From Candidatus Scalindua sp. (GTDB lineage Bacteria > Planctomycetota > Brocadiia > Brocadiales > Scalinduaceae), in assembly GCA_030748215.1 (NCBI GenBank), contig JASMMK010000044.1, positions 1-43,294 of the forward strand: a stretch of DNA of 43,294 bases, in the 5' to 3' direction. Below, in pieces: positions 1-43,294 of this stretch. The position numbers were made by a program, and so were the translations under genes. Every line of letters starts with the position of its first letter. Position 1 is the stretch's first letter. A model generated the notes under the pieces. It ran no database searches, was not told the origin of the DNA, and saw nothing but the letters and a program-made list of their open reading frames with translations.

Positions 1-1678
1 AAATAATGAATACAAGGTAATAGACTACAATCCATATCCACGAAGGTGTTGATGTATAAAAGAAGGTCTGGACATTTTTTACGAAAAGGAGGATCAGATT
101 TTCCAGCGCTACGCCTGAATATGAAACCAGCCACGCAAATGGTGTCACCAGTATTGGAGATACCACTCCTGTTATTAAGACGACAAAACCACCAACCAGA
201 ATAAGCCATACCAACGGAAATATTATAATATTCAGGAAAACGGTGAGAGGGGTTACTATATGAAAATAGTACGCAATGAGTGGCATCACCGCGATCCATG
301 CGCTCAGGGATACACAAAATGTTTTTCTGCAATAGATTTTGAATAGAAGCCATATTTCGCTTCTCTCTTCTTTATCCTGTAGTTTCTCTACCAGAAGAGT
401 TGATTTCCAGAAGAAATTCTCTAACCTGCTTGAAGTGTATATTATCCCGAGCACAGCAAGCACTGAGAGCTGAAAGCCAACGTTGAACAGATCGGAGGGG
501 TTTATCAGAAGAATAGTGAATACTGCTGCCGCAATGCTATTCTGAAGGTCCCAACGCCTGTTAATTATAAATGCTCCATAATACATAGCCACCATAATGC
601 CTGCCCGTAGAATTGGAGGTTTCATTCCTGTAATGGCAGCATATAAGAACACAATTAGTATGATAACCATTGCCAGGTATCTTGTATTAAGCCTGAACAG
701 CCTTAGTAAACAGTGTAAAGAGATGACAAGAATACCGACATGTAAACCGCTGATAGCCAGGAAATGTATTGTCCCCGTCTTCAAAAAACCGTCCATCAGG
801 TTTCTAGGCACTTTCTCCCGATCTCCGAGTAGAATACTACTGACGAGAGGAACGCTCTCTTCTTTTACATTGTTTTTGATAACCGTATTTAATTTTCTCT
901 TCAGGCCATAGACAAATGTGTAGAAAGAGTTGCCATTACCTTTTGATAGAATTTTTATGTTATTTAAGCTTACGACGCTTGCCGTGGCCTCTACACGTGG
1001 GTTTTGCCTTTTAAGGTAATATTTATAGTCAAACTGGCCGGGATTTCGGGATATTGAAGGTACCGACAAATTGCCGATAAGTTCTATTTTGTCTCCATAG
1101 TTTAACTCTTCTGAAAGATAATTCCTTTTGATTGCAAGCGTGCTCTCTTCCTGATGAGCCTGGTAAATGTTTACTTTGATTGTGCCTGAAATATTCCTCC
1201 ATTTTTGCAGCAATGCTCCACTTATGACACTAACAGAAGTGCTCTCAATAGCCTCAGCTCTCAGTAGAAAGGTAGACATTTCCTTACGATATTTTATTGG
1301 ATTAAACAGGGGCGCTGTTACAGATTTAGAAATTGGAGGTGAGACGACTGCGCCTTGTAAACGAACAGGAATTTTGTCGGTATTAATGAAGTTTGAAATA
1401 TTATCGTCTGCATGAGAAGAAAACCGAAGATGATGATATGAAATACCCGTAAAAAAGATAAGAATAAGAAGCGCTGCGGTGCTCGCTTTTGCTCGTCTTG
1501 AAATTCCGGTCTGACAAGCGTCATTCGGACGAGAGTAAAATATAAACAAGAAAACATACGCAATAACGAATGCAATCGCAGCAGAAAAAACAGGAATAAA
1601 TGGAATGTTTACTAGACGATTAGTGAATATTCCAATTGCAAAAGATATTACGATGCCGACAAGAGGACGATGTGCCAT
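1..1678 (-). CDS. comEC: ComEC/Rec2 competence DNA channel, C-terminus beyond window
   Basis: An open frame of about 559 codons runs from an ATG at 1678 to the window edge without a stop. It has hydrophobic N-terminal segments, a soluble region resembling the DUF4131/OB-like domain, and then a polytopic membrane domain. The signature HFLAISGLHVGIL lies near residue 298, followed by GMKPPILRAGIM; both are typical of the ComEC competence domain. ComEC forms the inner-membrane channel that brings single-stranded DNA into the cytoplasm during transformation. The family is usually 700-800 residues long, often with a C-terminal metallo-beta-lactamase-like domain, which would lie outside the window. 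There is no clear ribosome-binding site before the ATG, so the start is moderately sure. The family call is strong; whether this organism is transformable is not shown here. Confidence 0.93.
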   Translation of the reverse strand, partial: MAHRPLVGIVISFAIGIFTNRLVNIPFIPVFSAAIAFVIAYVFLFIFYSRPNDACQTGISRRAKASTAALLILIFFTGISYHHLRFSSHADDNISNFINTDKIPVRLQGAVVSPPISKSVTAPLFNPIKYRKEMSTFLLRAEAIESTSVSVISGALLQKWRNISGTIKVNIYQAHQEESTLAIKRNYLSEELNYGDKIELIGNLSVPSISRNPGQFDYKYYLKRQNPRVEATASVVSLNNIKILSKGNGNSFYTFVYGLKRKLNTVIKNNVKEESVPLVSSILLGDREKVPRNLMDGFLKTGTIHFLAISGLHVGILVISLHCLLRLFRLNTRYLAMVIILIVFLYAAITGMKPPILRAGIMVAMYYGAFIINRRWDLQNSIAAAVFTILLINPSDLFNVGFQLSVLAVLGIIYTSSRLENFFWKSTLLVEKLQDKEERSEIWLLFKIYCRKTFCVSLSAWIAVMPLIAYYFHIVTPLTVFLNIIIFPLVWLILVGGFVVLITGVVSPILVTPFAWLVSYSGVALENLILLFVKNVQTFFYTSTPSWIWIVVYYLVFII

Positions 1679-1753
1679 ATTTCGCTGAAATTTTACAAAA
1701 GTTATGTAAGTTCCTGCTTAGGGAGGATTATGACTTTTTTAGAAAAGATTCAC

Positions 1754-1781
1754 TTGTAAAATAATTTACAAATAGTATAAT
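1754..1781 (+). promoter_or_regulatory. Sigma70-type promoter for the leader/degT/lptD unit
   Basis: TTGTAA at 1754-1759 and a perfect TATAAT at 1776-1781 are separated by 16 bases. Transcription would begin near 1788. The roughly 370-base leader before degT holds a small ORF (1926-2015) and a candidate structured RNA (2049-2128). It also has a weak hairpin (1875-1887) followed by a T run. The assignment rests on sequence match only. Confidence 0.55.
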
Positions 1782-1925
1782 GCTAACGACTTAAAAGGAT
1801 TTTGCAGGAGCGGTGTCGGAAGATTTAGCCTGTCAAGTCCCGTTAGTTAAAATGGTATCATAGTATCGAGATACATACAAAACGTATTTTTTTATTTAAT
1901 TTATTGGATTTCGGGGAAGATTTTT

Positions 1926-2015
1926 ATGGCGAATGGTTTTGAAGGAAAGAAAAAACACAGGCTTAACAGGAAAAAATATATCTTAAAAAGACGTGCAAGA
2001 AGAAGGAAAAAATAG
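1926..2015 (+). CDS. 29-residue very basic small protein, possibly ribosome-associated
   Basis: An ATG at 1926 follows a purine-rich GGGGAAG site with 6 bases between, and the frame ends at TAG 2013-2015. The product begins MANGFEGKKKHRLNRKK and ends RRARRRKK; well over half of its residues are Lys or Arg. Nothing hydrophobic or enzymatic is present. Size and charge recall very small ribosomal proteins such as bTHX, or the bS22/AURKAIP1 C-terminal (DUF1713) group, but the resemblance is compositional and I cannot confirm homology by eye. The good ribosome site, the promoter upstream and the sharply biased coding argue that it is translated. It is not a leader peptide rich in one regulatory amino acid other than Lys/Arg. 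Confidence 0.5.
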   Translation: MANGFEGKKKHRLNRKKYILKRRARRRKK

Positions 2016-2048
2016 AAGTTTCACTATAAGACTTTAATAGCATACTTC

Positions 2049-2128
2049 TCGTTGCCACAAAAGTGCCTACCTGTTGAACAGGTGGGGCAGACAGTTCACA
2101 CATATCAGGTGAATGACGAGGGCAGCGA
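2049..2128 (+). ncRNA. Candidate structured leader RNA (three-way junction)
   Basis: An 8-base-pair outer helix (TCGTTGCC 2049-2056 with GGCAGCGA 2121-2128, one G-U pair) encloses two hairpins. The first pairs TGCC-T-ACCTG (2064-2073) with CAGGT-GG-GGCA (2079-2089), leaving a loop of TTGAA. The second pairs TTCAC (2095-2099) with GTGAA (2109-2113). It lies 33 bases upstream of degT. I do not recognise a known riboswitch or 6S/SRP consensus. No T run follows, so it is not a simple terminator. The fold was found by eye; covariation was not tested. Confidence 0.4.
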
Positions 2129-2161
2129 ACAACATAAGCGCATATTATATAAAGGGTTGAG

Positions 2162-3301
2162 ATGGGTTCTGCTGTTAGTGAAAAAACAAAAATAAGAGTT
2201 CCTCTGCTTGACTTAAAACGTCAATATCACGGCATAAAGGAAGAAATCAACTCCGCAATACAGGAAGTTCTTGAAAGCCAGGCGTTCATTTTAGGGCCTC
2301 AGGTTAAAGAATTTGAGGGTCTTTTCGCATCATATTGCAATACAAACCACGCAATCGGTGTCTCTTCCGGGACCGACGCGATACTCCTTGCTCTCAAATC
2401 ATTAGGAATTGGTAACGGTGACGAAGTCATTACGACTCCTTTTACGTTTTTTGCTACAGTAGAAGCTATTTGTAATGTCGGAGCTAAACCGGTTTTTGCA
2501 GATATCGATCCAGAATCTTACAACATCAGGCCGAATTCAATAGAGGAAAATATAAGCAAAAGGACAAAAGCCATTATTCCAGTTCATCTGTACGGACAAT
2601 GTGCCGATATGGATCCAATTCTGAAAATTGCAAAGAAACATGATTTAAGGATCATAGAGGATTCTGCTCAATCTGTTGGCGCTGAGTATAAAGATAGAAA
2701 ATCAGGCTCACTGGGTGACTTGGGATGTTTTTCTTTCTTTCCAAGTAAGAATCTCGGCGGAATGGGTGACGGCGGAATGGTGACATGCAGCAGCAAAGAA
2801 CTTGAAGAATTAATTCATATGTTGAGAATCCACGGTGGCAGGCCGAAGAATTATCATGCTACCTTAGGTATCAATGGAAGATTGGATACAATACAGGCAT
2901 CCATCCTAATCAAAAAACTAGGGTACTTGGACGATTGGTGTGATAAACGCAGGCAAAAGGCTTCGTATTATACAGAAAAGATGAGAGGATTTGATTTAGT
3001 AACTCCAAAGATAATGAGCTTCAACAAGCATGTTTTCCATCAATACGTGATCAGAGTAAAAGAGAGAGACGGGCTCATGGAACACTTACAAGCAAATAAT
3101 ATAGGCTGTGCCGTGTACTATCCGGTTCCTCAACATTTACAAGAATGCATGGCAGATTTGGGCTACAAAGAAGGTGATATGCCGGAAACAGAAAGGGCAG
3201 CAAAGGAGACACTGGCACTTCCTGTTTTTCCAGAAATAACAGAGGAAGAACAGGATTACGTTATAGAATCAGTCAAAGATTTTTTCAGCGCGTCTGAATA
3301 A
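2162..3301 (+). CDS. DegT/DnrJ/EryC1/StrS family sugar aminotransferase
   Basis: This 379-residue protein is a PLP-dependent aminotransferase that transfers an amino group, usually from glutamate, to a nucleotide-linked keto-sugar used in surface polysaccharides. Recognisable family features in order are VPLLDLKRQYHGIKEEI at the N-terminus, SSGTDAILLAL, a GDEVITTPFTFFAT segment, VHLYGQ, the EDSAQSVGA motif, and the Schiff-base lysine K196 in FFPSKNLGGMGDGG. The length matches the family. The substrate cannot be told from sequence; WbpE/WlbC-type enzymes acting on UDP-3-keto sugars are likely relatives. It sits 40 bases before lptD, which fits a role in envelope glycan or lipid A-linked sugar synthesis. 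An AGGG site lies a few bases before the ATG. Confidence 0.9.
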   Translation: MGSAVSEKTKIRVPLLDLKRQYHGIKEEINSAIQEVLESQAFILGPQVKEFEGLFASYCNTNHAIGVSSGTDAILLALKSLGIGNGDEVITTPFTFFATVEAICNVGAKPVFADIDPESYNIRPNSIEENISKRTKAIIPVHLYGQCADMDPILKIAKKHDLRIIEDSAQSVGAEYKDRKSGSLGDLGCFSFFPSKNLGGMGDGGMVTCSSKELEELIHMLRIHGGRPKNYHATLGINGRLDTIQASILIKKLGYLDDWCDKRRQKASYYTEKMRGFDLVTPKIMSFNKHVFHQYVIRVKERDGLMEHLQANNIGCAVYYPVPQHLQECMADLGYKEGDMPETERAAKETLALPVFPEITEEEQDYVIESVKDFFSASE

Positions 3302-3340
3302 TTTAATTTTTTTACTTTAATTTCTCTTTATAGGTTTTGT

Positions 3341-6226
3341 ATGCGATTATCTATATCCACCATATTCTTCATATTACTTATTATCCTCTGCAATAGAAAC
3401 ATGGCACAGGGAGCACGCATAAAAAAGGATGTTTCTCATTTTCCTATACACATAAGTGCAGAGGGTATATCTACCTGGCAAAATAACGAAATTAGAGTTT
3501 TCCATGCGAGCGGTAATGCAGAAGTCGAACAAGGTGACGTCAGAATTGTTGCAAGCGATATAATAATCTGGTTCAAAGAGATCAAAACAGGACAGATTGT
3601 TGAAGGGGGTCTCGATATTTATTGCAGTGGTAATGTAGTTCTTTTCCAGGAAGAGGATATCCAAGATTTTGAAGAAACATATCTGGAATTAGTTACTACC
3701 GCCGGGGTCTCTGTTGGCAATGTATCAAGTACTGAAGATGAACAAAAATCTGGACTATATGCGCAAGCTGAAAAGTTCAAAGCAAAGGAAAGGGGAGAAC
3801 AATACAAAGATGATGCCTCTACAGGGACTACTGTCGCAGGAGAAATGGTTGATATAATAGCAGACGATATTGATTCCTGGCTGGAAAATAATGTTCGTGT
3901 AATCGTTGCAACAGGAAACGTGCGAATAAAAAAAGGCGGTGAAACTCTAAATGCCGATAACGTAATCTTATATTTTGATCAAGAAAAAGACGAAGAAGGA
4001 AAATCACCGAAACAGACATATAAGGAATTTTACGCTGAGGGCAATGTAACTATGACGCGTGGAAGTGATTTAATAATAGCAGAAAAGATTTTTCAGAATA
4101 TCAAGGAAGATAAAGGGCTTTTTGTTAATAGCACTATTGAGAGTGTTCTACAACCTCCTGCCGTCAAAATAACTACGCCAGCTTATGTGAGTGGTGATGA
4201 GATAAAAAACACAAAAGGAAATTATGAAATAAATAACGGTGATTTTTCTCTTTGTGGTTACGGACACCCACACTACCGGTTTAAATATTCAAAAGTAAGA
4301 ATTATTAAATCGGGAGAAAATTCAATCCTAACCGCAAAAAATAATGTATTTAAGCTTGGAAGAGTGCCTGTAGCTTATATTCCATATTTAAACTTTAATT
4401 TAAAAAGAAGTCCTAAACGACTCGAAGAATGGGACACTGGAACAACTACAAGATTTGGGCGATTTGTTACAACAAAATGGGATCTATACGGATTTGGTTT
4501 TGGCGAAAAGCTGGATAACTGGAGCGATGTTTCAGTTAACTTAGATTATATGGAGTTGAAGGGACCGAGAGGAGGAGTGAATATTAAATACAGAAAAGAA
4601 AATCTCACTGGCTACTTAAATACATACCAGATGAATGATAGAGATGAAACCGGTATTAATGGTGTTTCAGTAGAGAATGAGAGCAGAGGGCATTTTTTAT
4701 GGAGAAACAGGCTGATGCTTTCTAAGGTTCTTAGAGATAAATCCAGCACTGACGATAATGAATCTAATAGAAATATAGACAAATGGATAGCAGAAATTAC
4801 TGATAACGATGGCTGGGTAGTGGATACGGAAATATCTCATGTTAAAGATAGAACTTATTTTAGAGAATATCTCCAGACAGAATTTAAAAATGAAAAGGAC
4901 AAAACTACTTTATTTTATTTGAGAAATATTTCTGGTAATAGGGGAATTACTTTCCTGGCGGAACATCAATTACGGACATACGACACTTTAGTAGATTCAA
5001 TCAGGCTTAGTAGAAAAGATGAAAAATTTCCAGAACTAAAATACAGAATTATCGGAGAACCTCTGTTGAATGGAAAGCTTAATCTCACGTCTGAAACTGA
5101 GCTGGCATATCAAAACAGGGTATTTGACAGGCTTTCGACTACAAACAGATCATTTGACGGCACCTCGTCTTCAAAAGCTCAAACGGATTTCCTTGGCCGT
5201 GGAGATTTGCTGACTGCGGAAAGGGTTTTTGACAGATCATCGGCAAGATTTGATCCAGAGGAAACTATCAGGTTTGATACATACAATATAATCAATGCTC
5301 CTTTTAGTTTCCTGAGGCAACGGTTTAATCCATACATAGGAGTTAGGCTAACCGGTTATAGTGAAAGTATTAGAGTTAACCCTGTTTCCGGTCAAAATGA
5401 AGGCAGTGGTACAGCACGAGGAAGAGTAGCAATCCCCATTGGCATTAGTACCAGTTCAAAACTCTCACGGACATACAGTGTATATAATAAATTTCTAAGC
5501 ATTAACAGACTGAGACATGTCATTGAACCAGAATTATCTCTTGATTCCATACCGGTCGTTACACAGGATCCGGAAGAGCTGAATCAGTTTGACGGAATAG
5601 ATGCAATTGATACTTATCAATCAATCAAACTTGGCCTGCGTAATAGACTCCAAACAAAAAGAGGGGAACCAGGAAATGAGCAAACGGAGAATGTTGTCGA
5701 CATAGGTGCTCAATTAACCTTATTCCCTGGGGATGCTGGTCTCAATAGAAGACGGGATGACTATATGGGATGGTACTTAAAATTAAATCCATCCGACAAT
5801 CTCTCTTTTAGTACAGTAGGAAACGAGATTAACTTGAGGAAAGGAGGAATTGATGTTTTGAATACTAGTATTAACTACACACCTTCACCTCGACTAAGTT
5901 TCTCAACTGGAAACAGGTATATTGATGGTAGCAGTCAAACCGTTTTCCTTGAAACATCAATCAAGCCAAATGAAAAATGGAATGTAAGCATTTCCCAGCA
6001 ATATGCCTTTAGGACTGGTGTTGATGACGACGACTCGAGAAGCTTATATTCCGGTGTTAATGTCACAAGACTCTTCCATGATTGGATCGCCACGATGAGC
6101 ATATCTCAAATTGGTTCCAGGGAAGATGACAATATTGTTTTGTTTAATATACTGCCGCGTGGATTAGGAGTTGCAACTCCTACGCTCAGATCATTGGGTG
6201 CTATGATTCCACAGACACCGCAGTAA
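3341..6226 (+). CDS. lptD: LPS-assembly outer-membrane protein LptD (OstA)
   Basis: The protein has 961 residues, longer than the roughly 780 of E. coli LptD. A signal peptide (about residues 1-22) leads into two OstA/LptA-like segments. The first is around residues 35-110 (ISAEGISTWQNNEIRVFHASG). The second is around residues 165-250 (DIIADDIDSWLENNVRVIVATG), so the periplasmic part looks duplicated. A linker with the typical DFSLCGYGHPHYRFKYSKV and VAYIPYLNF then leads into a long C-terminal stretch of alternating beta-strand sequence that fits the barrel. LptD inserts lipopolysaccharide into the outer leaflet with LptE. Its presence implies an LPS-type outer membrane. The ribosome site is weak (an AGG about 9 bases upstream). 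The final 87 bases recur downstream at 6280-6367. Confidence 0.9.
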   Translation: MRLSISTIFFILLIILCNRNMAQGARIKKDVSHFPIHISAEGISTWQNNEIRVFHASGNAEVEQGDVRIVASDIIIWFKEIKTGQIVEGGLDIYCSGNVVLFQEEDIQDFEETYLELVTTAGVSVGNVSSTEDEQKSGLYAQAEKFKAKERGEQYKDDASTGTTVAGEMVDIIADDIDSWLENNVRVIVATGNVRIKKGGETLNADNVILYFDQEKDEEGKSPKQTYKEFYAEGNVTMTRGSDLIIAEKIFQNIKEDKGLFVNSTIESVLQPPAVKITTPAYVSGDEIKNTKGNYEINNGDFSLCGYGHPHYRFKYSKVRIIKSGENSILTAKNNVFKLGRVPVAYIPYLNFNLKRSPKRLEEWDTGTTTRFGRFVTTKWDLYGFGFGEKLDNWSDVSVNLDYMELKGPRGGVNIKYRKENLTGYLNTYQMNDRDETGINGVSVENESRGHFLWRNRLMLSKVLRDKSSTDDNESNRNIDKWIAEITDNDGWVVDTEISHVKDRTYFREYLQTEFKNEKDKTTLFYLRNISGNRGITFLAEHQLRTYDTLVDSIRLSRKDEKFPELKYRIIGEPLLNGKLNLTSETELAYQNRVFDRLSTTNRSFDGTSSSKAQTDFLGRGDLLTAERVFDRSSARFDPEETIRFDTYNIINAPFSFLRQRFNPYIGVRLTGYSESIRVNPVSGQNEGSGTARGRVAIPIGISTSSKLSRTYSVYNKFLSINRLRHVIEPELSLDSIPVVTQDPEELNQFDGIDAIDTYQSIKLGLRNRLQTKRGEPGNEQTENVVDIGAQLTLFPGDAGLNRRRDDYMGWYLKLNPSDNLSFSTVGNEINLRKGGIDVLNTSINYTPSPRLSFSTGNRYIDGSSQTVFLETSIKPNEKWNVSISQQYAFRTGVDDDDSRSLYSGVNVTRLFHDWIATMSISQIGSREDDNIVLFNILPRGLGVATPTLRSLGAMIPQTPQ

Positions 6227-6279
6227 GGAAAACCAGCAAAGAGAAGATTGTTCTAAATCTTGTTCTTTAACACTAGAAA

Positions 6280-6367
6280 ATGATAATGTTGTTTTATTTA
6301 ATATACTGCCGCGTGGATTAGGAGTTGCAACTCCCCCTCTCAGATCATTAAGGCACTATGGTTCCAC
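6280..6367 (+). repeat. Second copy of the lptD 3' end
   Basis: Bases 6280-6367 repeat bases 6126-6212 of lptD at an offset of 154-155, with about ten substitutions and one indel. The copy is outside any gene. In its own frame it still reads PRGLGVATPPLRSL and continues open to a stop near 6420. It looks like a partial tandem duplication, or the remnant of an alternative lptD end. Confidence 0.85.
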
Positions 6368-6427
6368 CAGTTTTAATTCCAAAACAAAATCAAATAGATT
6401 AGCCTATTATTTTTCTTAACACACAAT

Positions 6428-6910
6428 ATGAAAAGAGCAGTTTACCCCGGTACTTTCGACCCTGTTACCTATGGCCATCTTGATGTGATCAAACGTGGCA
6501 GCAAAATCTTTGACGAACTGATCGTAGCGGTTGGCCACAACCCATTTAAAAAACCTATATTCACCGTTGAAGAGCGAATGGATATGCTCTCAAAAAACAC
6601 CAGAGAGATTCAGAATATCAAGGTAGACTATTTTGAAGGAATGTTAACTGACTACATGGGAAAAATGCAAACTAATATAATACTGAGAGGTATCAGGACA
6701 GTGTCAGATTTTGAGTATGAATTTCAACGAGCACTTACAAATCGGGTCTTAAAAACTGATATAGAAACAGTTTTCATAATGACGAGTCAGGAATACTCAT
6801 TTTTAAATTCCAGTCTCATTAAAGAAGCAGTAAGCCTGGGAGGTGATATCTCTAAGTTTGTACCTTCTGATGTAGAAAAACTACTCCGTAAAAAATTACT
6901 CACTCAATAG
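6428..6910 (+). CDS. coaD: Phosphopantetheine adenylyltransferase
   Basis: A 160-residue protein that transfers AMP from ATP to 4'-phosphopantetheine, making dephospho-CoA in the fourth step of CoA synthesis. The N-terminus AVYPGTFDPVTYGHLD carries the nucleotidyltransferase T/HxGH motif (T14-H17), and GIRTVSDFEYE and EYSFLNSSLIKE match the conserved phosphopantetheine and ATP-binding segments. Length is exactly that of the family. It forms the start of a plus-strand run with the phosphodiesterase and exonuclease VII genes. No strong ribosome site is visible upstream, but the ATG aligns with the universal N-terminus. Confidence 0.97.
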   Translation: MKRAVYPGTFDPVTYGHLDVIKRGSKIFDELIVAVGHNPFKKPIFTVEERMDMLSKNTREIQNIKVDYFEGMLTDYMGKMQTNIILRGIRTVSDFEYEFQRALTNRVLKTDIETVFIMTSQEYSFLNSSLIKEAVSLGGDISKFVPSDVEKLLRKKLLTQ

Positions 6911-6999
6911 AATAAATAGAAGCGAAAACCAACAGCAACCGGAAAACAAATCAAAATCGTTTGCTAACACCATTTAATTATTTTTCCTAATTATAATAA

Positions 7000-7797
7000 A
7001 TGCTATTAAATATCCTCGCCATTGGCGACATTGTAGGACAACCTGGAAGGAAGGTATTAGAAAAAAAACTTGAAGGTTTCATTAAGGAACACAATATAGA
7101 TTTCTGCATAGCAAACGCAGAAAATGCAGCAGGAGGTTCAGGATTAACCGTTAATATTGCGAAGAAACTGTTTTCTTATGGTGTAAATGCAATAACAATG
7201 GGTGATCATGTCTGGAAAAGAAAAGAAATTTACGATTCATTACAATCTGAACAGAGAATACTCAGACCGGCAAATTACTCACCGTTGGCTCATGGCAGGG
7301 GTTATGTTGCAATCAAAATGAAAGAGGATTGTGTTGTTGGCATTATCAACCTTTTGGGCAGAACTTTCATGAAACCCATAGACTGTCCGTTCAGAGCGGC
7401 AGATACCGCAGTTGAAGAACTTTCAAAACAGACAAACCTAATCTTTGTAGACTTGCATGCCGAAGCAACATCTGAGAAAATCGCCATGGGATGGTATTTA
7501 GATGGAAGAGTGAGCGCGGTTGTTGGTACGCATACCCACGTACAGACATCTGACGAAAAGATCCTGCCTAAAGGGACAGGATACATCACGGATTTGGGCA
7601 TGACAGGTCCGCACGAATCAATATTAGGAAGAAATATAGATCGTGTATTAAAATCGATTGTAACCCAGGTACCAACCCGCTATGATATAGCTGAAAATGA
7701 CCTCCATATCGAAGGAGTAGTCATAACTGTAAACAAGGAAACTGGTAAAGCAGAAAAGATAAAAAGAATAAGAGTGACTGAAAGCGACAATTACTAA
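7000..7797 (+). CDS. ymdB: YmdB-family metallophosphoesterase (TIGR00282)
   Basis: The 265-residue protein starts with LLNILAIGDIVGQPGRKVLEKKL, the metal-binding GD motif of the family. It continues with ANAENAAGGSGLT, GDHVWKRKE, the DLHAEATSEKIAMGWYLDGRV block and GTHTHVQTSDE, all diagnostic. YmdB of Bacillus is a 2',3'-cyclic nucleotide phosphodiesterase that affects RNA turnover and biofilm formation, and the gene often sits beside rny. Here rny is absent and the neighbours are coaD and xseA. The physiological substrate in this organism is not known. The ATG at 7000 fits the usual N-terminus. Confidence 0.93.
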   Translation: MLLNILAIGDIVGQPGRKVLEKKLEGFIKEHNIDFCIANAENAAGGSGLTVNIAKKLFSYGVNAITMGDHVWKRKEIYDSLQSEQRILRPANYSPLAHGRGYVAIKMKEDCVVGIINLLGRTFMKPIDCPFRAADTAVEELSKQTNLIFVDLHAEATSEKIAMGWYLDGRVSAVVGTHTHVQTSDEKILPKGTGYITDLGMTGPHESILGRNIDRVLKSIVTQVPTRYDIAENDLHIEGVVITVNKETGKAEKIKRIRVTESDNY

Positions 7798-7836
7798 ATA
7801 ATTTACTAATTTCACTGAAATAAACAATATATAAAC

Positions 7837-9102
7837 ATGCATGATAGCTTCCTGAATATTAAGCCAAATCAAGAGCCATTAGAAGATTTTACTACAGAAA
7901 CAAATGAGAAATTTTTTACAGTTTCTGAAATCACCAGAGGAATCAGAACTTCCCTGGAACACAAATTTTCTAATATCGGTGTATTAGGTGAAATATCCAA
8001 TGTCAGAAAACCAAGCTCCGGACATGTTTATTTAACGCTTAAAGACAAGAATTCCCAATTACAGGCAGTTGTTTTCAGAAATACGGCAAGCAGAATCAAA
8101 TTTGAATTGAAAGATGGAATGGAAGTAATTTCTTTTGGTTCAGTTACCGTTTATGAACCACGAGGGCAATACCAACTCATAATTAACAAAGTAGAGCCAA
8201 AGGGAATAGGCGCTCTACAGCTTGCCTTCCAGCAGCTGAAGGAAAAGCTGGAAAAAGAAGGCCTGTTCGACCACGCTCATAAAAAAGACATCCCTTTCAT
8301 ACCTAAGAAAATTGGAATAGCAACATCACCAACCGGAGCAGCAATCAAAGACATTCTGAACATCATAGACCGTCGTTTTGCAAATGTTGAAGTGCTCATA
8401 TACCCGGTAAAAGTACAGGGAGAGGGTGCAGCACAAGAAATTGCCGAGGCGATAACAGAACTAAACAATTACCCCGATATAGACGTAATTATATCAGGTA
8501 GAGGAGGAGGCAGTCTGGAAGACCTGTGGGCGTTTAATGAAGAAGTTGTTGCCAGAAGCATATACAATTCAAAGATACCTGTTATCTCTGCAGTTGGACA
8601 CGAAATTGATCTAACAATAGCTGATCTGGTAGCAGACAAAAGAGCCCTTACCCCCTCCGAAGCAGGAGAACTGGTCGTCCCCCGAAAAGATTTGCTGATC
8701 GAGAAAACAGAAACATTTAAAACGAGACTCTTACAATCTCTAACCGGTAAGTTAAGATTATCAAAAGAGAAACTCGATAGAATTGCAAATAGCTACGTTA
8801 TAAGACAACCGTTTGACAAATTTAACAGGTGGCAACAGAGGCTGGACGACTTTGTGCAGAGGCTAAACTTAAATATAACACATACGCTAAACACTGAACG
8901 TGAAAAGTTATCAGGTATTGCGGGCAAACTGGAAAGCCTGAGCCCTTTGAATGTTTTGAAAAGAGGTTATACTATTACCACCAGACAGGAAGACAATAAA
9001 TCTCTTCGAGATATAAAAAGTTTAAGTAAAGGAGATAAGATTAAAACAAATCTATCCAAGGGCAGTATTATTTCTGAAATCCTTTCTATTGAAAGGAGCT
9101 AA
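7837..9102 (+). CDS. xseA: Exodeoxyribonuclease VII large subunit
   Basis: A 421-residue protein with the N-terminal OB-fold (FTVSEITRGIRTSLEHKF through SSGHVYLTLKDKNSQL), then the catalytic domain with SPTGAAIKDIL, the DVIISGRGGGSLEDLWAFNEE block and SAVGHEIDLTIADLVADKRA. A coiled-coil C-terminal region ends with LSPLNVLKRGYTIT. With XseB it forms the nuclease that degrades single-stranded DNA from both ends during repair and recombination. xseB begins 4 bases after its stop, so the two are translationally coupled. The first about 25 residues precede the conserved region, and a later start cannot be excluded. Confidence 0.97.
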   Translation: MHDSFLNIKPNQEPLEDFTTETNEKFFTVSEITRGIRTSLEHKFSNIGVLGEISNVRKPSSGHVYLTLKDKNSQLQAVVFRNTASRIKFELKDGMEVISFGSVTVYEPRGQYQLIINKVEPKGIGALQLAFQQLKEKLEKEGLFDHAHKKDIPFIPKKIGIATSPTGAAIKDILNIIDRRFANVEVLIYPVKVQGEGAAQEIAEAITELNNYPDIDVIISGRGGGSLEDLWAFNEEVVARSIYNSKIPVISAVGHEIDLTIADLVADKRALTPSEAGELVVPRKDLLIEKTETFKTRLLQSLTGKLRLSKEKLDRIANSYVIRQPFDKFNRWQQRLDDFVQRLNLNITHTLNTEREKLSGIAGKLESLSPLNVLKRGYTITTRQEDNKSLRDIKSLSKGDKIKTNLSKGSIISEILSIERS

Positions 9103-9105
9103 TTT

Positions 9106-9348
9106 ATGAAGAAACCGGATTTTGAAACATCGCTAAAAGAGCTTGAAGAAATAGTAAAACAGCTTGAAACAAATGATCTGACTTTAGATGAAACACTTGC
9201 AAAATACGAAAGTGGTATTAAAATATACAAACAATGCTATCAAACTTTAGAAAAGGCTGAAAAAAAGATTAATATATTATTGAAAAATTCAATTGGAGAG
9301 ACTCATACAGAAGAGTTTAAACTGAAAAAAACTACTGAAGGAAAATAG
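9106..9348 (+). CDS. xseB: Exodeoxyribonuclease VII small subunit
   Basis: An 80-residue, highly charged helical protein with the family signature FETSLKELEEIVKQLE followed by LTLDETLAKYESGIKIYKQC. It wraps the XseA coiled coil as several copies per large subunit. An AAAGGAG site at the end of xseA serves as ribosome site, about 7 bases before the ATG. In many bacteria ispA follows xseB and precedes dxs; here dxs follows directly after a 53-base gap. Confidence 0.96.
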   Translation: MKKPDFETSLKELEEIVKQLETNDLTLDETLAKYESGIKIYKQCYQTLEKAEKKINILLKNSIGETHTEEFKLKKTTEGK

Positions 9349-9401
9349 TAAGCAGTGTAAATTAGCATGAAACACTAATTAAAGTTTTAGGAAAGAAAAT
9401 A

Positions 9402-11348
9402 TTGTCACAAAAAATACTAGAAAAAATTGACTCCCCAAAAGATCTGCAAAAACTGGACAACGAGGATTTGGCGGTTTTAGCACAGGAGATAAGGGATGTA
9501 ATAATAGATGTAGTTTCTACAAATCCTGGTCATTTGGCATCGAACCTGGGAGTAGTTGAGCTTACAATTGCTCTGCATCACTCGTTTGATCTTCTCAAGG
9601 ATAAGTTAATCTGGGACGTTGGACATCAAACGTATGTACACAAGTTGCTTACAGGAAGGAGAAAGGAATTTCCTACTTTGAGGCAATATAAAGGGCTAAG
9701 CGGTTTTCCTGATCCTAAGGAGAGTGAATATGACCCTTTTGTTTGTGGCCATAGCGGACATGCAATCTCTGCCACTCTCGGCATTTCTTGTGCCGATAAA
9801 ATAAAAGGTATTGATGACAGGAAAGCCATTGCTATTGTTGGAGATGCTGCAATTGGTGCGGGAATGTCGCTTGAAGCGCTCAACCACGCCGGACATTTAA
9901 AAAGGAACCTGATCGTAATCCTTAACGATAATAAGATGGCAATCTCTGGAACAATAGGGGCGATATCTAAACATCTAAACAAAATCCGAACCTCACCACT
10001 TTACACAGATTTCAAAAAAGAGGTCCGCCATGTATTACAGTCACTACCTATCGTTGGCAAACGGATGGAACATTCATTTGAACATATTGCTGAAGCACTA
10101 AAGAGGGAGGTCACTCCGGGACAGATTTTTGTAGATCTGGGGTTTGACTACTTTGGCCCAATTGATGGTCACAGTATTGAGACACTGACCGACATTTTCC
10201 ATAATGTAAAGAATGTAGAGGGTCCTGTATTGCTTCATGTAATCACAGAAAAAGGCAAAGGCTTTCACCCCGCTTCAGAAAATCCCGCACGTTTTCATAG
10301 CGCTGGTAATTACCAGATGCAGAACGGAAAAATGAAGGAAAAGCCAAAGGATCCAAAACAGATCAGTTATACAAAAGTATTTGGCGATACTATGATTGAA
10401 CTCGCTGGGACTAATAGAGATATAGTGGCAATCACAGCCGCAATGCCGGACGGGACAGGCCTTGATGCATTTGGCAAAGAATATCCGGACAGATATATTG
10501 ATGTGGGAATTTGCGAACAACATGCTATTGGACTGGCAAATGGACTAGTATCAGCAGGAATGAAACCTGTGGCAGCAATATATTCAACATTCCTGCAACG
10601 TGCATATGATCAGGTCTTTCATGATATGTGCTTACAAAATAATGGTGTTTTACTTGCACTGGATAGAGCCGGAATTGTTGGAAATGACGGCCCGACACAT
10701 AATGGAGTTTTTGACATAGCTTATCTGAGACATTTACCGGAGATTATTTTAATGGCCCCAAAAGACGGTGCTGAATTCAAAGCAATGTTACATATGGCAA
10801 TATCGCTTGATACACCGGCTGCCATACGCTATCCAAGGGCGAATATACCGGAAGACAGCATTGATAATGATTGTAAACCTATTGAAATGGGGAAAGGTGA
10901 AATCTTGAGAGAGGGCCAGGATGGAGCAATAATTGCATATGGCGCAATGGTGTATCCCTCTCTGGAATGTGCACGTATGCTCATGGAGAAAGGGATTGAT
11001 GTTACCGTCGTAAACGCCCGGTTTGCCAAACCTCTTGACGAAAAGTTAATATTAAAAGCTGTAAAGAATCACCAAATAGTTATTACGGTAGAAGACCATG
11101 CCGAGGTTGGTGGATTTGGTTCGGCAATTCTGGAACTACTGGCAGACAAAGGTGCTAATACTAAAAATATTCACAAAATGGGAATCCCGGACAAATTCAT
11201 TGAACAGGGCTCTCGCGATATTATCTTAAAGACCCTCAATCTAAACGCGGAGGGTATCTATAAGAACTTTATTTCTGCCTGGAACACGACGGGTCATGCT
11301 GATATCAAAAAGAAGGAAGAGTATAATAAAACCTCTAATTTGATATGA
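9402..11348 (+). CDS. dxs: 1-deoxy-D-xylulose-5-phosphate synthase
   Basis: A 648-residue thiamine-diphosphate enzyme that condenses pyruvate and glyceraldehyde 3-phosphate, the first step of the MEP isoprenoid pathway. It shows VSTNPGHLASNLGVVELTIALH, VGHQTYVHKLLTGR, the GHSGHAISATLG loop, the ThDP motif GDAAIGAGMSLEALNHAG...NDNKM, and transketolase-like EQHAIGLANGL and GNDGPTHNGVFD. The start is TTG at 9402, preceded by GGAAAG. Translation from there gives MSQKILEKIDSPKDLQKL, the normal N-terminus, so the non-ATG start is convincing. The stop overlaps the nadK ATG by 4 bases. Confidence 0.97.
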   Translation: MSQKILEKIDSPKDLQKLDNEDLAVLAQEIRDVIIDVVSTNPGHLASNLGVVELTIALHHSFDLLKDKLIWDVGHQTYVHKLLTGRRKEFPTLRQYKGLSGFPDPKESEYDPFVCGHSGHAISATLGISCADKIKGIDDRKAIAIVGDAAIGAGMSLEALNHAGHLKRNLIVILNDNKMAISGTIGAISKHLNKIRTSPLYTDFKKEVRHVLQSLPIVGKRMEHSFEHIAEALKREVTPGQIFVDLGFDYFGPIDGHSIETLTDIFHNVKNVEGPVLLHVITEKGKGFHPASENPARFHSAGNYQMQNGKMKEKPKDPKQISYTKVFGDTMIELAGTNRDIVAITAAMPDGTGLDAFGKEYPDRYIDVGICEQHAIGLANGLVSAGMKPVAAIYSTFLQRAYDQVFHDMCLQNNGVLLALDRAGIVGNDGPTHNGVFDIAYLRHLPEIILMAPKDGAEFKAMLHMAISLDTPAAIRYPRANIPEDSIDNDCKPIEMGKGEILREGQDGAIIAYGAMVYPSLECARMLMEKGIDVTVVNARFAKPLDEKLILKAVKNHQIVITVEDHAEVGGFGSAILELLADKGANTKNIHKMGIPDKFIEQGSRDIILKTLNLNAEGIYKNFISAWNTTGHADIKKKEEYNKTSNLI

Positions 11349-12187
11349 AAAAAATTATACTCCTGGGCGATATAAGCAAAAAAAAAATAAGAGAAGCAAT
11401 AACAGAGCTCGAACCCCTGTTTCGTAAAAAATCACATCTTTCTGTAATCGATATTTCTGATGAAGACGAGCTAAAAAATGTATCCGCCGATTTCGTTTTC
11501 GTTTTTGGTGGAGACGGTACAATTCTGTCAGCAAGTAGAAAGCTAAATGACAAGCAGATTCCCTTAATCGGTGTACATATGGGAAAATTTGGATTTCTGG
11601 CAGAACTCACATTACAAGATATCAATGATTCTTTGGAAAGCATTTGTTCCGGCAAATACGTTGTATCGCAAAGGATGTTGTTAAAATGCAAGGTAATTCG
11701 TTCCAAACAAGTAATTAATGAAACTGTTGGATTAAACGATGCCGTAATTTCGAGAACCTCCTTATCACGATTAATTTCAATTAAACTCTATGTAAATGAA
11801 AAAAGAGTTGCCACATATAGCTGCGATGGACTAATAGTATCGACTCCTGCAGGGACAACAGCACATTCACTATCTGCCGGTGGCCCAATTGTTACGCCTG
11901 AGATGGAGGCTTTTGCCATCACGCCGATTTGTCCCCACACTCTTTCAAACCGACCACTTGTCGTCTCCGGTAGTTCGAAGATTGAAATGGAACAAATTTC
12001 TGAATCAAAAGGAGTGGGTTTAACCGTAGATGGGCAGGTATACTTTGACGTCAAAACCGGAGATAGAATAGTTATTGAAAGAGCTGAGAAAAAACTGCAG
12101 TTAATTGACACGCAAACAAGAACCTTTTATGATGTCCTGAGAGAAAAACTGAACTGGAGAGGGCAACCCGCTTATGATGTTAACTGA
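11345..12187 (+). CDS. nadK: NAD kinase
   Basis: A 280-residue enzyme that phosphorylates NAD to NADP. It has the catalytic GGDGT at residues 55-59, the NDAVISR motif, and the nucleotide-binding STPAGTTAHSLSAGGPIV block, followed by the conserved ITPICPHTLSNRPLVV. The ATG overlaps the dxs stop (ATGA arrangement), and its own 3' end overlaps the next gene by 14 bases, so dxs, nadK and the oxidoreductase genes look like one transcription unit. NADPH supply fits with the downstream MEP steps, but that link is inference. Confidence 0.96.
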   Translation: MKKIILLGDISKKKIREAITELEPLFRKKSHLSVIDISDEDELKNVSADFVFVFGGDGTILSASRKLNDKQIPLIGVHMGKFGFLAELTLQDINDSLESICSGKYVVSQRMLLKCKVIRSKQVINETVGLNDAVISRTSLSRLISIKLYVNEKRVATYSCDGLIVSTPAGTTAHSLSAGGPIVTPEMEAFAITPICPHTLSNRPLVVSGSSKIEMEQISESKGVGLTVDGQVYFDVKTGDRIVIERAEKKLQLIDTQTRTFYDVLREKLNWRGQPAYDVN

Positions 12188-13268
12188 CGAGAATAAAAAA
12201 TATCTCCTGACCGGCAATGAAGCATGTGCGGAAGCCGCAATACAGGCTGGCTGTAGATTCTATTATGGATATCCGATTACGCCGCAAAATGAAATTTTAA
12301 CTCATATGGCAATCAGGATGCCTCAAGTAGGCGGTACATGCATCCAGGTTGAGAGTGAACTCGCAGCCATAAACATGGTACACGGAAGTGCTGCTGCTGG
12401 CGCAAGGACAATGACATCCTCATCAGGTCCCGGTATCAGTCTCAAGCAGGAAGGTATATCCTATCTGGCCGGAAGCGAACTCCCATGCGTCATAGTTAAT
12501 GTACAGCGAGGCGGACCTGGTCTGGGAGATATCTCTCCTTCCCAGGCTGACTATTTTCAGGCTGTTAAGGGTGGCGGACATGGAGATTACTACACTATAG
12601 TACTTGCGCCTGGCTCAGTACAAGAGGCTGCTGACCTGGTTTACGATGCTTTTGATTTGGCCGATACTTATAGAAGCCCGGTAATGATCCTGGGAGATGC
12701 TCAATTAGGTCAGATGATGGAGGCAGTTGTCTTTAACAAGAAATGTGAACCGGATTCATTCAAAAAGGAGTGGGCACTTACCGGCGCAAACAGAAGAAAA
12801 AGGAATATAGTAAAATCCTTTTTTTCGGTACAGGGTGAACTCGAGGAGTTTAACGCTAAACTACAGGAGAAGTTTAACCTGATTAAGAGTAAAGAGGTGC
12901 GCTACGAAGAAATTAATACTGAAAATGCAGATATTGTTATAGTTGCATACGGCACATGCGCAAGGATATGTAAAGAAGTTATAATGAAAAATAAACTGCC
13001 AGATATAAAGGTAGGGTTACTGAGGCCTATTACACTGTGGCCATATCCATCTCAGATAATACAGGAGATTGCAGGAAAAGTACAGGCCATACTTACAGTA
13101 GAAATGAGTGCCGGCCAGATGGTAGAAGATGTAAAACTAAGTGTTCTGGGAAGATGTCCGGTGCATTTTTATGGAAGAACAGGTGGAGGAATTCCTTCTC
13201 CGAAAGACATCATCAAAAAAATTACCGAAATAATATCTTTAAAAGAGAATACAACCTGTATGACTTAG
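12174..13268 (+). CDS. 2-oxoacid:ferredoxin oxidoreductase, alpha subunit (VorB/KorA type)
   Basis: A 364-residue subunit carrying the pyrimidine-binding half of the thiamine site: GNEACAEAAIQAGCRFYYGY, PITPQNEI, the ESELAAINMVHGSAAAGA motif and TSSSGPGISLKQEGISYL. The C-terminal domain has VAYGTCARICKE. The complex oxidatively decarboxylates 2-oxoacids to acyl-CoA and reduces ferredoxin, or runs in reverse for reductive carboxylation. The enzyme could prefer 2-oxoglutarate or branched-chain oxoacids; sequence alone does not settle it. Two adjacent ATGs (12174 and 12177) are possible starts. Beta and gamma subunits follow, but no separate small ferredoxin-like delta subunit gene is present. 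Confidence 0.92.
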   Translation: MMLTDENKKYLLTGNEACAEAAIQAGCRFYYGYPITPQNEILTHMAIRMPQVGGTCIQVESELAAINMVHGSAAAGARTMTSSSGPGISLKQEGISYLAGSELPCVIVNVQRGGPGLGDISPSQADYFQAVKGGGHGDYYTIVLAPGSVQEAADLVYDAFDLADTYRSPVMILGDAQLGQMMEAVVFNKKCEPDSFKKEWALTGANRRKRNIVKSFFSVQGELEEFNAKLQEKFNLIKSKEVRYEEINTENADIVIVAYGTCARICKEVIMKNKLPDIKVGLLRPITLWPYPSQIIQEIAGKVQAILTVEMSAGQMVEDVKLSVLGRCPVHFYGRTGGGIPSPKDIIKKITEIISLKENTTCMT

Positions 13269-13291
13269 AATTTTAATTCCGGAATATCCTC

Positions 13292-13341
13292 CCCGTCCCT
13301 GCCAGAATGCGTCAGGCTGGCGAACTGCTTGGCCGGGCGGG
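13292..13341. repeat. GC-rich stem-loop element between korA-like and korB-like genes
   Basis: A GC-rich island in AT-rich surroundings. The outer arms CCCGTCC (13292-13298) and GGGCGGG (13335-13341) pair with one G-T, and an inner GCCAG/CTGGC can pair. The arms resemble those of the element at 35379-35411. It may be a copy of a short interspersed palindromic repeat. Confidence 0.45.
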
Positions 13342-13382
13342 TTGAAAGAGAGGATATTCATTCATTTTTACGAGATTATCAT

Positions 13383-14129
13383 ATGGAAGCAGTATACAAA
13401 ACGCCAGATACGCTTATTGACACTCCAACGCATTACTGCCCCGGTTGCGGACACGGTGTCATACATAGATTAATAGCTGAAATAATTGACGAAAAAAAAA
13501 TCAAGGGGGATACCATTGGGATAGCACCTGTGGGATGCGCAGTCCTGGCCTATAACTATCTGGACATAGACATGTGTGAAGCGGCACATGGACGTCCACC
13601 TGCGGTTGCCACCGGAATCAAACGGGTTCACCCCAATAAAGTTATCTTCTCTTATCAGGGAGACGGTGATCTTGCAGCAATTGGATTAGCAGAGATTATG
13701 CATACTGCCAACCGTGGTGAAAATATCACAGTGATATTTGTAAATAATGCCGTTTATGGTATGACAAATGGGCAGATGGCGCCGACGACACTGCTCAATC
13801 AAAAAACTCTGACTACGCCTCAAGGACGTAGTGCACAAAACGATGGGGCTCCTCTGCGCATATGCGAACTTCTCTCAGTACTGGATGGAAGCCAGTTTGT
13901 CGCCAGGGCCTCCGTAACTTCACCAAAAAATATAATTAGAACAAAGCAATTAATAGAAAAAGGTTTTGAAACTCAAATACAGAAAAAGGGATTTTCCCTG
14001 ATAGAAGTCCTTTCCCCATGTCCGGTCTATTGGCGCATGAACTCCGTTGATTCAATAAAATTCATAGACGAAGAGATGGTCAAAACCTTTCCCCTGGGTA
14101 TTTTCAAAGATTGGGAAGGTCAGAATTAG
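13383..14129 (+). CDS. 2-oxoacid:ferredoxin oxidoreductase, beta subunit (ThDP-binding)
   Basis: From the ATG at 13383 this is a 248-residue subunit with HYCPGCGHGVIHRLIAE (the CxxC of the iron-sulfur site), a third cysteine in APVGCAVLAYN, and the ThDP/Mg motif YQGDGDLAAIGLAE...NNAVYGMTNGQM. A further cysteine lies in SPCPVYW. It pairs with the upstream alpha and downstream gamma subunits to form the oxidoreductase core. The frame is open back to a TTG at 13329, but that codon lies inside the GC-rich repeat, and relatives begin close to the ATG, so I prefer 13383. Only a weak GAG precedes it, so the start remains open. Confidence 0.9.
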   Translation: MEAVYKTPDTLIDTPTHYCPGCGHGVIHRLIAEIIDEKKIKGDTIGIAPVGCAVLAYNYLDIDMCEAAHGRPPAVATGIKRVHPNKVIFSYQGDGDLAAIGLAEIMHTANRGENITVIFVNNAVYGMTNGQMAPTTLLNQKTLTTPQGRSAQNDGAPLRICELLSVLDGSQFVARASVTSPKNIIRTKQLIEKGFETQIQKKGFSLIEVLSPCPVYWRMNSVDSIKFIDEEMVKTFPLGIFKDWEGQN

Positions 14130-14143
14130 AAAGGTTCAATAAG

Positions 14144-14686
14144 ATGTCAGACAAAGTTATTTTAGCAGGATTGGGTGGACAGGGGATGATGCTCCTCGGC
14201 AGGCTGATAGCACAAGCCGTGATGCTGGAAGGAAAAAACGTAACCTTTTTCCCGTCGTATGGAACTGAAGTGCGGGGAGGAACAGCCTATTATCATCTGA
14301 CAGTTTCAGATGAAGAAATTTATTCACCCGTTATCGAAGAAGCAGATGCGCTCATTATGATGAACTACCCGTCCTACCTGAAGTTTAAAGAGCTTCTCAA
14401 GCCGGACAGCATGCTCTTTGTAAACTCATCCATGATTGATAAAATAGACAACGAAAAGAACATAGACGTTTTCAGAGTTCCTGCCACAAAAATCGCAAAT
14501 GATATTGGAAACGTCGTGGCATCAAACATGGTTCTGCTGGGGGCGTACAACCAGGTTAAAAATCTTGTCTCCATTCCCATATTCCTCTCATGCCTTAAAA
14601 ACGTCCTGAAAGGCAGAAAAGAACCTTTCTTTGAGGTCAACAAATTAGCTATAGAACGTGGAGCTGATTTCGTAAAAAACTTCTGA
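14144..14686 (+). CDS. 2-oxoacid:ferredoxin oxidoreductase, gamma subunit
   Basis: A 180-residue subunit with the family opening VILAGLGGQGMMLLGRLIAQA, then FFPSYGTEVRGGTAYYHLTVS and NMVLLGAY. The gamma domain holds the alpha and beta subunits together and contacts CoA. The ATG at 14144 has an AAAGG site 9 bases upstream and gives the usual N-terminus, so it is preferred over the in-frame TTG at 14111 that overlaps the previous gene. It ends the plus-strand run; the next gene converges from the other strand. Confidence 0.93.
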   Translation: MSDKVILAGLGGQGMMLLGRLIAQAVMLEGKNVTFFPSYGTEVRGGTAYYHLTVSDEEIYSPVIEEADALIMMNYPSYLKFKELLKPDSMLFVNSSMIDKIDNEKNIDVFRVPATKIANDIGNVVASNMVLLGAYNQVKNLVSIPIFLSCLKNVLKGRKEPFFEVNKLAIERGADFVKNF

Positions 14687-14802
14687 TTAAGATACAGATC
14701 GGAGAAACAAGGAAACAATAAATAGTGTCTGTCCCTAATTTATCCAAAGAAATGGAAATCCATACTGCAAGATGAATTGGACCTGATTCCTGTTGGTTCG
14801 GT

Positions 14803-15852
14803 TCAGGAACCTACTGAAAGAGTTTCTGTTTGAGTAAGAGGGTCGGGGTGGCCTGCATGTGCGCGTGTTTCTATTTCAATTTCAGTTTTGTCCGGTATAG
14901 TCGGGGATGCAGTATCACTATCGTTGCCTTTATCACTCACCTTCGCATCCAAAGTTGGCAGAGATGACATCTTCTCTCTGATCCTTTCTCTAATAAGCTG
15001 TTCTTCCTCTTCAATGAATGTGTTAACAATAGGAATTCTTAGAACTAACTCACGTACTACTTCCTCACTCGCCCTTGCAGCGTAAACGTCTCTCATGCTC
15101 ATAGAGTTCTGGAACGAAGCGATTACAAAATCGAAAGGATTTGTTGCTACGCGGATGTCATTATCATGTCTTACCTGTTCGCCTTCAAAAAAAACACTAC
15201 CATCTTTCGTAGATACACATTTGATACTCAATCCAATCCGGATCTGTTTAAAAAGCAGATAATAGGAGTTTTTGTATTCTGTAACTTTGCCATAAATCAA
15301 TGCATCCGCTCCAAGTATCCGGCCTAATTCTTGAGCAGGTATCTTATACAGGTCATTGGGTGATAAAATTCCAAGTTCCTGCAACGTCTTATCGACATAC
15401 ATTAACTCTATATCAACAAATTCTCTGGAGGCAAAATGGCCGAAGAAAAACCGTCTCAATCTATTCGAGTAGGTCCAGTTCCAGCCATCCGTCTCTTTTT
15501 TGCTGAATCTGGGGAGAGGGACTGAATTCAGGATATATTTACCGCCTATCAGATTATCAAATGGTAATACCGCGATCTTCCTGGGCGGATGTGTATAAAA
15601 GCTGTCTGCAATGTCAAATTCTTTACCCCCCGGATCAAGCTGATACATTCTATCCAGGGTAGTTTTCTTGCCGTGCTCAGCAAGGCCCTCTTCGTCCTGA
15701 AAAAACGGCTCATCTCCCGTAGTTCTTCGATCGTCTTTTTTACTAAAAAAACATCCTGAAGCAAATACCGAGATCAAAGACAAAACCGCTAAACACTTGA
15801 CGGTCTTAAAAAAAGAGATAGAGATCTTCATTTGTTTATTAAATATAATCAT
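14803..15852 (-). CDS. Outer-membrane-type lipoprotein resembling the GNA1162 family
   Basis: A 349-residue protein with a hydrophobic signal segment and a lipobox ending ASGC (residues 31-34), so it should be lipid-anchored. The central part KIAVLPFDNL...RRFFFGHFASREFVDIEL, then ILGADALIYGKVTEYKNSYYLLF, has the alpha/beta pattern of GNA1162/LpoB/CsgG-like periplasmic lipoproteins. The C-terminal 90 residues are charged and of low complexity, and end in a Ser/Thr/Asp/Glu-rich tail. The function is unknown; relatives assist envelope assembly. Starts at 15852 or 15831 (MKISIS...) are both possible, and neither has a clear ribosome site. A good promoter lies upstream at 15891-15919. Confidence 0.75.
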   Translation of the reverse strand: MIIFNKQMKISISFFKTVKCLAVLSLISVFASGCFFSKKDDRRTTGDEPFFQDEEGLAEHGKKTTLDRMYQLDPGGKEFDIADSFYTHPPRKIAVLPFDNLIGGKYILNSVPLPRFSKKETDGWNWTYSNRLRRFFFGHFASREFVDIELMYVDKTLQELGILSPNDLYKIPAQELGRILGADALIYGKVTEYKNSYYLLFKQIRIGLSIKCVSTKDGSVFFEGEQVRHDNDIRVATNPFDFVIASFQNSMSMRDVYAARASEEVVRELVLRIPIVNTFIEEEEQLIRERIREKMSSLPTLDAKVSDKGNDSDTASPTIPDKTEIEIETRAHAGHPDPLTQTETLSVGS

Positions 15853-15890
15853 TGCTATTGAAATATGCTACTTTGTAAACTTAACCACTA

Positions 15891-15919
15891 ATTGTATTTA
15901 AATAAAATGCACCTGTCAA
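15891..15919 (-). promoter_or_regulatory. Sigma70-type promoter for the lipoprotein gene
   Basis: On the minus strand, a perfect TTGACA (15919-15914) and TACAAT (15896-15891, five of six) are separated by exactly 17 bases. Transcription would start near 15884, about 30-55 bases before the possible start codons. The 15 bases TTTAAAGTATTGACA at the -35 side recur upstream of the endonuclease V gene near 31834. Confidence 0.65.
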
Positions 15920-15958
15920 TACTTTAAAGTACCAGCATTTGCAGTGATTTCAGATTTA

Positions 15959-16312
15959 TCATTCGGTATCTTCTCCGGAAACTCTTTTTCTGGACTGTTT
16001 CTTTTCAGATCTAATCTTTTTATTTTGCAGGATTTGCTCCTTCACATAACGGGGTTTTTTCGTAAGGATGCGCTCTTTTTCCTTAATATTTAACTCCATC
16101 AACTTTACCTGGAGTCTTTTAAAGGCAAGTTCTCTATTCTTTATCTGTGAACGTGATTCCGTTGCAATCACCCTTATACCCGTAAGCTCGTGATATAAAC
16201 GCACACTAGACATTGTCTTATTCTTGTGCTGACCGCCGGGGCCAGAGCTTTTATAATAGTCCAGCCGCACCTCTTTTTTCAAATTTCTCAGATCAATTGA
16301 GTATTTTTTCAT
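15959..16312 (-). CDS. RF-1-domain peptidyl-tRNA hydrolase, release-factor-like
   Basis: A 117-residue protein with SSGPGGQHKNKTMSSVRL; the GGQ at residues 26-28 is the catalytic motif of class I release factors. There is no codon-recognition domain, and the C-terminus is a lysine/arginine-rich tail (KKIRSEKKQSRKR). That architecture matches small ribosome-rescue factors such as ArfB/YaeJ or the C12orf65-like group, in which the basic tail sits in the mRNA channel of stalled ribosomes. It could also be a PrfH-like relative. It lies between divergent fba and the lipoprotein gene, without an operon partner. Confidence 0.88.
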   Translation of the reverse strand: MKKYSIDLRNLKKEVRLDYYKSSGPGGQHKNKTMSSVRLYHELTGIRVIATESRSQIKNRELAFKRLQVKLMELNIKEKERILTKKPRYVKEQILQNKKIRSEKKQSRKRVSGEDTE

Positions 16313-16379
16313 TCAATATCCTAAAGAATGCTATCTGATGACAAATCAGTTTCAGTTCCCACATTTGTGTTTATTTTGG

Positions 16380-16407
16380 TTGACTGTTAAACAAACAGTC
16401 ATATAGT
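16380..16407 (+). promoter_or_regulatory. fba promoter with palindromic operator in the spacer
   Basis: TTGACT (16380-16385) and TATAGT (16402-16407) are 16 bases apart, each matching five of six consensus bases. The spacer and part of the -35 form an inverted repeat, TGACTGTT (16381-16388) and AACAGTCA (16394-16401), with a five-base centre. A dimeric regulator bound there would block RNA polymerase. The leader to fba is about 115 bases. Confidence 0.6.
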
Positions 16408-16529
16408 ATGTGTGTATACTTCATGGTTTTAAGAATGTCAAATTCTTTACATAAAAAACGGTTGGTATTTATATAGTTGTTAACTTTAACCGAAACCTCA
16501 TGCGCTTAACTATTTTTAAGGAGTAACAG

Positions 16530-17555
16530 ATGGCTCTTGTACCTATGAAATTAATACTTGATGAAGCTAATAAAGCAGGCTATGGCGTAGGCGCTTTTAA
16601 TGTTAATAATATGGAACAACTACAGGCGATTTGTGATGCTGCCGCTGAGACAAATTCTCCCGTAATCGTTCAGGTAAGCAGAAATGCTCTTCAGTACGCC
16701 GATAAAGGATTGTTGGCAGCCATGGTAAGTTATATGGCAGAGAAGAAATATCCACACATTCCAATGGCACTTCATCTGGACCACGGACCGGATATTGAGA
16801 CAATAAAGGAGTGTGTCGACCTTGGTTTTACGTCTGTTATGATTGATGGTTCGCTTGACTATAGTACAAAAGATGAGAATGGAGCGCATCCGGTCCGTTC
16901 TTTCGATGATAATGTTGCAATAACAAAAGAGGCTGTGAAAATTGCACATGCGGCAGGAGTATCAGTTGAAGGTGAGATTGGTACTTTGGGAGGTGTTGAA
17001 GATGATACGGTAGCAGGAGACGTTCATCTTACCGAACCCGAAGAGGCAGAGGAGTTTGTTAAACAGACCGGGATTGACGCATTGGCAATTGCCATTGGCA
17101 CATCTCACGGTGCCTACAAATTTCCTGCAGGCACCGAGGTTAAACTCGCTCTTGATATTGTTAATGAAGTCCATTCACGCTGCCCTGAAATCAGCCTTGT
17201 AATGCACGGAAGCTCTTCGGTACCTGCACACATGGTTGAGGAGGTCAATAAATATGGCGGAAAAGTACCCAACGCTGTTGGAGTACCAACTGATATGATA
17301 CAGGATGCCATAGGCAGAGGAATGCGGAAAATTAACATTGATACTGACGGACGTCTGGCAATTACGGCAGCTATCCGTAAAGTTTTTGTAGAGAAACCAG
17401 CTGCTTTTGATCCCCGGCGATACCTGGGCCCAGCGAGAGAAGCAGTACGTACATGGATCATTGAAGAGATGAAGGCCTTTGGTACCGCCGGGCATGCGGG
17501 TGACTATAAAGCTGTTACACTCGACGATATGAAAAAACTCTATTCTGGTGGCTGA
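16530..17555 (+). CDS. fba: Class II fructose-bisphosphate aldolase
   Basis: A 341-residue zinc-dependent aldolase that interconverts fructose 1,6-bisphosphate with glyceraldehyde 3-phosphate and dihydroxyacetone phosphate. The opening MALVPMKLILDEANKAGYGV and overall length resemble the Calvin-cycle subtype (TIGR01521). Metal and substrate motifs include ALHLDHG, GTSHGAYKF, the VMHGSSSVP block and INIDTDGRLA. AAGGAG ends 6 bases before the ATG, the best ribosome site in the window, which suggests high expression. It stands alone behind its own regulated promoter, about 380 bases ahead of the sugar phosphorylase-to-pta cluster, and could work in either glycolysis or gluconeogenesis. Confidence 0.96.
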   Translation: MALVPMKLILDEANKAGYGVGAFNVNNMEQLQAICDAAAETNSPVIVQVSRNALQYADKGLLAAMVSYMAEKKYPHIPMALHLDHGPDIETIKECVDLGFTSVMIDGSLDYSTKDENGAHPVRSFDDNVAITKEAVKIAHAAGVSVEGEIGTLGGVEDDTVAGDVHLTEPEEAEEFVKQTGIDALAIAIGTSHGAYKFPAGTEVKLALDIVNEVHSRCPEISLVMHGSSSVPAHMVEEVNKYGGKVPNAVGVPTDMIQDAIGRGMRKINIDTDGRLAITAAIRKVFVEKPAAFDPRRYLGPAREAVRTWIIEEMKAFGTAGHAGDYKAVTLDDMKKLYSGG

Positions 17556-17772
17556 AAGACATGCTAATCGTTGTTGGCATGCACACTTCTTCTTTGATGT
17601 TTAGCTTAAATCAGGTCCGCCTTGGCTGAGATTCCAGTTATGAATTCTCCTGTTGTCTGGCACAGATTTATCACTAATCGGAATAATAACCAATTATTTC
17701 AGCTTTATTTTCCTGGAATCATCCTTTTCCTTTTATCCACAAAACCTTACGGAACCGAAAATGTATAAATAT

Positions 17773-17802
17773 TAGACGTTTATTAGTTTTAATATAGACG
17801 TT
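17773..17802 (+). promoter_or_regulatory. Direct repeats in the 17556-17933 gap
   Basis: TAGACGTT occurs at 17773-17780 and 17795-17802, 22 bases apart (two helical turns), next to AT-rich TAATAT and TATAAAT stretches that could be -10 elements. This could be an activator site for the sugar phosphorylase operon. The rest of the 378-base gap is AT-rich and has only a weak CATGC/GCATG stem just after fba and no convincing gene. Confidence 0.3.
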
Positions 17803-17933
17803 ATAAATAATATTTGTACAATACCACAATACCAAAATAGCCATAAGGCAAATCACAATAGATACTTAAATAAAAGCCACATTAAGCTGTACTTTTTTTG
17901 AGTTGCCTCTGGTTATGGCACATATTTTGATAT

Positions 17934-19856
17934 ATGAATTCGAAAGTCTATTTTTTCAACATTCAAAATAAGAGATTAAGAATGACAGAGACGACAAACA
18001 GTAGAAATAATAGACGATATGAAGGTGTTAAGTTTGTTCATAACCTGGAACCAGATTATCAAAATGTTCGCTTAGAGATACCAGGTGAGATTCATGAAAA
18101 AATCTTTACCAAACTTTCCCGTTTATACGGGAAACAGACAGCTAATGAATATATGCCGGAGCTTGAACGTATCTGTAAAGTCTATTATGCCTATAAAACT
18201 GAAGAGATAGTTGAGTTCACAAAAGCATTGAACCCAAAAAATCGTTTTACAGAAGAGGACGTTATCCTGATTACTTATGGGGATCTCGTTCGTGAAGAGG
18301 GAGTTTCTCCACTTACAACCCTATCAAAATTCTGTGGCCTTTATCTCAAGCACACCATCAATACACTTCACATACTCCCATTTTTTCCATATTCATCGGA
18401 CAGAGGTTTTTCGATTGAAGATTTTGAGACTGTAGACCCTGCGCTTGGAACGTGGGAAAATATTGAAAATCTTGAGACACGTTATAAACTGATGTTTGAT
18501 GGAGTGATAAACCATGTTTCATCAAAGAGCCGTTGGTTTCAGAGGTTCCTGGATGGTACCCCTCACTACAAAGACTTTTTTATCAGTTATGACTCATATG
18601 ATAAACTTACACCCGAGGAGCGAAGTGCTATTTTCAGGCCACGTACTACTGATATCCTTACAAAATTCTATACCATTGACGGAGAGAAACACGTCTGGTC
18701 AACTTTCTCCAAAGACCAGATAGATTTAAATTACAAAAACCCGGACGTACTGATAAGGGTTATTGAGATATTACTGTTATATGCGCGTAAAGGAGCTGAT
18801 ATTATCAGGCTTGATGCCATCACATTTCTCTGGGCAAGTCCGGGTACTTCATGTGCAAATCTGGAAGAGACACACCTGATTGTCAAGATCTTTCGAGACG
18901 TTTTAGACTTTGTTGCACCGCACGTGTCAATAATTTCAGAAACAAATATCCCGCACGAAGATAATATCTCATACTTTGGAAATGGAAATGACGAAGCACA
19001 CATGGTTTACAATTTCGCTCTCCCTCCTCTTACGCTTCACACATTTTACACAAAAGACACAACCAGGCTCACCGAGTGGGCAGAAAGTCTTAGGCCTCCT
19101 TCTGAGACAACAGCTTTTTTTAACTTTCTTGACTCACATGACGGCGTAGGACTGATGGCAGTTAAAGATATCTTATCGCACAACGAAATTAAGTTTATTA
19201 TTCAGAGAGCAAGAGAGCATGGAGGCGATATCTCTTACAAAACAGATAAAGAGGGTCAGGAAGTACCATACGAGATTAATATTACATGGTTTAATGCTCT
19301 TTGCAGGGAAGACGATGCTGTACATATAGACCGCCAGGTCAAAAAATTTATTGCATCAAGAGCTATAGCCTTAACCCTTCAAGGAGTTCCGGGAATTTAT
19401 CTACACAGCTTTTTTGGTACCAAGAACGATGTAGATGCAGTAAGCAGTCCTACAACTAAACGTGATATAAACCGTAAGGAACTTGATTACAATATACTCA
19501 TAAAAGCTATAGGTGACCCTGAAACGCTAACATCTAAAATCATCCATAATATGAACGCTCTCATTACTGTCAGAACAAAACAGAGCGCTTTCCATCCAAA
19601 TGGGGATCAAGAAGTCTTAAGAATCCAACCGGAAATATTTGCAGTTTTAAGAACATCTCCTGACTTAGACCAGCATATCCTCTCTTTAATTAATGTTACA
19701 GACGATGAGATGCAAGTTACAATTCCAATGAAGACTGTCAATATATCCAAACAAAAATGGTATGACCTTATCAGTCAGGATATGTATACATTTAAGGAAG
19801 AGGAGATCTCCCTTACATTGAGACCTTATGATGTTGTCTGGCTGGAACCACAATAA
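17934..19856 (+). CDS. GH13 subfamily 18 glycoside phosphorylase (sucrose phosphorylase-like)
   Basis: A 640-residue (beta/alpha)8 enzyme. The nucleophile is Asp294 in IIRLDAITFLW, the acid/base is Glu336 in IISETNIPHE, and the third carboxylate is Asp403 in NFLDSHDGVGL. The set and spacing fit GH13_18, whose members split an alpha-glucoside with phosphate to give glucose 1-phosphate. Sucrose, glucosylglycerate and glucosylglycerol are known substrates in the subfamily; I cannot choose, though glucosylglycerate is a common osmolyte. Phosphorolysis saves one ATP. Gene order with phosphofructokinase and pyruvate kinase supports catabolism. An in-frame ATG at 17982 (MTETTNSRNN) may be the true start, since neither has a strong ribosome site. 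pfk starts 3 bases after the stop. Confidence 0.88.
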   Translation: MNSKVYFFNIQNKRLRMTETTNSRNNRRYEGVKFVHNLEPDYQNVRLEIPGEIHEKIFTKLSRLYGKQTANEYMPELERICKVYYAYKTEEIVEFTKALNPKNRFTEEDVILITYGDLVREEGVSPLTTLSKFCGLYLKHTINTLHILPFFPYSSDRGFSIEDFETVDPALGTWENIENLETRYKLMFDGVINHVSSKSRWFQRFLDGTPHYKDFFISYDSYDKLTPEERSAIFRPRTTDILTKFYTIDGEKHVWSTFSKDQIDLNYKNPDVLIRVIEILLLYARKGADIIRLDAITFLWASPGTSCANLEETHLIVKIFRDVLDFVAPHVSIISETNIPHEDNISYFGNGNDEAHMVYNFALPPLTLHTFYTKDTTRLTEWAESLRPPSETTAFFNFLDSHDGVGLMAVKDILSHNEIKFIIQRAREHGGDISYKTDKEGQEVPYEINITWFNALCREDDAVHIDRQVKKFIASRAIALTLQGVPGIYLHSFFGTKNDVDAVSSPTTKRDINRKELDYNILIKAIGDPETLTSKIIHNMNALITVRTKQSAFHPNGDQEVLRIQPEIFAVLRTSPDLDQHILSLINVTDDEMQVTIPMKTVNISKQKWYDLISQDMYTFKEEEISLTLRPYDVVWLEPQ

Positions 19857-19859
19857 CTA

Positions 19860-21236
19860 ATGTCTAAAACTTTTAAAATGAAAAAACCTGATTTCACTAT
19901 TCCTCTTTTGGGGAAACCAACATTACAACTATCCTCAATGACCCACAAGAAGGATGTCTGGAGGACAAGTTATGTAAACGATGACCAGTTTATTCTTCAT
20001 GATATCTCTGTTTCCAAAGGTTCATTGGGCAGCAATGATAACCGGTACAACCTGATAGAAAAGGCCGGCCCGAGGGAAAATATTTATTTCGACCCATCCA
20101 AGGTACGGGCAGGAATAGTTACCTGTGGCGGCCTTTGCCCAGGACTCAACGATGTGATACGGGCAATCGTTATGACCCTGTGGTATCGTTACGGCACAAA
20201 ATTGATATCCGGTTTCATGTATGGATATCGAGGTCTCCTTTCGCAATTCAACCTGCCTGTTATGGAGTTGAATCCGGAGATAGTATCCAAGATTCATAGC
20301 CTTGGGGGCACTATCCTCGGATCTTCGCGAGGCCACGGTGAGTGTATTGAAGAGATTGTGGATTCCCTCGAACGCATGAACATTAATATGCTTTTTGTCA
20401 TTGGTGGTGACGGAACACAAAGGGGCGCTCTGGATATTACTGAAGAGGCAAAGAAGCGTAATCTAAAAATTTCCATCGTAGGAGTACCCAAGACCATTGA
20501 CAATGATTTGTGTTTTGTAGACAAATCATTCGGATTTGAGACAGCAGTTTCACGTGCTGTAGATGCAGTTTCCTGCGCACATGTGGAAGCACATGATGGA
20601 GTTAACGGAATTGGAATTGTTAAGGTAATGGGGCGTGAATCCGGGTTTATCGCTGCCAACACGGCCCTGGCCATCAATGATGTGAATTATGTTCTCATCC
20701 CGGAAGTAAAATTTGATCTCGAAGGAGAAAATGGTTTGTTCGCCAATCTTGAAAGGAGGCTTAAGCAGCTGAATCATGCAGTAATCCTGGTAGCAGAAGG
20801 TGCGGGACAGGAATATATGAAAGATTCAGAAGCCATAGACGAGTCAGGTAATGTAAAGCTCAATGATATAGGTATCTTCCTCAAAGAACAAATTGGTGAA
20901 TATTTCAAAAAGAAGAAAGTGGATATTAACCTGAAATATATTGATCCAAGTTATATGATCAGAAGCGCTCCCGCAAATTCTAATGATTCAGTATACTGCA
21001 CGAAGCTCGGTGCTTATGCAGTACACGCGGCCATGGCAGGAAAGACCGGAATGATCGTAAGTTTCATTAATTCTCACTTTGTGCATGTACCAATTCGTCT
21101 GGCAGTTTCAGGCAGAAAACGCGTCGACCCACATCAGGAACTCTGGCGTGACGTAATTGAGGCAACTGGTCAACCTCTACTTATAAAAGAACGCAGGGCA
21201 AAGCACCGCGCAAAAAAAGCAAGAAATGATAAATAA
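19860..21236 (+). CDS. 6-phosphofructokinase, likely ATP-dependent (plant-like group)
   Basis: A 458-residue phosphofructokinase with an extended N-terminus. Motifs are GIVTCGGLCPGLNDVIRA, GYRGLL, VIGGDGTQRGA, VPKTIDNDL, and MGRESGFIAANTAL. In E. coli numbering, Gly104 and Gly124 go with ATP use, while Asp104 and Lys124 go with pyrophosphate. This protein has the Gly at 104 (GGDGT) but the Lys at 124 (PKTIDND), the pattern of plant and trypanosome ATP-dependent enzymes. ATP use is therefore favoured but not certain. It is almost fused to the sugar phosphorylase gene and precedes pyruvate kinase by 35 bases. Confidence 0.92.
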   Translation: MSKTFKMKKPDFTIPLLGKPTLQLSSMTHKKDVWRTSYVNDDQFILHDISVSKGSLGSNDNRYNLIEKAGPRENIYFDPSKVRAGIVTCGGLCPGLNDVIRAIVMTLWYRYGTKLISGFMYGYRGLLSQFNLPVMELNPEIVSKIHSLGGTILGSSRGHGECIEEIVDSLERMNINMLFVIGGDGTQRGALDITEEAKKRNLKISIVGVPKTIDNDLCFVDKSFGFETAVSRAVDAVSCAHVEAHDGVNGIGIVKVMGRESGFIAANTALAINDVNYVLIPEVKFDLEGENGLFANLERRLKQLNHAVILVAEGAGQEYMKDSEAIDESGNVKLNDIGIFLKEQIGEYFKKKKVDINLKYIDPSYMIRSAPANSNDSVYCTKLGAYAVHAAMAGKTGMIVSFINSHFVHVPIRLAVSGRKRVDPHQELWRDVIEATGQPLLIKERRAKHRAKKARNDK

Positions 21237-21271
21237 GAGAACCTTCTAACCAGAAAGGGAGATTATTCAAA

Positions 21272-22699
21272 ATGATAAAGACCAAAATAATCGCCACGCT
21301 CGGGCCTTCCTGCAATAAACCGGATGTTCTTGAATCAATGATCGACCATGGTGTCGATATCTTTCGATTGAACTTTTCTCACGGCACATTAGACTTGCAT
21401 TCACAATCACTAAAAATATTGAATGACGTTCGCACACAGAACCGTCACGCGACTGCCGTGATGGGTGACCTATGCGGCCCGAAGATCCGTATCGGACGTA
21501 TCCAACCTGATGGAGAGATGTTAACAGAAGGAAATGAAGTCTGCATTGTACACGGTGATGAACAGGGTAACATAGATCGCTTTAGCACAAATTATGAATA
21601 TTTTTCTCAAGATGTTGAAGTTGGCCAACGTGTCTTTGTCGACGATGGCCAGATTGCTTTGCATGTAATCAGAAAAGACGGTGATCAAACTGTATGTGAG
21701 GTTGTAGTCGGAGGACCACTGCACAGCAATAAGGGAATCAATCTGCCTGACTCCACAATCAGCACACCTTCAATCACAGAACATGACTGGAAATGCGTTG
21801 ATTGGGCTATCCAGCACAAAGTAGATTTTCTGGCGCTAAGTTTCGTAAGATCAGCAGAAGAAATAACTCTTCTAAAAAACCATCTCAGTAAAGCCGAAGC
21901 TGACATAAAAGTAATCGCCAAGATCGAAACACCGCAAGCATTGACTCATTTGGAAAGTATCATACAGGCAAGCGATGCAATATTAGTTGCACGTGGTGAT
22001 TTAGGTGTTGAAATGGATCTTGCCGAAGTACCTATCATACAAAAGAAAATTACTCTAATCTGTCGACGCCTCGGTAAACCCGTAATAGTTGCCACTCAGA
22101 TGTTGCAAAGTATGATTAATAGCCCTGTTGCAACTAGAGCTGAAGTCTCAGATGTAGCTAACGCTATAATGGATTTAACAGATGCTGTTATGCTTTCCGG
22201 TGAAACCGCCGTGGGTAAATACCCGCTCAAAGCAGCAGATACTATAAGACGCATTGCACGTGTAACAGAAAATTTTGTTGATAAAGATAAAGGTATACAA
22301 CGTAGAACAATTGTAACGGACGAATCGGCCCTGGCAACAACGATTGCCCACAGCGTAGGCATTATTGTTAATGATATTTCTGCGAAGCTTGTTGCCGTAT
22401 GGTCGCAAACCGGAACGACAGTCAGGTTGCTCAGCAAGGAACGTATCAGAGCCCCTATACTCGCGTTGAGCTCCGACCAGCACACGTGTAACCAGATGAG
22501 TCTGCATTATGGCGTAATACCACGTTGCCAACCAATTCCGGAAAACATCGATATGTTTTCCAAAATAGTGGACCACTATATTATCAGTCGCAAATGGGCC
22601 CAAGTCGGAGATAAGGTTGTCATGGTAGTCGGTCAACAAATCGGCATTTCCGGTGCCACCAATGCTGTTATAGTCCGCACAATCAGTGATAGTCAATAG
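21272..22699 (+). CDS. pyk: Pyruvate kinase
   Basis: A 475-residue enzyme that makes pyruvate and ATP from phosphoenolpyruvate. It opens TKIIATLGPSCNKPDVLESM and has FRLNFSHGT, GDLCGPKIRIG, the KIETPQAL segment with the catalytic lysine region, VARGDLGVEMDL, and the MLSGETAVGKYPLKA motif. The C-terminal allosteric domain is present. GGGAG lies about 10 bases before the ATG. The position between phosphofructokinase and acetate kinase puts it in the middle of a sugar-to-acetate cluster. Confidence 0.97.
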   Translation: MIKTKIIATLGPSCNKPDVLESMIDHGVDIFRLNFSHGTLDLHSQSLKILNDVRTQNRHATAVMGDLCGPKIRIGRIQPDGEMLTEGNEVCIVHGDEQGNIDRFSTNYEYFSQDVEVGQRVFVDDGQIALHVIRKDGDQTVCEVVVGGPLHSNKGINLPDSTISTPSITEHDWKCVDWAIQHKVDFLALSFVRSAEEITLLKNHLSKAEADIKVIAKIETPQALTHLESIIQASDAILVARGDLGVEMDLAEVPIIQKKITLICRRLGKPVIVATQMLQSMINSPVATRAEVSDVANAIMDLTDAVMLSGETAVGKYPLKAADTIRRIARVTENFVDKDKGIQRRTIVTDESALATTIAHSVGIIVNDISAKLVAVWSQTGTTVRLLSKERIRAPILALSSDQHTCNQMSLHYGVIPRCQPIPENIDMFSKIVDHYIISRKWAQVGDKVVMVVGQQIGISGATNAVIVRTISDSQ

Positions 22700-22798
22700 C
22701 CAAAAGTTTGAAGTGTCTAAAGTGAGCTAAAATGCCTAAAGCTAAAAAATAAAAGATTTATTTTTAGACCCAAACTGAATAACCAGAGGCCATAGCAT

Positions 22799-24013
22799 AT
22801 GAATATAAAAAGAGACTTAAAGGTTCTGGTGATTAACTGCGGCAGCTCTTCGGTTAAATTTCAACTTATCAATATGGCCGATGAAAATGTCCTTGCCAGT
22901 GGCATAGCTGAAAGGCTCGAACTTCCTCAATCGCTTATTAAATTTAAATTTGGCAATAAAAACTTTACTAAAGAGTTTGATGCCCTTGATCACAGCACTG
23001 CAATTTCAGAGATTCTTGATGCCGTTACACACGGCCAACTCGGAGTTATCGATGATAAAAGTGAAATCTCTGCGGTAGGGCACAGGGTTGTTCACGGAGC
23101 AGAACAATTCACGGAATCTGTTCTTATAACAGATGATACTATCAAACAGATCGAATCCTGCATTGATCTGGCCCCACTTCATAACCCTCATAATTTGAAG
23201 GGAATACTTGTATGTAGAGAACTTCTGCCCGAACTTCCACAGATAGCTGTATTTGACACTGCCTTTCATCACACAATGGAAGACCATGTTTATACATATG
23301 CTCTTGCCTATAGATTCTATGAAAAATACTGGTTCAGACGTTATGGATTTCACGGAACCAGTCATTTCTATGTTGCACATAGGGCAGCAGAAATTGTTGG
23401 AAAGAACGTACAGGGATTAAAAATAATTACGTGTCATCTGGGAAACGGGGCAAGTGTTGCAGCAGTTAAGTACGGCAAATCTATAGATACATCTATGGGA
23501 TTCACGCCTTTGGAAGGCCTGGTAATGGGAACCAGATGCGGAGATGTTGACCCCGCAATGGTTCTATTCATAATGGAGAAGGAAGGGCTTAGTCCGCATG
23601 AGTGCGATATGCTGATGAACCATGAATGCGGCCTGCTGGGAGTGTCAGGAATCAGTTCAGATATGCGGGATCTTCTTAAGGCATTTCAAGAAGGAAATGA
23701 CAGAGCAAGACTCGCTTTGCAAATGTATACATACCGGATCAGAAAATATATTGGCATGTATTCAGCGTCAATGAATGGCGTCGACCTGATCGTCTTTACC
23801 GGTGGGATCGGAGAAAATGCGGTACTTATCAGGAGTATGTGTTGTACTGACATGGAATATCTTGGTATTGACTTTGATGAAAAAAAGAACAAGAAGACAG
23901 TTGGAATAGAAGGAGAGTTAACCTCCCAGAATTCTAAAGTCAGGGTGCTGTGCGTGCCGACAAATGAAGAACTGGTAATAGCCAGGGACACGGCACGGAT
24001 AATTGACAATTAA
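22799..24013 (+). CDS. ackA: Acetate kinase
   Basis: A 404-residue ASKHA-fold kinase that forms acetate and ATP from acetyl phosphate, or the reverse. Conserved features are VLVINCGSSSVKFQLI at the N-terminus, GHRVVHGAEQF, FDTAFHHTM, RRYGFHGTSHFYV, CHLGNGASVAA with MGFTPLEGLVMGTRCGDVDP, and FTGGIGENAVLIR. It is adjacent to pta, as in most bacteria. In an autotroph it may serve acetate assimilation as well as energy-yielding acetate formation. Confidence 0.97.
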   Translation: MNIKRDLKVLVINCGSSSVKFQLINMADENVLASGIAERLELPQSLIKFKFGNKNFTKEFDALDHSTAISEILDAVTHGQLGVIDDKSEISAVGHRVVHGAEQFTESVLITDDTIKQIESCIDLAPLHNPHNLKGILVCRELLPELPQIAVFDTAFHHTMEDHVYTYALAYRFYEKYWFRRYGFHGTSHFYVAHRAAEIVGKNVQGLKIITCHLGNGASVAAVKYGKSIDTSMGFTPLEGLVMGTRCGDVDPAMVLFIMEKEGLSPHECDMLMNHECGLLGVSGISSDMRDLLKAFQEGNDRARLALQMYTYRIRKYIGMYSASMNGVDLIVFTGGIGENAVLIRSMCCTDMEYLGIDFDEKKNKKTVGIEGELTSQNSKVRVLCVPTNEELVIARDTARIIDN

Positions 24014-24119
24014 AAAGAATACGGAATAGAGATCTCCCGAGAAAACTAAATTCAAAAAAGCTTTTATTTGTACACATCTGTGAAAATCCGTGTCCTATTA
24101 ATTTAAGGAACGAATCATA

Positions 24120-26222
24120 ATGGCAAAAAATATCTACCTGGCCTCTACTGGTCCAAAATCAGGGAAGAGCATAATCTGCCTTGGCTTAATCAACGCCTTC
24201 AAGGGCATGGTTACTAACGTCGGATATTTTAAACCCATAGGGCAGAAATACAGGTCAAATGAAATCCATGACAAAGAATCAATAATGATTAAAGAAATAT
24301 ACGGCATTGAAGACGAACTGAAACACATCAACCCAGTATCTATAAAAGAACTAAATCATTACATTACAAATAAAGAAGAAGAAACATTCTTTCAGAAGAT
24401 TCAGAAATCTTATAGAACGGTAGAGAAGGATAAAGATATGGTCATCATAGATGGAACTGATTATTTAGGAATGAAGACCACACTTGAGTTTGATATCAAT
24501 GCTGACATAGCGAATAACCTGAATGCCGGGATAATCCTTATTGAAGACGGATATGGAAAATCTATAAACGAAATATACTCCGGTGTATTAACGGGCAGAG
24601 ATTCCTTTGATGAACAGTCCAGTGATTTTCTGGGTGTTATTGTTAATAAGATAGAACCTGAAAGGCTGTCAGAGGTAGACCAAGGTCTGAGAGAAAAAAT
24701 TGAAAAGCATAAAATAGATTATTTAGGAACAGTACCCTGTGATTCGATTTTGCCGAAACCCCGTTTATACGATGTTGCCAGGAGCCTTGATGCTGAAATT
24801 CTGTTCGGACGGGATCATCTCTCGAACATCGCAGCAGAAACAATAATTGCCTCTATGGGTTTTGAAAATGCACTGAGGTATATACACGATGGATCACTCA
24901 TCATTACCGGAGGTGATAGAAACGAGATACTTCTTGGCTGTGTAACATCCTTAATCTCTCCCTCATACCCAAATATTTCAGGAATCGTTTTAACAGGCGG
25001 TCTCACCCCGAATGATAACATAATGAAACTGATAGAAACTTTGTCTGATTTACCTCTTCCAATTTTCAGTGTAAAGGACAACACAATAGAGGCTGTGAAC
25101 AAAATCAACTCTCTTGCTGTCCACGTATCTTCAAATGATTGCCAGAAAATTGATATAGCTAAATCCCTGGTACACCAGCATGTAGATTATGAAAAAATAA
25201 ACGATAAACTGAAGCTGGAAAAGGTCAGAAAACGAACACCAGAGATATTCAAATACGAAATATTAGAGAGAGCGTGTTCAGAAAAGAAGCGTATAGTTCT
25301 TCCTGAAGGGGAGGACGACAGGACTTTACAAGCTGCGGTATGGGCTGAAGAGAGAAAGATTGCTGATATAACACTTTTAGGCGATAAGGATTTGATTATG
25401 AAAAAAGCTGCAGCATTGGGTTTGAAACTGAACAGCGGAATCGACATCATAAATCCCGGAGAATCACAAAAGTTTGAAGATTATGTTAACACCTATTATG
25501 AACTGAGAAAGCATAAACATTACACAATGGATAATGCACAAGATCGAATGCAGGACACAATCTATTACGGAACTATGATGATATATAAGGGAGAGGCAGA
25601 TGGGCTGGTTTCCGGTGCAATTAACACAACGCAGCACACAATCAGGCCGGCATTTGAAATAATTAAAACAAAACCCGGCATTAATAATGCTTCCAGTATA
25701 TTTCTCATGTGTCTGAAAGACCGGGTGCTTGCTTATGGCGATTGTGCAATAATCCCTATCCCAACTGCCGAACAGCTATCAGATATTGCCATCACAAGCG
25801 CAGATACGGCTAATAATTTCGGTATAGACCCGTACGTCGCCATGCTTTCATATTCTACCGGCAAATCAGGAAAGGGGCCGGAAGTTGATAAGGTAAGAGA
25901 AGCGACAGAAATTGCAAGACAAAAAAGACCTGACCTTCTTATAGAAGGCCCAATACAATACGATGCCGCCATTGATCCGGAAGTGGCCAGAATCAAGCTT
26001 CCGGACAGCAAAGTGGCTGGCAAAGCAACAGTCTTTATTTTTCCTGATTTAAACACAGGTAACAATACATATAAGGCAGTACAGCGGTCTTCCGGTGCTA
26101 TCGCTATAGGTCCGATAATACAAGGCCTAAAGAAGCCGGTAAACGATCTCAGTAGAGGATGCGTTGTGGAAGACATCGTTTATACTATAGCCATAACTGC
26201 AATACAGGTGAAGTCAAAATAG
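24120..26222 (+). CDS. pta: Phosphate acetyltransferase, long form
   Basis: A 700-residue protein interconverting acetyl-CoA and acetyl phosphate. The N-terminal third is a BioD-like P-loop domain (STGPKSGKSIICLGL). A DRTGG-type domain follows (about residues 215-340), and the catalytic PTA_PTB domain starts near residue 375 (RIVLPEGEDDRTLQAA) with SGAINTTQHTIRPAFEIIKT and SYSTGKSGKGPEVDKV. This is the E. coli-like long form, in which the N-terminal part has a regulatory and oligomerising role. It ends the carbon cluster; an AT-rich hairpin with a T run follows. Confidence 0.96.
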   Translation: MAKNIYLASTGPKSGKSIICLGLINAFKGMVTNVGYFKPIGQKYRSNEIHDKESIMIKEIYGIEDELKHINPVSIKELNHYITNKEEETFFQKIQKSYRTVEKDKDMVIIDGTDYLGMKTTLEFDINADIANNLNAGIILIEDGYGKSINEIYSGVLTGRDSFDEQSSDFLGVIVNKIEPERLSEVDQGLREKIEKHKIDYLGTVPCDSILPKPRLYDVARSLDAEILFGRDHLSNIAAETIIASMGFENALRYIHDGSLIITGGDRNEILLGCVTSLISPSYPNISGIVLTGGLTPNDNIMKLIETLSDLPLPIFSVKDNTIEAVNKINSLAVHVSSNDCQKIDIAKSLVHQHVDYEKINDKLKLEKVRKRTPEIFKYEILERACSEKKRIVLPEGEDDRTLQAAVWAEERKIADITLLGDKDLIMKKAAALGLKLNSGIDIINPGESQKFEDYVNTYYELRKHKHYTMDNAQDRMQDTIYYGTMMIYKGEADGLVSGAINTTQHTIRPAFEIIKTKPGINNASSIFLMCLKDRVLAYGDCAIIPIPTAEQLSDIAITSADTANNFGIDPYVAMLSYSTGKSGKGPEVDKVREATEIARQKRPDLLIEGPIQYDAAIDPEVARIKLPDSKVAGKATVFIFPDLNTGNNTYKAVQRSSGAIAIGPIIQGLKKPVNDLSRGCVVEDIVYTIAITAIQVKSK

Positions 26223-26257
26223 ACATTTAGTGAACCCCTATTATTTTTGCCATTCTC

Positions 26258-26289
26258 AAAAAAAGATTTATATGTTAGAATCTTTTTTT
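26258..26289. terminator. AT-rich hairpin with T run after pta
   Basis: AAAAAAAGATT (26258-26268) and AATCTTTTTTT (26279-26289) form an 11-pair stem with a ten-base loop, ending in seven T. The stem is weak because it is nearly all A-T, but the layout fits an intrinsic terminator between pta and the DUF1015 gene. Confidence 0.45.
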
Positions 26290-26322
26290 ACTATAAATCG
26301 TTAACACTTATTAGGATTAGAA

Positions 26323-27648
26323 ATGGCAACTATATTACCGTTCAGAGGGCTTAGATATAACCCTGAAAAAATAAAAGATATTTCGAAAGTAATTACTCCT
26401 CCTTATGACGTTATCTCAGAAAAGGAGAGAGATGACTATTACGAACTCCACCCGGACAACATCATACGACTGATCCTGAGTAAGGAACTTCCCGGCGATG
26501 ATCAATCTAATAATAAATATTCAAGGTCTGGAGAATTCTTTGATACATGGAGAAAGGAAGAAGTTCTGAAAGAGGAAGCAGAACCCGCTATATACATTTA
26601 TGCACAAGAGTTCACTTTATCAGACAAGAAATATACACGAAGGGGATTCATCTCCTTAGTAAAGCTGGAAGATTTTCAAACAGGAGAAATTTATCCTCAC
26701 GAGCATACACTTGCAAAGCCAAAAGAAGACAGGATGAATTTGATGAAGGCCTGTAACGCAAATCTAAGCCAGGTATTTACATTCTTTGAAGATGAAGATG
26801 CTAAAATAGCCAGTTTCTTACATAAAGCATCTGAAGGAGACCCGGATATCGATTTTACAGATATTTATGGCGTCAAGAATTCGCTCTGGGCCATAAAAGA
26901 TAAAGCGGTTATTGAAAAGTTAATTGCACAAATGAAGGACAGGGCGCTGTTCATAGCAGACGGGCACCACCGCTATGAAACGGCACTGTTTTATAGAGAT
27001 CTTGTGAATGGAACGAAAAAGGAGCAGAACGGTAACGAAGACTCTCCAGCCGACTATATCATGATGATGTGCGTCTCTATGGAAGATCCGGGGCTTGTGA
27101 TTTTGCCAACACATAGACTGGCCAGGAATATAGAAAACCTTGATCCCGAAAAGGTTAAGAGTTCACTAAATGAGGTTTTTGATGTCAGTGACTTGGGAAG
27201 TGATTGCAATGCAGAAACATTTGAACTAAAACTCAGCGAAGATGCTCATAAACATAAAATTGGTATGTACATAGGTGAGAGCGACAAAAAATTCTATATT
27301 CTAACCCTGCGTGATGAAAGACTTCTCGACCCGATTTTGACAGGTGAATATGTTGAATGGAAGTCTATTGATACAGGGATCTTACACGGCGTCATATTTG
27401 ACAGGGCACTGGGCATTCAGGCAAAAAATATTTCCAAATCTGAAAACGTCAAATACAATCAAGGCGTAGAAGACTCGGTTGCAAAGGTAAACGAAGGAGA
27501 ATACCAGATCGCTTTTTTCCTCAATCCTACAAAAATAGGTCAGATAAAGGACATTGCAACTAAAAGGCATAAGATGCCCCCTAAGGCAACATATTTCTAC
27601 CCTAAACTTATGACTGGAATGGTTGTCAGACATATTCCCGGCACCTAG
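26323..27648 (+). CDS. DUF1015 family protein
   Basis: A 441-residue cytoplasmic protein. It opens ILPFRGLRYNPEKIKDISKVITPPYDVI and has YPHEHTLAKPKEDRM and FIADGHHRYETALFYRD; all are hallmarks of DUF1015, whose members are widespread in anaerobes. No function has been established for the family to my knowledge. The conserved DGHHR and HEHT histidines could bind metal or phosphate, but that is inference. It is set apart from pta by a terminator-like hairpin and from the SAM riboswitch by its own stop, so it is probably transcribed alone. Confidence 0.9.
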   Translation: MATILPFRGLRYNPEKIKDISKVITPPYDVISEKERDDYYELHPDNIIRLILSKELPGDDQSNNKYSRSGEFFDTWRKEEVLKEEAEPAIYIYAQEFTLSDKKYTRRGFISLVKLEDFQTGEIYPHEHTLAKPKEDRMNLMKACNANLSQVFTFFEDEDAKIASFLHKASEGDPDIDFTDIYGVKNSLWAIKDKAVIEKLIAQMKDRALFIADGHHRYETALFYRDLVNGTKKEQNGNEDSPADYIMMMCVSMEDPGLVILPTHRLARNIENLDPEKVKSSLNEVFDVSDLGSDCNAETFELKLSEDAHKHKIGMYIGESDKKFYILTLRDERLLDPILTGEYVEWKSIDTGILHGVIFDRALGIQAKNISKSENVKYNQGVEDSVAKVNEGEYQIAFFLNPTKIGQIKDIATKRHKMPPKATYFYPKLMTGMVVRHIPGT

Positions 27649-27683
27649 GGATTGGCAATTGATCAGGACATTCATAATATTTG

Positions 27684-27712
27684 TTGACTTTAAATTAAAT
27701 TTTAACTAGACT
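27684..27712 (+). promoter_or_regulatory. Promoter of the SAM-riboswitch transcript
   Basis: TTGACT (27684-27689) and TAGACT (27707-27712) have a 17-base spacer. Transcription would begin near 27719, about 16 bases before the riboswitch P1 helix, as expected for a riboswitch promoter. Confidence 0.55.
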
Positions 27713-27734
27713 ACTAAGTTCAAATGGAAATTTA

Positions 27735-27843
27735 GACTTATCAAGAGTGGTGGAGGGAATGGCCCTGGGAAACCACAGCAACCGGTCTTGGCGGAATGTC
27801 AGGATGCTGGTGCTAACTCCTACCTGCTAGGGGAAGATAAGAT
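27735..27843 (+). promoter_or_regulatory. SAM-I (S-box) riboswitch aptamer
   Basis: The P1 strands CTTATC (27737-27742) and GATAAG (27836-27841) enclose the conserved S-box core. It has AGAGTGGTGGAGGGAATGG, then CCTGGGAAACCACAGCAACC with the kink-turn, then GGTGCTAACTCCTACCTG. These blocks and their spacing are diagnostic of SAM-I. The RNA binds S-adenosylmethionine and lowers expression when SAM is plentiful. The 3' P1 strand can alternatively pair with TTCTTATCTT (27863-27872) to form an antiterminator. It controls the threonine-synthase-like gene and probably the carrier protein gene. Confidence 0.96.
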
Positions 27844-27856
27844 AAGAATGTCGCGG

Positions 27857-27895
27857 AGCCCCTTCTTATCTTGTGATTAAGAAGAGGCTTTTTTT
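27857..27895 (+). terminator. Riboswitch expression-platform terminator
   Basis: AGCCCCTTCTT (27857-27867) pairs with AAGAAGAGGCT (27879-27889) with one mismatch and an 11-base loop, followed by a T run to 27895. The 5' strand overlaps the antiterminator segment, so SAM binding would release it to terminate transcription before the start codon at 27916. Confidence 0.9.
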
Positions 27896-27915
27896 ATTAA
27901 TATCTGGAGATGAAT

Positions 27916-29160
27916 ATGAGCTTTGTTAAAGGTCTTAAATGCAGAGAATGCGGGAAAGGTTACCCTAAAGAAGCTCTTCATGTTTGCAGTTTCTGCTTTG
28001 GTCCGCTGGAAGTAGATTACGAATATGAGGAAATAAAGAAAGTAATAAGCCGGGAAAAGATTGAGTCACGAGGAAAAACCATGTGGAGGTACAAGGAGCT
28101 TTTGCCTCTTGACGGTGAACCTACTGTGGGGACTCAGGTTGGGTATACGCCACTTGTAAAAGCTGATAATTTAGCCAAGAAACTTGGTGTAGAAGAACTA
28201 TATGTAAAAAATGATTCTGTAAATTATCCCACGTTTTCTTTTAAAGACAGAGTCGTTTCTGCCGCCCTTTCCAAGGCTAAAGAGCTCGGCTTCAAAACAG
28301 TTGCATGTGCCACTACCGGTAACCTGGGGAACTCTGTTGCTGCGCAGGCAGTTCAGGGTAACCTTGAAAGCTATATCTTTATGCCCTCCAATCTGGAGCA
28401 GGGAAAAGTTATAGGCACATCAATTTATGGAACAAACGTGATCGGCATAAAAGGTAATTACGATAATGTAAACAGAATGTGCTCAGAGATTGCGGACAAA
28501 TACGGTTGGGCCTTCGCGAACATTAACCTCCGTCCATATTACGCGGAAGGTTCTAAAACGTACGGCTATGAAATTGCAGAGCAGCTTGGCTGGAAGGCTC
28601 CCAAACACGTAGTTGTACCTATGGCAGGCGGTTCTCTGATAATTAAGATAGGCAAAGCAATAAAAGAAATGATAGATCTGGGATTGATTGAGAAATCCAA
28701 TATGGCACTCTATGGCGCACAGGCTTCCGGTTCTTCACCAATTACTACCGCTGTAAAGAAAGAGAGTGATGTAATCGCTCCTGTTATACCGGATACGATA
28801 GCACATTCCATAGCGATTGGAAATCCGGCAGACGGATATTACTCAGTTAAGGCCATTAATAACAGCGGTGGATGTGCTGAAGATGTTTCTGATGAAGAAC
28901 TGGTTGAGGGAATAAAACTCCTGGCTTCAACAGAAGGCATTTTCACAGAGACCGCGGGAGGCGTAACCGTGGCTGTAACGAAAAAACTTATAGAGCAGGG
29001 TAAGTTGCCGCGAGATGAGTCTATCGTCATGTGTATCACGGGTAACGGCCTGAAAACTCTCGAAGCAGTAATGGATAAAGTAGAAAAACCGTGCGCTATT
29101 GAAGCAAACATAGAGAGTTTTAACGCGATTATGGAGAAAAAAGAAGCCTGTACTGTTTAG
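27916..29160 (+). CDS. Threonine-synthase-like PLP enzyme under SAM control
   Basis: A 414-residue fold-type II PLP enzyme. An N-terminal zinc ribbon (Cys9, Cys12, Cys24, Cys27) is followed by GYTPLVKADNLAKKLG, the PLP lysine Lys110 in PTFSFKDRV, and an unusual phosphate-loop region ATTGNLGNSVAAQA. Typical threonine synthases read STGNTSAS or similar there. The C-terminal motif TETAGGVTVAV matches the family. GGAG stands 6 bases before the ATG at 27916, which is preferred over 27910. By family it would convert O-phosphohomoserine to threonine. The SAM riboswitch and the adjacent CysO-like carrier point instead to sulfur transfer, giving homocysteine. That reassignment is inference; plain threonine synthase remains the alternative. 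Confidence 0.85.
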   Translation: MSFVKGLKCRECGKGYPKEALHVCSFCFGPLEVDYEYEEIKKVISREKIESRGKTMWRYKELLPLDGEPTVGTQVGYTPLVKADNLAKKLGVEELYVKNDSVNYPTFSFKDRVVSAALSKAKELGFKTVACATTGNLGNSVAAQAVQGNLESYIFMPSNLEQGKVIGTSIYGTNVIGIKGNYDNVNRMCSEIADKYGWAFANINLRPYYAEGSKTYGYEIAEQLGWKAPKHVVVPMAGGSLIIKIGKAIKEMIDLGLIEKSNMALYGAQASGSSPITTAVKKESDVIAPVIPDTIAHSIAIGNPADGYYSVKAINNSGGCAEDVSDEELVEGIKLLASTEGIFTETAGGVTVAVTKKLIEQGKLPRDESIVMCITGNGLKTLEAVMDKVEKPCAIEANIESFNAIMEKKEACTV

Positions 29161-29167
29161 GCTTTTT
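29144..29167 (+). terminator. Weak intrinsic terminator overlapping the stop of the ThrC-like gene
   Basis: AAGCCT (29144-29149) pairs with AGGCTT (29159-29164) around the stop codon, and a short T run follows. The stem is only six pairs, so it would reduce rather than block reading into the carrier gene. Further on, TTCTGTT-C-AACAGAA (29201-29215) is a near-perfect palindrome in the 108-base gap. Confidence 0.35.
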
Positions 29168-29268
29168 GGCAACACGCATAAGATTCAATAGAACACAGAA
29201 TTCTGTTCAACAGAAAAAAGAATAATATTCCAGGACAACCTATATTATCAAAAGAAAGAGGTGTCGTT

Positions 29269-29553
29269 ATGTCGGTTAAAGTAAGAATTCCAACACCATT
29301 AAGGTCATTAACAAACGGATCAGAAGAAATTACTGTTGAAGGTGGCTCTATCAAAGAAGTAGTTGATAATCTTGAATCCAAACACAATGGGTTTAAAGAA
29401 CGTCTCTGCGATGAAAACGGGCAAATCAGGAGGTTTATTAATATATACCTTAATGATGAAGATATAAGGTTTAAAGATAATCAGGAAACTCAGGTCAGTG
29501 ATGGAGATCAAATTTCAATAATTCCGGCAATTGCAGGGGGAAAAACTCTCTAA
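29269..29553 (+). CDS. MoaD/ThiS-family sulfur carrier, CysO-like
   Basis: A 94-residue beta-grasp protein. VKVRIPTPLRSL at the start, RFINIYLNDEDIRF in the middle and ISIIPAIAGG near the end closely parallel mycobacterial CysO (as I recall it). CysO carries sulfur as a C-terminal thiocarboxylate for CysM. The Gly90-Gly91 pair is not terminal: KTL follows, so a protease would have to remove three residues first, as the JAMM-type HcyD does for HcyS in Wolinella. AGAGGTG lies 5 bases before the ATG. It follows the ThrC-like gene on the same strand, and no activating E1-like enzyme or protease is in the window. A role in molybdopterin synthesis is possible, but the sequence is nearer CysO than MoaD. 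Confidence 0.88.
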   Translation: MSVKVRIPTPLRSLTNGSEEITVEGGSIKEVVDNLESKHNGFKERLCDENGQIRRFINIYLNDEDIRFKDNQETQVSDGDQISIIPAIAGGKTL

Positions 29554-29604
29554 TTGTAAATTAGAAGAGGCGTTTAACCCTGAATTTTTTTTAATACAAT
29601 CTGA

Positions 29605-30303
29605 TCATGGGGTTTTGTTATACTTTTCAATCAATTCCCTGGGTACACTTATATCTGACACTATTAGTTCCCCGGTATACTCTTTGCCACATTCCTCAAA
29701 AAAGCCGGTTTTGGCAGCAACGAATGTGACTGTTTTAGTTGCTTTCACTGCGGTCCCAAGCACAACACCATCATCACAATCTAACCCGGAAGGTATGTCA
29801 ATTGATACGACAGGAACATCAGCTTCATTAATTTTTGCTATTAGTGTTCTTACCGGTTCTCTTACCTCGCCTCTTAAACCCGTCCCGAAGATTGCATCAA
29901 CAATTACATTGTAATCGTGAAGTACTTCTCCAATTTTCTCAATATGCCCTTCATGTAGTTCATTTATTTCAAGATTCATATTCAAAAGAATCTTCAGATT
30001 CGTTGAGGAGTCACCGTCGGAAAGAACTCGTGACACCTCAGTTGTTAAGTACACTGAAACATCCACTCCTTTATTATGCAAGTGGCGGGCAATAACAAAA
30101 CCATCACCACCATTATTCCCTTTTCCACAAAAAACTGCCACTCTAGCACTATCAGTCCCGGGCAGCATCTTCAAAATCTCTTCTGCAGCATTTTTGCCTG
30201 CATTTTCCATTAATATAATTCCGGGTATTTCGTACTCTTCCATTGCTTTTCTATCAATCTCTCTTACTTCATCGCGTCCTAATGCCATATTAGCGCTATC
30301 CAT
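29605..30303 (-). CDS. nnrE: NAD(P)H-hydrate epimerase (YjeF N-terminal domain)
   Basis: A 232-residue protein from the ATG at 30303, which has an AAAGG site about 8 bases upstream; the frame is open to 30345, but that stretch does not look conserved. It has EYEIPGIILMENAGKNAAEEI, VFCGKGNNGGDGFVIARHL, VDAIFGTGLRGEV and IDIPSGLDCDDG, all diagnostic of the epimerase that interconverts R and S forms of damaged NAD(P)H hydrate. The partner dehydratase NnrD, often fused to its C-terminus, is missing here and would have to be elsewhere. It converges on the carrier gene, with 51 bases between stops. Confidence 0.94.
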   Translation of the reverse strand: MDSANMALGRDEVREIDRKAMEEYEIPGIILMENAGKNAAEEILKMLPGTDSARVAVFCGKGNNGGDGFVIARHLHNKGVDVSVYLTTEVSRVLSDGDSSTNLKILLNMNLEINELHEGHIEKIGEVLHDYNVIVDAIFGTGLRGEVREPVRTLIAKINEADVPVVSIDIPSGLDCDDGVVLGTAVKATKTVTFVAAKTGFFEECGKEYTGELIVSDISVPRELIEKYNKTP

Positions 30304-30555
30304 GAAAACAACCTTTTCCGTGTAGAAAAACCACAATTTAACCATACAAAACTATCGATCCTCTTTTCGCACATATTCCTTTAGTTGTCAATTCTTTTTA
30401 AAAATTTAAAACTTTGAAAAAGAAATGAAATTACTACAGTTTTATAAGTACCTCATGGGACATCCACAAAATCTACTTGACGATGTCGTCCATTTTTTTT
30501 AGTATTAAGTTTCGTAGCAAGTTATTGTAATCGTTAGAAATTGGCGGTAATTAAA

Positions 30556-30924
30556 ATGGCAAAAGTCAGATGTCCCGGTAGCATGAAGACCATGGTTCCC
30601 GAACCACTTGAAAGAAAGTGTCCAAAATGCGGTAGCATGATTGAAATCTGGAGCGACGAGGAAAAAGCCGACTGTACATGTGGTGAAACCGTATTTAAAG
30701 ACGCAGCCCCTACGTGTGTGGTTTGGTGCAGTGCTGCAGAAGAGTGCCTGGGAGACATTTTTGATGTCAAACAGATGAAGGAAGACGCAAAGAAGAAAGC
30801 GGCTGCGGAAGGGAATCCTGAATTCGTCGCTCAGGTAGCAGAAAAAATAAAGAAAGAAAAAGATAGTAAAACCTGCGATAAGGTAAAAGAGGAATTTAAG
30901 AAAGTAAAAGATAAAGACAGCTAG
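30556..30924 (+). CDS. Cysteine-rich zinc-ribbon-like small protein, function unknown
   Basis: A 122-residue protein from ATG 30556, with GGCGGT about 8 bases upstream. Eight cysteines fall in the first 64 residues (6, 22, 25, 40, 42, 54, 58, 64). They include CPKC, CTC and a CVVWCSAAEECLG segment, so one zinc ribbon plus a second metal or disulfide site is likely. After residue 70 the protein is a charged, lysine/glutamate-rich helix ending KKVKDKDS. I recall similar small proteins with an N-terminal AKVRCPG in other anaerobes, without an assigned function. It appears to be monocistronic. Iron-sulfur binding is an alternative to zinc. Confidence 0.75.
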   Translation: MAKVRCPGSMKTMVPEPLERKCPKCGSMIEIWSDEEKADCTCGETVFKDAAPTCVVWCSAAEECLGDIFDVKQMKEDAKKKAAAEGNPEFVAQVAEKIKKEKDSKTCDKVKEEFKKVKDKDS

Positions 30925-30987
30925 CAATCTTTCCCTTTTACTATAACATAATAACACTTCACAAGCTCTACAAGACAAACTCATTTA

Positions 30988-31738
30988 CTACTTACCGGTT
31001 GCTGTTTTCTTAACCAGATTGTGCGCCTGTCTTATTGGTTCCGGAAGCCGATATCCACGACAACTTTTCAAAACCATATCAATGGACGTGTCTAAATCGA
31101 TTTTATGGCCGGGAGAAAAAAACAGGCTTTACGTTTTTCCTTGTCCTGAGCACCGCTCCTACAACCTTATCCTGTACTGTAAGATGTGAATAACAACCAA
31201 CTTCTTCACCTACCTCATTATAATCACCTATCAACCTGGTTTTTGCACACCCGATTGAAGGTTTGCCTAACAGCAACCCAATATGAGACGCCAAACCGAT
31301 TCCACGAGGGTGCGCGATACCCTGTGCGTCTAATATAACCACATCGGGATTTGACTTAATCCTTGCAAATGCTTTTAACAAAATTGGCGATTCACGAAAA
31401 CTCAGCAAACCGGGAATATATGGAAAATCAACCTTACCGCTTGCCGTAACCGCCTCAATCATTTCCATCGATTTCAATTCAAATACAACTACACTTGCAT
31501 AAAACATCTCGCTTTTATTAATACCTGCCGAGCGACGCCTGCTAGTTTTTCCGATACACTGATTCTGGCGGGACCCGGATTGGATGGTTCTTAGAGGTAA
31601 ATAAGAGACATCTGCACCTGCAATATATCTAAAGTTTTTTGCTACACACTTTAAAACAATACTCTTCTCTAATCTTCCCTGGATTTCTACAGCCTTTTTA
31701 TAGCTTACGTTCCATGGATGAAGTTTCAGATATTTCAT
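30988..31738 (-). pseudogene. nfi: Endonuclease V, frameshifted near the C-terminus
   Basis: From ATG 31738 the protein shows YIAGADVSY (first catalytic Asp), FRESPILLKAF, ILDAQGIAHPRGIGLASHIG (second Asp and His) and GCAKTRLIG, typical of the enzyme that cuts DNA or RNA next to deoxyinosine/inosine. The frame ends early at 31103. Removing one base from the run of seven A at 31116-31122 restores FSPGHKIDLDTSIDMVLK and CRGYRLPEPIRQAHNLV through a stop at 30988-30990. The missing tail holds a highly conserved SPGH motif. About 30 extra residues lie between VSY and SEMFYASVVVF. It may be a real frameshift, slippage, or a sequencing indel in the homopolymer. Confidence 0.85.
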
Positions 31739-31811
31739 AGATAATTCCTAAGGTTAAGCAACAATTACACTTCTTTTTTAGAAATTTTAAACTCACAGTT
31801 CGGTAAATAGC

Positions 31812-31839
31812 ATTTTTCACAATATACTTTGACTGTCAA
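31812..31839 (-). promoter_or_regulatory. Possible promoter for endonuclease V
   Basis: On the minus strand, a perfect TTGACA (31839-31834) is followed after 16 bases by AAAAAT (31817-31812), a four-of-six -10. The preceding bases TTTAAAGTA are identical to those at the lipoprotein promoter. It lies about 75 bases before the ATG. Confidence 0.35.
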
Positions 31840-32445
31840 TACTTTAAAAAGAAGTCAAACAAACTGTAAAATGACAACCCAGACATTAAATTTAGTTACA
31901 GATCCCTTTATCAGAAAAAATCACATAAATCTGGATACTAATTATAGGCTGATTTTAACCGATTTCTATTTTATGGATTTTTTGCCAATAATCTGAAATT
32001 TCAAGATCCTAACTCTAATAAAGCAATCGAAAAAAATGGCATCAGCACTTCAACCTCAGTCTAGCCGGGCACTTATGATATTATTACTTAAATTAATAAA
32101 TTATGAATATCTCACAATAATTAGTAAACCATGACCAAATTGGCGCATATTTGACACTTTTTTCTCAAGATATACTATTTATCTATAAAGCAACAAAAGT
32201 ATATTTTAAATATTTAGGCAGCCATAAACTAAAACCATTATATTATTATCAGCTATCAGATGTTGTTGATAGTACATGTCTTACGCAATAACAAAGAAAC
32301 TTTAAAATCATAGAACCTATGTATATATAGCATGTTACTTTACATTTTTTTACAAATACATGCATATTGGTCTTCATTTTGCTTTATTTCCGACCTCTTA
32401 ACTTGTATCGCAATTTATAGTTTGTTATCTATAAATAAGTACTTT

Positions 32446-32566
32446 AAAAATCATGGCCATCGGCAATTTAAACTGATTCAAAGTATGCATATTGCATAAT
32501 AATCACTTAAAAGTCCATAATTTCCCCTCCGGAAACCTGATAGGACCTGCCGATGGCATGATTTTT
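32446..32566. repeat. Long inverted repeat in the 884-base gap before the porin
   Basis: AAAAATCATGGCCATCGGCA (32446-32465) and TGCCGATGGCATGATTTTT (32548-32566) are inverted copies differing by one inserted G, 82 bases apart. The enclosed part has a smaller palindrome, TATGCATATTGCATA. The right arm ends in a T run, so a transcript could fold into a terminator-like hairpin. It may be a small mobile palindromic element or a structured regulatory RNA. The rest of the gap (31739-32445) is very AT-rich, and I see no gene there. Confidence 0.6.
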
Positions 32567-32569
32567 TAC

Positions 32570-32599
32570 TTGACTTTTGTTTTTTTTATGTTTTAATAA
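32570..32599 (+). promoter_or_regulatory. Likely promoter of the outer-membrane barrel gene
   Basis: TTGACT (32570-32575) is followed 18 bases later by TAATAA (32594-32599), immediately after the inverted repeat. The resulting leader of about 150 bases carries direct repeats and a hairpin. The -10 match is weak. Confidence 0.35.
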
Positions 32600-32640
32600 C
32601 GCACTGTACCTACACTATTTAGATGTTTACTTGTGCTAAT

Positions 32641-32718
32641 ATTAGCCGTTTTCATACGGTGAAATTAGCCGTTTATTGGACGTTGAGATGTATATCTTGT
32701 GTGAAACAAAGCTCACAC
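32641..32718 (+). promoter_or_regulatory. Leader elements before the barrel gene: direct repeats and hairpin
   Basis: ATTAGCCGTTT occurs at 32641-32651 and 32664-32674, 23 bases apart. GTGTGA (32699-32704) and TCACAC (32713-32718) form a hairpin followed by a T-rich stretch up to the ribosome site at 32747-32753. These could be an operator pair and an attenuator or mRNA-stabilising element. Confidence 0.3.
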
Positions 32719-32757
32719 TACTTATGTTATTTTTTATTTTTTTTATGGGGAGGTAAA

Positions 32758-34254
32758 ATGATGGGTAGAATTAAACTTTATTTGTTGTTGCCAATGATCG
32801 CTGTATTGGCGTTCGGCAGCGTCTCTTTTGCGCAGAGCACAGATATGGACGCGCTTAGAGCAGAATTAAAAGCCGAACTTAAGCAGGAATTGATGGCTGA
32901 ATTAAGAAGCGAAACAAAGACTGACATTCAGGAAGCAACAGTTGGATTAAGAAGTGTATTAAGAGCTGATTTCAAAGATGAAATCAGAACTGAAATAATG
33001 CAGGAAGATATCTCTTCTGCAGTAGAAGAAGCATTGGCAGGTTCAGCAATCATGGGTGGTTTATTCAAAGGTGCGACAGTTGGCGGTTTTATCGATACAA
33101 ACTTCATGTATAACTTGAGAAACCATGGAGAAGGCTATAACAATGGTGGAAACAGGAATACAAGTATAACAAACTTCATAGGTGAAAATGATGACAACTC
33201 ATTCGTTCTTGAGAACTTTGCGATGTTTATGGATAAGGCAGCAACCGATGACCACCCGATAGGCTGGCAGATGCATACCTACTGGGGTGAAAAAGCACAA
33301 GGGATTACTTTCTTTGGGCCTGGTAATGACGCTGCTGCTGCTACTTCTGGTGGCGTTGCGGGTGCGAACGACAGGTTTGCCATAGCAACAGCAAATATTA
33401 CTTGGAATGCACCTGTGCTTGGGAAAACAGTCCCTATTACTTTTGGTAAGATGTACACTTGGATCGGCTATGAGCTGGTAGAAAACATTGGCAACCCGAA
33501 CTACACGCACGCTATGACCTACAACAACGGTATACCTTTCACACACATGGGTATGAGTTTCGATGTATCTGAATTTCTTCCAAGCGACAAATGGGGCTTG
33601 ACCCTTTATGCTGTCAACGGATGGGATACCTATATCGATAACAATGAAGGAAAATCATTCGGAGCCTACTTAACATATGCACCTAATGACGATTTCTTCA
33701 TCTCTCTGGCCGCAATACACGGACCGGAATCTCCAGGGCAGACGAATGCACTGGGTGCGCAGGCTAATAATGGTGGCTTTAGAGGTACTAACGAGAGCGA
33801 TAACGTAGCTATGTACAATGTTGTTATAACTTATGCATTACCACAGATCGATAAATTAAGCATCGGATTAGACTGGAACCACGGTCAAGCCGACGACGCT
33901 TCTAACAATGCTCGTTATGCTAATGGAAGTGATAATGGCGATGCACACTGGTGGGCAGCTGTGACCTACCTGATGTATGATTTCACTGATAATCAAATGG
34001 GTGCTTTCCGATGGGAATACTTTGATGACACGGACGGTGCAAAGGGTTTTGATATGTCAATGTATTCATTGACTTACACGCATAACATTACCATTCACGA
34101 CAACTTGATGATCAGACCTGAAGTCAGGTATCAGGCTTTTTCTGATGATACCTCAACTACTACGGGAACTCTCGGAAGGCTTAGACCTGGTGACAAGGGT
34201 AACGACGCCGATAGTGAAACTATACTTGCTTTAGGTGTAGAATACATTTTCTAG
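32758..34254 (+). CDS. Outer-membrane beta-barrel protein, BBP2/OmpL-like, with N-terminal coiled coil
   Basis: The start is ATG 32758 or 32761; GGGGAGG is 4 or 7 bases upstream, so 32761 is slightly better. The 497-498 residue product has a signal peptide (MGRIKLYLLLPMIAVLAFGSVSFA). A heptad-rich coiled coil follows (about residues 28-95; DALRAELKAELKQELMAEL). The barrel starts at GATVGGFIDTNFMYNL and continues with FGKMYTWIGYELVEN, FTHMGMSFDVS, YAVNGWDTYIDNNEGKSFGA and a terminal aromatic strand VEYIF. The order matches the putative porin-2 (PF07642) family. A coiled coil ahead of a porin may span the periplasm toward peptidoglycan. A strong ribosome site, long leader and strong terminator suggest an abundant protein. 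Substrates are unknown. Confidence 0.88.
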   Translation: MMGRIKLYLLLPMIAVLAFGSVSFAQSTDMDALRAELKAELKQELMAELRSETKTDIQEATVGLRSVLRADFKDEIRTEIMQEDISSAVEEALAGSAIMGGLFKGATVGGFIDTNFMYNLRNHGEGYNNGGNRNTSITNFIGENDDNSFVLENFAMFMDKAATDDHPIGWQMHTYWGEKAQGITFFGPGNDAAAATSGGVAGANDRFAIATANITWNAPVLGKTVPITFGKMYTWIGYELVENIGNPNYTHAMTYNNGIPFTHMGMSFDVSEFLPSDKWGLTLYAVNGWDTYIDNNEGKSFGAYLTYAPNDDFFISLAAIHGPESPGQTNALGAQANNGGFRGTNESDNVAMYNVVITYALPQIDKLSIGLDWNHGQADDASNNARYANGSDNGDAHWWAAVTYLMYDFTDNQMGAFRWEYFDDTDGAKGFDMSMYSLTYTHNITIHDNLMIRPEVRYQAFSDDTSTTTGTLGRLRPGDKGNDADSETILALGVEYIF

Positions 34255-34277
34255 TGTTAACTAGTTAGTTTTTATTA

Positions 34278-34316
34278 TCCGTCTGTCATAACGGTATATG
34301 CCTGTTGGCAGACGGA
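34278..34316. repeat. Inverted repeat downstream of the barrel gene
   Basis: TCCGTCTG (34278-34285) and CAGACGGA (34309-34316) pair around a 23-base loop. No T run follows. It may protect the mRNA end or be a remnant of a repeat; the true terminator lies 70 bases further on. Confidence 0.5.
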
Positions 34317-34380
34317 GTATCATCTAGATTTAAGTTGTGATGTAGTTATTACGCTGCGCAAATTAATGTTTGTGTAGAAG

Positions 34381-34423
34381 CCCAGGTCAAAACATTTCCT
34401 CCCCCGTTTTGACTTGGGTTTTT
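34381..34423 (+). terminator. Strong intrinsic terminator of the barrel gene
   Basis: CCCAGGTCAAAAC (34381-34393) pairs with GTTTTGACTTGGG (34406-34418), thirteen pairs with one G-T, with a pyrimidine-rich 12-base loop and five T immediately after. Confidence 0.92.
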
Positions 34424-34486
34424 GTATTTGTAGGCTCTCCCATCAATCTCTCCATTAAAGTGAGACTTCGCAGAAGATTTTCCTCT

Positions 34487-35090
34487 TCACTTTCCATATT
34501 TTTTTAGCTCCTCAATTGTCTCGAACGTAACCTGTTTCTCCCCATGTGATTCAGGAGGACACCGAAGCTCTTCAAACGTTGAAAAAAGATCGTAGCTCAT
34601 TGCAGAGATTTGCTCGAAATCAAGAAGCCTCAGTCCCCAGAGAAAATCAAAACACTTTTTACTAAGACCGGCGCTCAGTTCCAGATAGTATTCCTCTATC
34701 TCTTTTTCCCTGGCTTCCTGGGTATCATAAGATGGTTTTACCACTCTTTACAAGGCGACTGTCTTATACACAATTCCACAGATATTTGTACTTCTGAATG
34801 CCCCTGTACATTCAAGAGACTCTATGCTAAAACTTGTCATTTAACTGGTCAGCAACATGCATAAGCTCATGCCTGACACAGCCCCCAAGGCTCTCTATAG
34901 AGTCCACTATCTCCAACTCCAGAGTGACGCTATCTGAACTGAGATAGTCTATGTCTATAGGAGATTCTGCAGGGAGGTGTTTTATCATAATCTTCTCCAG
35001 TTTCTGATTGATTCCAAGATCCTCAACAACATCCTCAATCATCTTACATATCTGTTCGCTTTTGTCGAAACCGTCTTCAATGTTAAGCAT
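34487..35090 (-). pseudogene. Decayed HExxH metalloprotease-like gene
   Basis: The 5' part from ATG 35090 encodes 87 residues ending GGCVRHELMHVADQLNDKF, where HELMH (74-78) is a zinc metalloprotease motif. It stops at 34827, directly after the motif. A one-base shift there opens a frame that reads on (SIESLECTGAF), meets one TAA near 34750, and then continues in the same frame as the 85-residue stretch at 34487-34744 (KPSYDTQEAREKEIEEYY). The simplest reading is one former gene broken by a frameshift and a nonsense codon. Two separate small genes are possible; the second would start at GTG 34744. The family is not recognised. Confidence 0.5.
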
Positions 35091-35247
35091 ATAAACATAC
35101 CTTTCTGTTATTTTGCACTAAACTTACTGTGGCAGATATACTGTTTTTTGTGTCAGCAATATTATTACAACAATCATGCAAATTCAACATTTTTCTCTTA
35201 ACGCAGGCTCACCGCACATAATAAAGAAAATCACACAACATAAATGA

Positions 35248-35276
35248 TTGACTAATCAGTCATCACGGAGTAAATT
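35248..35276 (+). promoter_or_regulatory. Possible rarA promoter with palindromic spacer
   Basis: TTGACT (35248-35253) and TAAATT (35271-35276) are 17 bases apart. TGACT-AATC-AGTCA (35249-35262) is a dyad overlapping the -35, similar in position and half-site (TGACT/AGTCA) to the one at fba. The leader to rarA is about 190 bases. Confidence 0.4.
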
Positions 35277-35328
35277 TGCATATTAAGATTCAAACAAATA
35301 CCGTAAAGCTATTGAATTAAAACGTAGC

Positions 35329-35346
35329 GGAAACCTTTAGGTTTCC
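35329..35346. repeat. Perfect hairpin in the rarA leader
   Basis: GGAAACC-TTTA-GGTTTCC, a seven-pair stem with a four-base loop and no T run. It sits between the candidate promoter and the GC-rich stem-loop, in a 382-base gap with no gene. Confidence 0.6.
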
Positions 35347-35378
35347 ATTACCCTGCCTAAGTGTAAGATGGAAGGCTA

Positions 35379-35411
35379 CCCGCCCGTACCGAACGGGTAC
35401 GTTCGGGCGGG
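35379..35411. repeat. GC-rich stem-loop element before rarA
   Basis: CCCGCCCG (35379-35386) and CGGGCGGG (35404-35411) are perfect inverted arms. The inside (TACCGAACGGGTACGTT) can pair as GTACC/GGGTAC or as CCGAAC/GTTCGG. The composition contrasts sharply with the surroundings, and the arms resemble those at 13292-13341. Confidence 0.6.
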
Positions 35412-35472
35412 AAGACCGTTTGCATGTTTACACTGAAGTGAGGAAAAACCCATTAAATTCCTGAATTAACAT

Positions 35473-36801
35473 ATGGCTGATCTATTTGACGCAATAGAAA
35501 AATCTGCAAAAAAATCTCCACTGGCAGAAAGGATGAGGCCACAAAATCTGGCAGAATTTGTCGGGCAGGAACACCTAGTTGGACCAGATAAGATTCTCAA
35601 CGGATTTATGGAACGAAAAGAGTTAGTATCGATGATTTTCTGGGGTCCTCCCGGTGTGGGGAAGACGACCCTGGCCTTAATCATTGCCAGGGCGCTTGAT
35701 GCCCACTTCGTCACATTCTCTGCCGTTTTATCAGGTATTAAAGACATACGTGCTGTCATTGAAGATGCCAGGCAACAGCTTAAATATTACGGCAAAAGAA
35801 CTATTCTTTTTGTCGATGAGATTCACCGGTTTAATAAATCCCAGCAGGATGCCTTTCTTCATCACGTGGAGGACGGCACTATTACATTGATTGGTGCGAC
35901 TACAGAGAACCCATCATTCGAAGTAAATGCGCCCCTTCTCTCCCGCTGCAAAGTACTGATACTAAAACCGCTCACTACAGACAACATCAAAACTATAATC
36001 ACTAATGCCTTATCAGATGCAGAACGAGGACCAGGCAGTTTAAAAGTGAAGATAGATGAGGATGCCATTAGTTTCATCGCAGATCTTTCTCATGGAGAGG
36101 CAAGAGTCGCCTTGAATACTCTTGAAGCCGCATTGTTGCTAATGAACCCCGACCAGGACAATAAGAGAACAGTTACTTTAAACATAGCTCAGGAAGCCAT
36201 GCAGCGAAAGGCACTTCTTTATGATAAGGGAGGAGAGGAGCACTACAACGTAATTTCCGCTTTTATCAAATCCATGCGTGACAGTGACCCTGATGCCGCC
36301 ATTTACTGGCTTGCACGTATGCTGGAAGCGGGAGAGGATCCTCTCTTTATTGCACGACGTATGATTATCTTTGCTTCAGAAGATGTTGGTAATGCTGACC
36401 CGGTGGCTCTTCAGGTTGCTGTATCAGTAAAAGATGCATTTCATTTTGTCGGAATGCCAGAGGGATGGATACCGCTATCACAGGGTGTAGCTTATCTTGC
36501 TACTGCCCCAAAGAGCAACGCATCTTATAAGGCGTATCTAGGAGCGTTACATGATGTTAAAGAAAAGGGAGCACTGGAAGTACCACTACATATCAGAAAT
36601 GCGCCAACATCCTTGATGAAAGACCTTGGTTATGGAAAGGGTTACAAGTACCCACATGATCATGATGGTTATGCAGGACAATCATGTTTACCAAAGGAAC
36701 TTCAAGGCAAAGAATATTACAAACCAACAGATTTTGGGTTTGATAAAGAGATCAAGAAACGGCTTGCTTTTTTTAAATCAAAACGAAAGAAGGATAAATA
36801 G
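35473..36801 (+). CDS. rarA: Replication-associated recombination protein A (AAA+ ATPase)
   Basis: A 442-residue clamp-loader-like AAA+ ATPase of the RarA/MgsA/Mgs1 family that acts at stalled replication forks. It opens PLAERMRPQNLAEFVGQEHLVG and has Walker A GPPGVGKTTLA, Walker B ILFVDEIHRFNKSQQDAFL, sensor IGATTENPSFEVN, and the C-terminal tetramerisation and MgsA domains with ARRMIIFASEDVGNADP and PLHIRNAPTSLMK. The length fits the family. The ATG at 35473 follows an AT-rich stretch without a clear ribosome site. A hairpin and a palindromic repeat follow the gene. Confidence 0.96.
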   Translation: MADLFDAIEKSAKKSPLAERMRPQNLAEFVGQEHLVGPDKILNGFMERKELVSMIFWGPPGVGKTTLALIIARALDAHFVTFSAVLSGIKDIRAVIEDARQQLKYYGKRTILFVDEIHRFNKSQQDAFLHHVEDGTITLIGATTENPSFEVNAPLLSRCKVLILKPLTTDNIKTIITNALSDAERGPGSLKVKIDEDAISFIADLSHGEARVALNTLEAALLLMNPDQDNKRTVTLNIAQEAMQRKALLYDKGGEEHYNVISAFIKSMRDSDPDAAIYWLARMLEAGEDPLFIARRMIIFASEDVGNADPVALQVAVSVKDAFHFVGMPEGWIPLSQGVAYLATAPKSNASYKAYLGALHDVKEKGALEVPLHIRNAPTSLMKDLGYGKGYKYPHDHDGYAGQSCLPKELQGKEYYKPTDFGFDKEIKKRLAFFKSKRKKDK

Positions 36802-36802
36802 G

Positions 36803-36823
36803 AATATTTCTGATAGAAATATT
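36803..36823. terminator. Hairpin directly after rarA
   Basis: AATATTTC (36803-36810) pairs with GAAATATT (36816-36823) around a five-base loop, 2 bases after the rarA stop. There is no T run, so termination is uncertain. Confidence 0.3.
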
Positions 36824-36848
36824 GTCTATATACGAAGAAAAGAAAAAA

Positions 36849-36915
36849 TTAGATTCCTGCTTTCGCGGGAATGACTGGACGGTAATTGTCATTCCCAACT
36901 TGATTGGGAATCTAA
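36849..36915. repeat. Palindromic intergenic repeat (REP-like)
   Basis: TTAGATTCC (36849-36857) and GGAATCTAA (36907-36915) are the inverted ends. Inside are CCTGCTTTCGCGGGAATGA and CATTCCCAACTTGATTGGGA, each able to fold. I recall similar double-hairpin sequences as dispersed repeats in many bacterial genomes. Confidence 0.7.
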
Positions 36916-36958
36916 TGGACATTGAATTTCCTATACATTAAATTAGGAAAAAATATCC

Positions 36959-38686
36959 ATGAACTTTGTATCTAACTATTTCAACTGGCTGCAAAAGGGC
37001 AATCCCAGAAACATTGTTGAGAGTTATCCCGAAATAGACGAGCACAATGAGACTTCTGTCCCAGGTGTCTATATCGTGGGAGATTTGACCAGTATACCCT
37101 TACTTAAACTTGCTGCAGACGGCGGGGCTAAAATAGTAAAACAACTTTTCACTAACCAGGAAACTGCCTCAGAAAAAGAGAAGAATTCCAACGTTTATGA
37201 TTTGATCATTGTCGGCGCAGGACCTGCAGGTATTTCCGCTGCAATAGAGTGTAAAAAGAAGAACATTAACTACATCATTTTAGAATCAAACCGTATCTTA
37301 AACACAATAGAAAACTTCCCAAAGGAAAAGCCAATTACCTTAAAACCGGATAGAGTAAAACTGGCATTGCCATTGGAAATGAATGATGGCTCTAAGGAAA
37401 CCCTTCTTGATGAACTAAAGTCCCAAATAGAGGAACTGGGCCTCAATTTTGAAGTTGGCACTTTTGTTCAAAAACTCAGCCGCAAAGAGAACTTAATCCA
37501 TGTGGAAACAGACAAAAGTGTGTATATGGCAGAGAAGGTTGTACTGGCAATAGGAAAAGCAGGTAACAGCAGGCAACTCAAGGTACCAGGTGAATTATTA
37601 CCAAAAGTATTCAATAAATTGTTTGATCCCGGAGAATTTGTCGATAAAAACATTCTGGTTGTTGGTGGTGGTGACAGCTCGCTAGAATGCTCTATTGCAC
37701 TTGCAAAATCAGGAAATAGAATAGTGCACTCTTACCGTAAAGAGAAATTTTCCAGACCAAAAGAAGAAAATGTGAATGGATTCAATGATCTGGTAGAGCA
37801 AGGTAATATTATACCACTCTTTGAATCAACCGTTACAGAAATACGGGAAAAAGAGGTTGTCCTAAGAACAAAAGAGGACAGTAAAACCATGCCTAATGAT
37901 GTTGTCTTTACTCTCATTGGTCGTGAGCTACCCACAAAATTCTTCAAACGAAGCGGCATACGCATGGAAGGAGAGAAAGGATTGTCATGGTGGTTGTTTA
38001 TGGTGACATCGATAAGTTTTTTCTCTATGCTCTATTTCGGTAAAGTTGGGGTAGCTTTTGATCTGTTTGCAGGGGCTGATACTATAGGAACAAAGATAGT
38101 TGCGTATTTGAGTGCACCATTTCAAGCTCCGCTTAGCTGGAGCCTTTCGGGTTACAAATGGTATCCATCATTAAACTTCATCCTGGGGTGGACAGGTTCA
38201 ATAATTTTCTTAATTTCCGGAATCTGTTCTCTGGGATTTCTGGCAAGACACGGGAATCTTTACTTTCGAACTCCATGGCGTGCATTTAAATATACATATT
38301 TTATAGGAGTAAGCGCATTCTTTACGATATTGTATTTTCCTAAATTGCTGCATAACACTTCGGGTGCAGTAGAGTGGATCGAATCACCTACATATTGGTA
38401 TTCACTATTCTATTGCGGAACAATGCTCATCTTTGCTGTACGCCGTACCTATGTCAGAAAAACACGCTATGTTTTCTGGCAAATGACGGCCCTTGTATCG
38501 ATACAAATATTTTTCCTTTTCCTGCTCCCATTTCACCTATACAAACCACTTATCCTTGATAACCTGGGTACACAGCACTGGATAGTATCAGAACTATTCC
38601 CAAGCGGCAAGTGGAGTAGTTTTGCTTTTATCTTATTCTGGCCGCTGAATATGTGGGAATTTGGAAGCAGCACTTTCTGGACGTAG
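36959..38686 (+). CDS. FAD/NAD(P)-dependent oxidoreductase fused to membrane domain; N-terminal part of a broken gene
   Basis: This 575-residue frame begins with a short flavoprotein-like segment (SVPGVYIVGDLTSIPLLKLA). A thioredoxin-reductase-like FAD domain follows (LIIVGAGPAGISAAIE), then an NAD(P)-binding motif (ILVVGGGDSSLECSIAL). From about residue 340 it is a polytopic membrane domain with at least five hydrophobic segments. It stops at a TAG (38684-38686) in mid-segment after FGSSTFWT. The same frame continues past the stop as FPFVQAGMILFFLIKHYGKG and a CGWICSCGG motif up to 38861. Then a one-base shift leads into the ferredoxin part at 38902-39360. The full protein would pass electrons between NAD(P)H, FAD and iron-sulfur clusters at the membrane, like NapH/NosR-type proteins. 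Confidence 0.8.
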   Translation: MNFVSNYFNWLQKGNPRNIVESYPEIDEHNETSVPGVYIVGDLTSIPLLKLAADGGAKIVKQLFTNQETASEKEKNSNVYDLIIVGAGPAGISAAIECKKKNINYIILESNRILNTIENFPKEKPITLKPDRVKLALPLEMNDGSKETLLDELKSQIEELGLNFEVGTFVQKLSRKENLIHVETDKSVYMAEKVVLAIGKAGNSRQLKVPGELLPKVFNKLFDPGEFVDKNILVVGGGDSSLECSIALAKSGNRIVHSYRKEKFSRPKEENVNGFNDLVEQGNIIPLFESTVTEIREKEVVLRTKEDSKTMPNDVVFTLIGRELPTKFFKRSGIRMEGEKGLSWWLFMVTSISFFSMLYFGKVGVAFDLFAGADTIGTKIVAYLSAPFQAPLSWSLSGYKWYPSLNFILGWTGSIIFLISGICSLGFLARHGNLYFRTPWRAFKYTYFIGVSAFFTILYFPKLLHNTSGAVEWIESPTYWYSLFYCGTMLIFAVRRTYVRKTRYVFWQMTALVSIQIFFLFLLPFHLYKPLILDNLGTQHWIVSELFPSGKWSSFAFILFWPLNMWEFGSSTFWT

Positions 38687-38901
38687 TTTCCTTTTGTACA
38701 AGCAGGTATGATTCTATTCTTTTTAATCAAACATTACGGGAAAGGTGTATACTGTGGCTGGATCTGCAGCTGTGGAGGTATGGCAGAGACACTGGGAGAA
38801 GAATACAGGCGTAAAACACCACATGGCCCAGGCGCAAAGAGGCTTGAAATATCGGCCAGATAGTTCTTTTTGTTGCCATCATCTTTACCACAATTATCTA
38901 T

Positions 38902-39360
38902 TTGAATAAATCAGGTATGTGGAACTCACATCCACTTTTAAGCTATACGATGACAGGAGTATACAAATTATTAATAGACGTAATATTTGCAGGCATACTA
39001 GGCCTTGGTGTCTACTTTTTTCTAGGCGGAAGAATCTGGTGCAGATATGGATGCCCGCTTGCAGCGCTCATGCACATATACACAAGATTTTCCAGATATC
39101 GAATTCTTTCAGAAAAGAAAGATTGTATCTCATGCGAAATCTGTACAAGAGTATGTCATATGGGTATAGATGTTATGAATTTTGCAAACAAGGGCATCCC
39201 GATGAATGATGTACAGTGTGTACGATGTTCGGCCTGTGTAACAGAGTGTCCTATGAACGTCCTTTCCTTTGCAAAATTTAGAAATGCAGATATTCACAAT
39301 ATCAGCAGAGAGCAGATTCCATATTATGGTAAAGATGACTGGCGGGCAGGAATAGAGTAA
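38902..39360 (+). CDS. Polyferredoxin (NapH/NosR-like) C-terminal part of the same broken gene
   Basis: The 152-residue frame carries two transmembrane-like stretches, RIWCRYGCPLAALMHIY, and two [4Fe-4S] motifs, CISCEICTRVCHMGID and CVRCSACVTECPMNVL. Upstream in the same frame, without a start, the sequence reads IVLFVAIIFTTIIYL from about 38856, which shows that it continues the gene at 36959. It has no clear ribosome site of its own. If the interruption is real, this part is probably not made or not functional; if it is an assembly error, the whole gene is a single protein of about 800 residues. Confidence 0.7.
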   Translation: MNKSGMWNSHPLLSYTMTGVYKLLIDVIFAGILGLGVYFFLGGRIWCRYGCPLAALMHIYTRFSRYRILSEKKDCISCEICTRVCHMGIDVMNFANKGIPMNDVQCVRCSACVTECPMNVLSFAKFRNADIHNISREQIPYYGKDDWRAGIE

Positions 39361-39375
39361 GAGGGTTACTCAATC

Positions 39376-40131
39376 ATGAAAAAAATTATTGCGGTATTTT
39401 ATATTATATTCTTTGTTACTCAGCAAGCAACATTTGCCGAAGAAGGCAATACATTCTGGGACGGCTATCAGGATATACTAAATAGCATTGTTACTGTACA
39501 TGAGTTTACTTCAATTGATGGAGAGTTCAGCCATACGTCTGTAGACTATGAAATAATCAAGACCGATCCCGGATTTCAGGAAAAGATTATACTCCAACTG
39601 AAGAAATTAAAAACAGTAAAGGCGCCGGAAGAGAAAAAACAAAAACTTGCATTCTGGATCAATGCATACAATTTTTTCACAATCGTTGATGTTGTTAATA
39701 ATTACCCGATAACGAGTATGAAAAAAATCGGCTGGAAAAGCAGACATCATGAGGTTGAGGGTACACTTTACAGTCTTGATAATATTGAACATAATGTTAT
39801 CCGTCCACTCGCTGATCCGCGTATACATTTTGCCATAAACTGTGCTTCGGTGGGGTGTCCCAGCTTGAAAGAAGAAATTATTGACAGTATTCAAATCGAC
39901 ACTCAATTAGATAAGATAGTGACAAATGCATTGAAAAGCCCCCTGCATCTGCGAGTGGTTAATAATAAGCTAAACTCAACACAACTCTTTAAATGGTTCA
40001 GCAAAGATTTTGAATCCGGCGAGTATGAAGGAGTATCAGACTTTATCAACAGGTTTGCACCGGAAAGGCTGAAGAACACCCACCAAATCGAGAAGAAGAT
40101 AAAGTATGACTGGAACCTGAATACAGAATAA
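39376..40131 (+). CDS. DUF547 family exported protein
   Basis: A 251-residue protein with a signal peptide (MKKIIAVFYIIFFVTQQATFA). The DUF547 core has LAFWINAYNFFTIVDVV and DNIEHNVIRPLADPRIHFAI, then NCASVGCPSLKEEI. The conserved Asn, His and Cys resemble a papain-like or transglutaminase-like arrangement, but no activity is established for the family that I know of. It starts 15 bases after the ferredoxin part, with a GAGGG site about 10 bases upstream, so it is probably co-transcribed and may act in the periplasm with that redox protein. Confidence 0.9.
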   Translation: MKKIIAVFYIIFFVTQQATFAEEGNTFWDGYQDILNSIVTVHEFTSIDGEFSHTSVDYEIIKTDPGFQEKIILQLKKLKTVKAPEEKKQKLAFWINAYNFFTIVDVVNNYPITSMKKIGWKSRHHEVEGTLYSLDNIEHNVIRPLADPRIHFAINCASVGCPSLKEEIIDSIQIDTQLDKIVTNALKSPLHLRVVNNKLNSTQLFKWFSKDFESGEYEGVSDFINRFAPERLKNTHQIEKKIKYDWNLNTE

Positions 40132-40332
40132 AACGTACTAAAGAAGATTAAGGAACTTGGTACAAAATTTCCCGAATTAAAACTTACCAAAAGTAGATTT
40201 TATATTTTAACAATTATTTTAATCCTGAAGTAATTGATCAGAATCATATACCCCTCTCTTGTTTAAGATGGTATTATAGCTCAAAATAAGTAATCCTATA
40301 TCATCTTACTTAAAGAGAAAAACGATATATTC

Positions 40333-41739
40333 ATGAAAAAAAGCCTTAACGTTGCATTTATAAGAATAAACAGCATAGCCGACGAAATAATACCTCCTCT
40401 TCATTTTGGATACCTCGCTGCGAACTTGCCACGTTCATGCAACGTATCTTTGATTGATATGCTCAGGGATAATATGAACGAAAAGTGCCTTTTAAAAGAA
40501 ATTACTGAGAAAAGGTTCGACTTAATATGCCTCAGCGCATATTCCAAGGATATAGTACCTATCAGAAATCTTTCCGGCAAACTAAAGGAACATTCCTCTG
40601 AATCTATTATTGTACTTGGAGGTGTCCAGCCCAACTTGATGCCGGAAGCTACTTTTGAATTTGTGGAAGCTGGTGTCGATTTTTGTTTTACCGGTGACGG
40701 AGAAAACAGTCTTGCGAAATTTGTTGCCAATACTGAATGTAGAAATTTTTCACATGATATTCTAAAAGATATTCCTGGGCTTGTTTTCAGGTCAGACGGA
40801 AAAATAGTAAAAAATCCACGCGAATTAATTGTAGATCTGGATTCCATTCCTTTTCCCCGATGGGATTTAATGCCACCTACTTCTTACCCAAAATCTCCAC
40901 ATGGTGCATTTTTCAAACAATTTCCCTATGCGGCTATGTATGCAACACGAGGATGTCCATTCCCATGTACCTTCTGTGCTGCCTCGAAAGTGTCAGGCAA
41001 GTCAATGCGACACAGAAGCCTTGAAAATATCATGGAGGAGATAAAATTTCTTAGAAATAAATATGGAGTTAAAGAAATCCATTTTGAAGATGATAACTTT
41101 TCTCTTAAGAAAAAACTTCTTGTTGAGTTTTGTGAATCCCTCCTGAAAGAAGATCTTAACATAACATGGTGTTTTCCTAACGGTCTAAGGCTTGATATGC
41201 TTGATTTGAGTGATTTACGCTTAATGCGCCGTGCCGGCTGCTATGGAGTAAATGTGGGTATTGAAAGCGGTAGCGACCGTATCCTGAAACGTATTAGAAA
41301 AGGCATAACCACTGCAAAGATGAGGGAAAGTATTTCTAAAGTAAAAAAAGCGGGAATTGATATAGGCGGTTTCTTTATAATAGGTTTTCCAGGTGAGACA
41401 AAAGAGGACATTTTACAAACAATAAAATATTCAAAAACTCTTGAACTCGACCGAATAGGAGTTTCTTACTTTCAACCATACCCCGGAACTAAGGAATATG
41501 ATGATCTTGTAGAATGTGGTAAATTCAGCTACGACATGAACCTGATGAAGCTGTCCCAACATACAATAAACTATATTAACGACAATCTTACGAAACGACA
41601 ACTTTATTGGCTGAGAAGAAGGGCCTTTATTGCTTTTTATTTTAGATGGAAAATTGTTGTGAAACTCTTGAAAGAAGTAAGAGATATTGAGCATATGACG
41701 TTTATTTTAAAGAGAGCAATTCGCTGGCTAACAGGCTAG
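40333..41739 (+). CDS. Radical SAM protein with N-terminal B12-binding-like domain
   Basis: A 468-residue protein. Residues 1-140 have a Rossmann-type cobalamin-binding-like fold (PPLHFGYLAANLP, VLGGVQPNLMPEA) but lack the DxHxxG histidine motif, so cobalamin would have to bind base-off without that ligand or not at all. The radical SAM cluster cysteines are Cys208, Cys212 and Cys215 (RGCPFPCTFCAAS). Then come FEDDNFSLKKK, GVNVGIESGSDRILKRI and GFFIIGFPGETKEDI. Members of this class methylate or rearrange lipids, sugars and other metabolites; the substrate here cannot be inferred. It stands alone behind a 200-base AT-rich gap. Confidence 0.92.
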   Translation: MKKSLNVAFIRINSIADEIIPPLHFGYLAANLPRSCNVSLIDMLRDNMNEKCLLKEITEKRFDLICLSAYSKDIVPIRNLSGKLKEHSSESIIVLGGVQPNLMPEATFEFVEAGVDFCFTGDGENSLAKFVANTECRNFSHDILKDIPGLVFRSDGKIVKNPRELIVDLDSIPFPRWDLMPPTSYPKSPHGAFFKQFPYAAMYATRGCPFPCTFCAASKVSGKSMRHRSLENIMEEIKFLRNKYGVKEIHFEDDNFSLKKKLLVEFCESLLKEDLNITWCFPNGLRLDMLDLSDLRLMRRAGCYGVNVGIESGSDRILKRIRKGITTAKMRESISKVKKAGIDIGGFFIIGFPGETKEDILQTIKYSKTLELDRIGVSYFQPYPGTKEYDDLVECGKFSYDMNLMKLSQHTINYINDNLTKRQLYWLRRRAFIAFYFRWKIVVKLLKEVRDIEHMTFILKRAIRWLTG

Positions 41740-41814
41740 ATATCTAGAGTGCATCATCCGTGATGATACGTACTGACGCAGTAACAAGTTAACTCCACAA
41801 ATAAATAGACTTCC

Positions 41815-42903
41815 ATGACAGACATAGATAACATATTAAAAACTGCCTGGGTCAGGCAATTGAAAACAGACTGGAAAGCCGCCAACTTTCATTACTTTAA
41901 AGACTCCATGCACCTCCCAAACCTTGAACTCTCTTATGCAAAGGGTGTTTTAGGCACATGGAAAGGTGGTTATTATCGCCGCCTGTCAATCAGTATTATT
42001 CTCATCGCTAACTATAAATGGGAATATGTTCAGGAGGTCCTTTATCATGAAATGGCCCATCAATATGTAGAAGAAATTCTGGGAATCCGGTACAGCCTCC
42101 CCCATGGAGAGGCGTTCAAGCGGGTTTGTCAGGAGAATGCCATTGATCCTACGGCCACAGGTGATATTCAATCCTGGGTAGATAAACGGAATAATACCTC
42201 CTCCGTGAGTTCAGAAAACCACAAGATACTGGACAAAGTCCACAAACTGCTGGCGTTGGCACAAAGTCCCAATGAGCACGAAGCTCAGAACGCCATGACC
42301 AAAGCTCACGAATTCCTGTTAAAACACAACCTTTCGTTACTGGATGTGCAAACTGAATGGAACTACATCTATAAGCAGATTGGAGAAGTAGGGAGACGTA
42401 ATCCCATCAAGACCATAATCAGCTCCATAATCTCCAATTTTTTTTTCGTAGAAGCCATCTGGACATTTGGGTATGACCAACACAAAAACCGAAATGGTCA
42501 GGTTCTTGAGATTTACGGTACACCTGAAAATGTTGAGATGGCGGAGTATATATATGACTACCTCCAAAATGTCTCGGAGCTTTTATGGGCAGAATATAAG
42601 AAACGAGAAAAAATCAATGGAAACAAACACCGAAGGACCTTCATTTACGGCCTTCTGGACGGTTTTTATAATAAGTTGGACAGCCGGTTTACTGAAAACC
42701 AGTCCAAAGAACTTGTCTGGATGGGAGACCCCCGGCTCAAACAGTTTTACCGCCGAAGGAACCCCAGGATCGCACGCTCTTCATCCCGCTATTCCCGTAG
42801 TTGCCAGGACACTTATGACTCCGGAATGACTCACGGCAAAAACCTTGTCATCCATAAAGGCATTCATGGGAAAGGAAATGGGAAAGTTAAATATTTGAAT
42901 TGA
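41815..42903 (+). CDS. SprT-like metalloprotease domain fused to DUF2786
   Basis: A 362-residue protein. The N-terminal half is SprT-like, with the zinc motif HEMAH (residues 78-82) and a downstream PHGEAFKRVCQENAID that supplies the third ligand. From about residue 135 a DUF2786 domain follows (KILDKVHKLLALAQSPNEHE, AMTKAHEFLLKHNL). The C-terminal region is of unknown type with a basic, arginine/serine-rich stretch (residues 305-330). SprT-like proteases such as Spartan remove DNA-protein crosslinks. DUF2786 is found in phage and accessory proteins. The function of the combination is unknown. The ATG has no strong ribosome site. Confidence 0.88.
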   Translation: MTDIDNILKTAWVRQLKTDWKAANFHYFKDSMHLPNLELSYAKGVLGTWKGGYYRRLSISIILIANYKWEYVQEVLYHEMAHQYVEEILGIRYSLPHGEAFKRVCQENAIDPTATGDIQSWVDKRNNTSSVSSENHKILDKVHKLLALAQSPNEHEAQNAMTKAHEFLLKHNLSLLDVQTEWNYIYKQIGEVGRRNPIKTIISSIISNFFFVEAIWTFGYDQHKNRNGQVLEIYGTPENVEMAEYIYDYLQNVSELLWAEYKKREKINGNKHRRTFIYGLLDGFYNKLDSRFTENQSKELVWMGDPRLKQFYRRRNPRIARSSSRYSRSCQDTYDSGMTHGKNLVIHKGIHGKGNGKVKYLN

Positions 42904-43111
42904 TTGCATATGTACAATACAAAATAAAAGGTTGACGCAATTTGTTATTATTTCTTAGAATTTGCCTAGGAATACAAGTGTATCCGTGCCTACTATCGTA
43001 GAGAAGTTTTCAGCATTTTATACCAATGTCTTAGATGGAGATGTTGTAATTAATTTTGAGTAATAAACAATGTGGGAGATTGTGTTCGATAAAAAAATTG
43101 TTGGCGAATTA

Positions 43112-43294
43112 TTAATTACGCTTAATTACACTAAACAGCTTTTTTGCCAGTTTAGGGTCGAGGCTTTTAAGTATTTTATACTGTTCTAAGGCGGAATTTC
43201 TATCGTTTAAACTAAGATAGGCAATACCGAGACTTAAATGAGCATCTGCATCATCAGGATTGATACTTATTGCATGCTTGAATGAATCAGTCGC
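43112..43294 (-). CDS. TPR-repeat protein, C-terminal fragment
   Basis: An open frame enters from the window edge and ends at a stop at 43114-43112. The 60 residues include a good tetratricopeptide repeat (AISINPDDADAHLSLGIAYL) followed by NDRNSALEQYKILKSLDPKL, the start of the next helix pair, and a short basic end. The rest of the gene lies beyond 43294, so domain content and function are unknown. The 208 bases between it and the SprT-like gene hold nothing I can support. Confidence 0.8.
   Translation of the reverse strand, partial: ATDSFKHAISINPDDADAHLSLGIAYLSLNDRNSALEQYKILKSLDPKLAKKLFSVIKRN

Follow-up and report, generated by a model that had tools for sequence, protein, structure and literature searches.

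Homocysteine synthesis that depends on a sulfur carrier was reportedly described for Wolinella by Krishnamoorthy and Begley in 2011, with HcyS, HcyD and HcyF acting together with MetY and with the involvement of a JAMM protease and an E1 enzyme. HcyS is said to have residues after its Gly-Gly, which HcyD is said to trim, and MetY is said to belong to the PF01053 family. In mycobacteria, Mec+ is likewise a JAMM enzyme. It is part of the CysO/CysM/Mec+/MoeZR system, within which it acts on the C-terminus of CysO (available part of PMC3227635).

The closest described system is that of Streptomyces, in which MetM is a homologue of threonine synthase (ThrC) and MetO a sulfur carrier (Hasebe et al., 2024, AEM 90:e01247-24, cited in the available sections of PMC12172450). 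The title of Hasebe et al., as given there, names O-phospho-L-homoserine, and the metM gene of S. albulus is reported to have an upstream SAM riboswitch (PMC12172450). The same sections describe a sulfur-carrier gene beside the thrC of Microcystis that is related to that of S. albulus. The Microcystis ThrC homologue, which is 51.6% identical to MetM and adjoins this metO-like gene, was characterized as a threonine synthase and deaminase and gave no rise of methionine in cells, and an unidentified peak near methionine was recorded in that study with O-phosphohomoserine and sulfide (PMC12172450).

The window analyzed here is a stretch of 43,294 nucleotides from Candidatus Scalindua sp. (assembly GCA_030748215.1), namely positions 1-43,294 of the forward strand of contig JASMMK010000044.1, the contig 44 of a 2.44 Mb genome that consists of 66 contigs and is 94.9% complete. 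On the + strand a SAM-I aptamer, an attenuation platform, a ThrC-family ORF and a ThiS/MoaD-family ORF follow one another in this order. Judged from sequence comparison, this locus is very probably a metM-metO operon under SAM-I control that belongs to the carrier-dependent route to homocysteine already published.

The original prediction of a complete S-box aptamer with antiterminator and terminator was confirmed. The aptamer (27735-27843, + strand) matches Rfam family RF00162 over its full length (model positions 1-108 of 108) at 74.7 bits (E 7.7e-16), where the gathering score is 44.4; nothing else in the window reaches an Rfam gathering score, and the 2.44 Mb genome gave no second SAM-I match. 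As read from the sequence, P1 is formed by 27737-27742 paired with 27836-27841, and an antiterminator (27836-27872, + strand) arises from the exact complementarity of 27839-27848 to 27863-27872, in competition with both P1 and the 5' arm of the terminator. The intrinsic terminator (27857-27895, + strand), recognized from sequence and fold, has arms at 27857-27868 and 27878-27889 followed by a T tract; a pattern scan for terminators did not list it because its loop has 9 nt and the scan permits 3-8. The fold of 27735-27925 exceeds shuffled sequences just mildly in stability (z -2.01). Read in this way, the platform is the usual layout in which SAM would stop transcription.

The first gene (27910-29160, + strand) is assigned to the ThrC family by a TIGR00260 score of 286.6 bits (cut-off 167.1) together with a PALP match, and it has the zinc-ribbon cysteines C11, C14, C26 and C29 at its N-terminus, in agreement with the zinc-ribbon ThrC-like PLP enzyme originally proposed. 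Residue numbers are counted here from ATG 27910, although ATG 27916 appears the likelier start because the GGAG at 27906-27909 touches ATG 27910. Six near-full-length loci in Candidatus Scalindua and Candidatus Brocadiaceae records encode proteins 86-92% identical to this enzyme; for a C-terminal fragment in a further Scalindua record the identity is 96%. By homology, the predicted PLP lysine is K112, which is kept throughout an alignment of 74 distinct clade sequences, a set that differs from the 74 genomes of the survey below and leaves out four sequences of family f25.

In threonine synthase, an arginine of the pocket loop holds the substrate phosphate. At this loop the four aligned threonine synthases of solved structure have N-P-x-R-x-E-G, and the window's enzyme has L-R-P-Y-Y-A-E-G. 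Eleven residues (N206, R208, Y211, A239, K246, C191, V115, V116, E163, N188 and D308) occur in every one of the 74 clade sequences and in none of eight comparison proteins, which comprise seven plasmid-borne proteins and the second ThrC of the genome itself. The four f25 sequences retain the clade-specific residues, yet they have neither SAM-I nor a nearby carrier. Cys191 (codon 191 from 27910) is shared by the 74 clade sequences and these four, and by none of the eight comparison proteins.

A quick maximum likelihood tree of 62 of the 86 prepared sequences, in which Streptomyces MetM and the second ThrC were not included (the latter being used in the residue alignments), separates 55 MetM-like sequences, among them those of actinomycetes with SAM-I and carrier, from the seven plasmid proteins with an SH-aLRT of 100, the outgroup being long-branched. 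Six of these plasmid proteins are annotated as threonine synthase, and L130 carries no annotated feature. The actinomycete relatives compared are about 50% identical to the window's enzyme, and its kinship to the tested Streptomyces MetM is indirect, by way of these relatives. An AlphaFold model built from 13 sequences (mean pLDDT 75.8, pTM 0.79) retrieved threonine synthases exclusively among its 19 best Foldseek matches, but the placement of its domains is poor, given an rmsd of 11-13 Å and TM values of 0.64-0.76 to the query; since residues 203-213 have a pLDDT below 50, no argument on pocket-loop geometry is drawn from it.

The second gene (29269-29553, + strand) encodes a ThiS/MoaD-family protein (PF02597, 57.5 bits). 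Among solved structures, this protein is nearest to 4n6e chain B (89.1 bits), followed by 3dwg chain C (82.1 bits), which is mycobacterial CysO. A CysO-like beta-grasp protein had been foreseen at this position; what had gone unmentioned is a tail after its Gly-Gly. The protein ends in PAIAGG-KTL, with the Gly-Gly at 29536-29541 and Lys-Thr-Leu at 29542-29550, so that the Gly-Gly is not terminal. Of the 38 carriers within the order, 34 extend by 1 to 24 residues past a Gly-Gly that is kept while the tails vary. Among 25 carriers from other orders, Gly-Gly is terminal in 20, is followed by one or two residues in two and by a 96-residue extension in three. The carriers of family f39 (L084, L085 and L087) are those with 96 residues past Gly-Gly; in L085 this extension contains a NIL domain according to Pfam, and the other two look alike by eye.

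A variable tail behind an invariant Gly-Gly suits a propeptide that would be cleaved, and since residues follow its Gly-Gly, the carrier should need trimming. The obvious candidate for the cutter is a JAMM protein encoded on contig 12 of the same genome, the only genome in which this gene was sought, because Mec+ acts on the C-terminus of CysO and because HcyD reportedly trims HcyS in Wolinella.

The distribution of these genes was surveyed at E <= 1e-80 in 393 sampled Planctomycetota genomes, each at least 90% complete. The enzyme was found in 74 of them, including 42 of the 44 genomes of this order (the two without it at this threshold being G157 and G247). SAM-I lies upstream of the enzyme at gathering score in 65 of the 74 genomes and is absent at that score in seven (L083, L085, L086 and L114-L117); the remaining two sequences (L113, L118) start inside the enzyme gene, and their upstream regions fall outside the sequence. 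For 11 of the 65, strand and distance were determined by script, and all 11 riboswitches are on the strand of the gene, 98-397 nt upstream. A carrier gene is located within 1.7 kb downstream of the enzyme in 63 genomes and is lacking from that interval in nine (L073, L076, L078, L100, L112 and L114-L117), while two contigs (L082, L103) end too early to show it. Within the order alone, 38 of the 42 genomes with the enzyme have SAM-I upstream and 38 have the carrier downstream. SAM-I and carrier are both present in 58 of the 74 genomes with the enzyme, and because the order of SAM-I, enzyme and carrier recurs in this many Planctomycetota genomes, a chance arrangement is excluded. The anticipated co-occurrence of this ThrC branch with carriers and SAM riboswitches was thus found.

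Some genomes deviate from this arrangement. Family f25 (L114-L117, four of the 74) retains the enzyme but lacks both SAM-I and a nearby carrier, and in five further genomes SAM-I is present without a carrier gene in the 1.7 kb interval. In genus g5 (L073, L076, L078), SAM-I precedes metM, but the 1.7 kb downstream of it contain no carrier gene. When eight loci lacking SAM-I were searched for RNA families below threshold, one weak SAM-I came up (L085, 33.9 bits), and four subthreshold matches to unrelated families were taken as chance. Among the named loci, some of which are from the same genomes as those of the survey, SAM-I was detected in 13 of the 14 scanned (L043 being negative); the fifteenth locus, L044, begins within the gene and is not among them. 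In the actinomycete Nonomuraea gerenzanensis, too, SAM-I is followed by the enzyme and then by the carrier, and its enzyme falls in the MetM-like clade of the tree. An apparent MetM-MetO fusion in an actinomycete (L040) was rejected, as its 545-residue frame is a different reading frame.

A DUF1015 gene (PF06245; window positions 26323-27648) is situated directly upstream of the riboswitch, and ORFs that look DUF1015-like by eye are upstream of metM in seven of the eight loci L030-L037, the exception being L034. A small Cys-rich ORF at 30541-30924 gave no match in Pfam and NCBIfam searches, and ORFs resembling it by eye occur near metM in L031, L032 and L034.

Along with the original prediction it had been proposed to look in the genome for a second thrC, for the genes of conventional homocysteine synthesis, and for a JAMM protease and an E1-like enzyme. 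A second ThrC is present on contig 36, with 27% identity and a TIGR00260 score of 213 bits (cut-off 167.1). No conventional homocysteine gene was recognized among those searched, which were PF01053 (MetB/MetC/MetY/MetZ), HcyBio and MetX: PF01053 gave weak partial matches at eight places, all of which proved to be BioF/KBL, NifS/SufS-type or aminotransferase proteins, MetX (TIGR01392) had no match in the genome, and HcyBio/DUF39 (PF01837) had none at E <= 0.01. A CysM-like protein is encoded on contig 2. Only two ThiS-family carriers exist in the genome, and the one outside the window, on contig 15, lies beside an ORF that looks thiG-like from its sequence.

The single JAMM protein is encoded on contig 12 in a row of genes (L018:2355-5255) whose other products are a protein with the N-terminal domain of siroheme synthase, one of sulfite/nitrite-reductase type (135 bits for sulfite_red_C, which is below the cut-off) and a DsrE-like protein. 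In its composition this row looks like a putative module for the transfer of sulfur from sulfite to a carrier. Two ThiF-family E1-like proteins were found, one of them MoeB/UbaA-like (contig 57) and the other (contig 35) adjoining a TIGR01977 cysteine desulfurase, the two together spanning L020:6588-8901. Because proteins of these same two families, ThiF and TIGR01977 desulfurase, come after metM and metO in Singulisphaera (L042:6749-9035), the contig-35 pair suggests itself as a candidate for the loading of MetO.

In the mechanism that we propose, the antiterminator would form when SAM is low, and the operon would be transcribed. Probably the single JAMM protease would cut MetO back to its Gly-Gly end. 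An E1-like enzyme (the MoeB/UbaA-like protein of contig 57 or the ThiF-like protein beside the cysteine desulfurase of contig 35) would adenylate the carrier, which would then be converted into thiocarboxylated MetO. The Streptomyces MetO of Hasebe et al. 2024 reportedly donates its sulfur as a thiocarboxylate, and the published MetM is said to use O-phosphohomoserine. MetM of the window would take O-phosphohomoserine and eliminate its phosphate through PLP, and addition of the carrier sulfur at the gamma carbon would give homocysteine. Alternatively, the product may be a MetO-homocysteine adduct that would be cleaved by the JAMM enzyme, as Mec+ does for CysO-cysteine. Threonine would be made by the second ThrC, encoded on contig 36, and homocysteine would be methylated afterwards by another enzyme.

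The membership of the enzyme in the ThrC family, with a TIGR00260 score above the cut-off, and the precedent of the Microcystis homologue, which is a threonine synthase and deaminase in the available account (PMC12172450), would also accord with an ordinary or bifunctional threonine synthase that is SAM-controlled by happenstance, the carrier serving in another sulfur pathway. We regard this as improbable, given that a second ThrC exists on contig 36, that N-P-x-R-x-E-G is replaced by L-R-P-Y-Y-A-E-G, that all 74 clade sequences share R208 and Y211, and that SAM-I in 65 of 74 genomes points to methionine. The same departure of the pocket-loop residues from threonine synthase could also reflect another reaction of the pair, either sulfur transfer to an activated homoserine other than O-phosphohomoserine or the synthesis of some other thiol compound linked to SAM. 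However, a search for MetX gave no match and hence no source of acetylhomoserine, and the published relatives reportedly use O-phosphohomoserine, which the title of Hasebe et al. also names, so that this reading is extremely unlikely.

The carrier raises another alternative, since among solved structures it is closest to CysO-type proteins and a CysM-like gene is present in the genome: it could be the CysO of that CysM-like enzyme, and the pair would then make cysteine with the ThrC-like enzyme as a helper. The CysM-like gene is however on another contig, whereas SAM-I and the ThrC-type enzyme adjoin the carrier, and we consider a cysteine role of the pair very unlikely; the carrier itself may serve both the cysteine and the homocysteine routes.

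Methionine synthesis is a recurrent gap in accounts of anammox bacteria, as far as the available parts of these papers go. In Brocadia, methionine was marked with a question mark, methionine synthase being present and the other steps not identified (PMC5460018). Neither cystathionine beta-lyase nor gamma-synthase was reported in any of the anammox MAGs of another study, and a benefit from ammonia oxidisers was suggested (PMC6714388), while a third noted the same gap and suggested supply by Chloroflexota (PMC9909701); in the view of these last two studies, partner organisms would provide amino acids or methionine. With the operon the missing homocysteine step has a concrete candidate, and therefore the inferred methionine dependence of anammox bacteria may be a gap in annotation; a MetM/MetO route would show a way in which bacteria regarded as incapable of methionine synthesis may achieve it. 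The gap that remains exposed is the last methylation step, as PF02574 (the MetH homocysteine domain) and PF01717 (MetE) both have no match in the window's genome, the only one searched for PF01717, and PF02574 occurs in only five of 59 genomes of the order. The enzyme for this step either lies in the missing 5% of the genome, or is of MetE type in other genomes, or belongs to an unrecognized type. It can be speculated, as a rather doubtful extension, that anammox bacteria are methionine prototrophs by means of a pro-carrier matured by JAMM (whose gene is clustered with those of a siroheme-type sulfite reductase and of a DsrE-like sulfur protein), of MetM acting on O-phosphohomoserine, and of a methionine synthase outside MetH (PF02574) and MetE (PF01717).

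With the Wolinella HcyS route, the locus shares a carrier with residues past Gly-Gly and a genome with JAMM and E1 genes. Unlike the HcyS/MetY pair, the window's enzyme belongs to the ThrC family, and no PF01053 homocysteine enzyme was found in its genome, all eight matching places being other PLP enzymes. With canonical threonine synthase (TIGR00260) the enzyme has family, fold and PLP lysine in common, but it differs in its conserved pocket-loop residues, its SAM-I control and its carrier neighbour. The mycobacterial CysO system resembles the proposed one in carrier family, E1 activation, the use of a phosphorylated amino acid (there O-phosphoserine) and a protease acting at the carrier C-terminus, whereas that system makes cysteine with a CysM-type enzyme (available part of PMC3227635). 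Gly-Gly also forms the very C-terminus of the solved CysO chain (3dwg), and the window's carrier continues with KTL at this point.

The strongest likeness is to Streptomyces, where a ThrC-homologous PLP enzyme is likewise paired with a sulfur carrier, whose gene is adjacent here, and where, as for metM of S. albulus, a SAM riboswitch lies upstream of the enzyme (available sections of PMC12172450). The original prediction that a ThrC paralogue makes homocysteine with carrier sulfur stands in outline, the genome checks being favourable and the chemistry published; the idea is not new, because this mechanism has been published for Streptomyces MetM/MetO (Hasebe et al., 2024). A literature search gave no paper linking anammox bacteria to MetM/MetO among the matches listed, which is not proof of absence. 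What sets the present locus apart is its host, an anammox planctomycete, and a carrier whose three-residue tail past Gly-Gly should need trimming. On these comparisons, the predicted system is the published one in a further lineage, with the twist of a putative pro-carrier.
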